From: Pseudaquabacterium pictum
Lineage (GTDB): Bacteria > Pseudomonadota > Gammaproteobacteria > Burkholderiales > Burkholderiaceae_C
Direction of reading: 5' to 3'
DNA length: 64,000 bases
Assembly: GCF_005403045.1 (NCBI RefSeq)
Contig: NZ_BJCL01000010.1
Span: 62,001 to 126,000, forward strand
Positions 1 through 64,000 of the stretch are shown piece by piece (positions within the stretch are counted from its first letter, which is position 1; each line of letters starts with the position of its first letter). The notes beneath the pieces were generated by a model that was not told the origin of the DNA, searched no databases, and saw only the letters and a program-made list of their open reading frames with translations. The position numbers were made by a program, and so were the translations under genes.

Positions 1-257
1 TCCAGGTTGCCGGCGTTGCCGTGCAGGTAGAACACCAGGCCGTCGGGCCGGGGCAGGCGCAGGTGCAGCGCATGCAGACGGGCGCCGGGCACCTCGATGG
101 TGGTCTCGTGCACATCGGACGGCAGGTCGAAGCGGTGGTCGGCCGGCAGCGGCACCGGCTGGAAGATCAGCCGCTCCTGGCCCCACCACAGCGCGGCGGC
201 GGCCAAGGCCAGCAGCAGGGCCGCCATGCCGACCAGGCCCAGCAGCAGGCGCAGCAC
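1..257 (-). CDS. alpha/beta hydrolase, N-terminal part (runs off the window)
   Basis: Only the first 85 codons are present. The reading frame opens at a GTG, 13 bases after the stop of the upstream methyltransferase gene, so it is probably the last gene of that operon. The first 25 residues form one hydrophobic segment (signal anchor). The chain then reaches FYLHGNAGN, the strand plus oxyanion-hole motif of BAAT/Bem46-like serine hydrolases. The nucleophile elbow and the rest of the triad lie outside the window, so catalytic competence and substrate cannot be judged. Confidence 0.72.
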   Translation of the reverse strand, partial: MLRLLLGLVGMAALLLALAAAALWWGQERLIFQPVPLPADHRFDLPSDVHETTIEVPGARLHALHLRLPRPDGLVFYLHGNAGNL

Positions 258-270
258 CGCTGCCGGTCCT

Positions 271-1533
271 TCAGGCGGGTTGGTCGCCGGCGGGCTGCAC
301 GCGCGCCGAGCCGGCCACCAGGTCGAAGCGGAACAGCCGGCATTCGATCGGCCCGTTCCACAGCGGCACGCGCCGCGCTTCCTTCAGCCGCAGCGCCTGC
401 GGCAGCTTCATGTCGGGGCTCAGCAGCCAGGCTGTCCAGCCGGGGTAATGGCGCTTCCAGTGCGCCGCCAGCTGGCTGAAGAAGGCGCCGGTGTCGCCGC
501 CATCGGCCGCGGGGGCGAAGTCCTCGCGCGCCTGGCGCGGGCCGCGCTGCTCGCCACGCGCGCCCTTGGGCGCGATGCGCTCGCCGTAGGGCGGGTTCAG
601 CATCAGCACGCCGGTGTCGGCGGGCGGCATGCGCTGCAGGGCGTCGGCGGTCTTGAACTGGATGGCGTGGTCGACACCCGCGCGCTTGGCGTTGTGCTCG
701 GCGAAGTCGGTCATGCGGAACGACACATCGCCGGCGAACACGTCCACCGCCGGCGCATGCTGGCGGGCGCGGGCGGCGTCCTTCATCTGCACCCAGGCAT
801 GCTGCAAGGGCCGGAAGGGCAGCATGCGCTCGAAGGCGAAGCGGCGCTGCAGCCCGGGCGCGATGCCGCAGGCGATCTGCGCCGCCTCGATGGCGATGGT
901 GCCGGCGCCGCAACAGGGGTCGAGCAGCGGACCGTCCTCGGCCCGGCCCTGCCAGCCGGCGGCAGCCAGCATCGCGGCGGCCAGCGTCTCCTTCAGCGGC
1001 GCCTCGCCCTTCAGGCCCTGCGCATCGCGCCAGCCGCGCTTGAACAGCGCCTCGCCCGAGGTGTCGGCATACAGCGTGGCATGGGTGGGCGTGAGGTGCA
1101 GCGACAGCGGAAGATCCGGCCGGCGGGTGTCGATGCTGGGGCGCTCGCCCACGGCATCACGCACCACGTCGCACACCGCGTCCTTGACCCGCAGCGTGGC
1201 GAAGTTCAGGCTCTGCAGCGGCGAGCGCTGGGCCGTGGTGTCGATGCGGAAGGTCTGCGCCGGCGTGATCCAGTCGGTCCAGGGCACGGTGCGGGCCAGG
1301 GCGTACAGGTCGTGCTCGGTCTCGTACGGCCCATGCGCCAGCGGCCACAGCACCCGCTGGGCCAGGCGGCTTTCCAGGTTCAGCCGCATCGCGGTGGTGG
1401 CGTCGCCATCGACGGTGACGCCGCCGCGCAGCATCTCGCCGCTGGCCTGCGGGCCCAGGATGCGCAGCACCTCGTCGGCCAGCAATTCCTCGGTGCACGC
1501 CGCGCAGGGCAGGAACAGGGCGACGGAGCTCAC
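271..1533 (-). CDS. rlmL: THUMP-domain class I SAM-dependent RNA methyltransferase (RlmL-type)
   Basis: 420 residues. The N-terminal half is a ferredoxin-like plus THUMP RNA-binding region. The C-terminal half is a Rossmann methyltransferase with DPCCGAG (about 205-211, SAM site) and NPPYGER (about 323-329, the N-methyltransferase NPPY motif). This matches the RlmL half of E. coli RlmKL, which methylates the exocyclic N2 of G2445 in 23S rRNA; the RlmK half is absent, as in many betaproteobacteria. The start is GTG, and GTGA overlaps the rpoN stop by four bases, so translation is probably coupled to rpoN. The exact target guanine is inferred from the family. Confidence 0.85.
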   Translation of the reverse strand: MSSVALFLPCAACTEELLADEVLRILGPQASGEMLRGGVTVDGDATTAMRLNLESRLAQRVLWPLAHGPYETEHDLYALARTVPWTDWITPAQTFRIDTTAQRSPLQSLNFATLRVKDAVCDVVRDAVGERPSIDTRRPDLPLSLHLTPTHATLYADTSGEALFKRGWRDAQGLKGEAPLKETLAAAMLAAAGWQGRAEDGPLLDPCCGAGTIAIEAAQIACGIAPGLQRRFAFERMLPFRPLQHAWVQMKDAARARQHAPAVDVFAGDVSFRMTDFAEHNAKRAGVDHAIQFKTADALQRMPPADTGVLMLNPPYGERIAPKGARGEQRGPRQAREDFAPAADGGDTGAFFSQLAAHWKRHYPGWTAWLLSPDMKLPQALRLKEARRVPLWNGPIECRLFRFDLVAGSARVQPAGDQPA

Positions 1534-3086
1534 AGCGCCTTGCGCAGGTTGGCCGGGGCGATCTTCAGCGCCTCGCGGTACTTGGCCACGGTGCGCCGCG
1601 CCACGGTGATGCCCTGCTCGCCCAGCATGTCCGACAGCTGGCTGTCCGACAGCGGCTTGGCCGGGTCTTCACTGCCCACCAACTGCTTGATCAGCGCCCG
1701 CACCGCGGTGCTGCTGGCGTTGCCGCCGGCATCGGTGTTCAGGCTGGAGCCGAAGAAGTACTTCAGCTCGAAAGTGCCGAACGGCGTGTTCATGTACTTG
1801 GCCGTGGTCACCCGCGAGATGGTGCTTTCGTGCAGGCCCAGCTCGTCGGCGATCTCGCGCAGCACCAGCGGTTTCATCGCGATCTCGCCATGGGTGAAGA
1901 AGCCCTTCTGCCGCTCGACGATGGCCTGGCTGACGCGCAGGATGGTGTCGAAGCGCTGCAGGATGTTCTTCATGAACCAGCGCGCCTCCTGCAGCCGGGC
2001 GCTCAGGCCGCTGGCCGAGCCGTTGCGCTGGCCGCGGATGGCCTGGGCATACAGGTCGTTGATGCGCAGCTTGGGCATCACGTCGGGGTTGAGCGTGGCC
2101 TTCCAGCCGCGGCCGGCCTTGATGACGATGACATCGGGCACGACGATGTTGGCCTCGGCCTTGGTGAAGGGCCGGCCGGGCTTGGGCTCGCAGGCGACGA
2201 TCAGCGCCTGCGCCTCGCGCAGCGTGTCTTCATCCGCGCCGGTGGCGGCCACCAGCTTCTTCATGTCGCGCCGGGCCAGCAGTTCCAGGTGCTGGCGGCA
2301 GACGGTCATCGCCACCTCGCGGGCCTTGCTTCTGGGCAGCTCCTTGAGCTGCAGGCACAGGCAGTCGCCCAGGTTGGCGGCGCCCACGCCGGTGGGCTCC
2401 AGGCTCTGCAGCCACTTCAGCGCGCAGCGCAGCCGGTCCATCAGTTCGTCGCGGTCGTCGGCACCGTCGTCGCCGTCGATGCCCATGCCCAGGGCCAGGC
2501 GTTCGGCGATCTCCTCCAGCGGGTCGGCCAGGTAGCCGTCCTCGTTGAGGGATTCGATCAGCACCATCACCGCGGCCGCGTCCTCGGGCGACAGGCGCAT
2601 GCCCAGCAGCTGGCGGCGCAGGTGGTCCTGCAGGCTGGGGCCGGTGTCGGAGCTGTCGACCGGCTCGTAGTCGTCGCTGTCGCCGGAGGCGCTGGCGGTG
2701 CTGTTGGACGGCAGCTCGCGGATGCCGTCGAAGTCATCGCGCTCGGTGCCGTTCTCCCAGTCGTCGCGCTCGGTGCCGCCGAACTCGGCGGTGTCCATGC
2801 CGGCGGGCTCGTCGGCACCGGCCTGGCCATCGCCGCCGTCCTCGCGCTCGCTGAGCTTGCTCTTCTCGCGCTCGGCGCCGGCATCGGCGGCCGCGCTCAC
2901 CCGCTCCAGGCCGAACTCCATCGGCGCATGGTCTTCCTCGGTGTCGAGGAACGGGTTGGTCTCGAGCATCTGCTCGATTTCCTGGTGCAGCTCCAGCGTG
3001 GACAGCTGCAGCAGGCGGATGGATTGCTACAGCTGGGGCGTCAGCGCCAGGTGCTGTGAAAGTCGAACCTGCAGGGACGGCTTCAT
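1530..3086 (-). CDS. rpoN: RNA polymerase sigma-54 factor, interrupted by an in-frame amber codon at codon 20
   Basis: Read through, this is a complete 518-codon sigma-54. The natural ATG (3084-3086) lies one base after the lptB stop and begins the typical region I (MKPSLQVRLSQHLALTPQL). The next codon is TAG (3027-3029) where the family has Gln. The frame then continues with QSIRLLQLSTLEL and stays open to the end. The uninterrupted part, from ATG 2967-2969, is 479 residues with the acidic region II, the core-binding domain, the helix-turn-helix and the RpoN box ARRTVAKYRE near the C-terminus. An AGGAAA lies 8 bases upstream of that internal ATG, so restart is possible. The gene is otherwise undecayed. 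Sequencing error, a recent nonsense mutation, or translation of a region I-less sigma factor all remain open. Confidence 0.9.
3027..3029 (-). other. in-frame amber (TAG) codon in rpoN region I
   Basis: On the minus strand the codons are CAG CTG TAG CAA TCC. The family has a glutamine codon at the third position, so a single C-to-T change explains the stop. Both flanks are normal sigma-54 region I sequence. Confidence 0.9.
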
Positions 3087-3087
3087 G

Positions 3088-3876
3088 TCACATCCGGAAG
3101 TGTTCGCCCAGGTACACCCGGCGCACGTCGGCGTTCTCGACAATGGCAGCGGGCGTGCCTTCGGCCAGCACCCGGCCTTCGCTGATGATGTAGGCGCGGT
3201 CGCAGATGCCCAGCATCTCGCGCACGTTGTGGTCGGTGATCAGCACGCCGATGCCGCGGCTCTTGAGGAATCCGATGATGCGCTGGATCTCGATCACCGC
3301 GATCGGGTCGACGCCGGCAAACGGCTCGTCGAGCAGAATGAAACGTGGCTGCGTGGCCAGCGCGCGGGCGATCTCCACCCGCCGTCGCTCGCCGCCCGAC
3401 AGCGCCGGCGCGGGCGAATTGCGCAGCTTCTCGATGCTCAGGTCGTGCAGCAGGGCATTCAGCTTGGCGTCGATCACAGCGCCCTTCAGCGGCTTGCCGG
3501 CGGCGTCGACCTGCAGCTCCAGCACGGCGCGGATGTTCTCCTCCACCGTCAGCTTGCGGAAGATCGAGGCCTCCTGCGGCAGGTAGCTCAGGCCCATGCG
3601 GGCGCGCTGGTGGATGGGCTTGTGCTGCACCTCGACGCCGTCGATGCGGATGGTGCCGGCATCGGCCCGCACCAGGCCCACCACCATGTAGAAGCAGGTG
3701 GTCTTGCCGGCGCCGTTGGGGCCCAGCAGGCCGACCACCTCGCCGGCGGCCACGGCCAGGTGCACATCCTTGATGACCTGGCGCGAGCCGTAGCGCTTCT
3801 GCAGGCCGGTCACGTCCAGCCGGCTGGTCGCGGCCGCCGTGCCTTCCAGCGGGGTGTCCAGCACCGCAGCGTTCAA
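3088..3876 (-). CDS. lptB: LPS export ABC transporter ATP-binding protein LptB
   Basis: 262 residues. It powers extraction of lipopolysaccharide from the inner membrane with LptF/LptG and delivery to the LptC-LptA bridge. Visible motifs are Walker [10 protein letters not shown] (about residue 54), signature [15 protein letters not shown], Walker [13 protein letters not shown] and the H-loop ITDHNVRE. The assigned start is TTG, which overlaps the lptA stop as TTGA; an in-frame GTG four codons later is the alternative. It sits directly between lptA and rpoN, the usual proteobacterial order, and its stop is one base from the rpoN ATG. Confidence 0.93.
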
Positions 3877-4493
3877 CGCCGGTCCCCCAGGCTGGGCGAG
3901 GCCTTCAGCGCCCCGCTGGCGGCTGGTGCGGGCGCGGCCGCCGCGTCGTCAGGCGGCACGCGCGGGGTGATCACCGCACGCACCCGGCCGCCGGGGTTGC
4001 TGGCGGTGGCGGCGCCGCCGCGCACGTTGAAGGATTCGGCCGTGCTGTCCCAGACGATCTGCTGGCCCTGGATCTCGTCGGCCACGGTGCTGCCGCGCAG
4101 CCGCCGCACCACCGCCGCGCCCTCGAAGCGCAGCGTGCCGGCGCGGCTGTCGTAGTCGATGCGCTGGGCCTGGCCTTCCACCGTCTCGTCGCTGCCGTCG
4201 CGCTTCTGGCGGTAGGTGGCCGGCTTGGCGGCGCTGCCGGTGGCCAGGGCCATCTGGTAGCCCTCGGGCGTCTCGCGCAGTTCCAGCTTGTCGGCGCGGA
4301 TCTGCAGCGTGCCCTGGCTGATGACCACGTTGCCGCTGCACACGCTGGTCTGCTTGAGCAGGCTGACGGTGCAGGGCTGGTCGGACTCCAGCGTCATCGG
4401 CCGACCGCGGTCGGCGCGCTCCGCCCATGCGGCAGCGCCGCCGGTGGTGATCAGCAGCGCGACGAGGCAGAGGGGGGGATTGAGGGTAAACAT
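3873..4493 (-). CDS. lptA: LPS transport periplasmic protein LptA
   Basis: 206 residues from the ATG chosen here; a TTG four codons upstream is possible but would spoil the signal peptide. The N-terminus [19 protein letters not shown] with AWA is a Sec signal. The mature part shows the OstA/LptA pattern: a Cys-containing start ([19 protein letters not shown]), then short strands such as [12 protein letters not shown] and GQAQRIDYD. It forms the periplasmic LPS bridge. The Pro/Ala-rich C-terminal tail is longer than in E. coli LptA. lptC, normally just upstream, is missing here; dsbA lies upstream instead. Confidence 0.88.
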
Positions 4494-4555
4494 CAGTCGG
4501 CACAAAACTTGCAGATCATTCTAGACCCAAGTTCTGGCCAACTGGCCCTGCAATC

Positions 4556-4573
4556 TGCGGCAATTCTGCCGCA
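4556..4573 (-). terminator. perfect hairpin downstream of dsbA
   Basis: TGCGGCA (4556-4562), four-base loop, TGCCGCA (4567-4573): a perfect 7-bp stem 12 bases past the dsbA stop and upstream of lptA. There is no U-tract, so this could be an attenuating or mRNA-stabilising stem rather than a classic intrinsic terminator. A smaller dyad GGCCA/TGGCC lies a few bases closer to lptA. Confidence 0.45.
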
Positions 4574-4584
4574 AGGCTGGTGCG

Positions 4585-5214
4585 TCAGCTCTTGCGCGAC
4601 TGCGCGATCAGGGCATCTGCCACGGCCAGCGCCCGTTCGGGGCTGCCGGCGATCGACGGCGAGGTCATGAAGCGGCCCTGGATGCCCAGCGTGGGCACGC
4701 CCTCGATGCGGTAGCCGTCGGCCAGCTGCTTGGACTGGCGCAGCTTGGTGGCGACGGCGAAGCTCTTCATCGTGTCGGCCAGCTTGGCGGTGTCCACGCC
4801 CTGGGTCTTGGCCCAGTCGAGGATGTCGCCCTCGGTGTTCAGACGCTTGCGCTCGGCGTGCAGGGCGGCGAACACCTTCTTGTGCAGCGCATCGACCTGG
4901 CCCATGGCCTCGATGGCGTAGTACAGGCGCTGCAGCGGCTCCTGCCCCGGCGAGAAGGCCACCGGAATGCGGCGGAAGGTGACCTGCTGCGGCAGCTTCT
5001 TGGCCCAGGCGTCCAGCGCCGGCTCGAAGGCATTGCAGTGCGGGCACCAGTAGCCGAAGAACTCGACCACCTCCAGCTTGCCCTCGGCCACCGGCACCGG
5101 CGTTTCCACGCGCTTGTAGTCGCGCCCCTCCTGCAGGGCCCCCTGGGCCTGGGCCGCCAGCGGCAGGCCGGCCAGGCTGGCGGCGGACGCCAGCACCCAA
5201 TCACGTCGGTTCAT
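4585..5214 (-). CDS. dsbA: thiol:disulfide interchange protein DsbA
   Basis: 209 residues. Periplasmic oxidant that puts disulfides into exported proteins and is itself re-oxidised by DsbB. The start ATG (5212-5214) follows AGAGG, and the first 23 residues are a Sec signal ending AAQAQ. The active site is CPHC (Cys57 and Cys60) after EFFGYW. The cis-Pro loop is GVPTLGI, which is normal for DsbA. A longer frame extends upstream but lacks a signal-peptide-like start. It lies between the SPOR protein and lptA. Confidence 0.92.
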   Translation of the reverse strand: MNRRDWVLASAASLAGLPLAAQAQGALQEGRDYKRVETPVPVAEGKLEVVEFFGYWCPHCNAFEPALDAWAKKLPQQVTFRRIPVAFSPGQEPLQRLYYAIEAMGQVDALHKKVFAALHAERKRLNTEGDILDWAKTQGVDTAKLADTMKSFAVATKLRQSKQLADGYRIEGVPTLGIQGRFMTSPSIAGSPERALAVADALIAQSRKS

Positions 5215-5286
5215 GCAAAGCCTCTTTCGGAAGATCGTCTGTGGACTCAACGTGGGGTGGAGTGCGCCGGTGCACCTGGAGTTCAA

Positions 5287-6003
5287 TCAGCGTTCCACCC
5301 GCACCAGGTTGGCCTCGATGCCGGCACCGGCCAGGCGGCCCTGGGTGTCCTCGGCCGGCTCGCGGCTGTCGAACGGGCCCACCCGCACCCGGTAGACGGT
5401 GCGGCCCGATTGTTCGCGCTCGGTGATGCGGGCATCCAGCCCCAGCAGGGCCAGCTTGGCACGCTGGGCCTCGGCATCCTCGGTGCGGGCATAGGCGCCG
5501 GCCTGCACGAAGAACACCGTGCTGACCGCGCTGGCGCCCTTGGTGGCGGCCTTGGCGGCGCCGTCGGGCTGGCCAGCCAGGATGGCGGCGGGGTCGCGGG
5601 CGGCGCGGCTGGCCGCCGGCGCGGGGGCGCTGGCGGCGGCCCGGGCCACGGCGGCGGATGCGGCGGGCGCCGGCTGTGCCACCGCCGGGGCCGGCGTGCC
5701 CATCGGATTGGCCGCCGCGGCGGCGGCCGGCTGGCCTGGCGCGCTGGCGGCCTGCACCACGCCGCTGGCGGCCGGCACCGCAGGGCGGGCCGGGTTCTTG
5801 CCGGCCAGCGGTGCGTTCGGGTCCCAGTGCTTGTTCTTCTCGGCCTCGGCGGCGTCCTGCTCGGCAGTGCGCTGCGGCAGCTTGTCGATGAAGGGCACCG
5901 GCGTCTTGGTGACATACAGCGCCACCGCCAGCGCCACGCCCAGGCCCACCACCAGGCCGACCACCAGGCCGGTGATGAAGCCGCCGCGCACCAGGGGCTT
6001 CAT
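5287..6003 (-). CDS. SPOR-domain cell-division protein (FtsN-like)
   Basis: 238 residues with FtsN architecture: a short cytoplasmic tail, one transmembrane helix rich in Gly/Val (about 8-30), a long Ala/Pro-rich periplasmic linker, and a C-terminal SPOR domain (about 162-238; FFVQAGAY ... VYRVRVGPF). SPOR domains bind glycan strands stripped of stem peptides at the division septum. The ATG overlaps the argS stop (ATGA), so it is probably co-translated with argS, a gene order common in Burkholderiales. The role in division is inferred from architecture. Confidence 0.85.
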
Positions 6004-7721
6004 GCGCCGGCCTCGGCGTCGGCCTCGCGGGCCATGGCGTCGGGGGCGCTCACGCCCATCATGCCCAGCGCATTGCGCAGCACCTGGCGGGTGGCGGCCA
6101 GCAGCGCCATGCGGGCGGCGGCCAGCGCCGGGTCGTCGATCAGGAAGCGCTCGGCCGCATACCAGCTGTGGAAGGCCGCGGCCAGGTCACGCAGGTAGAA
6201 GGCCACATCGTGCGGCGCGAAGTCGGCGGCGGCGCTGGCCAGCATGTCGGGGTAGGCGGCCAGCTTGCGCATCAGCGCGTCTTCGGTCGGCGCGGTCAGC
6301 AGCGCCAGGTCGACGCCGGCGGCCGAGGTGGTGTCCACGGTGCGGCCGGTGCGCGCGGAGTACTGCGCCAGCACCGAGCAGATGCGCGCATGGGCGTACT
6401 GCACGTAGAACACCGGGTTCTCGTCGTTGGCCTTCAGCGCCAGGTCGACGTCGAAGACGAACTCGGTGTCGGCCTTGCGGCTGATCAGGAAGAAGCGCAC
6501 CGCGTCGCGGCTGGTCATCTCGATCAGGTCGCGCAGCGTGACATAGCTGCCGGCGCGCTTGCTGATCTTCACTTCCTGGCCACCCTTCATGACCATGACC
6601 ATCTTGTTGAGCACGTAGTCGGGCCAGCCCTGCGGGATGCCCACGCCCGCGGCCTGCAGCCCGGCGCGCACCCGGGCGATGGTGCCGTGGTGGTCGCTGC
6701 CCTGGAAGTTGATGACCTTGTCGAAGCCGCGCGCCCACTTGTCGATGTGGTAGGCCACGTCGGGCACAAAGTAGGTGTAGCTGCCATCGGACTTGCGCAT
6801 CACGCGGTCCTTGTCGTCGCCGTAGTCGGTCGACTTCAGCCACAGCGCGCCGTCCTGCTCGTAGGTCTTGCCGGCGGCGGCCAGCTTCTGCACCGTCTGC
6901 TCGACCTTGCCGCTGGCATACAGGCTGGATTCGAGGAAGTAGTTCTGGAACTGCACGCCGAAGGCCTGCAGGTCCAGGTCCTGCTCATGGCGCAGGTAGG
7001 CCACGGCGAACTGGCGGATGCCGTCCAGGTCGTCCGGATCGCCGCTGGCGGTGAACTGGCGGTCGTCGGCATGCACCGTCTTCTTCGCCAGGAAGTCGGC
7101 GGCGATGTCGGCGATGTAGTCGCCGTTGTAGGCGTTCTCGGGCCAGGCGGCGTCCCCGGGTTGCAGGCCGCGGATGCGTGCCTGGGTGCTGGCGGCCAGG
7201 GTGGCGATCTGCACGCCGGCGTCGTTGTAGTAGAACTCGCGGGTGACGCTCCAGCCCTGGCTTTCATACAGCCGGCACACCGCGTCGCCCAGCGCGCCCT
7301 GGCGGGCATGGCCCACATGCAGCGGGCCGGTGGGGTTGGCCGAGACGAACTCGCACATCAGCTTGCGGCCATGGGCCGGGCGCACACCGAACTGGTTGCC
7401 GGCGGCCAGCACCTCGGCCACCACCGCCTGCTTGGCAGCGGGCTTCAGGCGCAGGTTGATGAAGCCGGGGCCGGCGATCTCCAGCGCGTCCACCCACTGC
7501 GCCACCGCTGGCTGCGCCTGCAGCGCAGCAATCAGCGCGGCGGCCAGCTCGCGCGGGTTGCGCTTCTGCGCCTTGGCCAGGGCCATGGCCGCGGTGATGG
7601 CGAAATCACCATGCGCGGCCTGCTTGGGCAATTCGAAGGCCGGGCTGTAGGGCGTGCCGGGCGCCACCTGGGCCACGGCGTCGGCAAGGGCGGCGAGCAG
7701 GGCCTGTTTGGCTTGGATCAT
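6000..7721 (-). CDS. argS: arginyl-tRNA synthetase
   Basis: 573 residues. Charges tRNA-Arg with arginine. It has the N-terminal Add-1 tRNA-binding domain, the HIGH-type signature HVGHARQG after SANPTGPL, the relaxed KMSKS equivalent VKISKRAG, and the C-terminal DALR anticodon-binding domain ending before AMAREAD. The ATG at 7719-7721 ([12 protein letters not shown]) is preferred over a start 20 codons upstream because the extra residues are Pro-rich and not family-like. Confidence 0.95.
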
Positions 7722-7814
7722 GGGCCGGCATTCTAAGTTGGGGGGTGTGGTTGGCCGCCCGGCTTCAGTTGGGGGTGCCAACGGCCGACAACCAGGGTGG
7801 ACCTGCCGCCACCC

Positions 7815-9194
7815 ATGTCATTCCGCCTGCCCTTCGCCGCCTCCGCTGCCCCCGACCTGCTGGAGGAGGCGGACGACCCCGGCCTGCCGCACCGCATCGG
7901 CAAGTACAACATCGTCTCGCGGCTGGGCGACGGCGCCACCAGCGAGGTGTTCCTGGCGGTCGACGGCTTCAACCACCGCAACGTGGCCATCAAGCGGGTG
8001 CGCCTGCCCACGGTCGGCGAGAGCGTGGAGAACCACTACCGCAGCCACTTCTTCGCCGCCGAGGCGGCGCTGGTGGGCAAGCTGCAGCACCCGAACGTGG
8101 TGCAGATCTACGACGCGGTGGACGACCCCGCCCAGCCCTACCTGGTGATGGAGTATGTGGCCGGCGTCACGCTGCGCCGCTACTGCCGGCCCGACAGCCT
8201 GCTGGCGCTGGACCAGATCGTCGAGATCGGCTTCAAGTGCGCGATGGCGCTGGCCTACGTGGCCCGCCATGGACTGATCCACCGCGATGTGAAGCCGGCC
8301 AACATCCTGGCGGTGGTCAAGGACGACCAGATCACCGACATCAAGATCACCGATTTCGGCAGCGTGTTCGACCAGACCAGCGACCGCACCCAGGTTTTCC
8401 GCGTCGGCTCGCTGGCCTACATGTCGCCCGAGCAGCTGGACGGCAGCACGCTGGACACCCGGGCCGACATGTACTCGCTGGCGGCGGTGCTCTACCACCT
8501 GGTCAGCGGCCGCCCACCCTTCGACGCGCCCAACCAGGTGGCGCTGATGCACCAGATCTACCATGCCGAGCCGGTGCCGCTGGCCGGCCTGCGCGAGGGC
8601 GTGCCGCCGCGCATGGATGCGCTGCTGCGCCAGGCGCTGGCCAAGCAGCCGGCCCAGCGGCCGGCCGACTGGGACAGCTTCGCGCGGGAATGGTCGCTGC
8701 TGGTGGCCAACGGGGAGGTGCCGGTGGGCCGACTGCAGGATGTGCTGGATTCGGAGCGCTTCAACCTGCTGCGCACGCTGGAGTTCTTCAGCGGCTTCGG
8801 CGAGGTGGAGCTGTGGGAGGTGGTGCACCGGGCGCAGTGGCTGCGCCACCGCTACGGCGCGGCGCTCTACCGCAAGGGCGACGAGGGCAACACCTTCCAC
8901 ATCATCGCCCAGGGCCGCATCGACGTGTACCGCGACGGCCAGCGCGTGGCCCAGCTGGGTGCCGGCACCTCGGTGGGCGAGATGGTCTACCTGGCGCCCA
9001 GCCCCGACCTGCGGGTGCACAGCGCCGACGTCATCGTGGCCGAGCCGGCCACCACCATCACCTTCACGCCCGACGCGGTGGAAGTGCTGAGCCCGGCCAC
9101 CCGCCACCTGTTCGACGCCGCCTTCATCCGCGTGCTGGTGCGCCGGCTGCATGCCGCGCATGAGCAGCTGGCGCATCCGCGGCGCATTCTTTGA
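7815..9194 (+). CDS. serine/threonine protein kinase fused to a cyclic-nucleotide-binding domain
   Basis: 459 residues. The Hanks-type kinase domain spans about 28-275: Gly-rich loop [14 protein letters not shown] with Lys60, HRDVKPAN with Asp148, DFG at 170-172, and SPEQ in the APE position. A linker leads to a CNB/CAP-like domain (about 335-445) with [12 protein letters not shown] and SVGEMVYL. There is no transmembrane segment and no extracellular sensor. The likely design is a soluble kinase gated by cAMP, cGMP or another small ligand; the CNB phosphate-binding cassette is degenerate (no clear Arg), so the ligand is uncertain. A GTG six codons upstream is an alternative start. It is divergent from argS and monocistronic. 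Confidence 0.85.
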
Positions 9195-9199
9195 CGCTC

Positions 9200-9215
9200 C
9201 GGCGGTGCACCGCCG
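9200..9215 (+). terminator. short GC-rich palindrome after the kinase gene
   Basis: CGGCGG, TGCA, CCGCCG forms a perfect 6-bp stem five bases past the kinase stop. There is no U-tract, so it is a weak terminator candidate. Confidence 0.35.
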
Positions 9216-9237
9216 CCAGCCTTGCCGCGTTGCCGGA

Positions 9238-9266
9238 TTGCCGGTGCCCGGGGGCTCTGCTCCAAT
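9238..9266 (+). promoter_or_regulatory. possible sigma-70 promoter of the small repeat protein
   Basis: TTGCCG (9238-9243), a 17-base spacer and TCCAAT (9261-9266) lie about 50 bases before the ATG at 9314. Each box matches consensus at four of six positions, so this is tentative. Confidence 0.4.
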
Positions 9267-9313
9267 GACCCTCGGCCACCGCGCCATCCACCATCCGAGG
9301 ACGAGGAGTACCC

Positions 9314-9694
9314 ATGTTCAAGAAGATCACCGCCACGCTGGCAGCCCTGTTCCTGTGCGCCGGCCTGGCCCAGGCCGCCGACAGCTGCGACAAGCAGGCC
9401 GAAGACAAGAAGCTGGCCGGCGCCGCCAAGACCAGCTTCCTGAAGAAGTGCAATGCCGACAGCGCTGCCGCCTCGCCCGCGGCCGCAGCCTGCGACGCCG
9501 CTGCCGCCGAGAAGAAGCTGGCCGGTGCCGCCAAGGCCAGCTTCACCAAGAAGTGCGTGGCCGACGGCGGCCCGGCCGCTGCTGGCAAGCCCGATGCCGC
9601 TGCCGCCTGCGACAAGCAGGCCGCGGAGAAGAAGCTGGCCGGCGCCGCCAAGACCAGCTTCACCAAGAAGTGCGTCGCTGACGCCAAGGGCTGA
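9314..9694 (+). CDS. secreted protein of three PsiF-like cysteine-pair repeats
   Basis: 126 residues. A clear Sec signal (MFKKITATLAALFLCAGLAQA) precedes three tandem copies of a unit like CDKQAAEKKLAGAAKTSF followed by KKC, each about 25 residues with one Cys at either end, joined by Ala/Pro linkers. The repeats are close at the DNA level too, implying internal duplication. The unit resembles the PsiF repeat of phosphate-starvation-inducible proteins, whose function is unknown. The paired Cys suggest a helical hairpin pinned by a disulfide in the periplasm, possibly a DsbA substrate. It is flanked by its own promoter and terminator candidates. Confidence 0.8.
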   Translation: MFKKITATLAALFLCAGLAQAADSCDKQAEDKKLAGAAKTSFLKKCNADSAAASPAAAACDAAAAEKKLAGAAKASFTKKCVADGGPAAAGKPDAAAACDKQAAEKKLAGAAKTSFTKKCVADAKG

Positions 9695-9714
9695 CCCCCT
9701 CTGGCCACGGCCTC

Positions 9715-9736
9715 GACGCCGCCTGCGGGCGGCGTC
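9715..9736. terminator. bidirectional hairpin between the repeat protein and the LysR gene
   Basis: GACGCCGCC (9715-9723), loop TGCG, GGCGGCGTC (9728-9736): a perfect 9-bp GC-rich stem followed on the plus strand by GTCGTTT. It lies between two convergent stop codons and can serve both. Confidence 0.65.
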
Positions 9737-9742
9737 GTCGTT

Positions 9743-10657
9743 TCAGGCCGCGGCCTGTCGCCAGTAGCTGGCGTCGCCGTAGTGGTGTTTCAGGTAGTCG
9801 ATCCACAGCCGCACCCGCAGCGGCAGGTGCTTGCGCTGCGGCAGCACCGCATAGATGCCGTTGGGCGGGGCGGCAAACGGCTCCAGCACCGGCACCAGCA
9901 CGCCGGCGGCGATGTCGCCCTCCACCTCCCAGGTGCTGCGCCAGGCCAGCCCCAGGCCCTGGCGGCACCAGGCATGCAGCACCTGGCCGTCGCTGCAGTC
10001 GATGCGGCCGCTGGGCCGCAGGTGGGTGACGGCGCCGTCGACCTGGAAGGCCCAGCCGCGGGTCTGGCTGGCATCCGATGACAGCGTCAGGCATTCATGC
10101 CGGGCCAGCTCGTTCGGATGCTGCGGCGTGCCGGCGCGCTGCAGGTAGGCCGGCGCGGCCACGCACAGCCGGCGGTTGTCGGCCAGGCGGATGCTGATCA
10201 GGCTGCTGTCGGGCATGTCGCCCACCCGCACCGCGCAGTCGAAGCCCTCGTTGACGATGTCGACCACCCGGTCGCTGAGGTTCAGCGACAGGTGCACATC
10301 CGGGTGCCGCGCCAGGAAGCCCGGCATCAGCGGCGCCACATGCCGCCGGCCAAAGCCCGCCGGCGCGGTGATGCGCAACGCACCGCTGGCCTTCACGCCG
10401 CCGGCCGACACGCTGGCTTCGGCATTGGCCATGTCGGCCAGGATGCGCTGGCAGTCTTCCAGGAAGGCGCTGCCCTCGTGGGTGAGGCTGATGCGCCGGG
10501 TGGTGCGCAGCAGCAGCTTCACGCCCAGGCGCTCCTCCAGCGCGTCGATGCGCCGGCCCACCACCGCCGGCGCCACACCCTCGGCCTGCGCCGCGGCCGT
10601 CAGGCTGCCCTTGGCGGCCACGGATACGAACGATTCGATCTGCTTCAGGCGGTCCAT
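9743..10657 (-). CDS. LysR family transcriptional regulator
   Basis: 304 residues. The N-terminal winged helix-turn-helix (about 1-60; GSLTAAAQAEGVAPAVVGRRIDALE) is followed by a LysR substrate-binding domain (about 90-295). It closely resembles the CrgA/DsdC-like group of betaproteobacterial LysR proteins. It is divergent from the haloacid dehalogenase and malate synthase genes, with a dyad-rich 140-bp gap between them, so it probably controls that pair and itself. The inducer is not visible; a 2-haloacid, glycolate or glyoxylate would fit the neighbours. Confidence 0.85.
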   Translation of the reverse strand: MDRLKQIESFVSVAAKGSLTAAAQAEGVAPAVVGRRIDALEERLGVKLLLRTTRRISLTHEGSAFLEDCQRILADMANAEASVSAGGVKASGALRITAPAGFGRRHVAPLMPGFLARHPDVHLSLNLSDRVVDIVNEGFDCAVRVGDMPDSSLISIRLADNRRLCVAAPAYLQRAGTPQHPNELARHECLTLSSDASQTRGWAFQVDGAVTHLRPSGRIDCSDGQVLHAWCRQGLGLAWRSTWEVEGDIAAGVLVPVLEPFAAPPNGIYAVLPQRKHLPLRVRLWIDYLKHHYGDASYWRQAAA

Positions 10658-10674
10658 GGCCGCAGATTAGCGAT

Positions 10675-10746
10675 GATTCAGTCATGAATCAACCGGCGAC
10701 CAAGGGAGATGCGGCCCGTCGATTCGTCACCGCCTGGTCATGAATC
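10675..10746. promoter_or_regulatory. candidate LysR operator region
   Basis: An inverted repeat GATTCA-GTCA-TGAATC (10675-10690) fits the T-N11-A LysR box. The 10-mer GTCATGAATC recurs 56 bp later (10737-10746), with a GATTC half-site at 10721-10725. The first element abuts the LysR start and the second lies about 55 bases before the dehalogenase ATG, the usual recognition-site plus activation-site layout. Confidence 0.55.
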
Positions 10747-10799
10747 CTTGACCCGGGCCGCGCTTAATGGTGGTTCTGGTTCGTAATACAGTCCGGGCC

Positions 10800-11495
10800 A
10801 TGCCGGACTCCGTGCCCCTGCCCACGCCTGAAGCGGTGCTGTTCGACGCCTACGGCACGCTGTTCGACGTCTACAGCGTCGGCCTGGCGGCCGAGCAGCT
10901 GTGGCCCGGCCGCGGCGACGCCCTGGCTCTGCTGTGGCGCGACAAGCAGATCGACTACACCCGGCTGTGCTCGATGAGCGGCCGCTACCGCCCGTTCTGG
11001 GACCTGACCCGCGCCGGCCTGCGCTTTGCCGCGCAGAAGCTGGGCCTGCCGCTGGACCGCGCCGCCGAAGACCGGCTGATGAACGAATACCGGCACCTCT
11101 CGGCCTTCCCCGAGAACCGCGAGGTGCTGCAGGCCCTGGCGGCGCGCGGCGTGCGCGCCGGCATCCTGAGCAACGGCGACCCCGACATGCTGGCCGTGGC
11201 GGTGAAGAGCGCCGGCCTGCAGGACTGGCTGAACCCGGTGCTCAGCGCCCACAGCGTGCAGCGCTTCAAGACCGATGCCGCCGTCTACCAGCTGGGCCCG
11301 CAGGCCCTGGGCCTGCCCGCCAAGAAGATCCTGTTCGTCTCCAGCAATGGCTGGGACGCCATCGGCGCCACCTGGTTCGGCTTCTTCACGCTGTGGGTGA
11401 ACCGCGCCGGCGCGCCGCTGGAGCAGCTGGACACCACCCCCACCCGCACCGCCGGCAACCTGCGCGCGGTGCTCGATTTCTTTCCCGCTTCCTGA
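10800..11495 (+). CDS. haloacid dehalogenase, type II (L-2-haloacid dehalogenase)
   Basis: 231 residues from the ATG chosen here. Hydrolyses L-2-haloalkanoates, such as chloroacetate, to the 2-hydroxy acid. The family's catalytic set is visible: nucleophile Asp16 in [11 protein letters not shown], Arg47 in [14 protein letters not shown] around residue 124, the catalytic Lys in RFKTDAAVY, and [10 protein letters not shown]. These separate true type II dehalogenases from generic HAD phosphatases. The malate synthase gene starts 20 bases downstream. From monochloroacetate the product would be glycolate, one oxidation from glyoxylate; no glycolate oxidase is in the window. Confidence 0.87.
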
Positions 11496-11515
11496 CTTCC
11501 ACCCTGGCATCCACC

Positions 11516-13720
11516 ATGACCGCACGCACCACCATCCACCGCCTGCACGTGGCCAGCAATCTGGCCGACTTCATCAACAGCCGCGTGCTGCCCGGCACCG
11601 GCGTCGATCCGGCTGCCTTCTGGGCCGGCTTCGATGCCCTCGTGCACGACCTGGCGCCGAAGAACGCCGCCCTGCTGGCCGAGCGTGACCGTCTGCAGAC
11701 GGCGATGGATGCCTGGCACACCAAGCACCCCGGCCCGATCAGGAACATGGCCCGCTACCAGGCCCACCTGGCCAAGATCGGCTACCTGGTGCCGGTGCCG
11801 GCCGACGTGAAGGTGAAGACCAAGAACGTCGACGCCGAACTGGCCCTGCAGGCCGGCCCGCAGCTGGTGGTGCCGATCACCAACGCCCGCTACGCGCTGA
11901 ATGCCGCCAACGCCCGCTGGGGCAGCCTGTACGACGCGCTGTACGGCACCGACGCCCTGCCCGAGACCGACGGCGCCACCCGCACGGTGGACGGCAAGCC
12001 CGGCTACAACCCGGTGCGCGGCGCCCAGGTCATCGCCTATGCCCGCCATGTGCTCGACCGCACCGCGCCGCTGGCCAAGGCCTCGCACCTGGATGCCACC
12101 GGCTACGCCATCGTCGACGGCGCCCTGGCCGTGACGCTGAAGAACGGCAAGACCACCGGCCTGAAGAAGTCCAAGCAGCTGGTCGGTTGGCAGGGTGACG
12201 CCGCGGCGCCGTCCAGCGTGCTGCTGCAGCACAACGGCCTGCACCTGGACATCCGCATCGACCGCAAGACCCCCATCGGCGCCAGCGACGCTGCCGGCGT
12301 GTCCGACCTGGTGCTGGAATCGGCGCTGTCGACCATCCTCGACCTGGAAGACTCGGTGGCCGTGGTGGATGCCGACGACAAGGTGCTGGCCTACGGCAAC
12401 TGGCTGGGCATCCTGCAGGGCACGCTGACCGAGCAGGTGGCCAAGGGCGGCACCACCTTCACCCGCGGCCTGAACCCCGACCGCGTCTACACCGCGCCGG
12501 GCGGCGGCACCGTCACGCTGCACGGCCGCAGCCTGATGTTCGTGCGCAACGTCGGCCACCTGATGAACAACCCGGCCATCCTGTGGGGGGACGGCCAGGA
12601 GATTCCGGAAGGGATCATGGACGCGGTGATCACCACCACCATCGCGCTGCATGACCTCCAGAAGCATGGTGCCAACGGCATCGTCAACTCGCGCAAGGGC
12701 TCGGTCTACATCGTCAAGCCCAAGATGCACGGGCCGGCCGAAGTGGCCTTCGCCAGCGAGCTGTTCGGCCGCGTGGAGAAGCTGCTGGGCCTGCCGCAGG
12801 CCACGGTCAAGCTGGGCATCATGGACGAGGAGCGCCGCACCAGCGTCAACCTCAAGGCCTGCATCGCCGCCGCCGCCGACCGCGTGGCCTTCATCAACAC
12901 CGGCTTCCTCGACCGCACCGGCGACGAGATGCACACCGCCATGCTGGCCGGCCCGATGCTGCGCAAGGGCGACATGAAGACCACCCCGTGGATCCAGGCC
13001 TACGAGCGCAACAACGTGCTGGTGGGCCTGCAGTGCGGCCTGCGCGGCAAGGCGCAGATCGGCAAGGGCATGTGGGCCATGCCCGACCTGATGGCCGCCA
13101 TGCTGCAGCAGAAGATCGCCCACCCCCGGGCCGGCGCCAACACCGCCTGGGTGCCCAGCCCCACGGCCGCCACGCTGCATGCGCTGCACTACCACCAGGT
13201 GGATGTGTTCGCGGTGCAGAAGGACCTGGAGAAGGTGGATGCCGATGCGGAGCGCGCCAGTCTGCTCGAAGGCCTGCTGACCGTGCCGGTGGCCAAGAAG
13301 CCGAAGTGGACCGACGCCGAGAAGCAGCAGGAGCTGGACAACAACGCCCAGGGCATCCTGGGCTACGTGGTGCGCTGGGTCGACCAGGGCGTGGGCTGCA
13401 GCAAGGTGCCCGACATCCACAACGTGGGCCTGATGGAAGACCGCGCCACGCTGCGCATCAGCAGCCAGCACATGGCCAACTGGCTGCACCACGGCGTCGT
13501 CGACAAGGCCCAGGTGCGCGCCACGCTCAAGCGCATGGCCAAGGTGGTGGACAAGCAGAACGCCGGCGATGCCGCCTACCGCAACATGGCCGGCAACTTG
13601 AAGGGCAGCGCCGCCTTCCAGGCCGCCAGCGACCTGGTCTTCAAGGGCATGGCCCAGCCCAGCGGCTACACCGAGCCGCTGCTGCACGCCTGGCGGCTGA
13701 AGGTCAAGGCTGGCGCCTGA
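11516..13720 (+). CDS. glcB: malate synthase G
   Basis: 734 residues, the usual length of the monomeric G isoform. Condenses glyoxylate with acetyl-CoA to malate. The family is clear from the TIM-barrel active-site segments: [11 protein letters not shown] with [37 protein letters not shown] (Mg-binding acid region) and [12 protein letters not shown], then the C-terminal catalytic-Asp region. The start ATG is in a short gap after the dehalogenase, so the two are probably one transcript. No aceA is adjacent, so glycolate or glyoxylate assimilation fits better than the classic glyoxylate shunt. Confidence 0.95.
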
Positions 13721-13828
13721 CGGCTGGGCCTGCGTCCATCGGCGCGCATGGGGACCCCCCCTAGTTCGATCGGCGCAGGCTAGACTCGCTCCCGGCTCCG
13801 CAGAGGGCTGACAACCGGGGGGATCTCC

Positions 13829-13876
13829 ATGGAACGGACAGGACCGCCCAGCGCGGCATCAGGACGGGGCGCTTGA
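13829..13876 (+). CDS. 15-codon leader peptide ORF overlapping the CheB-CheR start
   Basis: ATG GAA CGG ... GCT TGA, preceded by a purine-rich GGGGGGAT. Its TGA overlaps the TTG start of the next gene as TTGA. That would let ribosomes finishing the short peptide initiate on the weak TTG. No homologue is recognised; the main support is the exact overlap, so this is an inference. Confidence 0.35.
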   Translation: MERTGPPSAASGRGA

Positions 13877-16779
13877 CGTTGCCCGTTCCCCCTGCGCCCG
13901 AGAAGCCCTGGCTGGTGGCGCTCGGCGCATCGGCCGGCGGGCTGGAGGCGCTGCAGCGCTTCTTCGGCGCACTCGCGCCGCCCACCCAGGCGGCCTTCGT
14001 CGTCATCCAGCACCTGTCGCCCGACCACCGGTCGATGATGTCGGAGTTGCTGGCGCGCCACACGCCGCTGCCGGTGCGCGAGGCGGTGGCCGGCGAATCG
14101 CTGGAGGTGGACCACATCTACCTGATGCCCGCCGGCGTGCTGATGACCATCGAGCAGGAGCACCTGGTCTTCACGCCGCGGCCGCTGCGCGGCGTCTCGC
14201 TGCCCATCGACCTGTTCTTCCGCTCACTGGCCGGCGCCGGGGCCGAGCGCTGCATCGGCCTGGTGCTGTCGGGCTCGGGCTCGGACGGCGCCACCGGCGC
14301 GGTGGCGCTGCGCGCGGCCGGCGGCTATGTGATGGCGCAGACGCCCGAGACGGCCCGCTTCGACAGCATGCCGCGCAGCGTGATCACCGCCACCGGCGTC
14401 GATGCGGTGCTGCCGCCCGAGGAACTGGCCACCCAGGTGCTGGGCCTCACCCAGGGCCACGCCGGCCGCCTGACCAGCGGCGAGCTGGTGGCCACCCCAC
14501 AGATCAAGCCGGCGCTGCAGCGGCTGTTCGACTGCCTGATGCAGCATGCCGGCGTCGACTTCAGCCACTACAAGCTGCCGACGATGATGCGGCGCATCGA
14601 GCGCCGCATGGCGGTGCAGGGCTGCGCCTCGGTCACCGACTATGCCGACCGGGTGGAGGTGATGCCCGACGAGTGCGAGGCCCTGCGCCGCGAGCTGCTG
14701 ATCCCGGTGACCAGCTTCTTCCGCGACGAGGCGGCCTTCAACGCACTGCGCGCGCCGCTGCAAGCCCTGGTGCGCGACCTGCCCCAGGGCCAGACCCTGC
14801 GGCTGTGGAGCGCCGGCTGCGCCACCGGCGAGGAGGCCTACTCGCTGGCCATCGCCGCGCTGGAGGCCTGCGCCGCGGCCCAGCGCTGGCCCGGCATCAA
14901 GGTCTACGCCACCGACGTCGACCCCGGCGTGCTGGCCGTCGGCAGCACCGGCAGCTACCCGGTGGGCTCGGCCGACCACCTGACGCCCGAGCGCCAGGCG
15001 CAGTGGTTCAACCTGCAGGACGAGCGCCTGGTGGTCAAGCCCGAGCTGCGGCAGATGGTGCTGTTTGCCCGCCACAACCTGCTGGAGGACGCACCCTTCA
15101 CCCGCATGGACGCGGTGGTCTGCCGCAACACGCTGATCTACTTCCAGGCCGATGCGCAGGAGCGGGTGATGCGCCGCCTGCAGTACGCGCTGAACCAGCA
15201 GGGCCTGCTGTTCCTGGGCGGCAGTGAATCGCTGGGCGCGCTGCAGGCCGATTTCCAGGCGCTGGACACGGCGCACAAGGTCTACCGGCTGGTGCGGCCG
15301 GTGCTCACCGCGCTGGCGGTGCGCGACGGCTTCGGCCGCTCCAGCGTGTCGCTGCGCGGGCGCAGCCCGGTGCGCAGCCATGCCCCGGCCGAAGGCCCGC
15401 GCCTGGTCGACACCGCGGTGCGCCAGCTGGTGCAGGCCTATGCGCCGCTGACGCTGCTGGTCACCGCCCAGCGCCAGCTGCTGCATGCCTGGGGCCCGAC
15501 GCAGCGTTTCCTGCGCATGCCCGAGGGCGAGCCGCAGCTCGATGTCATCCGCCTGCTGCCGCCACGGCTGGGCGCGGTGGCCAGCCATGCGCTGCATGTG
15601 GCGCTGCGCAGCCGCAGCCAGCACATCTCGCCGGTGCTGCACCTCGACATGGATGGCGTGTCGCAGCCGCTGCGGGTGGTGGCCCGCCCGCTGGCCACCG
15701 ACGACGAGCGCGAGCCCTGCGTGCTGCTCAGCATCGAGGAGACCGCCGTCGGCGCCACCGTGGGCGATGCGCCGCTGACCGAGCGCGAGGTCGACCGCAT
15801 GGCCGAGCTGGAGCGCGAGCTGGCCGAGGTGCGCACCAGCCTGCAGACCAGCATCGAGGAGCTGGAGGCCGCCAACGAGGAGCTGCAGGCCACCAACGAG
15901 GAGTTGATGTCCTCCAACGAGGAACTGCAGAGCACCAACGAGGAGCTGCAGTCGGTCAACGAGGAGCTGTACACCGTCAACGCCGAGTACAACGCCAAGC
16001 TCGATGCGGTCAGTGCACTCAATGCCGACCTGGACGGCATGTCCCAGGCCACCGGCATCGCGACGCTGTTCATCGACGCGCAGCAGCAGCTGGTGCGCTT
16101 CACGCCCGAGGCGGCGGCGCTGTTCCGCCTGCGGCCCAGCGACATCGGCCGGGCGATCGGCAACTTCAACAACCCGCTGGACTACCCCGAGATGCAGGCC
16201 GACCTGCGTGCCGTGCTGGCCGGTGGCCCGCCGGTGGAGCGCGAGCTGCATGGCGGCGGGAGCAGCGGCTACCTGGTGCGGGTGCTGGGCTATGGCGAGC
16301 GGTCCGGCGTGCCACGGCGGGCGGTGCTGACGCTGATCGACGTCTCCCGCCTGCGCGACGCGCGGCGGCTGCAGGCGGTGATCGACTCCCTGCCCGAGCA
16401 TGTGGCCGTGCTGGACGTGCACGGCACGGTGCGCCAGGTCAACCATGCCTGGCATGCCTTCGCCGACGACAACGGCTTCGGCAGCGGCGGCCCCCAGCCC
16501 GACGGCCCGGTGGGCGTGGGTGCCAACTACCTGGCCGTGCTGGCCCGCGCCACCACGCCCGACGCGCTGGACGTGCTGCGCGGCCTGCAGCAGGTGCTGG
16601 CCGGCCGCAGCGACCACTACCGCGTCACCTACCCCTGCCACAGCCCGACCGCGCAGCGCTGGTTCGTGATGAACGCGGCGGCCCTGCGCGGCAGCGAGCA
16701 GGGCGCGGTGGTCAGCCACTTCGACATCACGCCCTGGCATGCCCAGATGACCCAGCCTGACGAGGTGGCCGGTGGCTGA
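13873..16779 (+). CDS. CheB-CheR fusion chemotaxis methylesterase/methyltransferase with PAS domains
   Basis: 968 residues. A CheB methylesterase domain (about 10-190) retains the Ser20, His47 and Asp138 triad (GASAGG, QHLSPDH, SGSGSDGATG) but has no receiver. A CheR domain (about 210-470) shows PVTSFFRD and WSAGCATGEEAYS. A long coiled coil of repeated NEEL units (about 640-710) is the hallmark of these fusions. Two PAS domains follow. Start is TTG after AGGACGGGG. It overlaps the next histidine kinase gene by eight bases. No mcp, cheA or cheW is near, so an adaptive role with the kinase rather than flagellar chemotaxis is inferred. Confidence 0.88.
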   Translation: MTLPVPPAPEKPWLVALGASAGGLEALQRFFGALAPPTQAAFVVIQHLSPDHRSMMSELLARHTPLPVREAVAGESLEVDHIYLMPAGVLMTIEQEHLVFTPRPLRGVSLPIDLFFRSLAGAGAERCIGLVLSGSGSDGATGAVALRAAGGYVMAQTPETARFDSMPRSVITATGVDAVLPPEELATQVLGLTQGHAGRLTSGELVATPQIKPALQRLFDCLMQHAGVDFSHYKLPTMMRRIERRMAVQGCASVTDYADRVEVMPDECEALRRELLIPVTSFFRDEAAFNALRAPLQALVRDLPQGQTLRLWSAGCATGEEAYSLAIAALEACAAAQRWPGIKVYATDVDPGVLAVGSTGSYPVGSADHLTPERQAQWFNLQDERLVVKPELRQMVLFARHNLLEDAPFTRMDAVVCRNTLIYFQADAQERVMRRLQYALNQQGLLFLGGSESLGALQADFQALDTAHKVYRLVRPVLTALAVRDGFGRSSVSLRGRSPVRSHAPAEGPRLVDTAVRQLVQAYAPLTLLVTAQRQLLHAWGPTQRFLRMPEGEPQLDVIRLLPPRLGAVASHALHVALRSRSQHISPVLHLDMDGVSQPLRVVARPLATDDEREPCVLLSIEETAVGATVGDAPLTEREVDRMAELERELAEVRTSLQTSIEELEAANEELQATNEELMSSNEELQSTNEELQSVNEELYTVNAEYNAKLDAVSALNADLDGMSQATGIATLFIDAQQQLVRFTPEAAALFRLRPSDIGRAIGNFNNPLDYPEMQADLRAVLAGGPPVERELHGGGSSGYLVRVLGYGERSGVPRRAVLTLIDVSRLRDARRLQAVIDSLPEHVAVLDVHGTVRQVNHAWHAFADDNGFGSGGPQPDGPVGVGANYLAVLARATTPDALDVLRGLQQVLAGRSDHYRVTYPCHSPTAQRWFVMNAAALRGSEQGAVVSHFDITPWHAQMTQPDEVAGG

Positions 16780-18199
16780 ACACCGCCCGCTCGTGGCCAG
16801 GCCGGGCGGGGCGCCACCCCCGCCCCAGGACGCCGCACCCACACCCGCTGCCGCCGACCAGACCGCGCGCCAGAACCTGCTGCTGACCCAGGCGCTGGAT
16901 GCAGTGCAGGCCGGCGACCTGGAGGCGGCGGCCGAGATGCTGCGCAGCGACAACGGCGCGCCGCTGACGCTGGGCCAGGTGTTCCGCCTCTACCAGACCG
17001 AGCTGGAGACCCAGAGCCAGCAGCTGCGCGAGAGCCAGCTGCGCACCGAGCAGACGCTGGACTGGTTCGCCAACCTGTTCCGCACCCTGCCCGTGGCGGC
17101 GCTGCTGGTCGACCGCATGGGCATGATCATCGATGCCAACGCCATGGCGCTGGACGAGCTGGACCTGCGCGAGGCCTTGCGCATCCTGCCGGTGCCGCTG
17201 CGCCGGCTGACCGCCCATGCCGAGGGCGAGCTGCGCCTGGCCGCGCTGCTGCCCACGGTGACGCCCGAGCACACCGGCGTGCTGGACGACATGGCGCTGC
17301 GCACGATGAAGGGCCGCGCCCGCTGGGCCGACCTGCGCATCACCCAGGTGCCCGCGCGCGAGACCGGGGGTGTCAGCCCGCTGTACCTGTGCGTGCTGAA
17401 CGACCGCACGGCCTGGGTGGAGGCCCAGCGTGCGCGTGAATCCGCCGCCCTGGCCGAGCACCAGCGCGACCTGGCCCAGTCGGCCAGCCAAGCCAAGACC
17501 CAGCTGCTGTCGCGCGTCAGCCATGAGCTGCGCACGCCGCTGAACGCGGTGATCGGCTTCTCGCAGGTGCTGCTGTTGCGCCATGGTGAGCTGCCCGACG
17601 ACAGCCGCCGCCAGGTGGCGCTGATCCAGGAAGCCGGCCAGCACCTGCTGGCACTGGTCGACGAGGTGCTGCAGATCAACCGCGCCGAGGCCGGCCACAT
17701 GCTGCTGGACACCCAGGCGGTGTCGCTGATGGACCAGGCCCGCCAGGTGCTGGCGCTGCAGCAGCCGATGGTCGACGATCTGGGCCTGCAGTGCACGCTG
17801 GACGGCCCGGCCACCGGCCAGCCGGAGCTGATGGCCCTGGCCGACCCGCGCCGCGTGCGCGAGGTGCTGACCAACCTGCTGAGCAACGCCATCAAGTACA
17901 ACCGCCACGGCGGCTGGGTGCGCCTGCTGCATGGCCACGATGCCCACCATGTCTGGCTGGCGGTCAGCGACAGCGGCATCGGCATGACCAGCCAGCAGCT
18001 GGCCCACCTGTTCGAACCGTTCAACCGTCTGGGCGCCGACCGCCTGCCGGTGGTGGGCCACGGCCTGGGCCTGAGCATCGCCCGCACCCTCACCCATGCC
18101 ATGGGCGGCACGCTGCAGGTGGAATCGGTGCCCGGCGAGGGCAGCCGCTTCCGGCTGGTGCTGCCGCGCTGGGACGCGCCGCCGCGGCCGCCGGCCTGA
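16772..18199 (+). CDS. PAS-containing sensor histidine kinase
   Basis: 475 residues, GTG start inside the end of the CheB-CheR gene. No membrane segment. Coiled coil (about 70-95), a PAS-like sensor (about 100-225), HisKA with His251 in SHELRTPLNAVIGF, and HATPase with NLLSNAIKYN (N box), SDSGIGM (G1) and GHGLGLSIARTL (G2). There is no receiver domain and no adjacent response regulator. The overlap argues that the kinase and the CheB-CheR-PAS protein form one signalling unit. Confidence 0.88.
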   Translation: MAEHRPLVARPGGAPPPPQDAAPTPAAADQTARQNLLLTQALDAVQAGDLEAAAEMLRSDNGAPLTLGQVFRLYQTELETQSQQLRESQLRTEQTLDWFANLFRTLPVAALLVDRMGMIIDANAMALDELDLREALRILPVPLRRLTAHAEGELRLAALLPTVTPEHTGVLDDMALRTMKGRARWADLRITQVPARETGGVSPLYLCVLNDRTAWVEAQRARESAALAEHQRDLAQSASQAKTQLLSRVSHELRTPLNAVIGFSQVLLLRHGELPDDSRRQVALIQEAGQHLLALVDEVLQINRAEAGHMLLDTQAVSLMDQARQVLALQQPMVDDLGLQCTLDGPATGQPELMALADPRRVREVLTNLLSNAIKYNRHGGWVRLLHGHDAHHVWLAVSDSGIGMTSQQLAHLFEPFNRLGADRLPVVGHGLGLSIARTLTHAMGGTLQVESVPGEGSRFRLVLPRWDAPPRPPA

Positions 18200-18229
18200 G
18201 CCGCCCGCGGGTTGTGCGCGCTGCGGCGA

Positions 18230-18610
18230 TCAGGTGGGCGTGGGCACGCCGGCCATGCGGTCGTGCTTCAGGAAGAAGGCCCGCGCCAGTGCCACCAGCT
18301 GGTTGTCGCTGGGGTGGTCCACCGTCTCGTAGCCGGCGATCTGCGCGGCCAGCGCCGGGCGGTGCTTGTCGACGTAGTGCCGGAAGTCGGCCTGCGCGGT
18401 GTGGGAGCCGGTCACCAGCACCTCGGTGATGCCGGCCAGCGCATCGCAGACCTCGCCGAAGAACTCGTGCTCCGCCCGCACCGCACTGCCGTGCTGCTTG
18501 GTCGGGTGGTTGTGCGCCTTCAGCGATTGGGCGACGACCTGGGTGGCGTCGAACTGCAGCAGCTGGGCGGTGTGGTGGTCGATGCGGACGACGGCGTGGA
18601 AGAGGGTCAT
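18230..18610 (-). CDS. conserved small protein of the 'translational machinery protein' type
   Basis: 126 residues beginning MTLFHAVVRIDHHTAQLLQF. The N-terminal strand pattern, a central His-rich stretch (KAHNHPTKQHGS), GITEVLVTGSHTAQADF and the ending ETVDHPSDNQLVALARAFF match a widespread proteobacterial family often named translational machinery protein, with an eRF1/Pelota-domain-like fold. I know of no tested function. It faces the histidine kinase gene 3' to 3' and is divergent from the FAD reductase gene. Confidence 0.65.
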   Translation of the reverse strand: MTLFHAVVRIDHHTAQLLQFDATQVVAQSLKAHNHPTKQHGSAVRAEHEFFGEVCDALAGITEVLVTGSHTAQADFRHYVDKHRPALAAQIAGYETVDHPSDNQLVALARAFFLKHDRMAGVPTPT

Positions 18611-18744
18611 GTCGGTGCCTGACGGTGGGAGAAGGGAAACAACGGGGGACGGGGCGGGGCGGGCGGCGTGGCGCCGGTCTGTTGCCATCGTGGCACCCGG
18701 GGCCTGGCCTGGCGTTGATGCCGGTCAAGCCGCACCACGCTGCC

Positions 18745-18750
18745 TACAAT
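18745..18750 (+). promoter_or_regulatory. -10 element TACAAT before the FAD oxidoreductase gene
   Basis: TACAAT matches the sigma-70 -10 box at five of six positions and lies 29 bases before the ATG. No convincing -35 is seen at 16-18 bases, so it is a partial call. Confidence 0.4.
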
Positions 18751-18778
18751 CGGCACGATCTCTGCACCGCATGCCCTG

Positions 18779-20026
18779 ATGAACCTGCCCGCCCTGCCTC
18801 CGTCCACCTGCGATGTGCTGGTGGTGGGCGCCGGCCCCGCCGGCAGCGCCTGCGCCCAGTGGCTGGCGCGCCAGGGCTTGCAGGTGGTGCTGGTCGACCA
18901 GCATGACTTCCCGCGCGACAAGGTCTGCGGCGACGGCCTGATCCCCGATGCCCACCACGCGCTGCAACGCCTGGGCGTGCTGGCCGAGGTGATGGCCCAG
19001 GCCCAGCCGGCCAGCCATGTGGGCTGCATCGGCGGCCTGGGGGGCCGGGTGGATGTGCCCGGCCAGCTGGCCGTGCTGCCACGCAGGCAGCTCGACGACA
19101 TCCTCAAGCGCGCCGCCGAGCGGGCCGGCGCGCGGTTCTTCGCGCCCTGGCGTTTCGAGGCGCCGCTGCTGGACGGCGAGGGCGACGCCGCCCCGGTGGT
19201 GGGCGCGCGGTTGAAGTCGACCACCGCCGGCTTGCACGAGGTGCGCGCCCGCTGGGTGGTGCTGGCCACCGGCGCGGTGCCGCGGGCGCTGATGGCCGCC
19301 GGCCTGTGCACCCGCCACACGCCCAGCGGCGTGGCCCTGCGCGGCTATGTGCACCATCCCGGTCTGGTGGGCCGGGTGACGGCGCTGGAGGTGGTCTGGC
19401 ACAAGCAGTTGCGCAAGGGCTACGGCTGGATCTTTCCCTGCCCGGGCGGCATGTTCAACATCGGCGTGGGCCTGGCCCACAGCCATGGCCGCCAGGTGGC
19501 CGGCCGCGCCACGATGGAAGACGTGAACCTGCGCGAGATGATGGCCGCCTTCGGCCGCATCCATGCGCCCGCCGGCGAGTTGCTGGCCCATGGCACGTCG
19601 CAGGGCGACTGGAAGGGCGCGCCGCTGCGCTGCTCGCTGGAAGGCGCGCGCTTCAGCCGCGCCGGCCTGCTGGTCACCGGCGAGGCAGCCGGCAGCACCT
19701 ACGCCTTCACCGGCGAGGGCATCGGCAAGGCCATGGAGACCGGCATCCTGGCCGCCGAGGCCCTGCTGGCCGGCGCGGCCGAGCCGGAGGCCGCCACCCG
19801 CGCCCGCTACGAGGCCACGCTGGCGGCGCTGAAGCCGCGCTTCGACCTCTACGAGCGTGCCAACAAGGTCAACGACCACCCCTGGCTGGCGGACCTGCTG
19901 ATCTGGCGCGCCAACCGCAGCCCGCGCATCCTGCAGCGCATGGCCGGCGTGCTGGAGGAAACCGGCAACCCCGGCAACCTGGTGTCGCTGCGCGGCCTGA
20001 CACGGCTGTTCCTTCCGATCCGCTGA
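18779..20026 (+). CDS. FAD-dependent oxidoreductase, geranylgeranyl-reductase-like
   Basis: 415 residues. N-terminal Rossmann FAD site VVGAGPAGSACAQWLA (about 15-30) and DKVCGDGL, a segment typical of the geranylgeranyl reductase branch of p-hydroxybenzoate hydroxylase-fold flavoproteins. A second FAD motif, LVTGEAAGSTYAFTGEGI, lies at about 300. Relatives reduce isoprenoid chains, including the phytyl tail of bacteriochlorophyll (BchP). This protein is more divergent, and proximity to bchE/bchJ is only 12 kb, so I do not name it bchP. It is followed 17 bases later by the amidotransferase gene. Confidence 0.8.
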   Translation: MNLPALPPSTCDVLVVGAGPAGSACAQWLARQGLQVVLVDQHDFPRDKVCGDGLIPDAHHALQRLGVLAEVMAQAQPASHVGCIGGLGGRVDVPGQLAVLPRRQLDDILKRAAERAGARFFAPWRFEAPLLDGEGDAAPVVGARLKSTTAGLHEVRARWVVLATGAVPRALMAAGLCTRHTPSGVALRGYVHHPGLVGRVTALEVVWHKQLRKGYGWIFPCPGGMFNIGVGLAHSHGRQVAGRATMEDVNLREMMAAFGRIHAPAGELLAHGTSQGDWKGAPLRCSLEGARFSRAGLLVTGEAAGSTYAFTGEGIGKAMETGILAAEALLAGAAEPEAATRARYEATLAALKPRFDLYERANKVNDHPWLADLLIWRANRSPRILQRMAGVLEETGNPGNLVSLRGLTRLFLPIR

Positions 20027-20043
20027 CCACGGCCCGTCCTGCC

Positions 20044-20796
20044 ATGTGCCAGCTGCTGGGGATGAACGCCAACACGCCGACCGACGTGATGTTCTCCTTC
20101 GCCGGCCTGGCCACCCGCGCCGACGAGCACAAGGACGGCTTCGGCATCGCCTTCTTCGAAGACCCGGGCCTGCGGCTGTTCGTCGACCACCACAGCGCGC
20201 GGCAGTCGCCGGTGGCCGAGCTGGTCAAGCGCTACCCCATCCGCAGCGGCAATGTCATCGCCCACATCCGCAAGGCCACCCAGGGCAAGGTGGCGCTGCA
20301 GAACACCCACCCCTTCATGCGCGAGCTGTGGGGCCGCTACTGGGTGATGGCGCACAACGGCGACCTGAAAGGTTTCCAGCCGCGGCTGCACGGCAGCTTC
20401 CGCCCGGTGGGCGGCACCGACAGCGAGCTGGCCTTCTGCTGGCTGATGCAGGAGCTGGCCAAGGCCCATGCCAGCGTGCCGCCCATCGACGAGCTGACCC
20501 GCACCCTGGCCGAGCTGCTGCCCATCCCGGCGCGCCACGGCACCTTCAATTGCCTGCTGAGCAATGGCCAGGCGCTGTGGGCCCACTGCAGCACCCACCT
20601 GCACTGGCTGCACCGGGCCCACCCCTTCGGCGCGGCGCATCTGGCCGACGAGGACCTGAGCGTCGACTTCGGCCCGCTGACCACCCCCGGCGACCGCGTG
20701 GCCCTGGTGGCCACCCAGCCGCTGACCACCGGCGAGCCCTGGGTGGCGATGGGGACGGGGGAGCTGCGGGTGTTCGTCGACGGGAAGGCCGTCTGA
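20044..20796 (+). CDS. class II glutamine amidotransferase (YafJ-like)
   Basis: 250 residues beginning MCQLLGMN, so Cys2 becomes the N-terminal Ntn nucleophile once Met is removed. Gln-binding and oxyanion residues are visible in GNVIAHIRKAT, VMAHNGDL and GTDSELAF. There is no synthase domain, so it matches stand-alone YafJ/YwaB-type amidotransferases of unknown acceptor. It probably shares the transcript of the preceding FAD oxidoreductase. Confidence 0.87.
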   Translation: MCQLLGMNANTPTDVMFSFAGLATRADEHKDGFGIAFFEDPGLRLFVDHHSARQSPVAELVKRYPIRSGNVIAHIRKATQGKVALQNTHPFMRELWGRYWVMAHNGDLKGFQPRLHGSFRPVGGTDSELAFCWLMQELAKAHASVPPIDELTRTLAELLPIPARHGTFNCLLSNGQALWAHCSTHLHWLHRAHPFGAAHLADEDLSVDFGPLTTPGDRVALVATQPLTTGEPWVAMGTGELRVFVDGKAV

Positions 20797-20818
20797 GCGG
20801 CTGTGTCCAGCGCCGGCT

Positions 20819-22264
20819 TCAGCGGGCCGTGCGCTGCAGCGCGCCGACCCAACTTGGTGGATTGACCAGCGGGCTGGTGGCCCTGGGGTGCACGTACTCC
20901 TGCCGCGGCGTCAGGCGCCCGGCCAGGTCAGCATCCGCCACGGGGCTGTAGGCCAGGTCGTCGCCAGGGCGGTGCAGGCTGTAGTCGAACCGGCTGGGTT
21001 GCGTCAGCGCCGTCGCATCCACCTGCTTGTCGCCCCGGCGTTCCAGCCTGGCCTTGCTGCGCAGCGTCCCGGGGCCGACGTACAGATTGTTCGTCGACAG
21101 GACGCGGTCTGCGCCGGCGGCGACCGCCAGAAAGACGCCGCCGTCCGGATCGTCGTTGACGATGGTGTTGCTGGCCAGGTACAGCGCACTCCCGGGCCAG
21201 GTGTAGCCCTCGGCGCCCATCGAGACCATGGTGCCGTTCTCGGTGCCGGCCTGCTGCTGGATCAGGTTGCCCACGACGACGGCCTCGCCGCCGTTGGGAA
21301 ACTCCAGCTCATAGGAGGCGCGGCCGCCCGGCTCATCCGTCAGGCGGTTGTAGGCGATGGTGTTGTGGCGCGCACGGCTCTTGATGAGGTGGCCGACGCC
21401 GGCATGGTGAAAGTAGCTGCCCCGCACCGTCAGCGCAGCGATGCTGCCCACATACAGGTTGTGGCCCCAGCGCCCCGGCACGCGGCTGTAGGCGAACTCG
21501 CTCGCCTCGATGGTCAGCGTCGCGTCCGCCATGGTCTCCCTGCCGCCGGTCAGCAACCCCATCTGGTTGCCCCAGAACAGGCAGCCGCGCAGCCGCAGCT
21601 GGCCGCCCTCGAACCGGATGCCGGCACCGTTCTGGTCCTCGGCCGTCGCGCCGATGAAGTCGATGTTCGAGATGTCGAAGACGCCGTTGCGGATCACCCA
21701 GATCGCCTTGCCCTCGGCCACACGACCATCGGCGTGGAGACGGGCCGCACCGTTCACGCCGCGGATGGTCAGGCGCCGTTGTGGCCAGACGGTCACATCC
21801 TGGCGGTAGTCGCCGGCCTCGATCTCGACCACATCGCCGTCACCGGCAACCTTGGCAGCGTCGGCGATGCGCCGCAGCGGACCCGTGGGCGACACACGCC
21901 AGACGCGGGCACCCGGGGCCGCGGGTTCCGGTGGCGCTGTCTCGCCGTGCGTGCGCCTGGGCGGCGGGGCGGGGACCGCCATCGGCAGGCAGCTGCGCGC
22001 CTGCGCCGCGGGCGCATCCAGTGCACCGCGGATCCAGTTCATCACCGGCTGCGCGACCGACGCCAGCACCGGGTGGCATGCCAGACGCCGGTCCACGCCG
22101 CCCAGCATCTGATCCAGAGTTTTTTCCGAGTGCTGGTATCCCTGGTGCAGCAGCAGCAGCGCGGCGCCTGACAATGACAGCACCAAGGCGAGCACCCACA
22201 ACCTGATCAGGCCTCTGCACCGCCGGACCGGACGCCTGAGCTTGGGCAGGTGGGCGTTGGTCAC
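20819..22264 (-). CDS. membrane-anchored right-handed parallel beta-helix protein
   Basis: 481 residues from the GTG chosen here; an open frame continues up to 30 codons further and would overlap the divergent carboxypeptidase gene. One transmembrane helix (LWVLALVLSLSGAALLLL) near the N-terminus is followed by a Pro-rich linker and a periplasmic domain. That domain has parallel beta-helix rungs, such as GDGDVVEIEAGDYRQDVTV, RLTIRGVNGAARL, NTIAYNRL and NNLYVGPGTL, characteristic of NosD/pectate-lyase-fold proteins. No catalytic residues can be assigned; a polysaccharide-binding or lyase-like role is possible. It is flanked by convergent and divergent genes and so is monocistronic. Confidence 0.7.
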   Translation of the reverse strand: MTNAHLPKLRRPVRRCRGLIRLWVLALVLSLSGAALLLLHQGYQHSEKTLDQMLGGVDRRLACHPVLASVAQPVMNWIRGALDAPAAQARSCLPMAVPAPPPRRTHGETAPPEPAAPGARVWRVSPTGPLRRIADAAKVAGDGDVVEIEAGDYRQDVTVWPQRRLTIRGVNGAARLHADGRVAEGKAIWVIRNGVFDISNIDFIGATAEDQNGAGIRFEGGQLRLRGCLFWGNQMGLLTGGRETMADATLTIEASEFAYSRVPGRWGHNLYVGSIAALTVRGSYFHHAGVGHLIKSRARHNTIAYNRLTDEPGGRASYELEFPNGGEAVVVGNLIQQQAGTENGTMVSMGAEGYTWPGSALYLASNTIVNDDPDGGVFLAVAAGADRVLSTNNLYVGPGTLRSKARLERRGDKQVDATALTQPSRFDYSLHRPGDDLAYSPVADADLAGRLTPRQEYVHPRATSPLVNPPSWVGALQRTAR

Positions 22265-22347
22265 GAGTTCGGTGCTGTGGTTACCGTGGTGCCTGCATTC
22301 TCTTACCCTTGCCCGCTGCCGCCCTTGCGGCATGCGTCCCAGCGAAC

Positions 22348-24042
22348 ATGCCATCCCTGCCCAGCCCCCGCTTCGACACCTTCTACCGCCATGCCGAGCT
22401 GCAGCGCCTGCTCGGCGACTACGCCAGCGCCCGGCCCGACCTGGTCGACGTGCGGGTCCTGGGCAAGAGCCACGAGGGGCGCGACATCCCGCTGGTGGTG
22501 CTGACCAACACCGCCACCGGCGACGACGAGGACAAGCCGGCGATCTGGGTGGACGGCAACATCCATGCCGGTGAGCTGACCGCCAGCACCGCCTGCCTGT
22601 ACTGGCTGCACCAGCTGGTCGCCGGCCATGGCAGCGACGGCGCCATCACCGAGCTGCTGGACACCCGCGTCGTCTACCTCTGCCCGCGGCTCAACCCCGA
22701 CGGCGCCGAGCTGGCGCTGGCCGACAAGCCGCGCTTCATCCGCTCCTCCACCCGGCCCTATCCGTACGACGAGCAGCCGGTGGACGGTCTGAACGTCGAG
22801 GACATCGACGGCGACGGCCGCGTGCTGCAGATGCGCGTGCCCGACCCCCACGGCCCCTGGAAGAGCCACCCCGACGAACCGCGGCTGATGATCCCCCGCG
22901 AGCCGGGCGAGTTCGGCGGCAGCTACTGGCGGGTGATGCCCGAGGGCACGATCACCAACTTCGACGGCCTTCAGATCCAGGTCAACCGCGACCGCGAAGG
23001 CCTGGACCTCAACCGCAACTTCCCCGCCTTCTGGCGGCAGGAGCATGAGCAGGTGGGCGCCGGCCCGTACCCCACGAGCGAGCCCGAGGTGCGGGCGATG
23101 GTCGACTTCATCGTCAAGCATCCCAACATCGGCGCGGCCGTGAGCTTCCACACGCATTCCGGCGTGATCCTGCGGCCCATGGGCACGGTGGCCGACGAGC
23201 ACATGACGCCCGAGGACCTGTGGATGATCAAGCGCCTGTCGGACATCGGCGCCAAGCTCACCGGCTACCCCGCGGTCAGCACCTTCCACGACTTCAAGTA
23301 CCACCCCAAGGAGATCATCACCGGCACGCAAGACTGGGTCTACGAGCACCTGGGCGCGCTGTTCTGGACGGTGGAGATCTGGGCCCCCAACAAGGAGGCC
23401 GGCATCGACAAGTACGACTGGGTGCACTGGTACCGCGACCACCCGCCCGAAGACGACCTGAAGCTGCTGAAGTGGAGCGACGAGCAGTGCGGCGGCAACG
23501 CCCATGTCACCTGGTACCCGTTCCGCCACCCGCAGCTGGGCATGGTGGAGCTGGGCGGCTGGGACCGGCTGAACTACTGGCGCAACCCGCCGCCGCACCT
23601 GCGCGAGCGCGAAGCGGCCCGCTTCCCGGCCTGGCTGACGCAGATCGGCCTGGCCCTGCCCAAGCTGGAGGTGCTGCGCGCCGAGGTGCGCAACCTGGGC
23701 GGCGACAGCTGGCGCATCCGCTTCGCCGTGGCCAATGCCGGCTACCTGCCCAGCTACGTGACCAAGCGCGCGCTGGAGCGCAAGGTGGCGCGCGGCGTGG
23801 TCTTCGAGCTGCACCCGCCGCCGGGCCTGGCCCTGCAGACCGGCCGCTACCGCATCGAGGGCGCGCAGCTGGAAGGCCATGCCGCGCCCAATTCGCTGCA
23901 GGCCTTCCTGCCCAGCCGGCAGATCACCGGTGACCGGGCGGTGGCTGAATGGGTGGTCACCGCGCCGCACGGCACCCGGGTGGCCTTGACGGCCACCGCC
24001 GACCGCGCCGGCACGGTGCGCACCGAGGTCACGCTGGACTGA
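22348..24042 (+). CDS. M14 family zinc carboxypeptidase
   Basis: 564 residues, no signal peptide at the ATG chosen. Peptidase M14 domain with zinc ligands His73 and Glu76 in NIHAGE, a third His in SFHTHSG, NRDREGLDLNRNFP with substrate-binding Asn/Arg, and the catalytic Glu in TVEIWAPN. The C-terminal 130 residues form a beta-sandwich-like extension (LEVLRAEVRNLGG ...). It matches a group of large bacterial M14 enzymes of unknown substrate. Its last 14 bases overlap the 3' end of the convergent hybrid kinase gene. Confidence 0.88.
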   Translation: MPSLPSPRFDTFYRHAELQRLLGDYASARPDLVDVRVLGKSHEGRDIPLVVLTNTATGDDEDKPAIWVDGNIHAGELTASTACLYWLHQLVAGHGSDGAITELLDTRVVYLCPRLNPDGAELALADKPRFIRSSTRPYPYDEQPVDGLNVEDIDGDGRVLQMRVPDPHGPWKSHPDEPRLMIPREPGEFGGSYWRVMPEGTITNFDGLQIQVNRDREGLDLNRNFPAFWRQEHEQVGAGPYPTSEPEVRAMVDFIVKHPNIGAAVSFHTHSGVILRPMGTVADEHMTPEDLWMIKRLSDIGAKLTGYPAVSTFHDFKYHPKEIITGTQDWVYEHLGALFWTVEIWAPNKEAGIDKYDWVHWYRDHPPEDDLKLLKWSDEQCGGNAHVTWYPFRHPQLGMVELGGWDRLNYWRNPPPHLREREAARFPAWLTQIGLALPKLEVLRAEVRNLGGDSWRIRFAVANAGYLPSYVTKRALERKVARGVVFELHPPPGLALQTGRYRIEGAQLEGHAAPNSLQAFLPSRQITGDRAVAEWVVTAPHGTRVALTATADRAGTVRTEVTLD

Positions 24043-27000
24043 CCGGCACCCCGGCCCGCGGCTGCCGCGCGGCCAGGGCGCGCAGCAGCGCCGCCTGCAG
24101 CCGGCCGGGGTCGATCGGCTTGGTCAGGAAGTCGGTCATGCCGTGCTGCAGGGCCTGGGCCCGTTCGCTGACCAGCGCGCCGGCGGTCAGCGCGATCACC
24201 GGCAGCACGGCAGCGGGGTACTGCCGGCGCAGCTGCGCGGTGGCCTCGTAGCCGCTCATGCCGGGCATCTGCACATCCATCAGCACCGCGTCGAACATCC
24301 AGCCCTCGGCGGCGGCGCGGTCCACCGCGGCCAGCGCCCGCGCGCCATCCGTGGCCTGGGTCACCTGCACGCCCCAGTCGCCGAGCAGGGCCTCGCCCAC
24401 CAGCATGTTCACCGCGTTGTCCTCCACCAGCAGCACGCGGGCGCCGCGCAGCCGGTCGTCGGGCCCGGCGGCGGCATCGGGCCGGGCCGCCGCAGGAGCC
24501 GGTGGCAGCGGCAGCTCGGCATGGAAGCAGCTGCCCGCGCCGGGTTGGCTGACCACGCCCACGCTGCCGCCCATCAGCGCGGCCAGCTCGCGGCAGATCG
24601 ACAGGCCCAGGCCGGTGCCGCCGTGGCGGCGGGTGGTCGAGGCATCGGCCTGGGTGAAGGGCTGGAACAGCCGCGCCTGGGTGGCGGCATCCAGGCCGGG
24701 CCCGGTGTCCTGCACCTCGAAGCGCACCCGCTCGCCAGGCAGCGCCCGGGCCACCAGCCGCACCGTGCCCTGGCGGGTGAACTTCAGGGCGTTGTGCAGG
24801 AAGTTGGCCAGCACCTGGCGCAGCCGCAGCGCATCACCCAGCACCAGCGGCGGCAGCGCCGGGTCGATGTCGGCCTGGAAGTCCAGGCCCTGGTGTTCGG
24901 CCAGCGCGCCGTAGGCCTGCTGCAGGCTGCGCAGCAGCACCGGCAGGTCGAACGCTGCCTGCTCCAGCTGCAGCTTGCCGGCCTCGATCTTGGCCAGGTC
25001 GAGGATGTCCGACAGGATGGTCGACAACAGCTGGGCGCTGTCGTCGATCTGCGCCAGGTACTGCTGCAGTCGCTCGGGCGGCAGGCCGGGCTGGCGGGCC
25101 AGCCGGGCCAGCCCGGTCAGGCCGTTGAGCGGCGTGCGGATCTCGTGGCTGGTGTTGGCCAGGAAGTCGCTCTTGGCCCGGCTGGCCGCCTCGGCGGCGT
25201 CCAGCGCGCGGGCCAGGGCCTCGGCGGCCTGGCGCTGCTCGGTCACGTCCTCGGCGATCCAGATGGTGCCGGCGGTGGTCGGCTGCAGGGGGTCGATGGC
25301 CTTGGCGCGCAGGCGGGCCTGGAAGAGGCTGCCGTCGCGCCGGGCCATGCGCCACTCGGTGTCGACCGCCTCGCCACGCGACAGCGCCGGGCCCAGCGCC
25401 GCTGTCAGTGCCGCATAGTCGTCGTCGGAGCCGAACACGCTGCGGCCCGGCTGGCCGACCAGGCCGCCCGGCGGCCAGCCGAACATCTGCTCGAACTGCG
25501 CATTGGCCATCTCGAAGCGCTGTGTCCGGGTGAAGGCGATGCCCACCGAGGCATTACCGAGGATGGCCTCGCGCTCCAGCCGCACGCGGTTGGCCTCGGT
25601 CATGTCGCGGGCATTGAGCAGCGTGTATTGGCGGCCTTCGACCTGCAGTCGCGTCGCAGCCAGCATCAGCGGCACGGTGCGGCGGTCCTTGGTCACCAGT
25701 TCCACCAGCATGTCCGGCCGCGCGCCGGGCTGGTCCAGCGCCTCGGTGATGCGCGTGCGCTGGGCCGGGTCGCGCCACAGGCCCAGCTCCAGCGAGTTGC
25801 GGCCCACCACCTCGCCGCTGTCGTAGCCCAGCACCCTGGTGAAGCTGCTGTTGACCATGACATAGCGGCCCTCGGGCATGTCGGTCAGCGCGATCAGGTC
25901 TGGGCTCATCGCCACCACGGAGGACAGCAGGGTCTGGGTGCGCGCCAGCGCGCTGGCGGCCTCCAGCCGGGCGGTCTCGTCGTTGGTGATCGACAGCACC
26001 GCCGGCGCGTCGCCATGGCCGGTGCGCACGTCGACGCTGGAGACGGTGAAGCGGCGGCCGGCGGTGTCGTGCACCGACAGCAGCGTCTGCGGCAATGCCG
26101 CGCCGGGCGGCAGCGCCGCGACCGCCTGCAGCCGGTCCTGCGCCGCGTTTCGGTCGTCCTCGGCCATGTGGTCCTGCAGCAGGTGCCGGCCGATCATGCC
26201 GCTCACCGAGGCGTAGCCGAACAGCTGTGCCGCCGCCCGGTTGGCATCCAGCACCACGCCGTCGCGGTGCAGCGTCAGCGCGGTGGGCAAGATGTCGAAC
26301 AGCTCGCGATACCGGGCCTCGGAGCGCGCCTGCGCGGCGCGTGCCTGGTGCTCTGCCGTCACATCCCGCGACACGCCCCAGTAGCCGAGGAACTTACCAG
26401 TGGCGCTGAACCGCGGCTCGGCATTGAGCATGAAGTGCGAGACGATGCCGTTGCGGTCCCAGGCGGTGGCCAGGTCGCGCAGCGGCTGGCGCGCCTGCAT
26501 CGCCTGCTGCAGCTGCACGGCTGCATCGGCGTCCAGACCCACATTGGTCAGCTGCCAGGGCCGGGCGCCGGGCGGGTGGCGCATCGGCACGAATGCGCCG
26601 GCCGTGTTGCGCCAGGTGGCCGCCGTCAGCGCCAGGTCGGGGCCGGTCTCCCAGTAGGCCGAGGTGGCCATGCCCAGCAGGCCGCGGAAGCGCTGCTCGC
26701 GGTGCGTGGCGGCATCGGCATGGCTGCGCAGCGCTTGGGCCACCGCATGCCCCACCAGCGCGCCGGCGGTGATGCTGGCGCAATGCAGCACCAGGCGCTG
26801 CGGCAGGCTGGGTGCCAGGTCCAGTGTCGGCTGCGGCAGCCAGCCGGCCCACTCCGCCGCGCCCAGGCCCAGCACCACCGCCATCGCGCTGCCGCTGGCC
26901 AGCAGTGACCGCCGTGCCGGGTGCAGCGCATGCAGCATGCAGGCCGCCATGCCGAAGAACAGCAGGCCGGGCGTCTGCAGGCCCCAGCCGCTGTTGAGCC

Positions 27001-27310
27001 CCACGCCGGCCACCACGACGATGCCACCCAGCACCAGCGGCAGCAGGGCCCGGCCACTCTGCGTCTCCGGCAGGCGCATGGCCCGCCAGGCCAACCAGGC
27101 CAGCGTGCCGTAGCCCGCCAGCATGGCCAGCCGCAGCGGCACCGGCAGGCGGGTGGCCAGCAGCGGCATGGCCACGGCGCCCATCAGGCACACGGCCAGC
27201 ACCATGGTGAAGAAGGCGCGCTGCATGCAGTGCTGCAGTGCCTCGTAGAGATCCGCCGGGGCAGCGGCAACGACGGCCGGAGCCGCCAATCGGCGCAGTG
27301 GTTCAGCCAT
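24029..27310 (-). CDS. hybrid sensor histidine kinase with multi-pass membrane sensor, PAS domains and receiver
   Basis: 1093 residues. About six hydrophobic helices (30-200) form an N-terminal MASE-like membrane sensor. Then come four PAS/PAC segments (about 205-330, 335-450, 460-570, 580-695), HisKA with TSHEIRTPLNGLTGLA, HATPase with NFLHNALKF, DTGPGLD and GGTGLGLSI, and a C-terminal receiver (LLVEDNAVN; phospho-Asp in VLMDVQMPGMSG; Lys in FLTKPID). No Hpt domain and no adjacent response regulator, so phosphate must go to an unlinked partner. Its 3' end overlaps the carboxypeptidase gene. Confidence 0.9.
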   Translation of the reverse strand: MAEPLRRLAAPAVVAAAPADLYEALQHCMQRAFFTMVLAVCLMGAVAMPLLATRLPVPLRLAMLAGYGTLAWLAWRAMRLPETQSGRALLPLVLGGIVVVAGVGLNSGWGLQTPGLLFFGMAACMLHALHPARRSLLASGSAMAVVLGLGAAEWAGWLPQPTLDLAPSLPQRLVLHCASITAGALVGHAVAQALRSHADAATHREQRFRGLLGMATSAYWETGPDLALTAATWRNTAGAFVPMRHPPGARPWQLTNVGLDADAAVQLQQAMQARQPLRDLATAWDRNGIVSHFMLNAEPRFSATGKFLGYWGVSRDVTAEHQARAAQARSEARYRELFDILPTALTLHRDGVVLDANRAAAQLFGYASVSGMIGRHLLQDHMAEDDRNAAQDRLQAVAALPPGAALPQTLLSVHDTAGRRFTVSSVDVRTGHGDAPAVLSITNDETARLEAASALARTQTLLSSVVAMSPDLIALTDMPEGRYVMVNSSFTRVLGYDSGEVVGRNSLELGLWRDPAQRTRITEALDQPGARPDMLVELVTKDRRTVPLMLAATRLQVEGRQYTLLNARDMTEANRVRLEREAILGNASVGIAFTRTQRFEMANAQFEQMFGWPPGGLVGQPGRSVFGSDDDYAALTAALGPALSRGEAVDTEWRMARRDGSLFQARLRAKAIDPLQPTTAGTIWIAEDVTEQRQAAEALARALDAAEAASRAKSDFLANTSHEIRTPLNGLTGLARLARQPGLPPERLQQYLAQIDDSAQLLSTILSDILDLAKIEAGKLQLEQAAFDLPVLLRSLQQAYGALAEHQGLDFQADIDPALPPLVLGDALRLRQVLANFLHNALKFTRQGTVRLVARALPGERVRFEVQDTGPGLDAATQARLFQPFTQADASTTRRHGGTGLGLSICRELAALMGGSVGVVSQPGAGSCFHAELPLPPAPAAARPDAAAGPDDRLRGARVLLVEDNAVNMLVGEALLGDWGVQVTQATDGARALAAVDRAAAEGWMFDAVLMDVQMPGMSGYEATAQLRRQYPAAVLPVIALTAGALVSERAQALQHGMTDFLTKPIDPGRLQAALLRALAARQPRAGVPVSPA

Positions 27311-27339
27311 GTGGCGTGCGGAGTTCGGGTGGCCCGGGC

Positions 27340-28194
27340 TCAGCCGGCGGTGCGCAGGGCCTGGCGCGTGGCCTCGGCCACCTGCCGTGCGGCCGCGGCG
27401 AAACCGGCGCCACCATCGGCATACAGCACTGCGCGCGACGAGTTCACCACCACCGGCCCGCTGCTCTGCAGGCCCTGGGCGCCACGGCTGCCGCGCCAGC
27501 CCGCGCGCACCGTGGCCTCTGCATCGCCGCCCTGCGCGCCCACGCCGGGGATCAGCAGCGGCAGCGTGGGCGCCAGTTCACGCACCCGGGCGATCTCGGC
27601 CGGGAAGGTGGCGCCCACCACCAGGCCGAGCTGGCCGTTGCGGTTCCAGGGACCGGCGGCCAGGCGGGCGATGTGCTCGTACAGCAGGCTGCCATCCTGC
27701 AGCCGCTGGGCCTGCAGGTCGCTGCCGCCGGGATTGCTGGTGCGGCACAGCAGGATCAGGCCGCGGCCCTCGTGGGCCAGGTAGGGCTCGATCGAGTCGA
27801 AGCCCATGAACGGCGACAGCGTCACCGCATCGGCGCCGTAGCGCACGAAGGCCTCACGCGCGTACTGCGCGGCGGTGCTGCCGATGTCGCCGCGCTTGGC
27901 ATCCAGGATCACCGGCACCGCCGGCGCCACCCGGCGCATGTGGGCCATCAGGCGTTCGAGCTGGTCCTCGGCGCGGTGGGCGGCGAAGTAGGCGATCTGC
28001 GGCTTGAAGGCGCAGACCAGGTCGTGCGTGGCATCGACGATGGCAGCGCAGAAATCGAAGATGCGGCTGGCATCGCCCCGCCAGGCGCCGGGAAAGCGCT
28101 CGGGCTCGGGGTCGAGGCCCACGCAGAGCATGGAGTCGGCCCGGCGCTGGGCGGCCGCCAGCTGCTCGGTGAAAGGGCGCAGGGGGGCAGTCAT
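27340..28194 (-). CDS. pyrF: orotidine 5'-phosphate decarboxylase
   Basis: 284 residues. Last step of UMP synthesis. The length and the sequence [16 protein letters not shown] identify the longer type 2 (PyrF/UraA-like) decarboxylase; Lys and Asp of DAKRGD form the catalytic Lys-Asp charge network. GVGAQGGD near residue 215 is the phosphate loop. The ATG (28192-28194) begins [12 protein letters not shown]; a longer frame upstream is rejected because it is Arg-rich and not family-like. Confidence 0.94.
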
Positions 28195-28351
28195 GCGTCC
28201 TATTGTCCCGCGAAGCCCCCGGCGCGCCCGCGCCCCGCCACGTAGGACAAGCACCACAGCGTGACACGGTGCCCGCCGCTGGTCCGGCCGCCGTCGCTTG
28301 CCCACACTGGAAGTCCAGGCCCCCGTGCCGACCACGCTCACCGGACTTCCC

Positions 28352-28912
28352 ATGACCTTCCCCCTCCGCACCTCCGCCCTTGCCGCCGTCCTGTCGCTCA
28401 CCGCCGTGCTGGCCTGGGCCCCGGCCCATGCCGCCCCGATCGGCATGGCCGACTACGCCGCCGGCAAGGCCAAGATCGACGCCGATTTCCAGACCGAGAA
28501 ACTGGCCTGCCGGGCGATGACCGGCAACACCAAGGACGTGTGCCAGGAAGAGGCCAAGGCCAAGGAGAAGAACGCCCGCGCCGCGCTGGAGTTCGGCCAC
28601 ACCGGCAAGGCCGCCGACGAGAAGAAGATGCTCACCGTGCAGGCCGACACGGCCTATGACGTGGCCAAGGAGAAGTGCGACGACCAGGCCGGCAATGCCA
28701 AGGACGTGTGCGTGCAGCAGGCCAAGACGACCCACACCAAGGCCATCGCCGAGCTGAAGCTGGTGAAGGCCGTGGCCGCCGCCGGCCAGGACGCGACCGA
28801 GGCACAGCGCGAGGCCGACCTGAAGCTGGCCAACGAGAAGTGCGACGCCCTGGCTGGCGATGCCAAGTCCAGCTGCCAGAGCACGGCCAAGGCCCGCTAC
28901 GGCAAGAGCTGA
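28352..28912 (+). CDS. secreted coiled-coil protein with three Cys-pair repeats
   Basis: 186 residues. Sec signal ending AHAA, then a Lys/Ala/Glu-rich helical protein with three repeats of an EK.AC/EKC ... C unit: [24 protein letters not shown] and [12 protein letters not shown], each with Cys spaced 12 residues. Relatives in Burkholderiales are hypothetical or loosely called TolA-like envelope proteins. The spacing suits a disulfide across a helical turn pair. It is the second Cys-pair repeat protein in the window (compare 9314-9694) but differs in sequence. The next gene starts three bases after its stop. Confidence 0.75.
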
Positions 28913-28915
28913 GCC

Positions 28916-29338
28916 ATGCTGCCGGCCGCCGAATTCAGCCGCGGTGACGCCGGCTTCATCGCCCTGTGCACTGCCTACCGCGGCAGCGGCGGCATCGCCC
29001 GCGGGACCGATCTGGCCCACTGGATGGTCGGCCGTGGCAAGGGTGACAGCAGGGCGCTGGCCGCACTGATCGTCGGCAGCCAGGCCTTCAGCTTCGACTG
29101 GCACGGCACGTTCTGGGTGCCGATGTTCCAGTTCAACCCGCTGCAGCCGGCCTGGGGACAGGGCGCGCGCCAGACCCTGGCCGAGCTGGCTGCGGTGCTG
29201 GATGGCTGGCAACTGGCCGCGTGGTTCGTGCGCGGCAACACCTGGCTGGCCGACCAGCGCCCGCTGGACCTGCTGGCCGACCAGAGCGCCCAGGTGCTGG
29301 CCGCCGCCCGCACCGACCGCTACGTGATCACCGGCTGA
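28916..29338 (+). CDS. conserved hypothetical with MbcA/ParS-like C-terminal region
   Basis: 140 residues, cytoplasmic. The last 50 residues (DGWQLAAWFVRGNTWL, then RPLDLLADQSAQVLAAAR) resemble the Xre/MbcA/ParS toxin-binding domain (DUF2384), where 'W...NP...L.G..P.dlL' is the conserved core. There is no N-terminal Xre helix-turn-helix and no RES-type toxin next to it. Whether it is an orphan antitoxin-like adaptor or a separate family that shares the motif cannot be settled here. It is three bases downstream of the repeat protein gene, so likely co-expressed. Confidence 0.6.
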   Translation: MLPAAEFSRGDAGFIALCTAYRGSGGIARGTDLAHWMVGRGKGDSRALAALIVGSQAFSFDWHGTFWVPMFQFNPLQPAWGQGARQTLAELAAVLDGWQLAAWFVRGNTWLADQRPLDLLADQSAQVLAAARTDRYVITG

Positions 29339-29392
29339 GCCTGGTTCTGCACCAGGCCGGCCACACCCCTGCCACCCACCGCTGGAACCGCC

Positions 29393-30070
29393 ATGCCCTC
29401 ACCCCGAATGTCCGTCCGCCTGCTGGCCCTGGCCGGCCTGCTGCTGCCCGTGTGGGCCCACGCCCAGGTGGCCGGCTCCACCGCCGCCAGCGTGACGCTG
29501 ACCGAGCGCCACGAGATCGCCATGGGCTGGAGCGCCAGGCGCAGCGTGCTGGGCAAGACGGTCTACACCGAGGCCGGCCAGAAGATCGGCCAGGTGCAGG
29601 ACATCATCATCGCCCCGGGCGGCAAGGTGTCGTACCTGATCATCGGCGCCGGCGGTTTTGTCGGCATCGGCCGGCATGACGTGGCCGTGCCTGCGGCCCA
29701 GGTGCGCGACCATGGCGGCCGGCTGGAGATGCCGGGCGCCACACAGGACGTGGTCCGCACCATCCCGCGCTTCGACTACGCCAACGACACGGCGGTGCGC
29801 GACCACTTCATCGCCGCCGCGGTCGAGGACATCGGCCGCGCCCGCCGCAACCTGGTGGCGCTGCAGAAGGCTGCCGAGGCCACCGGTGCCGAGGCCCGCC
29901 TGAAGCTGCAGCCCGAGATCGACCAGCTGCAGCGGAATGTGCAGGTGGCCGAGGGCAAGCTCGCCGAATTGCAGAACGCCAGCGTCGGCCGCTGGAAGGA
30001 CTTCCAGGCCGCGCTCAGCGATGCCGTGTCCCGCCTGCGCAGCGGGCCCGAAAGCGCCGTGCCGGGCTGA
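29393..30070 (+). CDS. exported PRC-barrel domain protein
   Basis: 225 residues, signal peptide MSVRLLALAGLLLPVWAHA (from the second Met; the first is five residues earlier). A PRC-barrel (about 50-115; VLGKTVYTEAGQKIGQVQDI, VSYLIIGAGGFVGIG) is followed by a C-terminal helical coiled coil (about 140-215). PRC barrels occur in photosynthetic reaction-centre H subunits and in RimM; the exported type is of unknown function and common in Burkholderiales and rhizobia. Its stop codon lies inside the terminator hairpin. Confidence 0.8.
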   Translation: MPSPRMSVRLLALAGLLLPVWAHAQVAGSTAASVTLTERHEIAMGWSARRSVLGKTVYTEAGQKIGQVQDIIIAPGGKVSYLIIGAGGFVGIGRHDVAVPAAQVRDHGGRLEMPGATQDVVRTIPRFDYANDTAVRDHFIAAAVEDIGRARRNLVALQKAAEATGAEARLKLQPEIDQLQRNVQVAEGKLAELQNASVGRWKDFQAALSDAVSRLRSGPESAVPG

Positions 30071-30095
30071 GCCCCGGCTGCCGGGCTCAGCCCGG
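30062..30095. terminator. 13-bp perfect inverted repeat containing both convergent stop codons
   Basis: CCGGGCTGAGCCC (30062-30074), 8-base loop, GGGCTCAGCCCGG (30083-30095). The PRC gene TGA (30068-30070) and the purB TGA (30087-30089, minus strand) occupy mirror-image positions in the two arms. It is very stable and lacks U-tracts. Confidence 0.7.
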
Positions 30096-31460
30096 CAGAC
30101 CGCGCGCCAGCTGGGCCGCCAGGCCGGTGTAGCTGGCCGGCGACATCGCCCGCAGCCGCGCCTTCTCGTCCTCGGGCAAGGCCAGCTTGTCGACGAAGCC
30201 CAGCATCAGGTCCTGCGTCATCGGCTGGCCGCGGGTGAAGGCCTTGAGCTGCTCGTACGGCTCGGGCAGGCCGTGGCGGCGCATCACGGTCTGCACCGCT
30301 TCGGCCATCACCTCCCAGGCGGCGTCCAGGTCGGCGGCCAGCGCAGCCTCATTGGTCTCCAGCTTGTCCAGGCCCTTGGCGAGGCTGTCCAGCCCCAGCA
30401 CCGCATAGCCGAAGGCCACGCCCATGTTGCGCAGCACGGTGCTGTCGGTCAGGTCGCGCTGCCAGCGGCTGACCGGCAGCTTCTGGCTCAGGTGGGTCAG
30501 CAGCGCATTGGCCAGGCCGAAGTTGCCCTCGGCGTTCTCGAAGTCGATCGGGTTGACCTTGTGTGGCATCGTCGACGAGCCCACCTCGCCGTCCTTCAGG
30601 CGCTGCTTGAAGTAGCCCAGGCTGATGTAGCCCCACACATCGCGGCACCAGTCGATCAGGATGGTGTTGCAGCGGGTCATGGCATCGAACAGCTCGGCCA
30701 TGTAGTCGTGCGGCTCGATCTGGATGGTGTACGGGTTGAAGGCCAGGCCCAGCCGCTGCTCCACCACCATGCGCGAGAACGCCGGCCAGTCATGCGCCGG
30801 GTAGGCCGCCAGGTGGGCGTTGTAGTTGCCCACCGCGCCGTTCATCTTGGCCAGCAGGGCCACGCCGGCGATGCGCGCTCGGGCGGTCTGCAGCCGCGCC
30901 ACCACGTTGGCGATCTCCTTGCCCACGGTGGTGGGGCTGGCGGTCTGGCCATGGGTGCGGCTGAGCATCGGCAGCGCGGCCATGGCCTGCGCCATGCCAT
31001 GCAGCTTGCTGATGATGCGGTCGACGGCCGGCAGCAGCACCTGCTCACGCGCGGCCTTGAGCATCAGCGCATGGCTTGTGTTGTTGATGTCCTCGCTGGT
31101 GCAGGCGAAGTGCACGAACTCGCCGGCGGCTTCCAGGTCGGCATGGCCCTTGAAGCGCTGCTTCATCCAGTATTCGACGGCCTTGACGTCGTGGTTGGTG
31201 ATGCGCTCGATGTCCTTGATGGCCTGGGCATCGGCCTCGGAAAACCGCAGCACCAGGCTGCGCAGGTAGCCGCGGCTGGCCTCGGCCAGCGGCTTGAACT
31301 CGGCGAAGCCGGCGTCCGACAGCGCGATGAACCACTCCACCTCCACCTGCACCCGGCGCTGCATCAGGCCGAACTCGCTCATCAGCGGGCGCAGCGTGGC
31401 CATGCGGCCGGCATAACGCCCATCCAGCGGAGACAGGGCAGACAGGGTGGAGTGCGTCAT
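30087..31460 (-). CDS. purB: adenylosuccinate lyase
   Basis: 457 residues. Acts twice in purine synthesis: SAICAR to AICAR, and adenylosuccinate to AMP. The fumarase/aspartase superfamily signature GSSTMPHKVNP is present, with TSEDINNTSHAL and HGQTASPTT supplying the active-site His and Ser/Thr. The start MTHSTLSALSPLDGRYAGR is typical of the E. coli-like long form. A TAAAAT -10-like element on the minus strand (31532-31527) precedes it by 66 bases. Confidence 0.95.
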   Translation of the reverse strand: MTHSTLSALSPLDGRYAGRMATLRPLMSEFGLMQRRVQVEVEWFIALSDAGFAEFKPLAEASRGYLRSLVLRFSEADAQAIKDIERITNHDVKAVEYWMKQRFKGHADLEAAGEFVHFACTSEDINNTSHALMLKAAREQVLLPAVDRIISKLHGMAQAMAALPMLSRTHGQTASPTTVGKEIANVVARLQTARARIAGVALLAKMNGAVGNYNAHLAAYPAHDWPAFSRMVVEQRLGLAFNPYTIQIEPHDYMAELFDAMTRCNTILIDWCRDVWGYISLGYFKQRLKDGEVGSSTMPHKVNPIDFENAEGNFGLANALLTHLSQKLPVSRWQRDLTDSTVLRNMGVAFGYAVLGLDSLAKGLDKLETNEAALAADLDAAWEVMAEAVQTVMRRHGLPEPYEQLKAFTRGQPMTQDLMLGFVDKLALPEDEKARLRAMSPASYTGLAAQLARGLPG

Positions 31461-31530
31461 GGTGGTGGGCCTGGCAGGTTGCGGCGGGCGGCAGGCACGG
31501 CGCCGCGCCACCTCGGGAAACCCCGGATTT

Positions 31531-31560
31531 TAGGCCGCCGCTCCGCCCCGGGCCGGCCTA
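31531..31560 (-). terminator. hairpin at the end of bchJ
   Basis: On the minus strand TAGGCCG (starting with the bchJ stop codon) pairs with CGGCCTA 16 bases later, followed by AAAT. The same edge provides TAAAAT, a possible -10 for purB, so termination of bchEJ and initiation of purB may overlap here. Confidence 0.4.
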
Positions 31561-32151
31561 CCAGCGCAGCTCGAAGCGGCAGACCGGATCGCCGCGGGCC
31601 TCGCAGTGCGTCTCCACCACCTGCACGGCCGGGTGCACCAGCACCTGGAACAGCCGCTCGAAGGTGGCGCAGTAGAAGTCGCAGGCCGGCCGGTTGCTGG
31701 CCACGCCGCGGCACAGCGGGTTGTCGTGGATGGTCAGCACGCAGGGGCGGCCGGCCCGCGCCTGGAAGCGGCCGCTGCCGGCAAAGGTCCAGGCGTGGCG
31801 GGAGATGGCCTGCAGCAGCAGCCGGGCCGCCAGCACGGCCGGCAGGCACTTCAGCAGCCACTGCACCGGCCGCGGAATGCGCCGCGCCAGCAGGTAGTTG
31901 GCGGTGCGCATCCCGGCGCTGCGTGCCACCTGGCCAGCCACCGCCGGGCCCAGCTGCTGGCGCAGCACCCGGTGCAGTTGCGCCACCTCGGCCTCGTCGA
32001 CCATGCCCTCCGGTGGCTGGCGCAGGTGGCCGCCCAGGCCGGCCGCATCGAACAGTGCGCGCGTGCCGGCCTCGCCCAGCAGCGCGGGCAGCACCTCGGC
32101 CACCCGGGTGATGGCGTTCGGCCCGATGCGGCCGGCGGTGGCCGCCGTCAT
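31558..32151 (-). CDS. bchJ: bacteriochlorophyll biosynthesis V4R-domain protein BchJ
   Basis: 197 residues. The C-terminal half is a V4R (4-vinyl reductase) domain with conserved Cys and acidic positions ([28 protein letters not shown]); the N-terminal part is helical. BchJ was named as an 8-vinyl reductase from Rhodobacter mutants. Later work assigns that reaction to BciA/BciB and gives BchJ an accessory or substrate-carrying role in Mg-porphyrin metabolism. The ATG overlaps the bchE stop (ATGA), so the two are co-translated. Confidence 0.85.
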
Positions 32152-33821
32152 GCCGTGGCCTGCCGGGTGTCCGCCACCGATTCGGCCACCGATTCGGCCA
32201 GCTGCTCGGTGCCGCCGCCGCAGGCCAGGGCCGCGTTCAATTCGCCCTGGCGCCGCTTGTGCTCGATCTTCGGGCCGTGCATCGTCACCCAACCCGCATC
32301 CGCAGCGGCCACCGCATCGGCCGACGGCCGGCTGTACTGGCGGGTGGTGTCGAAGGCGAAGTCGACCTTCTTCTTCGTCTGCGGGCCCCAGTAGCCGACG
32401 CGGCCCAGGTCGTAGAAGGTGCGCTGGAAGCCGCTCTTCAGGAAGGCCTTCAGGCAGCCCATCAGGTACTTGCGCCGCAGCTTGTCCTTCTCCCAGGGGT
32501 ACTGGAAGAAGCTCTTGTTCATGAAGAAGCGGCGGTAGTTGTTCATCACCCGGTCGAGCAGCTCGCCGCGCTCCATTGCGTCGGGCTTCATGATCGGGGT
32601 GACGAAGTTGTACTTGGCGAAGTCGAACACCTCCACCTTGTCGCCCAGCTCCTGGAACAGGTCGCTGAACGGCCAGGGCGTGTACATCGCCCAGTTGGCC
32701 ATGTCGGGGTTCCAGTCGCGCGCCATGCGGTAGGTCTCTTCCAGCGTCTCGGCGGTCTCGTTCTCCAGGCCGACGATGAACTGCGCCTCGGTCACGATGC
32801 CGGCCTCGCGCAGCAGCTGGATCGCCCTTTTGTTCTGGGCGATCGTGGTCTCCTTGTTGAAGCGTTCCAGCTTCAGCTGGGCCGCCGCTTCGGTGCCCAG
32901 GCTCACATGGATCAGGCCGGCCTGGCGGAACAGCGGCAGCAGCTTCTCGTCGCGCAGGATGTCGGTCACGCGGGTGTTGATGCCCCACAGCACGCCGAGA
33001 TCCCGCTTGATCAGTTCTTCGCAGAAGGCGATGAACTTCTTGCGGTGGATGGTGGGCTCTTCATCGGCCAGGATGAAGAAGCCGACCTGGTGGTTCTTCA
33101 CCAGGTCCTCGATCTCGTCGACCACCTTGATCGGGTCGCGGATGCGGTAGTCGCGCCAGAACTTCCACTGGCTGCAGAAGGTGCAGGTGAACGGGCAGCC
33201 GCGGGCGAAGTTGGGGATCGCCACCCGGGTGTTCATCGGGATGTAGAGGTAGCTGTCCCACTGCAGGATGCCCCAGTCGGGGCGGATGGTGTCCAGGTCG
33301 GCGATCGGCGGCTCGGCCTCGGTGGCCCGCACCTTCTTGTCCACCGCGGCCTGGTCTTCCAGGAAGGCGATGCCGCGCACGCTGTGGCGGTCACGCGCCC
33401 AACTGCCGTCATCGACGGCGCGCACGAAGTTCAGGAAGACGGCCTCCCCCTCGCCACGCACCACCGCGTCGATCCAAGGTGCCTCGGCCAGCACCTGCGG
33501 GTACATGAAGGTGCCGTGGATGCCGCCCAGCACGGTGACGATGTCGGGGTTGATCTCCTTGGCCCACTGCAGCGTGGCCTCGGCCTGGTAGATGGCCGGG
33601 GTGATGGCGGTGCAGCCGACGATGTCGGGCTGCAGCTCGGCGATCTTCGCGCGCACGCCGGCTTCGTCGATGTGGTGGGTCATCGCGTCGACGAAGTGCA
33701 CGTCGGTGTAGCCGCCGTGCTTCAGGTAGCCGGTGAGGTAGGCCGCCCAGGCCGGCGGCCAGTTGCCGGCGATCTCGGCACCGCCCGAGTGGTAGTTGGG
33801 ATGGATCAGCAGCACGCGCAT
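32148..33821 (-). CDS. bchE: anaerobic Mg-protoporphyrin IX monomethyl ester oxidative cyclase BchE
   Basis: 557 residues. Forms the isocyclic E ring of bacteriochlorophyll with water as oxygen donor, under low oxygen. N-terminal cobalamin-binding fold (about 1-140; [17 protein letters not shown]), radical-SAM core with CPFTCTFC (CxxxCxxC cluster ligands) and a C-terminal BchE-specific region. The start is ATG with GAGGAG five bases upstream; an adjacent GTG is less well spaced. The divergent upstream region has strong dyads but no canonical FNR box. The oxygen-dependent cyclase AcsF is not in the window. Confidence 0.93.
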
Positions 33822-33883
33822 CACGGCTCCTCAGTGGCGTTGTGCCGGCATCGTCGGCCGGCGATGGCCGGCGTGGCTTGCGG

Positions 33884-33915
33884 TGTGTCAAATGGCGTCA
33901 ACCTTGGTTGACACA
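33884..33915. promoter_or_regulatory. nested inverted repeats between bchE and the BMP transporter
   Basis: TGTGTCAA (33884-33891) and TTGACACA (33908-33915) form a perfect 8-bp dyad with a 16-bp spacer. Inside it, GTCAACC (33897-33903), TT, GGTTGAC (33906-33912) forms a second dyad. The half-site GTCAA therefore occurs three times. TGT-N12-AC occurs on each strand but lacks the last A of the PpsR/CrtJ consensus TGT-N12-ACA. It is about 65 bp upstream of bchE and 30 bp upstream of the sigma-54 site. Confidence 0.55.
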
Positions 33916-33944
33916 TTGGGGGGTGTCGCGAATGGGGGCGCGCC

Positions 33945-33959
33945 TGGCACAACGCTTGC
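33945..33959 (+). promoter_or_regulatory. sigma-54 (-24/-12) promoter of the BMP transporter operon
   Basis: TGGCAC (33945-33950), five bases, TTGC (33956-33959): the invariant GG and GC are 12 bases apart, as sigma-54 requires, and the flanking C before TGGCAC also fits. Predicted transcription start is near 33971, leaving a leader of about 45 bases with GGAG before the ATG at 34016. The activator is not identified. Confidence 0.7.
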
Positions 33960-34015
33960 GTCGGCCCTGGCCCTACAGTTGGGATCCCGCACACCATCCA
34001 CCCACGGAGCCGCCG

Positions 34016-35005
34016 ATGACCTTCTCCCGCCGCCTGTTGATCACCACCACCGCCCTGGCTGCTGCGCTGGCCGCCGCCGCGCCTGCCTTCGCGCAGGCCA
34101 AGCTGAAGGTTGCCGCCATCTACACCGTGCCGGTGGAGCAGCAGTGGGTCAGCCGCATCGACAAGGCGCTGAAGGCGGCCGTCGGCCGCGGCGAGATCGA
34201 GTACGTGTTCAGCGAGAACGTCACCAACGCCGACTACGAGCGGGTGATGCGCCAGTACGCCGAGCAGGGCAACACCCTGATCGTGGGTGAGGCCTTCGCG
34301 GTGGAGGCCGCCGCCCGCAAGGTGGCCAAGGACTACCCCAAGGTCAGCTTCCTGCTGGGCAGCAGTGGCAAGCCGCAGGCGCCCAACTTCAGCGTCTTCG
34401 ACAACTACATCCAGGAGCCGGCCTACCTCACCGGCATGCTGGCCGGCGGCATGACCAAGAGCAACAAGATCGGCCTGGTCGGCGGCTACTCCATCCCGGA
34501 AGTGAACCGGCTGATGAATGCCTTCATGGCCGGCGCCAAGGAGGTGAACCCCAAGGTGGAGTTCAGCATCAGCTTCATCAACAGCTGGTTCGACCCGCCC
34601 AAGGCCAAGGAGGCCGCCTTCGCGATGATCGACAAGGGCGCCGACGTGATGTACGCCGAGCGCTTCGGCGTCAGCGACGCGGCCAAGGAGCGCAAGGTGC
34701 TGGCCATCGGCAACGTGATCGACACCCAGAAGGACTACCCCGACACCGTGGTGGCCAGCGCGCTGTGGCACATGGAGCCGACCATCGACGCCGCCATCAA
34801 GGCGGTGAAGGCCGGCAGCTTCAAGGCCGAGGACTACGGCCACCTGTCGATGATGAAGCCCAAGGGCAGCACGCTGAGCCCGCTGGGCACCTTCGAGAAG
34901 AAGGTGCCGGCCGACCTGCTGGCCAAGGTGCGCGCCAAGGAGAAGGCCATCCTCGACGGCAAGTTCAGCGTCAAGGTCGACGACGGCCAGCCCAAGGCCA
35001 AGTGA
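34016..35005 (+). CDS. BMP family ABC transporter substrate-binding protein
   Basis: 329 residues. Sec signal (MTFSRRLLITTTALAAALAA ... AFAQA) without a lipobox, so freely periplasmic. The mature part is a PnrA/BmpA-type periplasmic binding fold: KVAAIYTVPVEQQWV, NTLIVGEAFAVE, FDNYIQEPAYLTGMLAG, KIGLVGGYSIPEVNRLMNAF. Characterised relatives bind purine nucleosides; other members are predicted for autoinducer-2 or similar. Translation of the ATPase starts at its stop (TGATG), making it the first gene of a four-gene importer operon. Confidence 0.88.
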   Translation: MTFSRRLLITTTALAAALAAAAPAFAQAKLKVAAIYTVPVEQQWVSRIDKALKAAVGRGEIEYVFSENVTNADYERVMRQYAEQGNTLIVGEAFAVEAAARKVAKDYPKVSFLLGSSGKPQAPNFSVFDNYIQEPAYLTGMLAGGMTKSNKIGLVGGYSIPEVNRLMNAFMAGAKEVNPKVEFSISFINSWFDPPKAKEAAFAMIDKGADVMYAERFGVSDAAKERKVLAIGNVIDTQKDYPDTVVASALWHMEPTIDAAIKAVKAGSFKAEDYGHLSMMKPKGSTLSPLGTFEKKVPADLLAKVRAKEKAILDGKFSVKVDDGQPKAK

Positions 35006-36594
35006 TGGGCCTGCGGCCCGGGCCGCCGCTGCTGCAGATCGACGGCATCACCAAGCGCTTCGGCGCCCTGGTGGCCAACGAGGGCATCTCGCTGACGCTG
35101 GACCGCGGCGAGGTGCTGGCCCTGCTGGGCGAGAACGGCGCCGGCAAGAGCACCCTGGTGTCCATCCTGTTCGGCCACTACCTGGCCGATGCCGGCCAGA
35201 TCACGGTCGACGGCCAGCCGCTGCCGCCGGGCGACCCGGCCGCGGCGCTGGCCGCGGGCATCGGCATGGTGCACCAGCACTTCACGCTGGCCGACAACCT
35301 CAGCGTGCTCGACAACGTGATGCTGGGCACCGAGCGCCTGTGGCAGCCGTTCTCGCGCCGTGCCGCCGCGCGGGCGGCGTTGACGGACACGGCCCGGCGC
35401 TTCGGCCTGCAGGTCGACCCCGATGCCCGCATCGCCAGCCTGTCGGTGGGCGAGCGGCAGCGGGTCGAGATCCTCAAGGCCCTGGTGCCCTTCGGCCGCA
35501 AGGCCGGCGCCCGCATCCTGATCCTGGACGAACCCACCGCGGTGCTCACGCCGCAGGAAAGCGAATCGCTGTTCGCCACCCTGGGCCAGCTGGTGGCGCA
35601 GGGCCTGGCCATCATCTTCATCAGCCATAAGCTCGACGAGGTGCTGCGGGTCAGCCACCGCATCGCCGTGCTGCGTGGCGGCAAGCTGGTGGCGCAGATG
35701 CCGGCAGCTGGTGCCAGCAAGGCCCAGCTGGCGCAGGCCATGGTGGGGCGTGACGTGCAGCGCGTGGTGCGCGAGGCCAAGGCCGCGCCGGCCACCGCTG
35801 CCGCGCCGGTGTGCATGCTGCAGGGCGTGACGGTGCGTGGCCATGGCGCCTGGCCGCAGCTCGACAACATCCACTTGGCGCTGCAGCCCGGCGAGGTGGT
35901 GGCCATCGCCGGTGTGGCCGGCAACGGCCAGCATGCGCTGGCCGATCTGCTGCACGGCCTGGTGGCGCCCGATGCCGGCACGGTGACGGTGGCCGGCCGC
36001 GCGCTGCCGGCCACGCCGCGTGCCTGGGTGAATGCCGGTGTCGCCCGCATCCCGGAAGACCGCCATGCCGTGGGCGTGGTCGGCGACCTGCCGCTGTGGG
36101 AGAACGCGGTGCTGGAGCGCAGCAGCAGCCCGGCCTTCGCCCGCGGCGGCATCGTGCGGCGCGGCGCGGCGCGGGCGCATGCACAGGGCCTGGTCACCCG
36201 CTTCGATGTGCGCGGCACCGAGGGCGGCGGGCTGGACACCATCACCCGCGGCCTGTCGGGCGGCAACATGCAGAAGCTCATCCTCGGCCGCGCGCTGGCC
36301 GGCGATCCGCAGCATGCCGGCCCGCCGGTGCTGATCGTCGCCAACCAGCCCACCTGGGGCCTGGACATCGGCGCCGTGGCCTATGTGCACCGCCAGTTGC
36401 TCGATGCCTGCGCTGCGGGCGCCGCGCTGCTGCTGATCAGCGAAGACCTGGACGAGATCTTCGCGCTGGCCGACCGCATCGCGGTGATGCACCACGGCCG
36501 GCTGACCGACGCCCGCCCCGCGGCCGACTGGACGCTGGCCGCCATCGGCCTGGCCATGGCCGGCGCATCGCAGGAAGGCGCCCATGCAGCTTGA
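35005..36594 (+). CDS. sugar/nucleoside-type ABC transporter ATP-binding protein (two ABC domains)
   Basis: 529 residues. Tandem ABC cassettes: the first has Walker A LLGENGAGKST, signature LSVGERQRVEI and Walker B ILILDEPTAVL. The second has a degenerate Walker A (GVAGNGQHAL) and signature LSGGNMQKLILGRAL, the asymmetric pattern typical of CUT2/BMP importers. It overlaps the binding protein stop by one base and the next permease by eleven. Confidence 0.92.
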   Translation: MGLRPGPPLLQIDGITKRFGALVANEGISLTLDRGEVLALLGENGAGKSTLVSILFGHYLADAGQITVDGQPLPPGDPAAALAAGIGMVHQHFTLADNLSVLDNVMLGTERLWQPFSRRAAARAALTDTARRFGLQVDPDARIASLSVGERQRVEILKALVPFGRKAGARILILDEPTAVLTPQESESLFATLGQLVAQGLAIIFISHKLDEVLRVSHRIAVLRGGKLVAQMPAAGASKAQLAQAMVGRDVQRVVREAKAAPATAAAPVCMLQGVTVRGHGAWPQLDNIHLALQPGEVVAIAGVAGNGQHALADLLHGLVAPDAGTVTVAGRALPATPRAWVNAGVARIPEDRHAVGVVGDLPLWENAVLERSSSPAFARGGIVRRGAARAHAQGLVTRFDVRGTEGGGLDTITRGLSGGNMQKLILGRALAGDPQHAGPPVLIVANQPTWGLDIGAVAYVHRQLLDACAAGAALLLISEDLDEIFALADRIAVMHHGRLTDARPAADWTLAAIGLAMAGASQEGAHAA

Positions 36595-37651
36595 ACGCCG
36601 CGCCCAGACCTCGCGTGCCATGCTGCTGGCCGCGCCGATTGGCGCCGTGCTGGCCACGCTGGTCATCACCTCGCTGCTGGTGGCCTGGGCCGGCGCGCCG
36701 GTGGGCCGGGCCTATGCGCTGCTGCTGGAAGGCGGCTTCGGCTCGCGCTTCGCCTGGACCGAGACGCTGACCCGCGCCACGCCGCTGATCCTGACCGGCC
36801 TGGCCGCGGCCGTGGCCTTCCGCGCCCGGCTCTACAACATCGGCGGTGAGGGCCAGCTCTATGCCGGCGCCATGGCCGCGGTGGCGGTGGGCGGTCTGCA
36901 TGGCGGCAGCGGCTTCGAGCAGCCGGCGTGGCTGCTGTTCCCGCTGATGATGGCCGCTGCCGCCGTGGCCGGCGCGCTGCTTCTGCTGGGCCCGGCGCTG
37001 ATGAAGAGCCGATTGGGCGTGGACGAGGTGGTTACCACGCTGCTGCTGAACTTCATCGTGCTGCTGGGCGTGTCGGCCCTGCTCGACGGGCCGATGAAGG
37101 ACAGCATGGCCATGGGCTGGCCGCAGAGCGTGGCCATCCAGGATGCGCTGCAGCTCGGCAAGCTGGTCGAGCGCAGCCGCGTGCACACCGGCCTGCTGTG
37201 GGCGCTGGTGCTGGCGCTGGCGCTGTGGGCGGTGCTGGGTTTCACCACCTTGGGCTTCCAGATCCGTGCGGTCGGCGCCAACACCCGCGCCGCGGCCTTC
37301 GCCGGCATGCCGGTGGGCTGGGTGGCGGTGAAGGTGGCGCTGCTGTCGGGCGCGCTGGCCGGCCTGGCCGGCGCCATCGAGGTGGCTGGCCGCGCCGGCT
37401 ATGTGACGCTGGACATGTCGCCCGGCTACGGCAGCAGCGGCGTGGTGATCGCGATGCTGGCGGCGCTGAACCCGCTGGGCGTGGTGGCCGCGGCCATCTT
37501 CGTGGCCGGCATCCTGGTGGGTGCCGACAGCATGAGCCGCGCCGTGGCCGTGCCCACCTACATCGCCGATGTCATCGTCGCGGTCAGCCTGATCTCGATG
37601 CTGATCGCCACGCTGCTGACGCAATACAGGCTCCGTTGGCGCCATGGCTGA
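36584..37651 (+). CDS. ABC transporter permease, BMP/branched-chain-like
   Basis: 355 residues, about nine or ten membrane helices. BPD_transp_2 family, with the EAA-like cytoplasmic loop around FQIRAVGANTRAAAFAGMPVG and the conserved YNIGGEGQL after the second helix. It pairs with the next permease to form the heteromeric channel. The long first periplasmic loop is usual for the YufP/NupB-like subunit. Confidence 0.9.
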   Translation: MQLERRAQTSRAMLLAAPIGAVLATLVITSLLVAWAGAPVGRAYALLLEGGFGSRFAWTETLTRATPLILTGLAAAVAFRARLYNIGGEGQLYAGAMAAVAVGGLHGGSGFEQPAWLLFPLMMAAAAVAGALLLLGPALMKSRLGVDEVVTTLLLNFIVLLGVSALLDGPMKDSMAMGWPQSVAIQDALQLGKLVERSRVHTGLLWALVLALALWAVLGFTTLGFQIRAVGANTRAAAFAGMPVGWVAVKVALLSGALAGLAGAIEVAGRAGYVTLDMSPGYGSSGVVIAMLAALNPLGVVAAAIFVAGILVGADSMSRAVAVPTYIADVIVAVSLISMLIATLLTQYRLRWRHG

Positions 37652-38588
37652 GCTGGTCGACCTGCTGCTGGCCGCGCCCTTCTGGGTGGCGGTGCTGCGC
37701 ATCGCCACGCCGCTGATCCTGGGCACGCTGGGCGTGCTGCTGTGCGAGCGGGCGGGGGTGCTGAACCTGGGCATCGAGGGCATCCTGGTGGCCGGCGCCT
37801 TTGCCGGCTGGCTGGGTGCCTACAACGGCCTGGGGCTGTGGGGCGGGGTGCTGGTGGCGGCGCTGGTGGGCGCAGCTTTTGGTCTGCTGCATGCCTTCCT
37901 GACGGTGACGCTCACGCTGTCGCAGCATGTGGCCGGCCTGGGCATCACCCTGCTGGCCACCAGCCTGGCCAGCTTCGCCTACCGGGTCAGCTTTCCCAAG
38001 GTGGACAGCCCGCCCACCATCACCCCGTTCGCGCCGATGGCCTGGTTGCCGATCCCGGTGCTGAACCAGCAGACGCCGCTCACCTTGCTGGCGCTGGTGG
38101 CCGTGCCGCTGGTGGCCTGGGTGCTTTACCGCACGCCGCTGGGCCTGGCGGTGCGCATGGTGGGCGAGAACCCGGCCGCGGCCGAAGGCCAGGGCCTGGA
38201 TGTGCGGCGGCTGCGCACCGGCGCCATCGTGGTCGGGTCGGCGCTGATGGGCGTGGCGGGCGCCTTCCTGACGCTGAGCGCCTTCAACGCCTTTTACTTC
38301 AACATGGTCAACGGCCGCGGCTGGGTGTGCGTGGCCCTGGTGGTGTTTGCCAGCTGGCGGCCGGGCAAGGCGCTGCTGGGCGCGCTGCTGTTCGCCTTCT
38401 TCGACGCACTGCAGCTGCGCCTGCAGCAGGCCACCGGCGCCGATGGCGGCCCGCTGGGCCTGGCCTTGCCGTACCAGCTGTACCTGATGCTGCCGTATGC
38501 GATGGCCATCGTGGCGCTGGTGCTGGTGGCCCGGCGGGCGGCCTATCCGCAGGCGCTGATGAAGCCCTACCGCAAGGGCGAGCGGTAG
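37644..38588 (+). CDS. ABC transporter permease, second subunit
   Basis: 314 residues, about nine membrane helices, BPD_transp_2 family. NLGIEGILVAGAF and VRMVGENPAAAEGQGLDV mark the YufQ/NupC-like partner. ATG overlaps the previous permease by eight bases. Last gene of the importer operon. A weak GTGCCC/GGGCAC stem (38623-38641) lies after its stop. Confidence 0.9.
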   Translation: MAELVDLLLAAPFWVAVLRIATPLILGTLGVLLCERAGVLNLGIEGILVAGAFAGWLGAYNGLGLWGGVLVAALVGAAFGLLHAFLTVTLTLSQHVAGLGITLLATSLASFAYRVSFPKVDSPPTITPFAPMAWLPIPVLNQQTPLTLLALVAVPLVAWVLYRTPLGLAVRMVGENPAAAEGQGLDVRRLRTGAIVVGSALMGVAGAFLTLSAFNAFYFNMVNGRGWVCVALVVFASWRPGKALLGALLFAFFDALQLRLQQATGADGGPLGLALPYQLYLMLPYAMAIVALVLVARRAAYPQALMKPYRKGER

Positions 38589-38665
38589 GTCGGCACGCAC
38601 CCAGGCGGCGTGATGCGTCTGTGTGCCCGGGGCGAGGGCACCTGCCACCCGCTCACCGCAGGCAC

Positions 38666-38698
38666 GCTCAGCACAGCTTCAGGGTGACTCCCTAGATT
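38666..38698 (+). promoter_or_regulatory. tandem response-regulator box and -10 of the RND efflux operon
   Basis: GCTCAG (38666-38671), four bases, GCTTCAG (38676-38682) gives TCAG cores 11 bp apart. Ten bases later comes TAGATT (38693-38698), a four-of-six -10 box about 27 bases before the ATG. The box-to--10 spacing is the same as at the two boxes near the response regulator gene, so I infer one shared activator. The first half-site is one base short. Confidence 0.5.
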
Positions 38699-38724
38699 GC
38701 GGGCTCTGTTCTGTCGAGCCCGCC

Positions 38725-39921
38725 ATGTCCGTCCTGCCATCCCTGCTTCATCTCCTGCTGCTGGCCACTGCCACGCTGGCCCATGCAGCGCCTGCGCTGC
38801 TGGTGCTCACCCCTGCGCAGCAGCGCCAGGCTGGCGTGCAGACGGCGCCTCCCACCGCCAGTCAGGGCGGTGCCACATCAGCGCAGGCGGGTGGTGCCAG
38901 TCTGTTGCTGCAGGGCAGCGTGGTGGCCCCACCACAAGCGATGGAACTGGTCAGCGCACCGATGGCTGGCGTGGTGCAGTCGGTGCTCGTGAACAACGCC
39001 GATGCCGTGCGCGCCGGCCAGGCCATGCTGCGCCTGCACAGCCCGGCGCTGATGTCCGTCCAGCGCGAGTTCCTGCAGCTGCGGCTGCAAGCCGAACAAG
39101 CGGACGAGCGCCTGGCCCGTGACCAGCGTCTCGCGGACGACGGCATCATTGCCGCCGCCCGGTTGCATGAGACCCGCAACGCCGCCCAGCAGGCCCGTCT
39201 CGGTGCGCTGGAACGCCGCCAGGCCCTGCGTCTGGCCGGCCTGTCCGACGGCCAGATTCAACATCTGGTGACCACGGCCAGCGTGCAGCCGGCGCTCAGC
39301 GTGCCCGCCGCTGCGGCCGGCCGCGTGGCGGAGGTGCTGGTGCAGCCCGGCCAGCAGGTCGAGGCCGGTGCGCCACTGATGCGCATCGCGCGCCCGGTGG
39401 CACTGGGCCTGGCGCTGCAGGCCACGCCGGCCCAGGCGGCGCAGTTGCGCCCAGGTGCCGCGGTGCAGGTTCAGGGCTGCGGCCTGGCGGGCACGGTGCG
39501 CGGTGTGGCGCCTGCGATGCAGGGCAGCAATCAGGCGGTGATCGTGCAGGTGGCGCTGGCCCGGGCTGCCGACTGCGTGCAGGCCAATCAGGTCGTCAGT
39601 GCCAGCGTTGCCCTGCCAGGGGCCGATACCGGCGTGCAATGGCTGCCTGTCGCGGCGTTGTGGCAGCTGTCGGGCCAGGACCATGTCTTCATTGCCGCGT
39701 CCGGCGGTTTCAGGCCCCAGCCGGTGACCGTGTTGTCGCGCACCGGCCAGCAGGCCAGCGTGCGTGGCCTGGCCGGTGATGTGCACGTGGTGGTGGCCGG
39801 TGTGGCTGCGCTGAAGGGCGCCTGGTTGGGCCTGGGTGAAATCGTGCCAGTGGCGGCACCCGCTGCGTCGGCGGTCGGTGCGGCCCCGGCAGCGCGCGTG
39901 GCCACCGGCGGGGTGCGCTGA
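38725..39921 (+). CDS. efflux RND transporter periplasmic adaptor subunit (HME family)
   Basis: 398 residues. Signal peptide ending HAAPA, beta-barrel and lipoyl segments around VSAPMAGVVQSVLVNNADAV, an alpha-helical hairpin (about 105-180) with REFLQLRLQAEQAD, then a second lipoyl half (AAAGRVAEVLVQPGQQVEAGAPLM). This is the CusB/CzcB architecture without a CusF-like or YHS metal domain and without an N-terminal Met/His cluster. It links the pump to the outer-membrane channel. One-base overlap with the pump gene (TGATG). Confidence 0.88.
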   Translation: MSVLPSLLHLLLLATATLAHAAPALLVLTPAQQRQAGVQTAPPTASQGGATSAQAGGASLLLQGSVVAPPQAMELVSAPMAGVVQSVLVNNADAVRAGQAMLRLHSPALMSVQREFLQLRLQAEQADERLARDQRLADDGIIAAARLHETRNAAQQARLGALERRQALRLAGLSDGQIQHLVTTASVQPALSVPAAAAGRVAEVLVQPGQQVEAGAPLMRIARPVALGLALQATPAQAAQLRPGAAVQVQGCGLAGTVRGVAPAMQGSNQAVIVQVALARAADCVQANQVVSASVALPGADTGVQWLPVAALWQLSGQDHVFIAASGGFRPQPVTVLSRTGQQASVRGLAGDVHVVVAGVAALKGAWLGLGEIVPVAAPAASAVGAAPAARVATGGVR

Positions 39922-42900
39922 TGCTGGCACGGCTGATCGCGCTGTCGCTCTCGCAGCGGCTGCTGGTGCTGGTGCTGACCATGGGCCTGGTGGCCGGTGG
40001 CTGGCTGGCCCTGCGCGGCCTGCCCATCGACGCCTTTCCCGATGTCTCCAGCACCCAGGTCAAGCTGATCCTGAAGGCGCCGGGCATGACGCCCGAGGAG
40101 GTGGAGACCCGCATCACCGCGCCCATCGAGCAGGAGCTGCTCGGCATCCCGCACCAGGCGGTCTTGCGCTCGCAATCCAAGTACGCCATCGCCGACATCA
40201 CGCTCGACTTCGAGGACGGTACCGATCTGTACTGGGCGCGCCAGCAGGTCAGCGAACGGCTGACCGGCGTGTTGAAGGACCTGCCGCCCAGCGTGAGCGG
40301 CGGCCTTGCGCCGGTGACCACGCCGCTGGGCGAGGTGTTCATGTTCACCGTGGACGGCCCGCTCTCGCTGGAGGCCAGGCGCACCCTGCTGGAATGGGTG
40401 ATCCGCCCGCAGCTGCGCGGCATCCCCGGCGTGGCCGAGGTCAACTCCCTGGGCGGCCTGGTGCGCAGCTACGAGGTGGTGCCCGACACCTCGGCGCTCG
40501 CCGCGCGTGGTGTGTCGCTGGCGCAGGTGCAGGCCGCGCTGCTGGCCAACAACCGCAACGACGGCGCCGGCCGCCTGAACAGCGCCGATGAATCCCTGCT
40601 GGTGCGCAGCAGCGGCAACCTGGCCTCGCTGGACGATGTGCGTGCGGTGGTGGTGTCGCAGACCGATGGCGCCGCCGTGCGCATCGGCGATGTGGCCGAG
40701 GTGCGCATCGGCGCGCTGACACGCTACGGCACCGTCACCCAGGACGGCCGCGGCGAGGCGGTGGAAGGCCTGGTGCTGGCCATGCGTGGTGCCAACGCGC
40801 AGCAGGTGGTGGCGCAGGTGCGCGACAAGCTCGCCGCGCTGGCGCCCAGCCTGCCCAAGGGCACCACCATCACCCCGTTCTACGACCGCGGCAACCTGGT
40901 CGAGCGCGCGGTGAAGACGGTGACCAGCGCCCTGGGCGAGGCCACCCTGCTGGTGCTGGTGCTGCTGTTCGTCTTCCTGGGCAACCTGCGGGCGGCGCTG
41001 GTGGTGGCCACCATCCTGCCGCTGTCGGCCCTGCTCACCTTTGTCCTCATGCGCCAGTGGGGCCTGTCGGCCAACCTGATGTCGCTGGGCGGCCTGGCCA
41101 TTGCCATCGGCATGCTGGTGGACGCGGCCGTGGTGGTGGTGGAGAACATCGAGGCCCATGCCGGCGAGCAGGTCCCCGGCCTGCCGCGCGCGAAGCTGCA
41201 TGTGATCTTCCGCGCCGTGCAGGAGGTGGCCGTGCCGGTCACGGCCGGCATCGCCATCATCATCATCGTGTTCCTGCCCCTGCTCACGCTCCAGGGGTTG
41301 GAGGGCAAGCTGTTCGGCCCGGTGGCACTGACCATCGTGTTTGCACTGGCAGCATCGCTGCTGCTGTCGCTGACGGTGATTCCGGTGCTGGCCTCGCTGC
41401 TGCTGGGCGAGGCCAGCCACCGCGCGCCCTGGCTGGTGCGCCATCTCGATGCCCTCTACAGCCGCGTGCTGGCCTGGGCGCTGGCGCATGAGCGCTGGGT
41501 GTTCGGCGGCGCACTGGCGCTGCTGGTGGCCGCGGGCGCGGCCTATCCACTGATCGGCAAGTCGTTCATGCCGTCGCTCGACGAGGGCGACATCATCCTG
41601 CAGCTGGAGAAGCTCCCGTCGATCAACCTCGATCGCTCGGCCGCCACCGACCTGGCGGTGCAGCGTCGGATCCTGGCCCAGGTGCCCGAGGTGGAGCGCA
41701 TCGTGGCGCGCACCGGCTCCGACGAGCTGGGCCTGGACCCGATGGGTCTGAACGAGACGGACAGCTTCCTGGTGCTCCAGCCGCGCGCCAGCTGGCGCTT
41801 CGCGGACAAGTCCGAGCTGATCGACGCGCTGCGCAAGGCGGTGGCTGACTTTCCGGGCGTGAACTTCAGCTTCACCCAGCCGATCGAGATGCGCACCTCC
41901 GAGATGCTGTCGGGCGTGCGCGGTGATCTGGCGGTCAAGATCTACGGCACCGACAACGCCGAGCTGGCGCGGCTGGCCGAAGCCACGGTGGCCGCACTGA
42001 CCGCCCTGCCCGGCAGCGAGGATGTGCAGACCGTGAAGAACGCGGGTGTGCAGTACCTGCAGCTGGCGCTGGACCGCCAGGCCATCGGCCGGCTTGGCCT
42101 GAACGCCGACGAGGTGCAGGACAGCCTGCGCACCCTGGTCGAAGGCATGTCCGCGGGCGTGGTGATCGAGGGTGGGCGCCGCCTGCCGCTGATCCTGCGT
42201 GGCCCGCAGACCCTGGGCGTGGCCGACATCCAGGCGCTGCGCCTGCCGATGGCCGGCGGCGCGTCGGTGGCGCTGTCGTCGGTGGCCCGGGTGGCCACCC
42301 AGGACGGGCCGGTGAAGGTGGAGCGCGAGAACGGCTCGCGCATGGTGGTGGTGCGCGCCAATGTGCGTGGCCGCGACCTGGTGGGCTTCGTCGCCGATGC
42401 CCAGGCCGCCGTGGCCAGGCAGGTGCCGCTGCCCAGCGGCTACCGCATCGGCTGGGGCGGCCAGTTCGAGAACCAGCAGCGCGCCGCCGCCCGGCTGGCC
42501 CTGGTGGTGCCGATCGCCCTGGGCCTGATCTTCGGCCTGCTGTTCGCCACGTTGGGATCTGTGCGCCAGGCCCTGCTGGTGCTGGCCAACATCCCGCTCG
42601 CCCTGGTGGGCGGCGTGGTGGCCCTGGCCGTGACCGGTGAATACCTGTCGGTGCCGGCCTCGGTGGGCTTCATCGCGCTGATGGGCATCGCCGTGCTGAA
42701 CGGCCTGGTGATGATCACCCACTTCAACCAGCTGCATGCCCGCGGTCAGCCCCTGGCCAGCCTGGTCTTTGACGGCGCTCGCCGCCGGCTGCGTCCGGTT
42801 CTGATGACCGCCAGCATCACCGGTTTCGGCCTGGTGCCGCTGCTGCTGGCCACCGGCCCGGGCTCGGAGATCCAGCGCCCGCTGGCCATCGTCGTGATCG

Positions 42901-42977
42901 GCGGCCTGGTCAGCGCCACCGCACTCACCCTGCTGCTGCTGCCCAGCCTGTTCAGGCGTTTCGGCATCAAGAACTGA
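39921..42977 (+). CDS. heavy-metal efflux RND pump (CzcA/CusA family)
   Basis: 1018 residues, 12 membrane helices with two large periplasmic loops. Proton-driven metal export. HME hallmarks: FPDVSSTQVKL, DFEDGTDLYWARQQV and QPIEMRTSEMLSGVRGDLAV. The TM4 proton-relay motif is AIGMLVDAAVVVVEN: the first Asp of the CzcA motif (DFG..VDGA) is replaced, while the second Asp and the Glu remain, as in monovalent-type CusA. The periplasmic porter region looks CzcA-like. Substrate (Cu/Ag, or Zn/Co/Cd) is therefore left open. Confidence 0.92.
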   Translation: MLARLIALSLSQRLLVLVLTMGLVAGGWLALRGLPIDAFPDVSSTQVKLILKAPGMTPEEVETRITAPIEQELLGIPHQAVLRSQSKYAIADITLDFEDGTDLYWARQQVSERLTGVLKDLPPSVSGGLAPVTTPLGEVFMFTVDGPLSLEARRTLLEWVIRPQLRGIPGVAEVNSLGGLVRSYEVVPDTSALAARGVSLAQVQAALLANNRNDGAGRLNSADESLLVRSSGNLASLDDVRAVVVSQTDGAAVRIGDVAEVRIGALTRYGTVTQDGRGEAVEGLVLAMRGANAQQVVAQVRDKLAALAPSLPKGTTITPFYDRGNLVERAVKTVTSALGEATLLVLVLLFVFLGNLRAALVVATILPLSALLTFVLMRQWGLSANLMSLGGLAIAIGMLVDAAVVVVENIEAHAGEQVPGLPRAKLHVIFRAVQEVAVPVTAGIAIIIIVFLPLLTLQGLEGKLFGPVALTIVFALAASLLLSLTVIPVLASLLLGEASHRAPWLVRHLDALYSRVLAWALAHERWVFGGALALLVAAGAAYPLIGKSFMPSLDEGDIILQLEKLPSINLDRSAATDLAVQRRILAQVPEVERIVARTGSDELGLDPMGLNETDSFLVLQPRASWRFADKSELIDALRKAVADFPGVNFSFTQPIEMRTSEMLSGVRGDLAVKIYGTDNAELARLAEATVAALTALPGSEDVQTVKNAGVQYLQLALDRQAIGRLGLNADEVQDSLRTLVEGMSAGVVIEGGRRLPLILRGPQTLGVADIQALRLPMAGGASVALSSVARVATQDGPVKVERENGSRMVVVRANVRGRDLVGFVADAQAAVARQVPLPSGYRIGWGGQFENQQRAAARLALVVPIALGLIFGLLFATLGSVRQALLVLANIPLALVGGVVALAVTGEYLSVPASVGFIALMGIAVLNGLVMITHFNQLHARGQPLASLVFDGARRRLRPVLMTASITGFGLVPLLLATGPGSEIQRPLAIVVIGGLVSATALTLLLLPSLFRRFGIKN

Positions 42978-42987
42978 GCCCCCCACC

Positions 42988-43305
42988 ATGGATGACTCCC
43001 TGTACGACTGCGTGCTCACGCTGGCCCTGCCCCAGGCGCTGGAGGAGGAGGCATTGGACCTGCTGCTCGCACACCCGCAGTGGGTCGACGGCTTCTCCGT
43101 GGTGCATGCCGAAGGGCACGGCCGGCTGGTGCAGCTGCCCAGCGTGATGGAACAGATCCGCGGCCGCGCCCGACGCTGCCTGGTCACGGTGCTGATGCGG
43201 CACGTCCACACGCCCGACCTGCTGCAGGCGCTGCAGCAGACCTTTCCCCATCCGCAAGCGGCCTGGTGGATCACACCGCTGACCAGTTTTGGACGATTGG
43301 CATGA
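42988..43305 (+). CDS. DUF3240 family protein of the RND operon
   Basis: 105 residues, soluble, no signal. MDDSLYDCVLTLALPQALEEEALDLL followed by a ferredoxin-like strand pattern and RCLVTVLMRH matches DUF3240, a small PII-like family found almost only inside HME-RND operons of beta- and gammaproteobacteria. A cytoplasmic sensing or modulating role is inferred. Its TGA overlaps the ATG of the outer-membrane factor. Confidence 0.85.
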   Translation: MDDSLYDCVLTLALPQALEEEALDLLLAHPQWVDGFSVVHAEGHGRLVQLPSVMEQIRGRARRCLVTVLMRHVHTPDLLQALQQTFPHPQAAWWITPLTSFGRLA

Positions 43306-44618
43306 CAACCCTCGCTCGTGGGCCGCAAGCCCGTCGCATCGCCCGCGCCGCGGCGCTGATGCTCGCCGGTCTGCCGCTGTGGCTGGCCGCTCAGACGGTC
43401 ACCATCACCCAGCCCGCCGGGCTTCACGGCTTGCCGCCCGAACACCTGCTGCGTGAAGCGCTGTTGCAGGCACCCGAAGCCCAGGCCGCCAGCGCCAGCC
43501 AGCGCGCCGACCATGCCATGGCCACGCAGCTGCGCCTGGGCCCGAACGATTGGGTGCTGCGCGCCGGTCTGGCGCAGCGCAGTGAACGCGGCGGCGCCTC
43601 CTTCAGCGAGCGCGAGATCGCTGTCGAGCGCACGCTGCGCTGGGGCAGCAAGGCGGCGCAGGACGATGACCTGGCCACGCAGGTGCACCTCGTGGCCAGC
43701 CTGCGCCTGCAGTCGGCGTGGCAGGACGCTGCCGCGGCTCTGCTGTCGCAGTGGTTCGACGCCCTGCGCGACCAGCAGACCGCCTGGCACCAGCAGCACC
43801 AGGTGCAGTTGGCGACCGCCCAGGTGGCTGCACTGCAGCGCCGGGTGGCCGCCGGCGATGCGGCACCGCTGCTGTTGCGCCAGGCCGAAGGCGAACTCGC
43901 CCGCACCAGTGCGGCCCAGGCCAGCGCCGAACAGCGCGCAAGCACCAGCCGCCTGGCGCTGCTGCGGCGGTATCCGCAGCTGGCGGCCGCCTGGCCGGCT
44001 GCCGGCTCCGCACCGGACACCGCCCAGGCTGACGTGCGCCAGCCGGGCTCAGCCGACCAGGCCAAGACCGCGGAACAACTGCTGGACCGCCATCCGGCAC
44101 TGGGCGCCGCCCAGGCCGAGCTGGTGCTTGCCCGCCTGCAGCTGCGCCGTCTGGAGGCTGACCGCCAAGCCGATCCCACGCTGGGCTTGCGCTTTGCCCA
44201 GGAGCGCGGTGGTACCGAACGGGTGCTGGGATTCACGGTGTCGATGCCCTTCGGCGGTCCGCTGCGCGAGAGCCGCGTCCAGGGCGGACAGGCGGCACTG
44301 GCTGGCGCCGAGGCGCGGTTGCGCGGCCTGCAGCAGCAACTGGCCACCGATGCGGCCCGCCTGTCAGCCGCGCCCGAGCAGGCGGCCGCGGTGCAGCAGC
44401 GTCTGCAGGCCGCCGCCCGTGCAGCCGCCCTGAGTGCGCAGATGACCCAGCGCGCCCAGGTGGCCGGCGAAGCCACGCTTGCGGAACTGCTGCAGCAGCA
44501 GCGCCAGGCCGGCGAAGCCGCACTGGCAGGCGCGATGGCCGACATCGACTTGCTGCAGGCGCAGGCGGGCCTGCAACTGGCCCTGCATCGGCTGCTTCCC
44601 GCGCCTGTTCTCCCTTGA
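43302..44618 (+). CDS. outer-membrane efflux factor (TolC/CusC-like)
   Basis: 438 residues. Signal peptide (AALMLAGLPLWLAAQ), then two homologous halves of long Ala/Gln/Leu-rich helices typical of OEP domains, with the paired beta strands LGLRFAQERGGTERVLGFTVSMPFG. It has no lipobox. It completes the tripartite exporter. ATGA overlap with the DUF3240 gene. Confidence 0.87.
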   Translation: MTTLARGPQARRIARAAALMLAGLPLWLAAQTVTITQPAGLHGLPPEHLLREALLQAPEAQAASASQRADHAMATQLRLGPNDWVLRAGLAQRSERGGASFSEREIAVERTLRWGSKAAQDDDLATQVHLVASLRLQSAWQDAAAALLSQWFDALRDQQTAWHQQHQVQLATAQVAALQRRVAAGDAAPLLLRQAEGELARTSAAQASAEQRASTSRLALLRRYPQLAAAWPAAGSAPDTAQADVRQPGSADQAKTAEQLLDRHPALGAAQAELVLARLQLRRLEADRQADPTLGLRFAQERGGTERVLGFTVSMPFGGPLRESRVQGGQAALAGAEARLRGLQQQLATDAARLSAAPEQAAAVQQRLQAAARAAALSAQMTQRAQVAGEATLAELLQQQRQAGEAALAGAMADIDLLQAQAGLQLALHRLLPAPVLP

Positions 44619-44643
44619 CCTGCTGTTCAGCACACCTGCCACC

Positions 44644-44994
44644 ATGAGACGCCTTGTCCCTGCCTTTGCCAGCCTGAGCGCTGTCGCCGTTCTTGCCGGC
44701 TGCGCGCTGCCCGTCACCGTCTTTGAAGGGCGCTACGCCATGCGCGACGGTTGGTACACCGCCACCGTGGTGCGCACGGTCAGCGATGCCGACCTGCCAC
44801 CGGTTCTGCGGCCCGATTGCCCCCTTGCCGCTTCTGCACACCAGTGGGTCGTCGTGGACTACCGTCCCGCTGGTCGGCCTCGGCGGGTGGCGGTGCCGGT
44901 GTCGGCGGCCGCCCAGCACGCGGTCGGCACGCCGGTGTATGTGCAGGTGCAGGATTGCCTGCGTGCGCTGGCCCCGCGGCGGACGGCGGGCTGA
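44644..44994 (+). CDS. small lipoprotein at the end of the efflux operon
   Basis: 116 residues. Lipobox LAGC after MRRLVPAFASLSAVAV, so a lipid-anchored envelope protein with about 98 mature residues. Two further Cys (RPDCPL, VQDCLR) could form a disulfide. I do not recognise the family. It is 25 bases after the outer-membrane factor and before the terminator hairpin, so it is probably the last gene of the efflux transcript. Confidence 0.7.
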   Translation: MRRLVPAFASLSAVAVLAGCALPVTVFEGRYAMRDGWYTATVVRTVSDADLPPVLRPDCPLAASAHQWVVVDYRPAGRPRRVAVPVSAAAQHAVGTPVYVQVQDCLRALAPRRTAG

Positions 44995-45027
44995 GCCGCA
45001 CCCCTCAGAGAAGCCTGAAGCGCGACC

Positions 45028-45055
45028 AGCGCACCCCCGAGACCGGAGGTGCGCT
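45028..45055. terminator. convergent terminator hairpin
   Basis: AGCGCACC (45028-45035) and GGTGCGCT (45048-45055) form a perfect 8-bp stem with a 12-base loop between the lipoprotein stop and the convergent DUF5666 gene stop. No U-tract. Confidence 0.55.
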
Positions 45056-45061
45056 GCAGCA

Positions 45062-46723
45062 TCACTCCAGTTCGATCTTGCTGGCGTCCAGCACCGTGCC
45101 CAGCAGGCTGCCCTTGGTCTCCACGAACAGGCCAGCGCCGAGCTGGGCTGCCGACAGGCGATTGAACGTGGTGCCAGCACCATGCCGGACGGTCACCGTG
45201 GCGGGTGCGCTGCCTGCGTACTCGAGCTTGTAGACCTGCAGGTCGAACTCGCCCGGGCGCACTGCGGTGATCAGGCCCTTGGCTTCGACGAAGCTGGCGA
45301 CCAGCACCGGCGACGTGGGCTGGCCGGTGGCGGGCAGGCCGGCCACTGGTTGTGCACTGGCGCAGGCGCCTTCCAGCTCGACCTTGACCGGCTGCATCTG
45401 ACCGGCCGCATCCACGCCACCCTTGACTTCGATCGGTGTGCCGGCCGCCAGGCAGGACAGTCCCCCGCGCTCGAAGTAGGCACCGCTGAGGTCGAGTGTC
45501 AGCGTGCTGCCCTGCAGCACGGCCGGCAGGTTCTTCGCGTGCAGCGCACGCAGCACCACTTGTTGGCCGTTGACGCTGCTGACCACACCCTTGATCTCGC
45601 TGTAGCTCCGCGCGGCGTCATCGTCGCGGTCTGCGCCGCTGCCCGACGGTCGGGTCTTGGATGCGCCTTCGATCTCCAGCAGATGGGCGGTGAAGCCGTT
45701 GCCTGCGGCGGCAGCCACCAGGTAGGCCTCGAGGCGCATGCCTGGTGCCAGCAGTGCCGCGCTGCCACGCTCGTAGCGGGCCTGCGTCACGTCGACGCGG
45801 ATGCTGCCGGTCGCGCCAGCCAGGCGGCTGCGGTCCACCGTCAGCGTGACGATGCCGTTCTCGACACCCGTCACCACGCCATGCACCTTGCCACTGGCCG
45901 CGCTGATGCCGTCGCTGCGGTCCTTCACCTGCCGCGCGCTGAACTGCAGAGCCTGCGCGCCCTGGCCGCTCACGCTGCCGTAGAGCTCGACCACACTGCC
46001 GACCACCGGGGTCCAGCCTGCCGTGCGCTCGGACAGGAAGGTGGTCTGGGCGTCGAGCGTGAAGGTCTGGCTGCCCAGTGCATCCGTCCGCACCGTGATG
46101 CTGGTGGCGGAGACGGCGGTCACCGTGCCTTTGGCCTCGGTGTAGCGGCTGTTCCAGCCGGCCAGGTCGGTGCTGCCGGCCAGTCGGGTCGCTGCCACCA
46201 GCGTGCTGCCTTCCAGGCGGAAGTTGGGCAGATCGAAGTCCAGCGCCAAGGCGCCGCTGCGGCTGTCCCAGCCCTCCAGCTTGAAGCCCAGGTAGCCGGC
46301 GGGCGCCTGCAGCGTCACGTCCTGCATGCTGCCGTCCAGGGTCTGCAGGCGGGCCTGGCCACTCACATACACCCGGATCTCGGTGGCATCCAGGGGCACG
46401 CTGGCCGTGGCCACCAGGGCACCGGTGCGGCGCAGGGTGGGCAGGTTGATCAGCTGGGGCGTGTCATGGCGCAAGATCTCGGTCTCGCCGGCCGGGCTGA
46501 CGACCGTGACCCGCGCAACACTCACCCACACTGCGTCGTAGGTGGCCGAGAAGTCGTCGGTGAAGTAGATGGCCGCCTGGGCGCTGGCCGTCGGCGCCTG
46601 CGCGGGTGGCTGGGCATCGCTGGTGCCGCCACCGCCACCGCCGCAGGCCGGCAGCAAGAGCGCCAGGCCCATGGACATGGCCAGCAGGGTCAGGTGGGGT
46701 CGTCGGATCGGGGTCTTCTTCAT
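45062..46723 (-). CDS. DUF4382/DUF5666 lipoprotein
   Basis: 553 residues. Lipobox LLPACGGGGGG, then a DUF4382-like domain (about 48-200; AIYFTDDFSATYDAVWVSVARV). After it come at least four OB-like beta-barrel repeats of DUF5666 type, each opening with E.KG.V..V (TEAKGTVTAVSATSITVR, SGKVHGVVTGVENGIVTL, SEIKGVVSSVNGQQVVLR, VEAKGLITAVRPGEFDL). An outer-membrane or periplasmic binding protein is likely. It is divergent from the two-component system and has the same upstream box, so I place it in that regulon. Confidence 0.8.
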   Translation of the reverse strand: MKKTPIRRPHLTLLAMSMGLALLLPACGGGGGGTSDAQPPAQAPTASAQAAIYFTDDFSATYDAVWVSVARVTVVSPAGETEILRHDTPQLINLPTLRRTGALVATASVPLDATEIRVYVSGQARLQTLDGSMQDVTLQAPAGYLGFKLEGWDSRSGALALDFDLPNFRLEGSTLVAATRLAGSTDLAGWNSRYTEAKGTVTAVSATSITVRTDALGSQTFTLDAQTTFLSERTAGWTPVVGSVVELYGSVSGQGAQALQFSARQVKDRSDGISAASGKVHGVVTGVENGIVTLTVDRSRLAGATGSIRVDVTQARYERGSAALLAPGMRLEAYLVAAAAGNGFTAHLLEIEGASKTRPSGSGADRDDDAARSYSEIKGVVSSVNGQQVVLRALHAKNLPAVLQGSTLTLDLSGAYFERGGLSCLAAGTPIEVKGGVDAAGQMQPVKVELEGACASAQPVAGLPATGQPTSPVLVASFVEAKGLITAVRPGEFDLQVYKLEYAGSAPATVTVRHGAGTTFNRLSAAQLGAGLFVETKGSLLGTVLDASKIELE

Positions 46724-46778
46724 TGCGCATCTCCAGTGGGGGTGTGGTGCGGGGTGACGTTCACCCATTCGCTGCGGC

Positions 46779-46812
46779 AGTGTCGAAAGGGTGTCTGAAG
46801 CGTCGCTGAAGC
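46779..46812 (-). promoter_or_regulatory. tandem response-regulator box for the DUF4382/DUF5666 gene
   Basis: On the minus strand: GCTTCAG, CGAC, GCTTCAG (46812-46795), two perfect copies with 11-bp period. Ten bases later is GACACT (46784-46779), a weak -10 about 55 bases before the ATG at 46723. Confidence 0.6.
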
Positions 46813-46873
46813 AAGCTGGCGAGCCGTCCCGGCCCGTCGTGCGCGTCACACTGTCCGGTGGCGGCAGGCAGGC

Positions 46874-46907
46874 GCTTCAGCTTCGCTTCAGTGCGCCGGT
46901 GTCCAAT
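46874..46907 (+). promoter_or_regulatory. tandem response-regulator box for the two-component operon
   Basis: GCTTCAG (46874-46880), CTTC, GCTTCAG (46885-46891), two perfect copies with 11-bp period. Ten bases later is TCCAAT (46902-46907), about 36 bases before the response regulator ATG. It suggests autoregulation. CTTCAG-N5-CTTCAG resembles the PmrA/QseB box CTTAAG-N5-CTTAAG. Confidence 0.6.
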
Positions 46908-46943
46908 CCGGCGGCGCCGACTTCCACGGCCTGGACCGACCTG

Positions 46944-47597
46944 ATGCGACTGTTGCTGATCGAAGACGACCACCTGCTGGGCGAGGGGCTGGCAGACTAC
47001 CTGCGTGGCGAGGGGCACCAGGTCGACTGGTTCACCGCACTGGAACCGCTGCGGTCGCTGATCGGCGAGCCGTACGACACCTGGCTGGTCGACTGGAACC
47101 TGCCCGATGGGTCCGGGCTGCAGTGGCTGACGTCCCAGCGCGCCCGCGGCGCCACCACGCCGGCCATCATGCTCACGGCGCGTGACCAGCTCGTGGACCG
47201 CATCGACGGGCTCGACGGTGGCGCCGACGACTACCTGATCAAGCCCTTTGCGCCGGAAGAACTGGCCGCCCGCGTCCGTGTGCTGGCACGGCGGCACATT
47301 GGTGGCGCCGGTGCGCTGCGGCAGCTGGGGGCCGTGACGGTGGATCTCATCGCCCGCGCGGTGACGCTGGCCGGTGCCCGGGTCGATCTCACGGCACGCG
47401 AGTGGCTGCTGCTGGAGGCGCTGGTGCTGCGCGCCGGGCGCATCGTCGCCAAGCAGGATCTCGACGCGCTGGCCAACGGCTTCGACGGCGATACCACCAG
47501 CAATGCGCTGGAGGTGCACATCAGCAACCTGCGGCGCAAGCTCGGGCGTGAGGTGATCGAGACCGTGCGCGGCATGGGCTACCGGGTGCCGAAATGA
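46944..47597 (+). CDS. OmpR-family response regulator (PmrA/QseB-like)
   Basis: 217 residues. Receiver (1-115): acidic pair at residues 8-9 (LLLIEDDH), phospho-Asp50 in LVDWNLPDG, Thr in MLTARD, Lys in DYLIKPF. C-terminal winged helix with REWLLLEALVLRAGRIV and NALEVHISNLRRKLG. GLDGGADDYL is typical of the PmrA/QseB/TctD group. The ATG chosen starts directly at MRLLLIEDDH; the frame is open further upstream through the promoter boxes, which argues against a longer protein. ATGA overlap with the kinase gene. Confidence 0.92.
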   Translation: MRLLLIEDDHLLGEGLADYLRGEGHQVDWFTALEPLRSLIGEPYDTWLVDWNLPDGSGLQWLTSQRARGATTPAIMLTARDQLVDRIDGLDGGADDYLIKPFAPEELAARVRVLARRHIGGAGALRQLGAVTVDLIARAVTLAGARVDLTAREWLLLEALVLRAGRIVAKQDLDALANGFDGDTTSNALEVHISNLRRKLGREVIETVRGMGYRVPK

Positions 47598-48931
47598 GGG
47601 CTGCTGCCGCCACGCCGTCGATCCGCGCGCGCCTGGCACATGCCTGGCTGATGGCCGCGCTGGCCTGGACGCTGGCTGCCGGCGTGGCGGTGTGGCTGGT
47701 CGTCCGCCATGAGATCCACGAGGTGCTGGACCATGCGCTGCAGGAGTCGGGCGAGCTGCTGTACGGCATGCTGTCGATGCCGGTGGCCGCTGCGGTGCTG
47801 ACGCAGTCGCACGGGGCGTCGCTGGCGGCGCCGCGGCATCAGGAGAACCTGGTCTGGCAAGTGGTCGGTCCCCGCAATGAGCTGCTGCTCCGCTCGCATG
47901 CCGCGCCGTCCACCCCGTTGCTGGCTGCTCCCACCATCGGCCTGTCCGATCTCGGGACGGCCTGGCGTGTGCATGGCATGGCCCTGCCGGCGCCGGCTGG
48001 CGCGATGCTCTACGTGGCCCAGCCCGGCTGGGAGCGGCATGAGGCGGAGCTGGAAGCCGCCTTCCTCAGCGGCCTGGCCGCGCTGCTGGTGGGTGTTGCA
48101 GGCTCGGTCTGGGCGCGGCGCCTGCTGGTGCGTGAGTTGCGCCCGCTGGAGCAGCTGTCGCACGCCGTGGCGCGCCATGATCCCCTGGAACCCAGCCACG
48201 AGCTGCTGCATGTCGATCGCGCCGAACTCGTCCCCCTGCGCCAGGCCATCGTCGAACTGGGTTCACGGGTGGCGCGCCGCGTCGCCAGCGAGCGTGCGTT
48301 CTCGGCCCATGCCGCCCATGCCCTGCGAACACCGCTGGCGGGCATCGACGCCCAGCTGGCGGTGGCCCTGCGTGCCGCCCCGCCCGATGTGGCGCAGCGG
48401 TTGCAGCGCGTACGCCAGGCGGCCCAGCGCCTGCAGCAGGTGGTGGTGGCCCTGCTGGCGCTGTTCCGCAGCGGTGCCGAGCCCCAATGGCAGCGGGTGG
48501 ACCTGGCGGCACTGGTGCACCGGCTGCCGGTGGCCGAGCTGCAGGTGCATGTCCGCGGCCTGCCGCAGGTGGTCGTCGATCCCGACCTGCTGGCGGCGGC
48601 CCTGGCCAATCTGTTCGACAACGCCGCCCGCATGGGTGCCAGGGCGGTGATCGTGGATGCCACCAGCATCGACGATGGTGGCGTTCTGATCTCGGTCAGT
48701 GACGACGGCCGCGGCATGATTCCGCCGCTGCGCGCTGCGCTGTCCGACGAGCTGACGTCTGGCCGTTATGCCCGCCCACTGGGTCTGGGCCTGATGCTGG
48801 CCGATCTGGTCGCCCGCGGGCATGGCGGCCGGGTCAGCCTGCCGGCACCGGCCAGCGGCGCAGGCGCGGGCACCACGGTCTGCCTGCGGTTGGGTCCGCA
48901 GCGGTTGCCGGGCGGTGCCACGGCTGCCTGA
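47594..48931 (+). CDS. sensor histidine kinase (QseC/PmrB-like)
   Basis: 445 residues. TM1 at about 17-37, a periplasmic sensor of about 110 residues, TM2 at about 155-172, HAMP-like region, HisKA with His242 in AHALRTPL, and HATPase with NLFDNAARM, DDGRGM and PLGLGLML. The residue after the phospho-His is Ala, where the family nearly always has Glu (HELR). That acidic residue assists phosphotransfer, so activity may be altered. It is expected to sense a periplasmic metal, by association with the efflux operon. Confidence 0.9.
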   Translation: MRAAAATPSIRARLAHAWLMAALAWTLAAGVAVWLVVRHEIHEVLDHALQESGELLYGMLSMPVAAAVLTQSHGASLAAPRHQENLVWQVVGPRNELLLRSHAAPSTPLLAAPTIGLSDLGTAWRVHGMALPAPAGAMLYVAQPGWERHEAELEAAFLSGLAALLVGVAGSVWARRLLVRELRPLEQLSHAVARHDPLEPSHELLHVDRAELVPLRQAIVELGSRVARRVASERAFSAHAAHALRTPLAGIDAQLAVALRAAPPDVAQRLQRVRQAAQRLQQVVVALLALFRSGAEPQWQRVDLAALVHRLPVAELQVHVRGLPQVVVDPDLLAAALANLFDNAARMGARAVIVDATSIDDGGVLISVSDDGRGMIPPLRAALSDELTSGRYARPLGLGLMLADLVARGHGGRVSLPAPASGAGAGTTVCLRLGPQRLPGGATAA

Positions 48932-49001
48932 TGTCGTCGGCCGGCCGCCTGTCCACCGGCGTTGATGCCGCCCGAACACCACGACGGGCCCCCGGCCTGG
49001 G

Positions 49002-49457
49002 TCACGCCGCCAGGCGTTTCTCCATGAACACGCTCAGCGGGTGGTCGGGGTAGCTGCCGAACGGCCCGCGGCGCACGAAGCCTGCCCTGGCGTAGAAGGC
49101 CAGCGCCTCGGTCTGGTACGGCCCCGTCTCCAGGCACAGCTGACGGCAGCCCATGCCCGCAGCGGCCGTCTCCAGCACCTGCATCATCTGCTGCGCCAGG
49201 CCCTGGCCACGGGCGGCTGGCTGCAGGTACATGCGCTTGAGTTCACCCCGCGAGCCGTCCACCACCACCGCAGCGCAGCCCACCGCCTGGCCTGCGGCAT
49301 CGCGTGCCACGGCGAAGGCCACGTTCGGCTGCTTCAGCGCCGTCAGGTCCAGCGCATAGCGCGCCTCGGGCGGGTACAGCGTGTCCTGGTAGGCATCCAG
49401 CTCGGCGATCAGCGTGATCACCGCGGGTTGGTCGGGCGATTCCAGCGTCACCGGCAT
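49002..49457 (-). CDS. GNAT family N-acetyltransferase
   Basis: 151 residues. Single GNAT domain with the acetyl-CoA pyrophosphate loop in LQPAARGQGLAQQMMQ (Q/RxxGxG/A) and the C-terminal YARAGFVRRGPF strand pair. It resembles YafP/PA4866-like acyltransferases of unknown acceptor. Sixteen bases downstream of the cupin gene, so possibly the last gene of the aromatic cluster transcript. Confidence 0.85.
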   Translation of the reverse strand: MPVTLESPDQPAVITLIAELDAYQDTLYPPEARYALDLTALKQPNVAFAVARDAAGQAVGCAAVVVDGSRGELKRMYLQPAARGQGLAQQMMQVLETAAAGMGCRQLCLETGPYQTEALAFYARAGFVRRGPFGSYPDHPLSVFMEKRLAA

Positions 49458-49472
49458 GCGGGCCTCCGTGGG

Positions 49473-49961
49473 TCAGCGGATGAACTGGTCGACGTAGGCC
49501 GCGCCCAGACCCACGGCCTCGTAGTGCTGGCAGCACATCTTGATCTTGGTGAACACATCCTCGTAGCCGGTGGTCTGTCCGGCCTCATCCACATAGACCA
49601 TCGCGCCGTGAATGTTGAAGAAGGTGATCATCTCGGTGGCGCCCACCTGTTCATCCACCACCAGGGTGTGGATCTCGCCCGGCGGCTCGTAGACGAAGCT
49701 GCCTTCGGTGGCCACCCAGTCGTGCTCCAGGTAGCGCCAGGCGCCGCGGAGCACATAGCCCGTCACCCAGGACGGATGGATGTGGCGCGACAGCACGCCC
49801 GCCTTGCGCACCCGCAGCAGGTTGCACCAGCTGCCGGTCACCGTGTTCAGCAGCAGCGGGCGGAACCACACGGCGGGCGCCTGCGGCACCCACACCCGCT
49901 CGTCGTCGGGGATGGCCTGGACAGCGATCTCGGGCTGGATGCCGGGCAGTTGCACGATCAT
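49473..49961 (-). CDS. cupin, 2,4'-dihydroxyacetophenone dioxygenase family
   Basis: 162 residues. ChrR/DAD-type cupin: metal ligands are suggested by HIHPSWVTGYVL, EGSFVYEPPGEIHTLV and the following Glu/His. The reference enzyme cleaves 2,4'-dihydroxyacetophenone to 4-hydroxybenzoate and formate with Fe. Many homologues are uncharacterised, so substrate is inferred only in class. It lies 13 bases after the SDR gene in the same operon. Confidence 0.8.
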   Translation of the reverse strand: MIVQLPGIQPEIAVQAIPDDERVWVPQAPAVWFRPLLLNTVTGSWCNLLRVRKAGVLSRHIHPSWVTGYVLRGAWRYLEHDWVATEGSFVYEPPGEIHTLVVDEQVGATEMITFFNIHGAMVYVDEAGQTTGYEDVFTKIKMCCQHYEAVGLGAAYVDQFIR

Positions 49962-49974
49962 GGGTTGGTCTCCT

Positions 49975-50679
49975 TCAACTGATGAGGTAGCCGCCGTCCA
50001 CCGGCAGCACCACCCCGGTGACGAACTGCGCCGCGGGGCTGGCCAGGAACAGCACCGGCCCGGCCACGTCGGCCGGCGTGCCCCAGCGGCCCAGCGGCGT
50101 GCGTGCCAGGATCTGCTGGCTGCGTGCCGCGTCGTCCTGCAGCGCCTGGGTCAGCGGCGTGGCGATCCAGCCCGGCGCCACCGCGTTCACGCGGATGCCC
50201 TCGGTCGCATAGGCGATGGCCAGGCTCTTGGTCAGCTGGGCCACGCCGCCCTTGCTGGCGCTGTAGCCCGGCACCAGGCCGCCGCCGAAGAAGCTGAGCA
50301 TCGATGCGGTGTTGATGATGCAGCCTCGCTGCGCGGCCAGCGCCGGGCGGGCGGCGGCGCACACCCGCATCGTGCCGGTGAGGTTGATGTCCACGGTGTC
50401 GGCAAAGGCCAGCGGGTCGTGCTCGGCGCCGCGGCGGATCACGCCGGCGCAGTTCACCACCACGTCCAGCGGGCCGAGTGCGGCCACCAGGGCCTGGACC
50501 GCTGCGCCGTCGCGCACGTCAAGCAACCGGGGCGTGGTGTTGGCGCGCCCAGCGGCCGCATCGACTTCTGCTGCCGTGGCGCCAGTCACGGTGACCTGGT
50601 CGCCCAGCGCCGCAAACGCCGCGGCAATGCCGGCGCCGATGCCGCTGGTGCCGCCGGTGATCAGGACCTGGCGTGCCAT
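49975..50679 (-). CDS. SDR family oxidoreductase
   Basis: 234 residues. Classical short-chain dehydrogenase: TGGTSGIGAGIA cofactor loop, NCAG, catalytic Ser in NTASMLSF, YSASKGG (Tyr-Lys) and the C-terminal VDGGYLIS. The DVRDGA segment with no Arg after the second strand suggests NAD rather than NADP. The ATG shares one base with the DUF2783 stop. Probable alcohol or dihydrodiol dehydrogenase step in the pathway. Confidence 0.88.
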   Translation of the reverse strand: MARQVLITGGTSGIGAGIAAAFAALGDQVTVTGATAAEVDAAAGRANTTPRLLDVRDGAAVQALVAALGPLDVVVNCAGVIRRGAEHDPLAFADTVDINLTGTMRVCAAARPALAAQRGCIINTASMLSFFGGGLVPGYSASKGGVAQLTKSLAIAYATEGIRVNAVAPGWIATPLTQALQDDAARSQQILARTPLGRWGTPADVAGPVLFLASPAAQFVTGVVLPVDGGYLIS

Positions 50680-50873
50680 CACAGATCCTGCAGCGCGGTC
50701 TGCAGCTGCTGCTGGAACCGCGCCGCATCGCCCAGCGCCTGGGCATTGAGCAGGGCCAGCTTCACCAGCAGCAGCTCGCTCTTGTCGGGGCCTGCCTGGT
50801 CGATGGCGGTGGCCAGGGCGTCGTAGACGGTTTCCAGGCCGGTGATGTCGAGGCCGGGCGGTGAGGCGGTCAT
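50679..50873 (-). CDS. DUF2783 small protein
   Basis: 64 residues. LETVYDALATAIDQAGPDKSELLLVKLALLNAQ matches DUF2783, a family encoded next to FAD-dependent aromatic hydroxylases (15 bases downstream here). It may be a small partner or folding factor of the hydroxylase; function unknown. Confidence 0.8.
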   Translation of the reverse strand: MTASPPGLDITGLETVYDALATAIDQAGPDKSELLLVKLALLNAQALGDAARFQQQLQTALQDL

Positions 50874-50888
50874 GCTGGAGTCTCCGTG

Positions 50889-52577
50889 TCAGGCGGGCAG
50901 GGCGGTGGCCAGGGCCGCCTGCAGGCGGTCGGCATCCAGCCGCAGCCAGCGGGCGCACACATGCTGGTCAGGCCGCAGCAGGTAGGCGGCGCCATCGGCA
51001 GGCACGGCGTAGCGCTGGCGCACGCGGCCGGCGGCATCGGGCAGGTGGGCATCGGCGCCGGCCACCGGCTGGGCCGCGCCGATGGCCAGCACCCGCAGCG
51101 GCACGCCTTGCTGGCGGGCGGCCTGCACGACCTTCTGCACGCCGGCCGGCAGTGGGGCGGTGGTGAACACCAGCAGGTGGAAGCCGGCGCCGATGTGGTC
51201 GAGCAGAAAGTCGTCGTCGCCCAGCCGCACGTTCTGCGGCGGTGCGCCGTGGCCCGGGCCGCCATCGAAGCAAGAATCGTCGTCGTCCCTGCAATTCAGC
51301 GCCGACTGCAGGTAGGCGTGCGGGCGCGAGGTGCGCCAGTGGTACAGCGGCCGCACGAAGTCCTGCGTCAAGGACAGCGACAGCACCGCATCCCGCAGCA
51401 GCCGGAAGCCGCGGCTGGGCGGCGCCATGAAGCGGGTGCTCTTGCCGGCCTCGTGGATGATCTCGCGCGCCGCGCCCACCCGCTCGGCGCTGTAGCTTGC
51501 CAGCAGGGCCGGGCCGGCGGTGCCGCGCAGCACGCAGGCCAGCTGCCAGCCCAGGGCCTGCGCATCCTGGAAGGCGGTGTTGGCGCCGCGCACGCCGAAG
51601 ATCGGCAGCAGGTGCGCCGCATCGCCGGCAAACAGCACGCGGCCCACCCGGTAGTCGGGCAGCGTCAGCGTGCGTGCCGCGTACACCGAGCACCAGTCCA
51701 TCTCCCAGGGCGTGCCCGCGTGGCCGATCATCGCCAGCTGGGCGTCGATGCGGGTGCGCATCGAGTCAGGCTGCAGCGCCTGTTCCGGCGTCTCGCCCGG
51801 CGGCAGCTGGTAGTCCACCCGCCAGATGCCATGCGGCTCGCGGTGCATCAGGATGGTGTTGCCGCGGTTCCAGTCGGGGTCGAAGAAGGCCAGCCGCTCG
51901 GTGGGGTAGGGCAGGTCGATGCGGATGTCGGCGATGACGAACAGGCTCTCGAACGACGCGCCCTCCATCTTCAAGCCCAGCTGGCTGCGGATGGCCGAGC
52001 GGCCGCCGTCGGCGGCCACCAGCCAATCCGCCTGCAGGGTGTACGGGCCTTCCGGCGTGTCGATGGTCAGACAGGCATGGTCGGGCTGCTGGTCCACCTG
52101 CGTCAGCAGGTTGCCCCAGCGCAGGTCGACCAGGCCGGTGGCGGCGCAGGCGTCGATCAGGGCCTCTTCCAGGAACTGCTGCTGGATGTTGAGCATCGGG
52201 CCGAAGCGGTCGTCGTCGTCATGCGGCGCCTCCATGCGGAACACCCGCTGGCCGCGGTAGAACGAGTTGCCGCAGCGCCAGGGCAGGCCCTGCGCCATCA
52301 ACCGGCCGGCCACGCCCACCTGCTGCAGGATCTCCAGCGTGCGCCGGGTGAAGACGATGGCCCGGCTGCCGGCCGACACCTGCAGCTCGGCATTCAGCAC
52401 CACGCTGGGCACGCCGTGGCGGGCCAGCTCCAGCGCTGTCACCAGGCCGGCCGGGCCGGCACCGGCAATCACCACCCGGTGCCGCGGCTGCGGCGGGTGG
52501 GCCGACGGCAGCCAGGGTGCGTGCACCTGGTAGCGGTGGTACAGCGACGGGCGTGGCGTGGTGCTGGGCTGGTGCAT
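50889..52577 (-). CDS. FAD-dependent aromatic hydroxylase (MhpA/PheA-like monooxygenase)
   Basis: 562 residues. FAD-binding GAGPAGLVTALELARHG (about 38-54), DGGRSAIRSQLG, and GDAAHLLPIFGVRGANTAFQDA. A C-terminal thioredoxin-like domain (about 440-560) is typical of phenol/3-hydroxyphenylpropionate hydroxylases. It inserts one O atom ortho to a phenolic OH using NAD(P)H. The ATG (52575-52577) is 65 bases from the divergent aldehyde dehydrogenase; a longer open frame overlapping that gene is rejected. Confidence 0.88.
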   Translation of the reverse strand: MHQPSTTPRPSLYHRYQVHAPWLPSAHPPQPRHRVVIAGAGPAGLVTALELARHGVPSVVLNAELQVSAGSRAIVFTRRTLEILQQVGVAGRLMAQGLPWRCGNSFYRGQRVFRMEAPHDDDDRFGPMLNIQQQFLEEALIDACAATGLVDLRWGNLLTQVDQQPDHACLTIDTPEGPYTLQADWLVAADGGRSAIRSQLGLKMEGASFESLFVIADIRIDLPYPTERLAFFDPDWNRGNTILMHREPHGIWRVDYQLPPGETPEQALQPDSMRTRIDAQLAMIGHAGTPWEMDWCSVYAARTLTLPDYRVGRVLFAGDAAHLLPIFGVRGANTAFQDAQALGWQLACVLRGTAGPALLASYSAERVGAAREIIHEAGKSTRFMAPPSRGFRLLRDAVLSLSLTQDFVRPLYHWRTSRPHAYLQSALNCRDDDDSCFDGGPGHGAPPQNVRLGDDDFLLDHIGAGFHLLVFTTAPLPAGVQKVVQAARQQGVPLRVLAIGAAQPVAGADAHLPDAAGRVRQRYAVPADGAAYLLRPDQHVCARWLRLDADRLQAALATALPA

Positions 52578-52611
52578 GGCGCTGCCAGTGTGCCTGCAGC
52601 GGTGCGCTGCC

Positions 52612-52617
52612 GATAAT
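52612..52617 (+). promoter_or_regulatory. -10 element GATAAT before the aldehyde dehydrogenase
   Basis: GATAAT matches the sigma-70 -10 at five of six positions, 25 bases before the ATG. No clear -35; an activator may be needed. The divergent hydroxylase shares the 64-bp gap. Confidence 0.4.
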
Positions 52618-52641
52618 CGGGCTTCTCTCCAGGAGCACCCC

Positions 52642-54096
52642 ATGTCCACCGTCGGCTTCGACACCACCCAGGTCCTGATCAACGGCCACTGGCGCGCCTG
52701 CGCCAGTGGCGAGACCCTGCCGCTGCTGAACCCCAGCGACGGCAGCCTGCTCGCGCAGATTGCCCGCGGCAACGCCGCCGACGTGGACGCCGCCGTGGCC
52801 GCCGCCCAGGCCGCGCTCACCGGCCCCTGGGGCCAGCTGACTGCCGCCGAGCGCGGCCGCATCCTGCTGAAGATGAGCGCGCTGACGCTGCAGCGCGCCG
52901 ACGAGCTGGCCCGCCTGGAGGCGCTGGACGTCGGCAAGCCGGTCAAGCAGGGCCGCGCCGATGCGGTGGCCATGGCCCGCTACCTGGAGTTCTACGGCGG
53001 CGCGGCCGACAAGGTGCATGGCGAGACCATCCCGTTCGCCAACGGCTACACCGCGCTGACGCTGCGCGAGCCGCACGGCGTCACCGGCCACATCGTGCCC
53101 TGGAACTACCCGATGCAGATCATCGGCCGCAGCGTGGGCGCGGCGCTGGCCATGGGCAATGCCTGCGTGCTCAAGCCCGCCGAGGAGGCCTGCCTCACTG
53201 CGCTGGCCTTCGGCCACATCGCGCTGGAAGCGGGGCTGCCGGCGGGCGCGCTGGCCATCGTGCCCGGCCTGGGCGAGGAGGCCGGCGCCGCGCTGTCCAG
53301 CCACCGCGGCGTGGCCCACCTGTCGTTCACCGGCTCGGTGGCGGTGGGCCAGCTGATCCAGACGGCGGCGGCGCAGAACACCATCCCCGTCACGCTGGAG
53401 CTGGGTGGCAAGAGCCCGCAGATCGTCTTCGCCGATGCCGACCTGGACGCGGCCCTGCCCTTCCTGGTCAACGCCGGCATCCAGAACTGCGGCCAGACCT
53501 GCTCGGCGGCCAGCCGCATCCTGGTGGAGCGACCGGTGTTTGACGAGGTGCGGCGCCGCATGGCCGAGCGCTACGCCGCGCTGCGCGTGGGCCCGGCGAT
53601 GGACGACCTGGACGTGGGCCCGGTGATCTCGCCGCGCCAGCGCGAGATCGTGCAGGGTTTCCTGGCCATCGCCCGCGACACCGGCCTGCAGGTGGCCGCC
53701 CAGGCCACGCTGCCGGCCAACCTGCCCGCCGGCGGCTGCTACGTGCCGCCCACGCTGCTGGCGCCGGCCACGGCCGATCACCGGCTGGCGCAGGAGGAGA
53801 TCTTCGGCCCGGTGCAGGTGATGATCCCGTTCGACGGCGAGGCCGAGGCGCTGGCCATCGCCAACGGCACCAACTACGGCCTGGTGGCCGGCGTGTGGAC
53901 GCGCGACGGCGGCCGCCAGCTGCGCATGGCGCGCAAGCTGCATTGCGGCCAGGTGTTCATCAACAACTACGGCGCGGGTGGTGGCATCGAGCTGCCGTTC
54001 GGCGGCGTCAAGCACTCGGGCCACGGCCGCGAGAAGGGCTTCGAGGCGCTGTACGGCTTCTCGTCGTTGAAGACCGTGGCCATCAAGCACGACTGA
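52642..54096 (+). CDS. NAD(P)-dependent aldehyde dehydrogenase
   Basis: 484 residues. PWNYPMQI, SFTGSVAVGQLI (cofactor loop), ELGGKSPQ (general-base Glu) and GQTCSAASR (catalytic Cys) are all present, so a complete ALDH of the betaine/aromatic aldehyde type. AGGAG lies nine bases before the ATG. Divergent from the hydroxylase operon, it probably oxidises an aldehyde of the same pathway to the acid. Confidence 0.93.
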   Translation: MSTVGFDTTQVLINGHWRACASGETLPLLNPSDGSLLAQIARGNAADVDAAVAAAQAALTGPWGQLTAAERGRILLKMSALTLQRADELARLEALDVGKPVKQGRADAVAMARYLEFYGGAADKVHGETIPFANGYTALTLREPHGVTGHIVPWNYPMQIIGRSVGAALAMGNACVLKPAEEACLTALAFGHIALEAGLPAGALAIVPGLGEEAGAALSSHRGVAHLSFTGSVAVGQLIQTAAAQNTIPVTLELGGKSPQIVFADADLDAALPFLVNAGIQNCGQTCSAASRILVERPVFDEVRRRMAERYAALRVGPAMDDLDVGPVISPRQREIVQGFLAIARDTGLQVAAQATLPANLPAGGCYVPPTLLAPATADHRLAQEEIFGPVQVMIPFDGEAEALAIANGTNYGLVAGVWTRDGGRQLRMARKLHCGQVFINNYGAGGGIELPFGGVKHSGHGREKGFEALYGFSSLKTVAIKHD

Positions 54097-54120
54097 GGCG
54101 GGCCGGCCTCTGCCGCCGGG

Positions 54121-54384
54121 TCAGCCCTGCGGCAGGTCGGCGGGGTCGGGGTGGGCGCGCAGCTGGGTGTTCAGCTCGTCGACCACCAGCGCCCAGTCGC
54201 TGTCCTGGCCGAAGCTTTCGCGGATCAGCGCCGCCTGGGCCGGGCTCCAGAACGGCGCGTCGCGCAGCAGGATGTTGCCGTCCAACGGGCGGTGGTGCTG
54301 GATGAAGGTGCGGATCGCTTCCGGCGTGTTCTGCAGCCCCAGCTGGGCAAACAGCTCGGGCAGGTCGTGGCGGGTGGTGTCCAT
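54121..54384 (-). CDS. DUF2789 small protein
   Basis: 87 residues, acidic and helical. MDTTRHDLPELFAQLGL, HHRPLDGNILLRDAPFWSPAQ and DWALVVDELNTQL match DUF2789, a widespread proteobacterial family with no known function. It is 11 bases downstream of the secreted protein gene and faces the aldehyde dehydrogenase. Confidence 0.82.
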   Translation of the reverse strand: MDTTRHDLPELFAQLGLQNTPEAIRTFIQHHRPLDGNILLRDAPFWSPAQAALIRESFGQDSDWALVVDELNTQLRAHPDPADLPQG

Positions 54385-54395
54385 CGGCGTGCTGC

Positions 54396-54806
54396 TCAGC
54401 GTGACGCGGCCGGTGCCGGCGGCACGGCGGGCACTGTCGTGGTGATCTGGGTCAGCACGCCGCCTTCGGCCACCGAGCCGCTGCGTGTGCCCTCGCCCAG
54501 CGCCATGCGCTCGCAGGCCGTGCGGTCGGCCTCCAGCACCCGCTGGCAGCGGCGCAGCGCGTTGGCGCGCAGCTGCTCCGGGCCTTCGCCGTTGTCCAGG
54601 CTGTGGCGGCGGGTCTCGGCGCGTGCGGCGCCGGCTTCCTTCAGGCAGGTGTGGCGGTCCTGGGCGCTGCGCCCCGCCAGGCAGGCGGCGCGGTCTTGCC
54701 GGTAGGTGGCATCGGCCTGGCTGTCGCGCGGCAGCGCCAGGGCTGCGCTGGTGGCCAGTGCCAGCAGCAGCGCCGGCAGCAGGGTGTTCAGGCGGAGGTG
54801 TGGCAT
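54396..54806 (-). CDS. small exported Cys-containing protein
   Basis: 136 residues. Signal peptide (LLPALLLALATSAALAL), mature protein with four Cys in CLAGRSAQDRHTC and CQRVLEADRTAC and a Ser/Gly/Thr tail. The two C-x11-C units resemble the Cys-pair repeats of the other small exported proteins here. Common in Burkholderiales as a hypothetical protein. Confidence 0.72.
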   Translation of the reverse strand: MPHLRLNTLLPALLLALATSAALALPRDSQADATYRQDRAACLAGRSAQDRHTCLKEAGAARAETRRHSLDNGEGPEQLRANALRRCQRVLEADRTACERMALGEGTRSGSVAEGGVLTQITTTVPAVPPAPAASR

Positions 54807-54938
54807 GGTGGGCTCCAGGTGCGCGGCGGGTGTGCCGGTGCTCTGGCGCCATGGTGCTGCCCGGCAGCCGCCGCCAGCGTCAGCCGCGGCGGCTGCCGGT
54901 TGTAGGACGGCAGCCCGGCTGGGTTCTCACACAACTTC

Positions 54939-56135
54939 TCAGCCGCGCAGCACCGCGGCCATGGCCTCGGCCGTGCGGTCGACGTTGCCGGTGTTCAGCC
55001 CGGCCACGCAGATGCGGCCCGAGCGGATCAGGTAGACCGCATGCTGCTCGCGCAGCTGGTCGACCTGGGCAGCGCTCAGGCCGGTGTAGCTGAACATGCC
55101 GCGCTGGCTGAGGAAGTAGCCGAAGTCGCGCCCCGGTGCCAGCGTGGTCAGGCGTGCATGCAGCGCCACCCGCATCGCGGCGATGCGCTCGCGCATGGCT
55201 GCCAGCTCGGCCTGCCACAGCGCGCGCAGGTCGGCATCGCCCAGCACATGGGCGACGATCTTGGCCGCATGGATGCCCGGGCTGGAATAGATGCGCCGCA
55301 CGGTGAAGCGCAGCTGGCCCAGCACCAGGTCGGCTTCGGCCTTCGTCGCGCACACCGCGCTCAGCGCGCCGCAGCGCTCGCCGTAGACGCTCATGCTCTT
55401 GGAGAACGAGTTGGCGACGAAGTAGGTGAGGCCGGCCGCCGCCAGCGCCCGCACCGCATAGGCATCCTCGTCGATGCCGTCGCCGAAGCCCTGGTAGGCC
55501 AGGTCCAGGTAGGGCAGCAGCTGGCGCTCGCGCAGCACCGGGATCAGCGCGTCCCACTGCGCCGGGCTCAGGTCGACGCCGGTGGGGTTGTGGCAGCAGG
55601 CATGCAGCAGCACGATGCTGCGTGCCGGCAGGCCGCGCAGGGTGTCGAGCATCGCATCGAAGCGCACGCCGCCGGTGGCCGCGTCGTAGTACGGGTAGGT
55701 TTCCACCCGGAAGCCGCTGCCCTCGAACATCGAGCGGTGGTTGTCCCAGGTCGGATCGCTGACCCAGACGCCGGCCTCGGGCAGCCAGGTCTTGAGGAAG
55801 TCGGCGCCCACCTTCAGCCCGCCCGAGCTGCCCACCGTCTGGATGGTGGCCACGCGGCCTTCGGTGATGGCCGGGTGGCCGCCGCCCAGCAGCAGCTTGG
55901 CCACTTCGGCGCGGCAGGCGGCGTCGCCCTCCATCGGCAGGTAGGGCTTGGCGCCGCCGGCGGCCAGGATGCGGGCCTCGGCCTGCTGCACGCTGGGCAG
56001 CACCGGCAGGCGGCCCTGTTCGTCGAAGTAGATGCCGATCGACAGATTCACCTTCTGCGGCCGGGCATCGGCATGGAAGGCGTCGACCAGGGCGAAGATC
56101 GGATCGCCCGCGTAGGGCTGGATGTGCTCGAACAT
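54939..56135 (-). CDS. aromatic/aspartate aminotransferase, class I
   Basis: 398 residues. PLP-dependent transamination of aromatic amino acids or aspartate with 2-oxoglutarate. GSSGGLKVGADFL, HACCHNPTGVDL, DLAYQGFGDG and the PLP Lys in NSFSKSMSVYGERCGAL place it in the AspC/TyrB family at normal length. RIYSSPGIHAAKIV replaces the usual SNPP.HG. ATG follows AGGAG. Substrate preference cannot be fixed by eye, so no symbol is given. Confidence 0.92.
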   Translation of the reverse strand: MFEHIQPYAGDPIFALVDAFHADARPQKVNLSIGIYFDEQGRLPVLPSVQQAEARILAAGGAKPYLPMEGDAACRAEVAKLLLGGGHPAITEGRVATIQTVGSSGGLKVGADFLKTWLPEAGVWVSDPTWDNHRSMFEGSGFRVETYPYYDAATGGVRFDAMLDTLRGLPARSIVLLHACCHNPTGVDLSPAQWDALIPVLRERQLLPYLDLAYQGFGDGIDEDAYAVRALAAAGLTYFVANSFSKSMSVYGERCGALSAVCATKAEADLVLGQLRFTVRRIYSSPGIHAAKIVAHVLGDADLRALWQAELAAMRERIAAMRVALHARLTTLAPGRDFGYFLSQRGMFSYTGLSAAQVDQLREQHAVYLIRSGRICVAGLNTGNVDRTAEAMAAVLRG

Positions 56136-56175
56136 CGGGGGCTCCTGAATGAAGCCGCCGATTATCCCGGGCGCG

Positions 56176-56667
56176 TCAGCTGGCCAGGGCTTGTTCGATG
56201 TCGCTGGCCAGCTTGGCCGGCGCATCCTGCGGCGCGTAGCGCTTGATCACCCGGCCGTCGCGGCCGACCAGGAACTTGGTGAAGTTCCACTTGATGCCCT
56301 TGCTGCCCAGCAGGCCGGGCGCCTCGTCCTTCAGCCAGGCGAACAGCGGGTGGGCGTCGCCGCCGTTGACCTGGGTCTTGGCCATCATCGGGAAGCTGAC
56401 GCCGTAGTTCAGCTGGCAGAAGCTGGCGATCTGGTCGTTGCTGCCCGGGTCCTGGCCGCCGAACTCGTTGCTGGGAAAACCCAGCACCACCAGGCCGCGG
56501 TCGCGGTAGGTGGTCCACAGCGTCTCCAGCCCGGCGAACTGCGGCGTGAAGCCGCAGGCACTGGCGGTGTTGACGATCAGCAGCACCTGCCCGGCATGGT
56601 CGGCCAGGCGCACGGTTTGGCCGGTGATGTCCTGCAGCGTGAGATCGGGAAGGGTGGTGGCGGGCAT
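56176..56667 (-). CDS. glutathione peroxidase family protein (Cys type)
   Basis: 163 residues. Thioredoxin-fold peroxidase with the peroxidatic Cys38 in NTASACGFTPQ (Cys, not Sec), the FPSNEFGGQDPG loop and the KWNFTKFLV strand that supplies Trp and Asn. Bacterial Cys-GPx often use thioredoxin; a resolving Cys is visible at SFCQLNYGVSFP. Cytoplasmic. Confidence 0.92.
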   Translation of the reverse strand: MPATTLPDLTLQDITGQTVRLADHAGQVLLIVNTASACGFTPQFAGLETLWTTYRDRGLVVLGFPSNEFGGQDPGSNDQIASFCQLNYGVSFPMMAKTQVNGGDAHPLFAWLKDEAPGLLGSKGIKWNFTKFLVGRDGRVIKRYAPQDAPAKLASDIEQALAS

Positions 56668-56732
56668 GGCGGTGTGCAGCGCGTGGCAGGCAGTGGCGAA
56701 CTCCTCATCGTATCCCCGGGTTTTGCCCGCCG

Positions 56733-56766
56733 GGTCGCCAGCGGTGCTGGCGCCCCGCTGGCGACC
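56733..56766. repeat. 12-bp inverted repeat with a nested alternative hairpin
   Basis: GGTCGCCAGCGG (56733-56744), 10-base loop, CCGCTGGCGACC (56755-56766). Within it GCCAGC-GGT-GCTGGC (56738-56752) is a competing stem. It lies in the divergent gap between gpx and the receiver protein gene, 37 bases before the latter. REP-like element, operator or mRNA stem are all possible. Confidence 0.5.
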
Positions 56767-56802
56767 GGGCCATACTGCGGCACCTGCTCCCTCCGTCCGG
56801 CC

Positions 56803-57753
56803 ATGCCCGTCCCGATCCCGGTCGCCATCCTCGGTTTCAGCGCCTTCGACCGCAAGGCGCTGGCGTCGTATTTCCAGCTCAGTGGCCGCAGCCTGCCGCG
56901 CTATGCCCATGTGCTCAACGCCGACCTGGCCGACCTGGTGATCGCCGACGCCGACGAGCCCGGTGTGCTGGAACTGCTGCAGACCCTGGGCCGCGTGCAG
57001 GACGCGCTGTTCATCGGTGCCCTGGCCCCGCCCGAGGCCGGCGCCTGGATGATGCGACCGATCGACCAGACCCAGGTGCTGCGCGAGCTGGACGCGCTGA
57101 TGGCCCAGCGTGACAACCCGGCCTCGCAGCCGCTGCCGCTGCCGCTGCCCAGCAGCCTGGGCCAGGGTGCGCTGCGCACCATCGGCACGCTGGAACTGCC
57201 GGGCCTGCCCACCCGCCGCGCCGACGACGACGCCCCGCCGCCGCGCCGCCATCCGGCCCAGCTGGATCCGCGCGAGGCCCGCCGCCGCGAGCTGGAGGCG
57301 CTGCGCCGGCCGCTGGTCACGCCACGCGCCCTGCTGGTCGACGACAGCGAGGTGGCGCTGCACTTCCTCAAGCGCCAGCTGCTGGCCTATGGCGTCGAGG
57401 CCGACCTGGCCCGCCACAGCGAGCGTGCGCTCGACCTGCTCACCCACCATGTCTACGGCCTGGTGTTCCTGGATGTCGACCTGGGCCCGCACAGCCGCAC
57501 CGACGGTCTGACGCTGTGCCACCAGATCCGCTACCGGCTGCGCCATCCCGGCGGCCGGGCGCCGATGGTGGTGATGGTCTCGGCCTTCCATGATCCGGTC
57601 GACCAGGTGCGTGGCACGCTGGCCGGCGCCGAGGCCTACCTCGGCAAGCCGCTGGACCTGCCCGCGCTCGACCAGCTGCTGGGCCGCCAGGGCCTGTACC
57701 GGCCGCCGGGCGCCACCGGCGCCGGTGCGCGGCAGCCCGGCCAGCGCCCGTAG
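56803..57753 (+). CDS. double-receiver protein with degenerate N-terminal receiver
   Basis: 316 residues. The C-terminal receiver (about 172-300) is complete: LLVDDSE acidic pair, phospho-Asp in FLDVDLGP, Ser in MVSAF and Lys in YLGKPLD. The N-terminal 100 residues look like a second receiver (AILGFSAF, DLVIADADEP, WMMRPIDQTQVLRELDAL) in which the acidic pair is lost and the Lys is Arg. A Pro/Arg-rich linker joins them. There is no DNA-binding or enzymatic output, and no adjacent kinase. Confidence 0.75.
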   Translation: MPVPIPVAILGFSAFDRKALASYFQLSGRSLPRYAHVLNADLADLVIADADEPGVLELLQTLGRVQDALFIGALAPPEAGAWMMRPIDQTQVLRELDALMAQRDNPASQPLPLPLPSSLGQGALRTIGTLELPGLPTRRADDDAPPPRRHPAQLDPREARRRELEALRRPLVTPRALLVDDSEVALHFLKRQLLAYGVEADLARHSERALDLLTHHVYGLVFLDVDLGPHSRTDGLTLCHQIRYRLRHPGGRAPMVVMVSAFHDPVDQVRGTLAGAEAYLGKPLDLPALDQLLGRQGLYRPPGATGAGARQPGQRP

Positions 57754-57773
57754 CAGCGCGTCAGTCGCGCTGC
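57753..57773. terminator. hairpin between the receiver protein and the DMT permease
   Basis: GCAGCGCG (57753-57760), TCAGT loop, CGCGCTGC (57766-57773): perfect 8-bp stem. The loop contains the permease stop codon and the first stem base is the last base of the receiver gene TAG. Confidence 0.55.
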
Positions 57774-58669
57774 ACCGTGGCCAGCAGCGCACCGCCCAGG
57801 ATCATCAGCGCACCCACCGCCTCGCGCCAGCCCAGCATGCCGGCGCCCAGCGCCAGGGCGGATGCGCTGGCGAAGAACACCTCGCTGAGCATCACCACCG
57901 AGGTGGTGTTGGCCGGCAGCCGGGCCGCGCCGTACTGCAGTGTCAGGTTCGACGCCAGGAACCAGGCCGCCAGGCCCAGTGCCGCCAGCGCCCAGCCCCA
58001 GGCCAGCGGTGGCGGCGGCTGCGCGCTGCCGCTGGCCGTCAGCCAGGCGGCCAGCACCAGGGACACCACCGCACCGCCGGCAAACATCGCCAGCGCCCGG
58101 GCCGATTCGGGCTGGTGCGCCTCGCGCCGCAGCAGCACGTTGTTCAGCGCAAAGCAGAAGCCGCCCAGCAGCCCCAGCACATCGGGCAGCAGCCCGGGCA
58201 CGGTGCCGGCCACCGGCGCCGTGCCTGCCGCGCCAGCCGGCCACAGCACCACCAGCGCGCCGGCCAGTGCCAGCGCCACCCGCAGCGCGCCGCGGGCGCT
58301 GATGCGCTCGCCCAGCAGCGCCCACGACAGCAGCACCGTCCACAACGGCATCAGGTAGAACAGCAGCACCACCCGCACCACGTCGCCGATGCTCACCGCC
58401 CAGTTGAAGCAGGCGTTGGTGCCGCCGGCGGCCAGCACCAGCCACCACAGCGTGCGCGTGCGCAGCAGCTGCCCGGCTGCCGCCGGTCGCGCCAGCAGCA
58501 GCACCACCACGGCGATGCTGTAGATGCAGCCGGTCAGCCACAGCGGGTGCAGCCCCTGGGCGCCCAGCTGGCGGAACGGCCACCAGCTGACGCCCCAGGT
58601 GAAGGCGTTGAACACCAGGCCGCCCACCGCCAGCCAGCGGGCGGTGCCCTGGACGGCGGCGCCGGTCAA
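57761..58669 (-). CDS. DMT superfamily permease (EamA)
   Basis: 302 residues, ten membrane helices in two EamA repeats (about 10-140 and 155-295), as in metabolite exporters of the RhaT/YdcZ type. The best start is a TTG that overlaps the lplT stop (TTGA); no ATG fits, so coupling to lplT is likely. A longer upstream frame runs through lplT and is rejected. Substrate unknown. Confidence 0.82.
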   Translation of the reverse strand: MTGAAVQGTARWLAVGGLVFNAFTWGVSWWPFRQLGAQGLHPLWLTGCIYSIAVVVLLLARPAAAGQLLRTRTLWWLVLAAGGTNACFNWAVSIGDVVRVVLLFYLMPLWTVLLSWALLGERISARGALRVALALAGALVVLWPAGAAGTAPVAGTVPGLLPDVLGLLGGFCFALNNVLLRREAHQPESARALAMFAGGAVVSLVLAAWLTASGSAQPPPPLAWGWALAALGLAAWFLASNLTLQYGAARLPANTTSVVMLSEVFFASASALALGAGMLGWREAVGALMILGGALLATVQRD

Positions 58670-59943
58670 TGCTTGTCGGTCCGGGCGATGGCGAGGAGGC
58701 GCTCGACCTCGTCGCTGTGGTCGATGCAGTTGCGCTGGTGCCAGCGGCGGATCAGCCACATCACCACCGCCACGCTGGTGCCCAGCACCGCGATGGCACT
58801 GAAGGCCGACAGCCCCAGCTTGACCATGCCGACGTACAGCGCACCCAGCGCCAGGATGCAGGCCTGTTCGTTGAAGTTCTGCACTGCGATCGACCGGCCC
58901 GCGCCCATCAGGTTGTGGCCGCGGTGCTGCAGCAGCGCGTTCATCGGCACCACCAGGTAGCCGCACACCGCGCCCATGACGACCAGGAAGGGCACCGCCG
59001 TCCAGATGTTGGTGAGGAAGTTCAGCCCGATCATCAGGAAGCCCACCGCGATGCCCAGCGGCAGCACGCCCACCGCGCGGTCGAGCTTCAGGGTGGACGA
59101 GGCGATCACCGCGCCGATCACCGAGCCCAGGATCACCACCCCGGCCAGGTTGGAGGCCTGCATGGTGCTGTAGCCCAGCGCCGCGGCGGCCCAGGCGAAG
59201 ACGATCACCCGCAGGTTGCCGAACACGCCCCACAGCAGGGTGGTGGTGGCCAGCGAGATCTGGCCCAGCTTGTCCGACCACAGGCGTGAATTGCAGTCGG
59301 CGAAGTCGCGCACCAGTTCGGCCGGGTTGGCCGCCAGCGGCCGCAGCGGCGCCTCGGTGCGCGGGATGTAGAGATTGATGACGGCGGCCAGCATGTAGAC
59401 CAGCACCATGGCGGCAATGGCCGCTTCGGGCGGTGTGTCGACCCCGAAATCGATGCCGGGGAAGTCGAAGCCCAGCAGCAGGCCCGACAGGCGCGGGCCG
59501 ATCAGCTGGCCGCCCAGCAGGATGCCCAGGATGATGGAGCCGATGGTCAGGCCCTCGATCCAGCCATTGGCCTTGACCAGTTGCGACGGTGGCAGCAGCT
59601 CGGTGAGGATGCCGTACTTGGCCGGCGAGTAGGCCGCCGCCCCCAGCCCCACCACTGCATAGGCCAGCAGCGGGTGGCTGCCGAACAGCATCATCAGGCA
59701 GCCCAGCACTTTGATGCTGTTGCTGATGAACATGACGCGGCCCTTGGGCACGGCGTCGGCAAAGGCGCCGACGAAGGGCGCCAACAGCACATAGAACAGC
59801 GCGAACATCGGCGCCAGCGCCGGCACCTGCCAGGACGGCGCGTTCGACGACTTCAGCAGTTCGATGGCAGCCACCAGCAGCGCGTTGTCAGCCAGCGAGC
59901 TGAAGAACTGCGCCGCCATGATGGTGTAGAAGCCTTTTTTCAT
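58666..59943 (-). CDS. lplT: lysophospholipid transporter LplT
   Basis: 425 residues, MFS fold with 12 helices. MKKGFYTIMAAQFFSSLADNALL, AYSPAKYGILTELLPPSQLVKANGW and the C-terminal VPMNALLQHRGHNLMGAGRSIAVQNFNEQ are characteristic of LplT, which flips lysophospholipids inward for re-acylation. The usual acyltransferase partner aas is not adjacent. Confidence 0.9.
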   Translation of the reverse strand: MKKGFYTIMAAQFFSSLADNALLVAAIELLKSSNAPSWQVPALAPMFALFYVLLAPFVGAFADAVPKGRVMFISNSIKVLGCLMMLFGSHPLLAYAVVGLGAAAYSPAKYGILTELLPPSQLVKANGWIEGLTIGSIILGILLGGQLIGPRLSGLLLGFDFPGIDFGVDTPPEAAIAAMVLVYMLAAVINLYIPRTEAPLRPLAANPAELVRDFADCNSRLWSDKLGQISLATTTLLWGVFGNLRVIVFAWAAAALGYSTMQASNLAGVVILGSVIGAVIASSTLKLDRAVGVLPLGIAVGFLMIGLNFLTNIWTAVPFLVVMGAVCGYLVVPMNALLQHRGHNLMGAGRSIAVQNFNEQACILALGALYVGMVKLGLSAFSAIAVLGTSVAVVMWLIRRWHQRNCIDHSDEVERLLAIARTDKH

Positions 59944-60046
59944 CCGCTTTCCGGCCCGCTGCTGGCTGTGCTACCGGCGAGGGGGGCACCCCACCGTTGT
60001 CTCCGATCGGTACGCAAGGGGGCCAGGCTGACGGCACCATGCATGC

Positions 60047-60083
60047 CGTCCGGGTGGCGATGCCCGGACGCGGCGCGGTTATA
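60047..60083 (-). promoter_or_regulatory. leader hairpin and -10 upstream of lplT
   Basis: TATAAC (60083-60078, minus strand) is a good -10 about 140 bases before the lplT ATG. Directly downstream, CGTCCGGG/CCCGGACG (60047-60054, 60063-60070) forms a perfect 8-bp stem at the start of the predicted leader. The rest of the 235-base gap between lplT and alr shows nothing else definite. Confidence 0.4.
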
Positions 60084-60178
60084 GCACGCACCTTGCCAGG
60101 CTCCCCGTGACGTCTGCCCGCGCTGTCAGAATTGCCGATTCACCTCCGGCGCTCCCGCCGACCACGCTTGAGTCCACC

Positions 60179-61273
<1,095 letters not shown>

Positions 61274-61930
61274 TCAGCCTGCGCGGCGCCGGGCCCGCAG
61301 CGCCAGGCCGGCCAGGCCGGCCAGCCACAGTGCGGTGGTGGCCGGCTCGGGCACGGCCTGCACCTGCAGGCTGGCGCTGACGGCCGGTGTCGTCTCGGTC
61401 CAGGCCAGATCGTCCAGCACCTCGTCCCGGAAATCCCACAGCGTGCACTGCACCGAATTGTCGAAGCCCACGCATTCGCGCGTGCCCACCGTGACGGCGC
61501 GGTACAGATCCTTGGCCTGCGTGACCAGGGCGGCGGCCGTCACGGTGTGCAGGCCAGGCTGGTCGAAGCGCAGGGTCACCTGCCAGCTGGTGGTGTAGTC
61601 GGTGCGTGGCGCGGCGTCGGGTTGGGTGTTGCGCTGCTGCACCGGCCTGCCGCCCACCAGCAGTTGCAGGTCCAGATCGGTCAGCCGGTCGTTCCAGGCT
61701 TCGCGGTAGGCTGATTGCCAGCGCTGGAAGCCGATGTCCGGTGATGGCTCGCCATCGCCGTTGTCGAAGCTCCAGCCCTCCTGGATCTGGAAGAAATCCA
61801 GCCGGAAGTCGACCGTGCCGCCGGCCATGATGGTGGTGGGCGATTGCGCAGTCAGCGTGAGGGTGGGCAGGCCGGCATCCGCACCCAGGGCCAGGCAGGC
61901 CAGTGCGGTGGCTGTGAGGGTGCGGCGCAT
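61274..61930 (-). CDS. PEP-CTERM sorting domain protein
   Basis: 218 residues. Signal peptide (MRRTLTATALACLALGADAG), a beta-rich body, and the C-terminal tripartite tag VPEPATT, hydrophobic helix, RARRRAG read by an exosortase (EpsH/XrtA type). Such proteins are exported and usually tied to exopolysaccharide. No exosortase is in the window. Stop-to-stop junction with alr is TGATCA with no spacer. Confidence 0.88.
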   Translation of the reverse strand: MRRTLTATALACLALGADAGLPTLTLTAQSPTTIMAGGTVDFRLDFFQIQEGWSFDNGDGEPSPDIGFQRWQSAYREAWNDRLTDLDLQLLVGGRPVQQRNTQPDAAPRTDYTTSWQVTLRFDQPGLHTVTAAALVTQAKDLYRAVTVGTRECVGFDNSVQCTLWDFRDEVLDDLAWTETTPAVSASLQVQAVPEPATTALWLAGLAGLALRARRRAG

Positions 61931-61999
61931 CGGTGTCTCCTCGCGTCCTTGTGGTGCTTCGCCGGGGCTGGACCTGGCGCGATGGCGACAATACGCGCC

Positions 62000-63364
62000 A
62001 TGGCCACCAAGGACAAGACCCAGTACACCTGCAACGCCTGCGGCGCCAGCAGCGCCAAGTGGCTGGGCAAGTGCCCCGGCTGCGGCGAATGGAACACCCT
62101 GGAGGAGACCGTCGCCGAGGCCAGCGGTGCCGCCCGCCACCGCTACCAGAGCCTGGCCAAGACCCAGGCGGTGACCACGCTGTCGGAGATCGAGGCGGCC
62201 GACGTCGAGCGCACGCCCACCGGCCAGCCCGAGCTGGACCGGGTGCTGGGCGGCGGCATCGTCGAAGGCGGCGTGGTGCTGATCGGCGGCGACCCCGGCA
62301 TCGGCAAGAGCACGCTGCTGCTGCAGGCGGCCGAAACCCTGAGTTCACAGGTCAAGGTGCTGTATGTCACCGGTGAGGAAAGCGGTGCCCAGGTGGCACT
62401 TCGGGCCCGCCGCCTCGGCCTGGCCGGCACCCAGCTGCGGGTGCTGGCCGAGATCCAGCTGGAGAAGATCCAGGCGGCGCTGGCGGTTGAATCACCGGCC
62501 TTCTGCGTGATCGACTCGATCCAGACCGTCTACAGCGACCAGCTCACCAGCGCCCCCGGCAGCGTGGCCCAGGTGCGCGAATGCGCGGCGCAGCTCACCC
62601 GCACCGCCAAGGCCAGCGGCTGCGCCATCGTGCTGGTCGGCCATGTCACCAAGGAAGGCGCGCTGGCCGGCCCGCGGGTGCTGGAGCACATCGTCGACAC
62701 GGTGCTGTATTTCGAGGGCGACACCCACAGCAGCTACCGGCTGGTGCGGGCGATCAAGAACCGCTTCGGCGCGGTCAACGAGATCGGCGTGTTCGCGATG
62801 ACCGAGCGCGGGCTCAAGGGTGTCAGCAACCCCAGCGCGATCTTCCTGTCCACCCACGGCGCGCCGGTGCCGGGCAGCTGCGTGCTGGTCACGCTGGAGG
62901 GCACGCGGCCGCTGCTGGTGGAGATCCAGGCGCTGGTCGACAGTGGCGGGCCCAGCCCGCGGCGGCTGTCGGTCGGCCTGGAGCGCGACCGCCTCGCCAT
63001 GCTGCTGGCGGTGCTGCACCGCCACGCCGGCGTGCAGTGCGGCGACCAGGACGTGTTCGTCAATGCGGTCGGCGGCGTGCGCATTTCCGAGCCGGCGGCC
63101 GACCTGGCGGTGCTGCTGGCCATCCAGGGATCCTTGCGCGGCAAGGCGCTGCCCAGCGGCTTCTTCGCCTTCGGCGAGGTGGGCCTGGCCGGCGAGGTGC
63201 GGCCGGCCCCGCGCGGGCAGGAGCGGCTGAAGGAAGCTGCCAAGCTGGGTTTTTCCATCGCCCTGGTGCCGCGCGCCAATGCACCCAAGAAGCCGATCGA
63301 AGGCCTCACGGTGCATGCGGTCGAGCGCATCGAGGAAGCGATCGAGGTGGTGCGCGGGCTCTAG
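62000..63364 (+). CDS. radA: DNA repair protein RadA
   Basis: 454 residues. Branch migration of recombination intermediates. N-terminal C4 zinc finger (CNAC ... CPGC, residues 11-30), RecA-like ATPase with Walker A GGDPGIGKST, the RadA-specific KNRFG motif, and a C-terminal Lon-protease-like domain. The ATG starting MATKDKTQYTCNACG is preferred; an in-frame ATG six codons upstream is possible. Confidence 0.95.
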   Translation: MATKDKTQYTCNACGASSAKWLGKCPGCGEWNTLEETVAEASGAARHRYQSLAKTQAVTTLSEIEAADVERTPTGQPELDRVLGGGIVEGGVVLIGGDPGIGKSTLLLQAAETLSSQVKVLYVTGEESGAQVALRARRLGLAGTQLRVLAEIQLEKIQAALAVESPAFCVIDSIQTVYSDQLTSAPGSVAQVRECAAQLTRTAKASGCAIVLVGHVTKEGALAGPRVLEHIVDTVLYFEGDTHSSYRLVRAIKNRFGAVNEIGVFAMTERGLKGVSNPSAIFLSTHGAPVPGSCVLVTLEGTRPLLVEIQALVDSGGPSPRRLSVGLERDRLAMLLAVLHRHAGVQCGDQDVFVNAVGGVRISEPAADLAVLLAIQGSLRGKALPSGFFAFGEVGLAGEVRPAPRGQERLKEAAKLGFSIALVPRANAPKKPIEGLTVHAVERIEEAIEVVRGL

Positions 63365-63397
63365 TCCCGCGCCGGATCACACACAGGCAGGACAGGC

Positions 63398-63781
63398 ATG
63401 GACGCAAGACTGGGTTGGGCGCTGGCGGTGGTCGGCGTGGCGCTGGGCTGGGTGCAGTGGGGCTGGCAGGGGGTGCTGCTGGCGTTGTCGGTCATCGTCT
63501 TCTGGCTGCTGCTGCAGTTCACCCGCGCGCTGCGGGCCATGCGCGTGGCCGGTGGCGCGCCGGTGGGCCATGTGGCCAGCGCGGTGATGCTGCAGGCCCA
63601 CCTGAAGAAGGGCCACCGGCTGATGGACATCATCCTGCTCACCCGCAGCCTGGGCGAGAAGCTGGCCGACGACCCGGAAACCTTTCGCTGGACCGACGCT
63701 TCCGGCGCATCGGTGACGGTGGAACTGGTCAAGGGCCGCTGCGTGCGGTGGTCGTTCGCGCGGCCGCCCGAGCCGGCCTGA
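63398..63781 (+). CDS. conserved hypothetical inner-membrane protein
   Basis: 127 residues. Two hydrophobic helices (about 5-45, possibly a hairpin: WALAVVGVALGWVQWGW and VLLALSVIVFWLLLQF), then a cytoplasmic helical/beta tail with LLTRSLGEKLADDPETFRW. It is 33 bases downstream of radA, a pairing I associate with Burkholderiales. Function unknown. Confidence 0.78.
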   Translation: MDARLGWALAVVGVALGWVQWGWQGVLLALSVIVFWLLLQFTRALRAMRVAGGAPVGHVASAVMLQAHLKKGHRLMDIILLTRSLGEKLADDPETFRWTDASGASVTVELVKGRCVRWSFARPPEPA

Positions 63782-63800
63782 GCGTGGCCGGCCTCCGGTC

Positions 63801-64000
63801 TCAGGCGCGGCGGCGGGCGACGAAGCCCACGGCGGCCAGGCCGACCAGCATCAGGGCGTAGGTCTCGGGCTCGGGCACTGGCGCGGCAATGTCGCTGGCA
63901 GCGGCCCACACCGTGGCGTGCGACAGGCCTGCGCTCTGGACGTCGGGAATGTCGAAGTTGATCACCGTGCCGGCGGTGACGCCCGGGCCCATCAGATAGG
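63801..64000 (-). CDS. PEP-CTERM protein, C-terminal part (cut by window end)
   Basis: The last 66 codons of a larger gene; the frame stays open to the window edge, so the internal Met near 63990 need not be the start. The ending VPEPETYALMLVGLAAVGFVARRRA is a standard PEP-CTERM tag. The visible mature sequence (GTVINFDIPDV, SHATVWAAASDIA) is too short to classify. Confidence 0.82.
   Translation of the reverse strand, partial: YLMGPGVTAGTVINFDIPDVQSAGLSHATVWAAASDIAAPVPEPETYALMLVGLAAVGFVARRRA

Follow-up and report, generated by a model that had tools for sequence, protein, structure and literature searches.

The rpoN locus and its neighbouring genes

The window, i.e. the whole stretch of 64,000 nucleotides from Pseudaquabacterium pictum that was analysed, carries a reading frame for sigma-54 (rpoN) on the reverse strand, flanked by two further genes. 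The following features were located:

271..1533, reverse strand: methyltransferase-like gene downstream of rpoN, overlapping the rpoN end
1530..3086, reverse strand: rpoN (sigma-54) reading frame, broken at codon 20 (translation; Pfam matches to the activator-interacting domain AID, the core-binding domain CBD and the DNA-binding domain DBD)
2967..2969, reverse strand: ATG codon 40, a possible restart giving a 479-aa product without a Pfam AID match
2978..2983, reverse strand: AGGAAA on the 5′ side of ATG40 (AGGAAA in 6/9 and AGGAGA in 3/9 aligned relatives)
3027..3029, reverse strand: in-frame TAG at codon 20, where readable relatives have Gln (translation; comparison with relatives)
3088..3876, reverse strand: lptB-like ABC ATPase gene directly upstream of rpoN

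The names of the two flanking genes are putative, that of the lptB-like gene being based on gene order and motifs. The ATG of rpoN occupies 3086-3084, and the TGA of the lptB-like gene lies one base ahead of it. Region I is not readable as one open frame from the rpoN start because of the TAG at codon 20, which is followed by a C and, after 498 sense codons, by the rpoN stop at 1532-1530. The internal ATG that had been proposed as a restart was confirmed in its position, 57 nt past the TAG and 8 bases after the end of AGGAAA, and the frame from it comprises 479 codons, none of them a stop. On residues 21-518, the core-binding and DNA-binding domains (PF04963, PF04552) were matched nearly over their full length and the activator-interacting domain was matched from residue 21 onward. 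On the product starting at ATG40, Pfam gave no match to the AID (PF00309), while the CBD and DBD were kept.

Codon 20 in relatives and the search for a second rpoN

The genus search covered 21 genomes, P. pictum included, and rpoN was matched in 19 of them; no rpoN match was obtained in this search for G002 and G006, which are given as 61% and 84% complete. Codon 20 could be read in 17 of the 18 genus relatives with rpoN, and it encodes Gln in all 17, in agreement with the preliminary description, which had called codon 20 a TAG at a Gln position of sigma-54 and whose coordinates were correct. In the remaining relative (G010) the match begins at query residue 290, apparently at a contig end. 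This same locus (L024, G010:C113) is the closest among the compared relatives by the 3′ half of rpoN, with 96.8% DNA identity; it cannot date the stop because its match ends short of region I.

In a wider scan of GTDB genomes, the best 80 of 575 rpoN loci were examined, a set that appears to overlap in part with the genomes of the genus search, and Gln was found at codon 20 in 79 of them (71 by pattern and 8 by a looser pattern). The 80th locus, L063, is without the rpoN N-terminus. Within a family sample, 118 of 120 genomes had an rpoN match and an in-frame stop was listed for P. pictum only, where several of the best matches (e.g. G135, G024, G122, G030, G093 and G046) start past residue 20 and leave codon 20 unseen. 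A programmed stop is ruled out, since the TAG is not conserved in relatives. The interruption is private to one genome, with a sense codon in its relatives and no other decay, which is the pattern of a recent nonsense allele; a single finding, the relative excess of nonsynonymous changes on the P. pictum branch described below, is mixed.

Locus L063 (4851-6215) is the only rpoN match of Ideonella sp. MAG2. Here, an in-frame repeat-like N-terminus replaces what we take to be region I and the greater part of region II; the CBD and DBD were found, with no AID match, and the genome has 13 activator matches, of which 5 are strong. A 123-bp query from the insert found its full length nowhere but here, and 3 other places matched it in part. 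The replacement may be genuine or may stem from scaffolding.

The P. pictum assembly, which consists of 64 contigs and is given as 99.97% complete, holds two rpoN-matching places. The second, on contig C12 (L006 and L003, G000:C12:61865-62437), matches just the C-terminal 174 residues of a second rpoN gene (rpoN2) of G001 (73% identity) and G020 (75%), in both of which the rpoN2 frame is free of stops. It is an open 174-aa DNA-binding part that adjoins unrelated DNA; a TAG within the match falls, by translation, in an unrelated-looking stretch ahead of the conserved part. Because this remnant is without region I and without the core-binding part, the assembly shows no complete rpoN apart from the amber gene. 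A second intact rpoN, which would have made the interrupted gene dispensable, is thereby ruled out for this assembly. Compared with the intact rpoN2 of the two relatives, the remnant gave a dN of 0.175 and dS values of 0.493 and 0.605, against 0.025 and 0.259 for the two intact genes compared with each other, and it looks to be under relaxed selection. As a fragment that still binds DNA, it might conceivably compete for sites.

Suppression, selection on rpoN and the sigma-54 activators

The tRNA family search gave 45 matches, and anticodons were assigned by ARAGORN on all 45 loci. These included one tRNA-Sec (TCA) and one tRNA-Gln (TTG); a CUA anticodon, as needed for a UAG-reading tRNA, was absent from the 45 loci. 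The gene for RF1 (prfA, TIGR00019) scored above cut-off and has no internal stop, and in a sample of 462 kb TAG closes 16 of 248 coding-like frames. Recoding or a dedicated amber suppressor, the latter having been among the options proposed earlier, is therefore unsupported. A related explanation is that leaky readthrough, or a suppressor of unrecognised type, supplies sufficient full-length sigma-54. A C directly after TAG is a leaky context, and small amounts of sigma-54 may suffice, as leaky plasmid expression did in E. coli (PMC4551910). The absence of a CUA anticodon, the presence of RF1, the use of TAG as an ordinary stop and its lack of conservation at codon 20 all speak against such an explanation, and we consider it very improbable.

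In codons 1-39, comparison with nine relatives showed 8-20 synonymous and 0-2 nonsynonymous changes; over the last 209 codons, 19 synonymous changes and 1 nonsynonymous change separate the gene from that of G010. Relaxed constraint on the codons before the possible restart was not seen in the nine-relative comparison of codons 1-39, which would not register a relaxation that set in very recently; judged by this comparison, the region I codons were under constraint until recently. When changes were polarised, about 28 synonymous and 19 nonsynonymous changes (the stop counted) fell on the P. pictum branch and 40.5 and 8.5, respectively, on the G015 branch, so that the nonsynonymous share is higher in P. 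pictum (Fisher p 0.024, rounded counts). Among 10 aligned genomes, only 8 residues, with the stop counted as one, occur in P. pictum alone, mostly at variable positions; at residue 210 its residue is unique and the other nine are invariant. We read the excess as variation in variable segments, not decay, but it does run against the earlier statement that the downstream 479 codons are undecayed. The stop is inferred to be young, since codons 1-39 and the last 209 codons look constrained and few residues are unique to this genome.

The activator family search of the P. pictum genome gave 16 matches, 11 of them strong, and a GAFTGA-like loop was found in 10 of these 11 (8 GAFTGA, 1 GAYTGA, 1 GSFTGA). 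For the eleventh, the Sigma54_activat protein at L117, such a loop was not found and it is perhaps no sigma-54 activator. Of ten activator proteins that were scanned, 1 scored above the NtrC cut-offs and 1 above that for the PEP-CTERM response regulator. Since the GAFTGA loop contacts region I (PMC7057263) and the loop is kept, the activators show no sign of being adapted to a sigma factor without region I. Strict -24/-12-like sites numbered 7 in the genome, among them C7:161887 and C14:106018, against 2 for the reversed pattern and 0 for a spacing plus one, and 102 over the 21 genomes against control counts of 29 and 31; the plus-one pattern reversed gave 10 sites in P. pictum and 168 over all 21 genomes. 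These counts prove little because chance counts shift with composition and the controls are uneven, and none of our estimates of likelihood draws on them. As ten activators with the loop and the 7 promoter-like sites are kept, no decay of the regulon is seen; this counts against a loss of rpoN, which, if real, has to be very recent.

The same observations bear on the proposal that translation restarts at ATG40 and gives rise to a sigma-54 of 479 aa that has lost most of region I; such a protein would bind core and promoters, be deaf to activators and cause weak bypass transcription or promoter blocking. Some region I residues past Met40 would presumably remain in such a product, given the region boundary that we assume. 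The ATG lies 57 nt downstream of the stop with AGGA ahead of it, and in its product the CBD and DBD are still matched but the AID is not; however, the ATG and the SD-like bases are also present in intact relatives as ordinary coding sequence, a similar SD-like motif stands ahead of 185 of the 1687 ATGs sampled inside coding-like frames, region I codons are constrained and 10 of the 11 strong activators retain the GAFTGA-like loop. In the E. coli work (PMC4551910), removal of region I leads to bypass transcription in vitro, in line with the preliminary description, and at glnAp2 and 42 degrees the delta-region I form reached almost half of the wild type in vivo; the same work describes it as inactive at pspA, as giving eight low-level sites genome-wide and as mostly inactive or silent in vivo. 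The restart product would resemble this laboratory form (PMC4551910), which was made on purpose, whereas its natural counterpart in P. pictum is hypothetical. The restart proposal has no positive support, and we regard a restart as unlikely. That the strain lives with a natural region I-less sigma-54 from Met40 to which its 10 activators with GAFTGA-like loops are no longer coupled, with L063 as a possible second independent case, is a suggestion to which we attach very little weight. A restart product would allow the reason why activator-independent sigma-54 is so rare to be tested in a wild strain.

A possible base error or a possible recent loss of sigma-54

The main rival to a recent nonsense loss is a consensus base error, or a base from a minority strain, in the assembly, with the rpoN of the organism intact. 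The interruption is a single codon in an otherwise constrained-looking gene, the TAG was seen in only one assembly of 64 contigs, and the activators are intact. Against this, stops were surveyed in the 462 kb (the 64-kb window and 20 further stretches), and 8 were flagged as lying between two coding-like segments. On visual inspection none of these resembles a broken gene; all of them look like boundaries at which a new gene begins. The survey would flag 2188 of 2950 mid-gene CAG test sites (74%) if they were stops, and it is blind near gene starts, codon 20 of rpoN included. With no gene that looks interrupted among the 8 flagged stops at a sensitivity of about 74%, the assembly does not look error-rich. 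An error in the base is somewhat unlikely in our view, with a chance that deserves to be taken seriously.

The options listed in the preliminary description (error, recent loss, suppression and restart) were sound, and the private stop most likely reflects recent gene loss or an error in sequencing; a novel type of sigma factor is the less likely reading. Between these two we lean, with some reserve, towards a very recent nonsense change, private to this genome, in its sole complete rpoN, leaving the cell null or nearly null for sigma-54; the TAG base is then inferred to be real. On this account, translation would start at 3086, probably coupled to that of the lptB-like gene, and would end after 19 residues at the TAG of codon 20. 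Little or no activator-responsive sigma-54 would be made, and the sigma-54 regulon would be expected to be silent with its activators still present.

Comparable losses are known. Truncated rpoN alleles occur in Neisseria, where stop codons truncating rpoN were reported in 4 of 290 meningococcal isolates, likewise a broken rpoN in natural populations (PMC6755734). Those alleles have lost the HTH or all DNA-binding parts, whereas the stop in P. pictum is at codon 20; no GAFTGA activators are reported for Neisseria (PMC6755734), whereas activators are kept here. In serially passaged Campylobacter jejuni, rpoN was lost in all evolved lines, a recent loss as proposed here, although by deletions under laboratory passage and not by one nonsense codon (PMC7677240). 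The table legend of one survey lists RpoN proteins with CBD-DBD and without AID (PMC12316311, legend only). Among the top-ranked matches of the literature search, none dealt with this rpoN allele.

If the base is erroneous, nothing remains of the finding. If it is real, the strain would be a naturally occurring null for sigma-54 (or would carry a region I-less form) while its activators look intact, and would be useful for seeing what decays first once a sigma factor has been lost.
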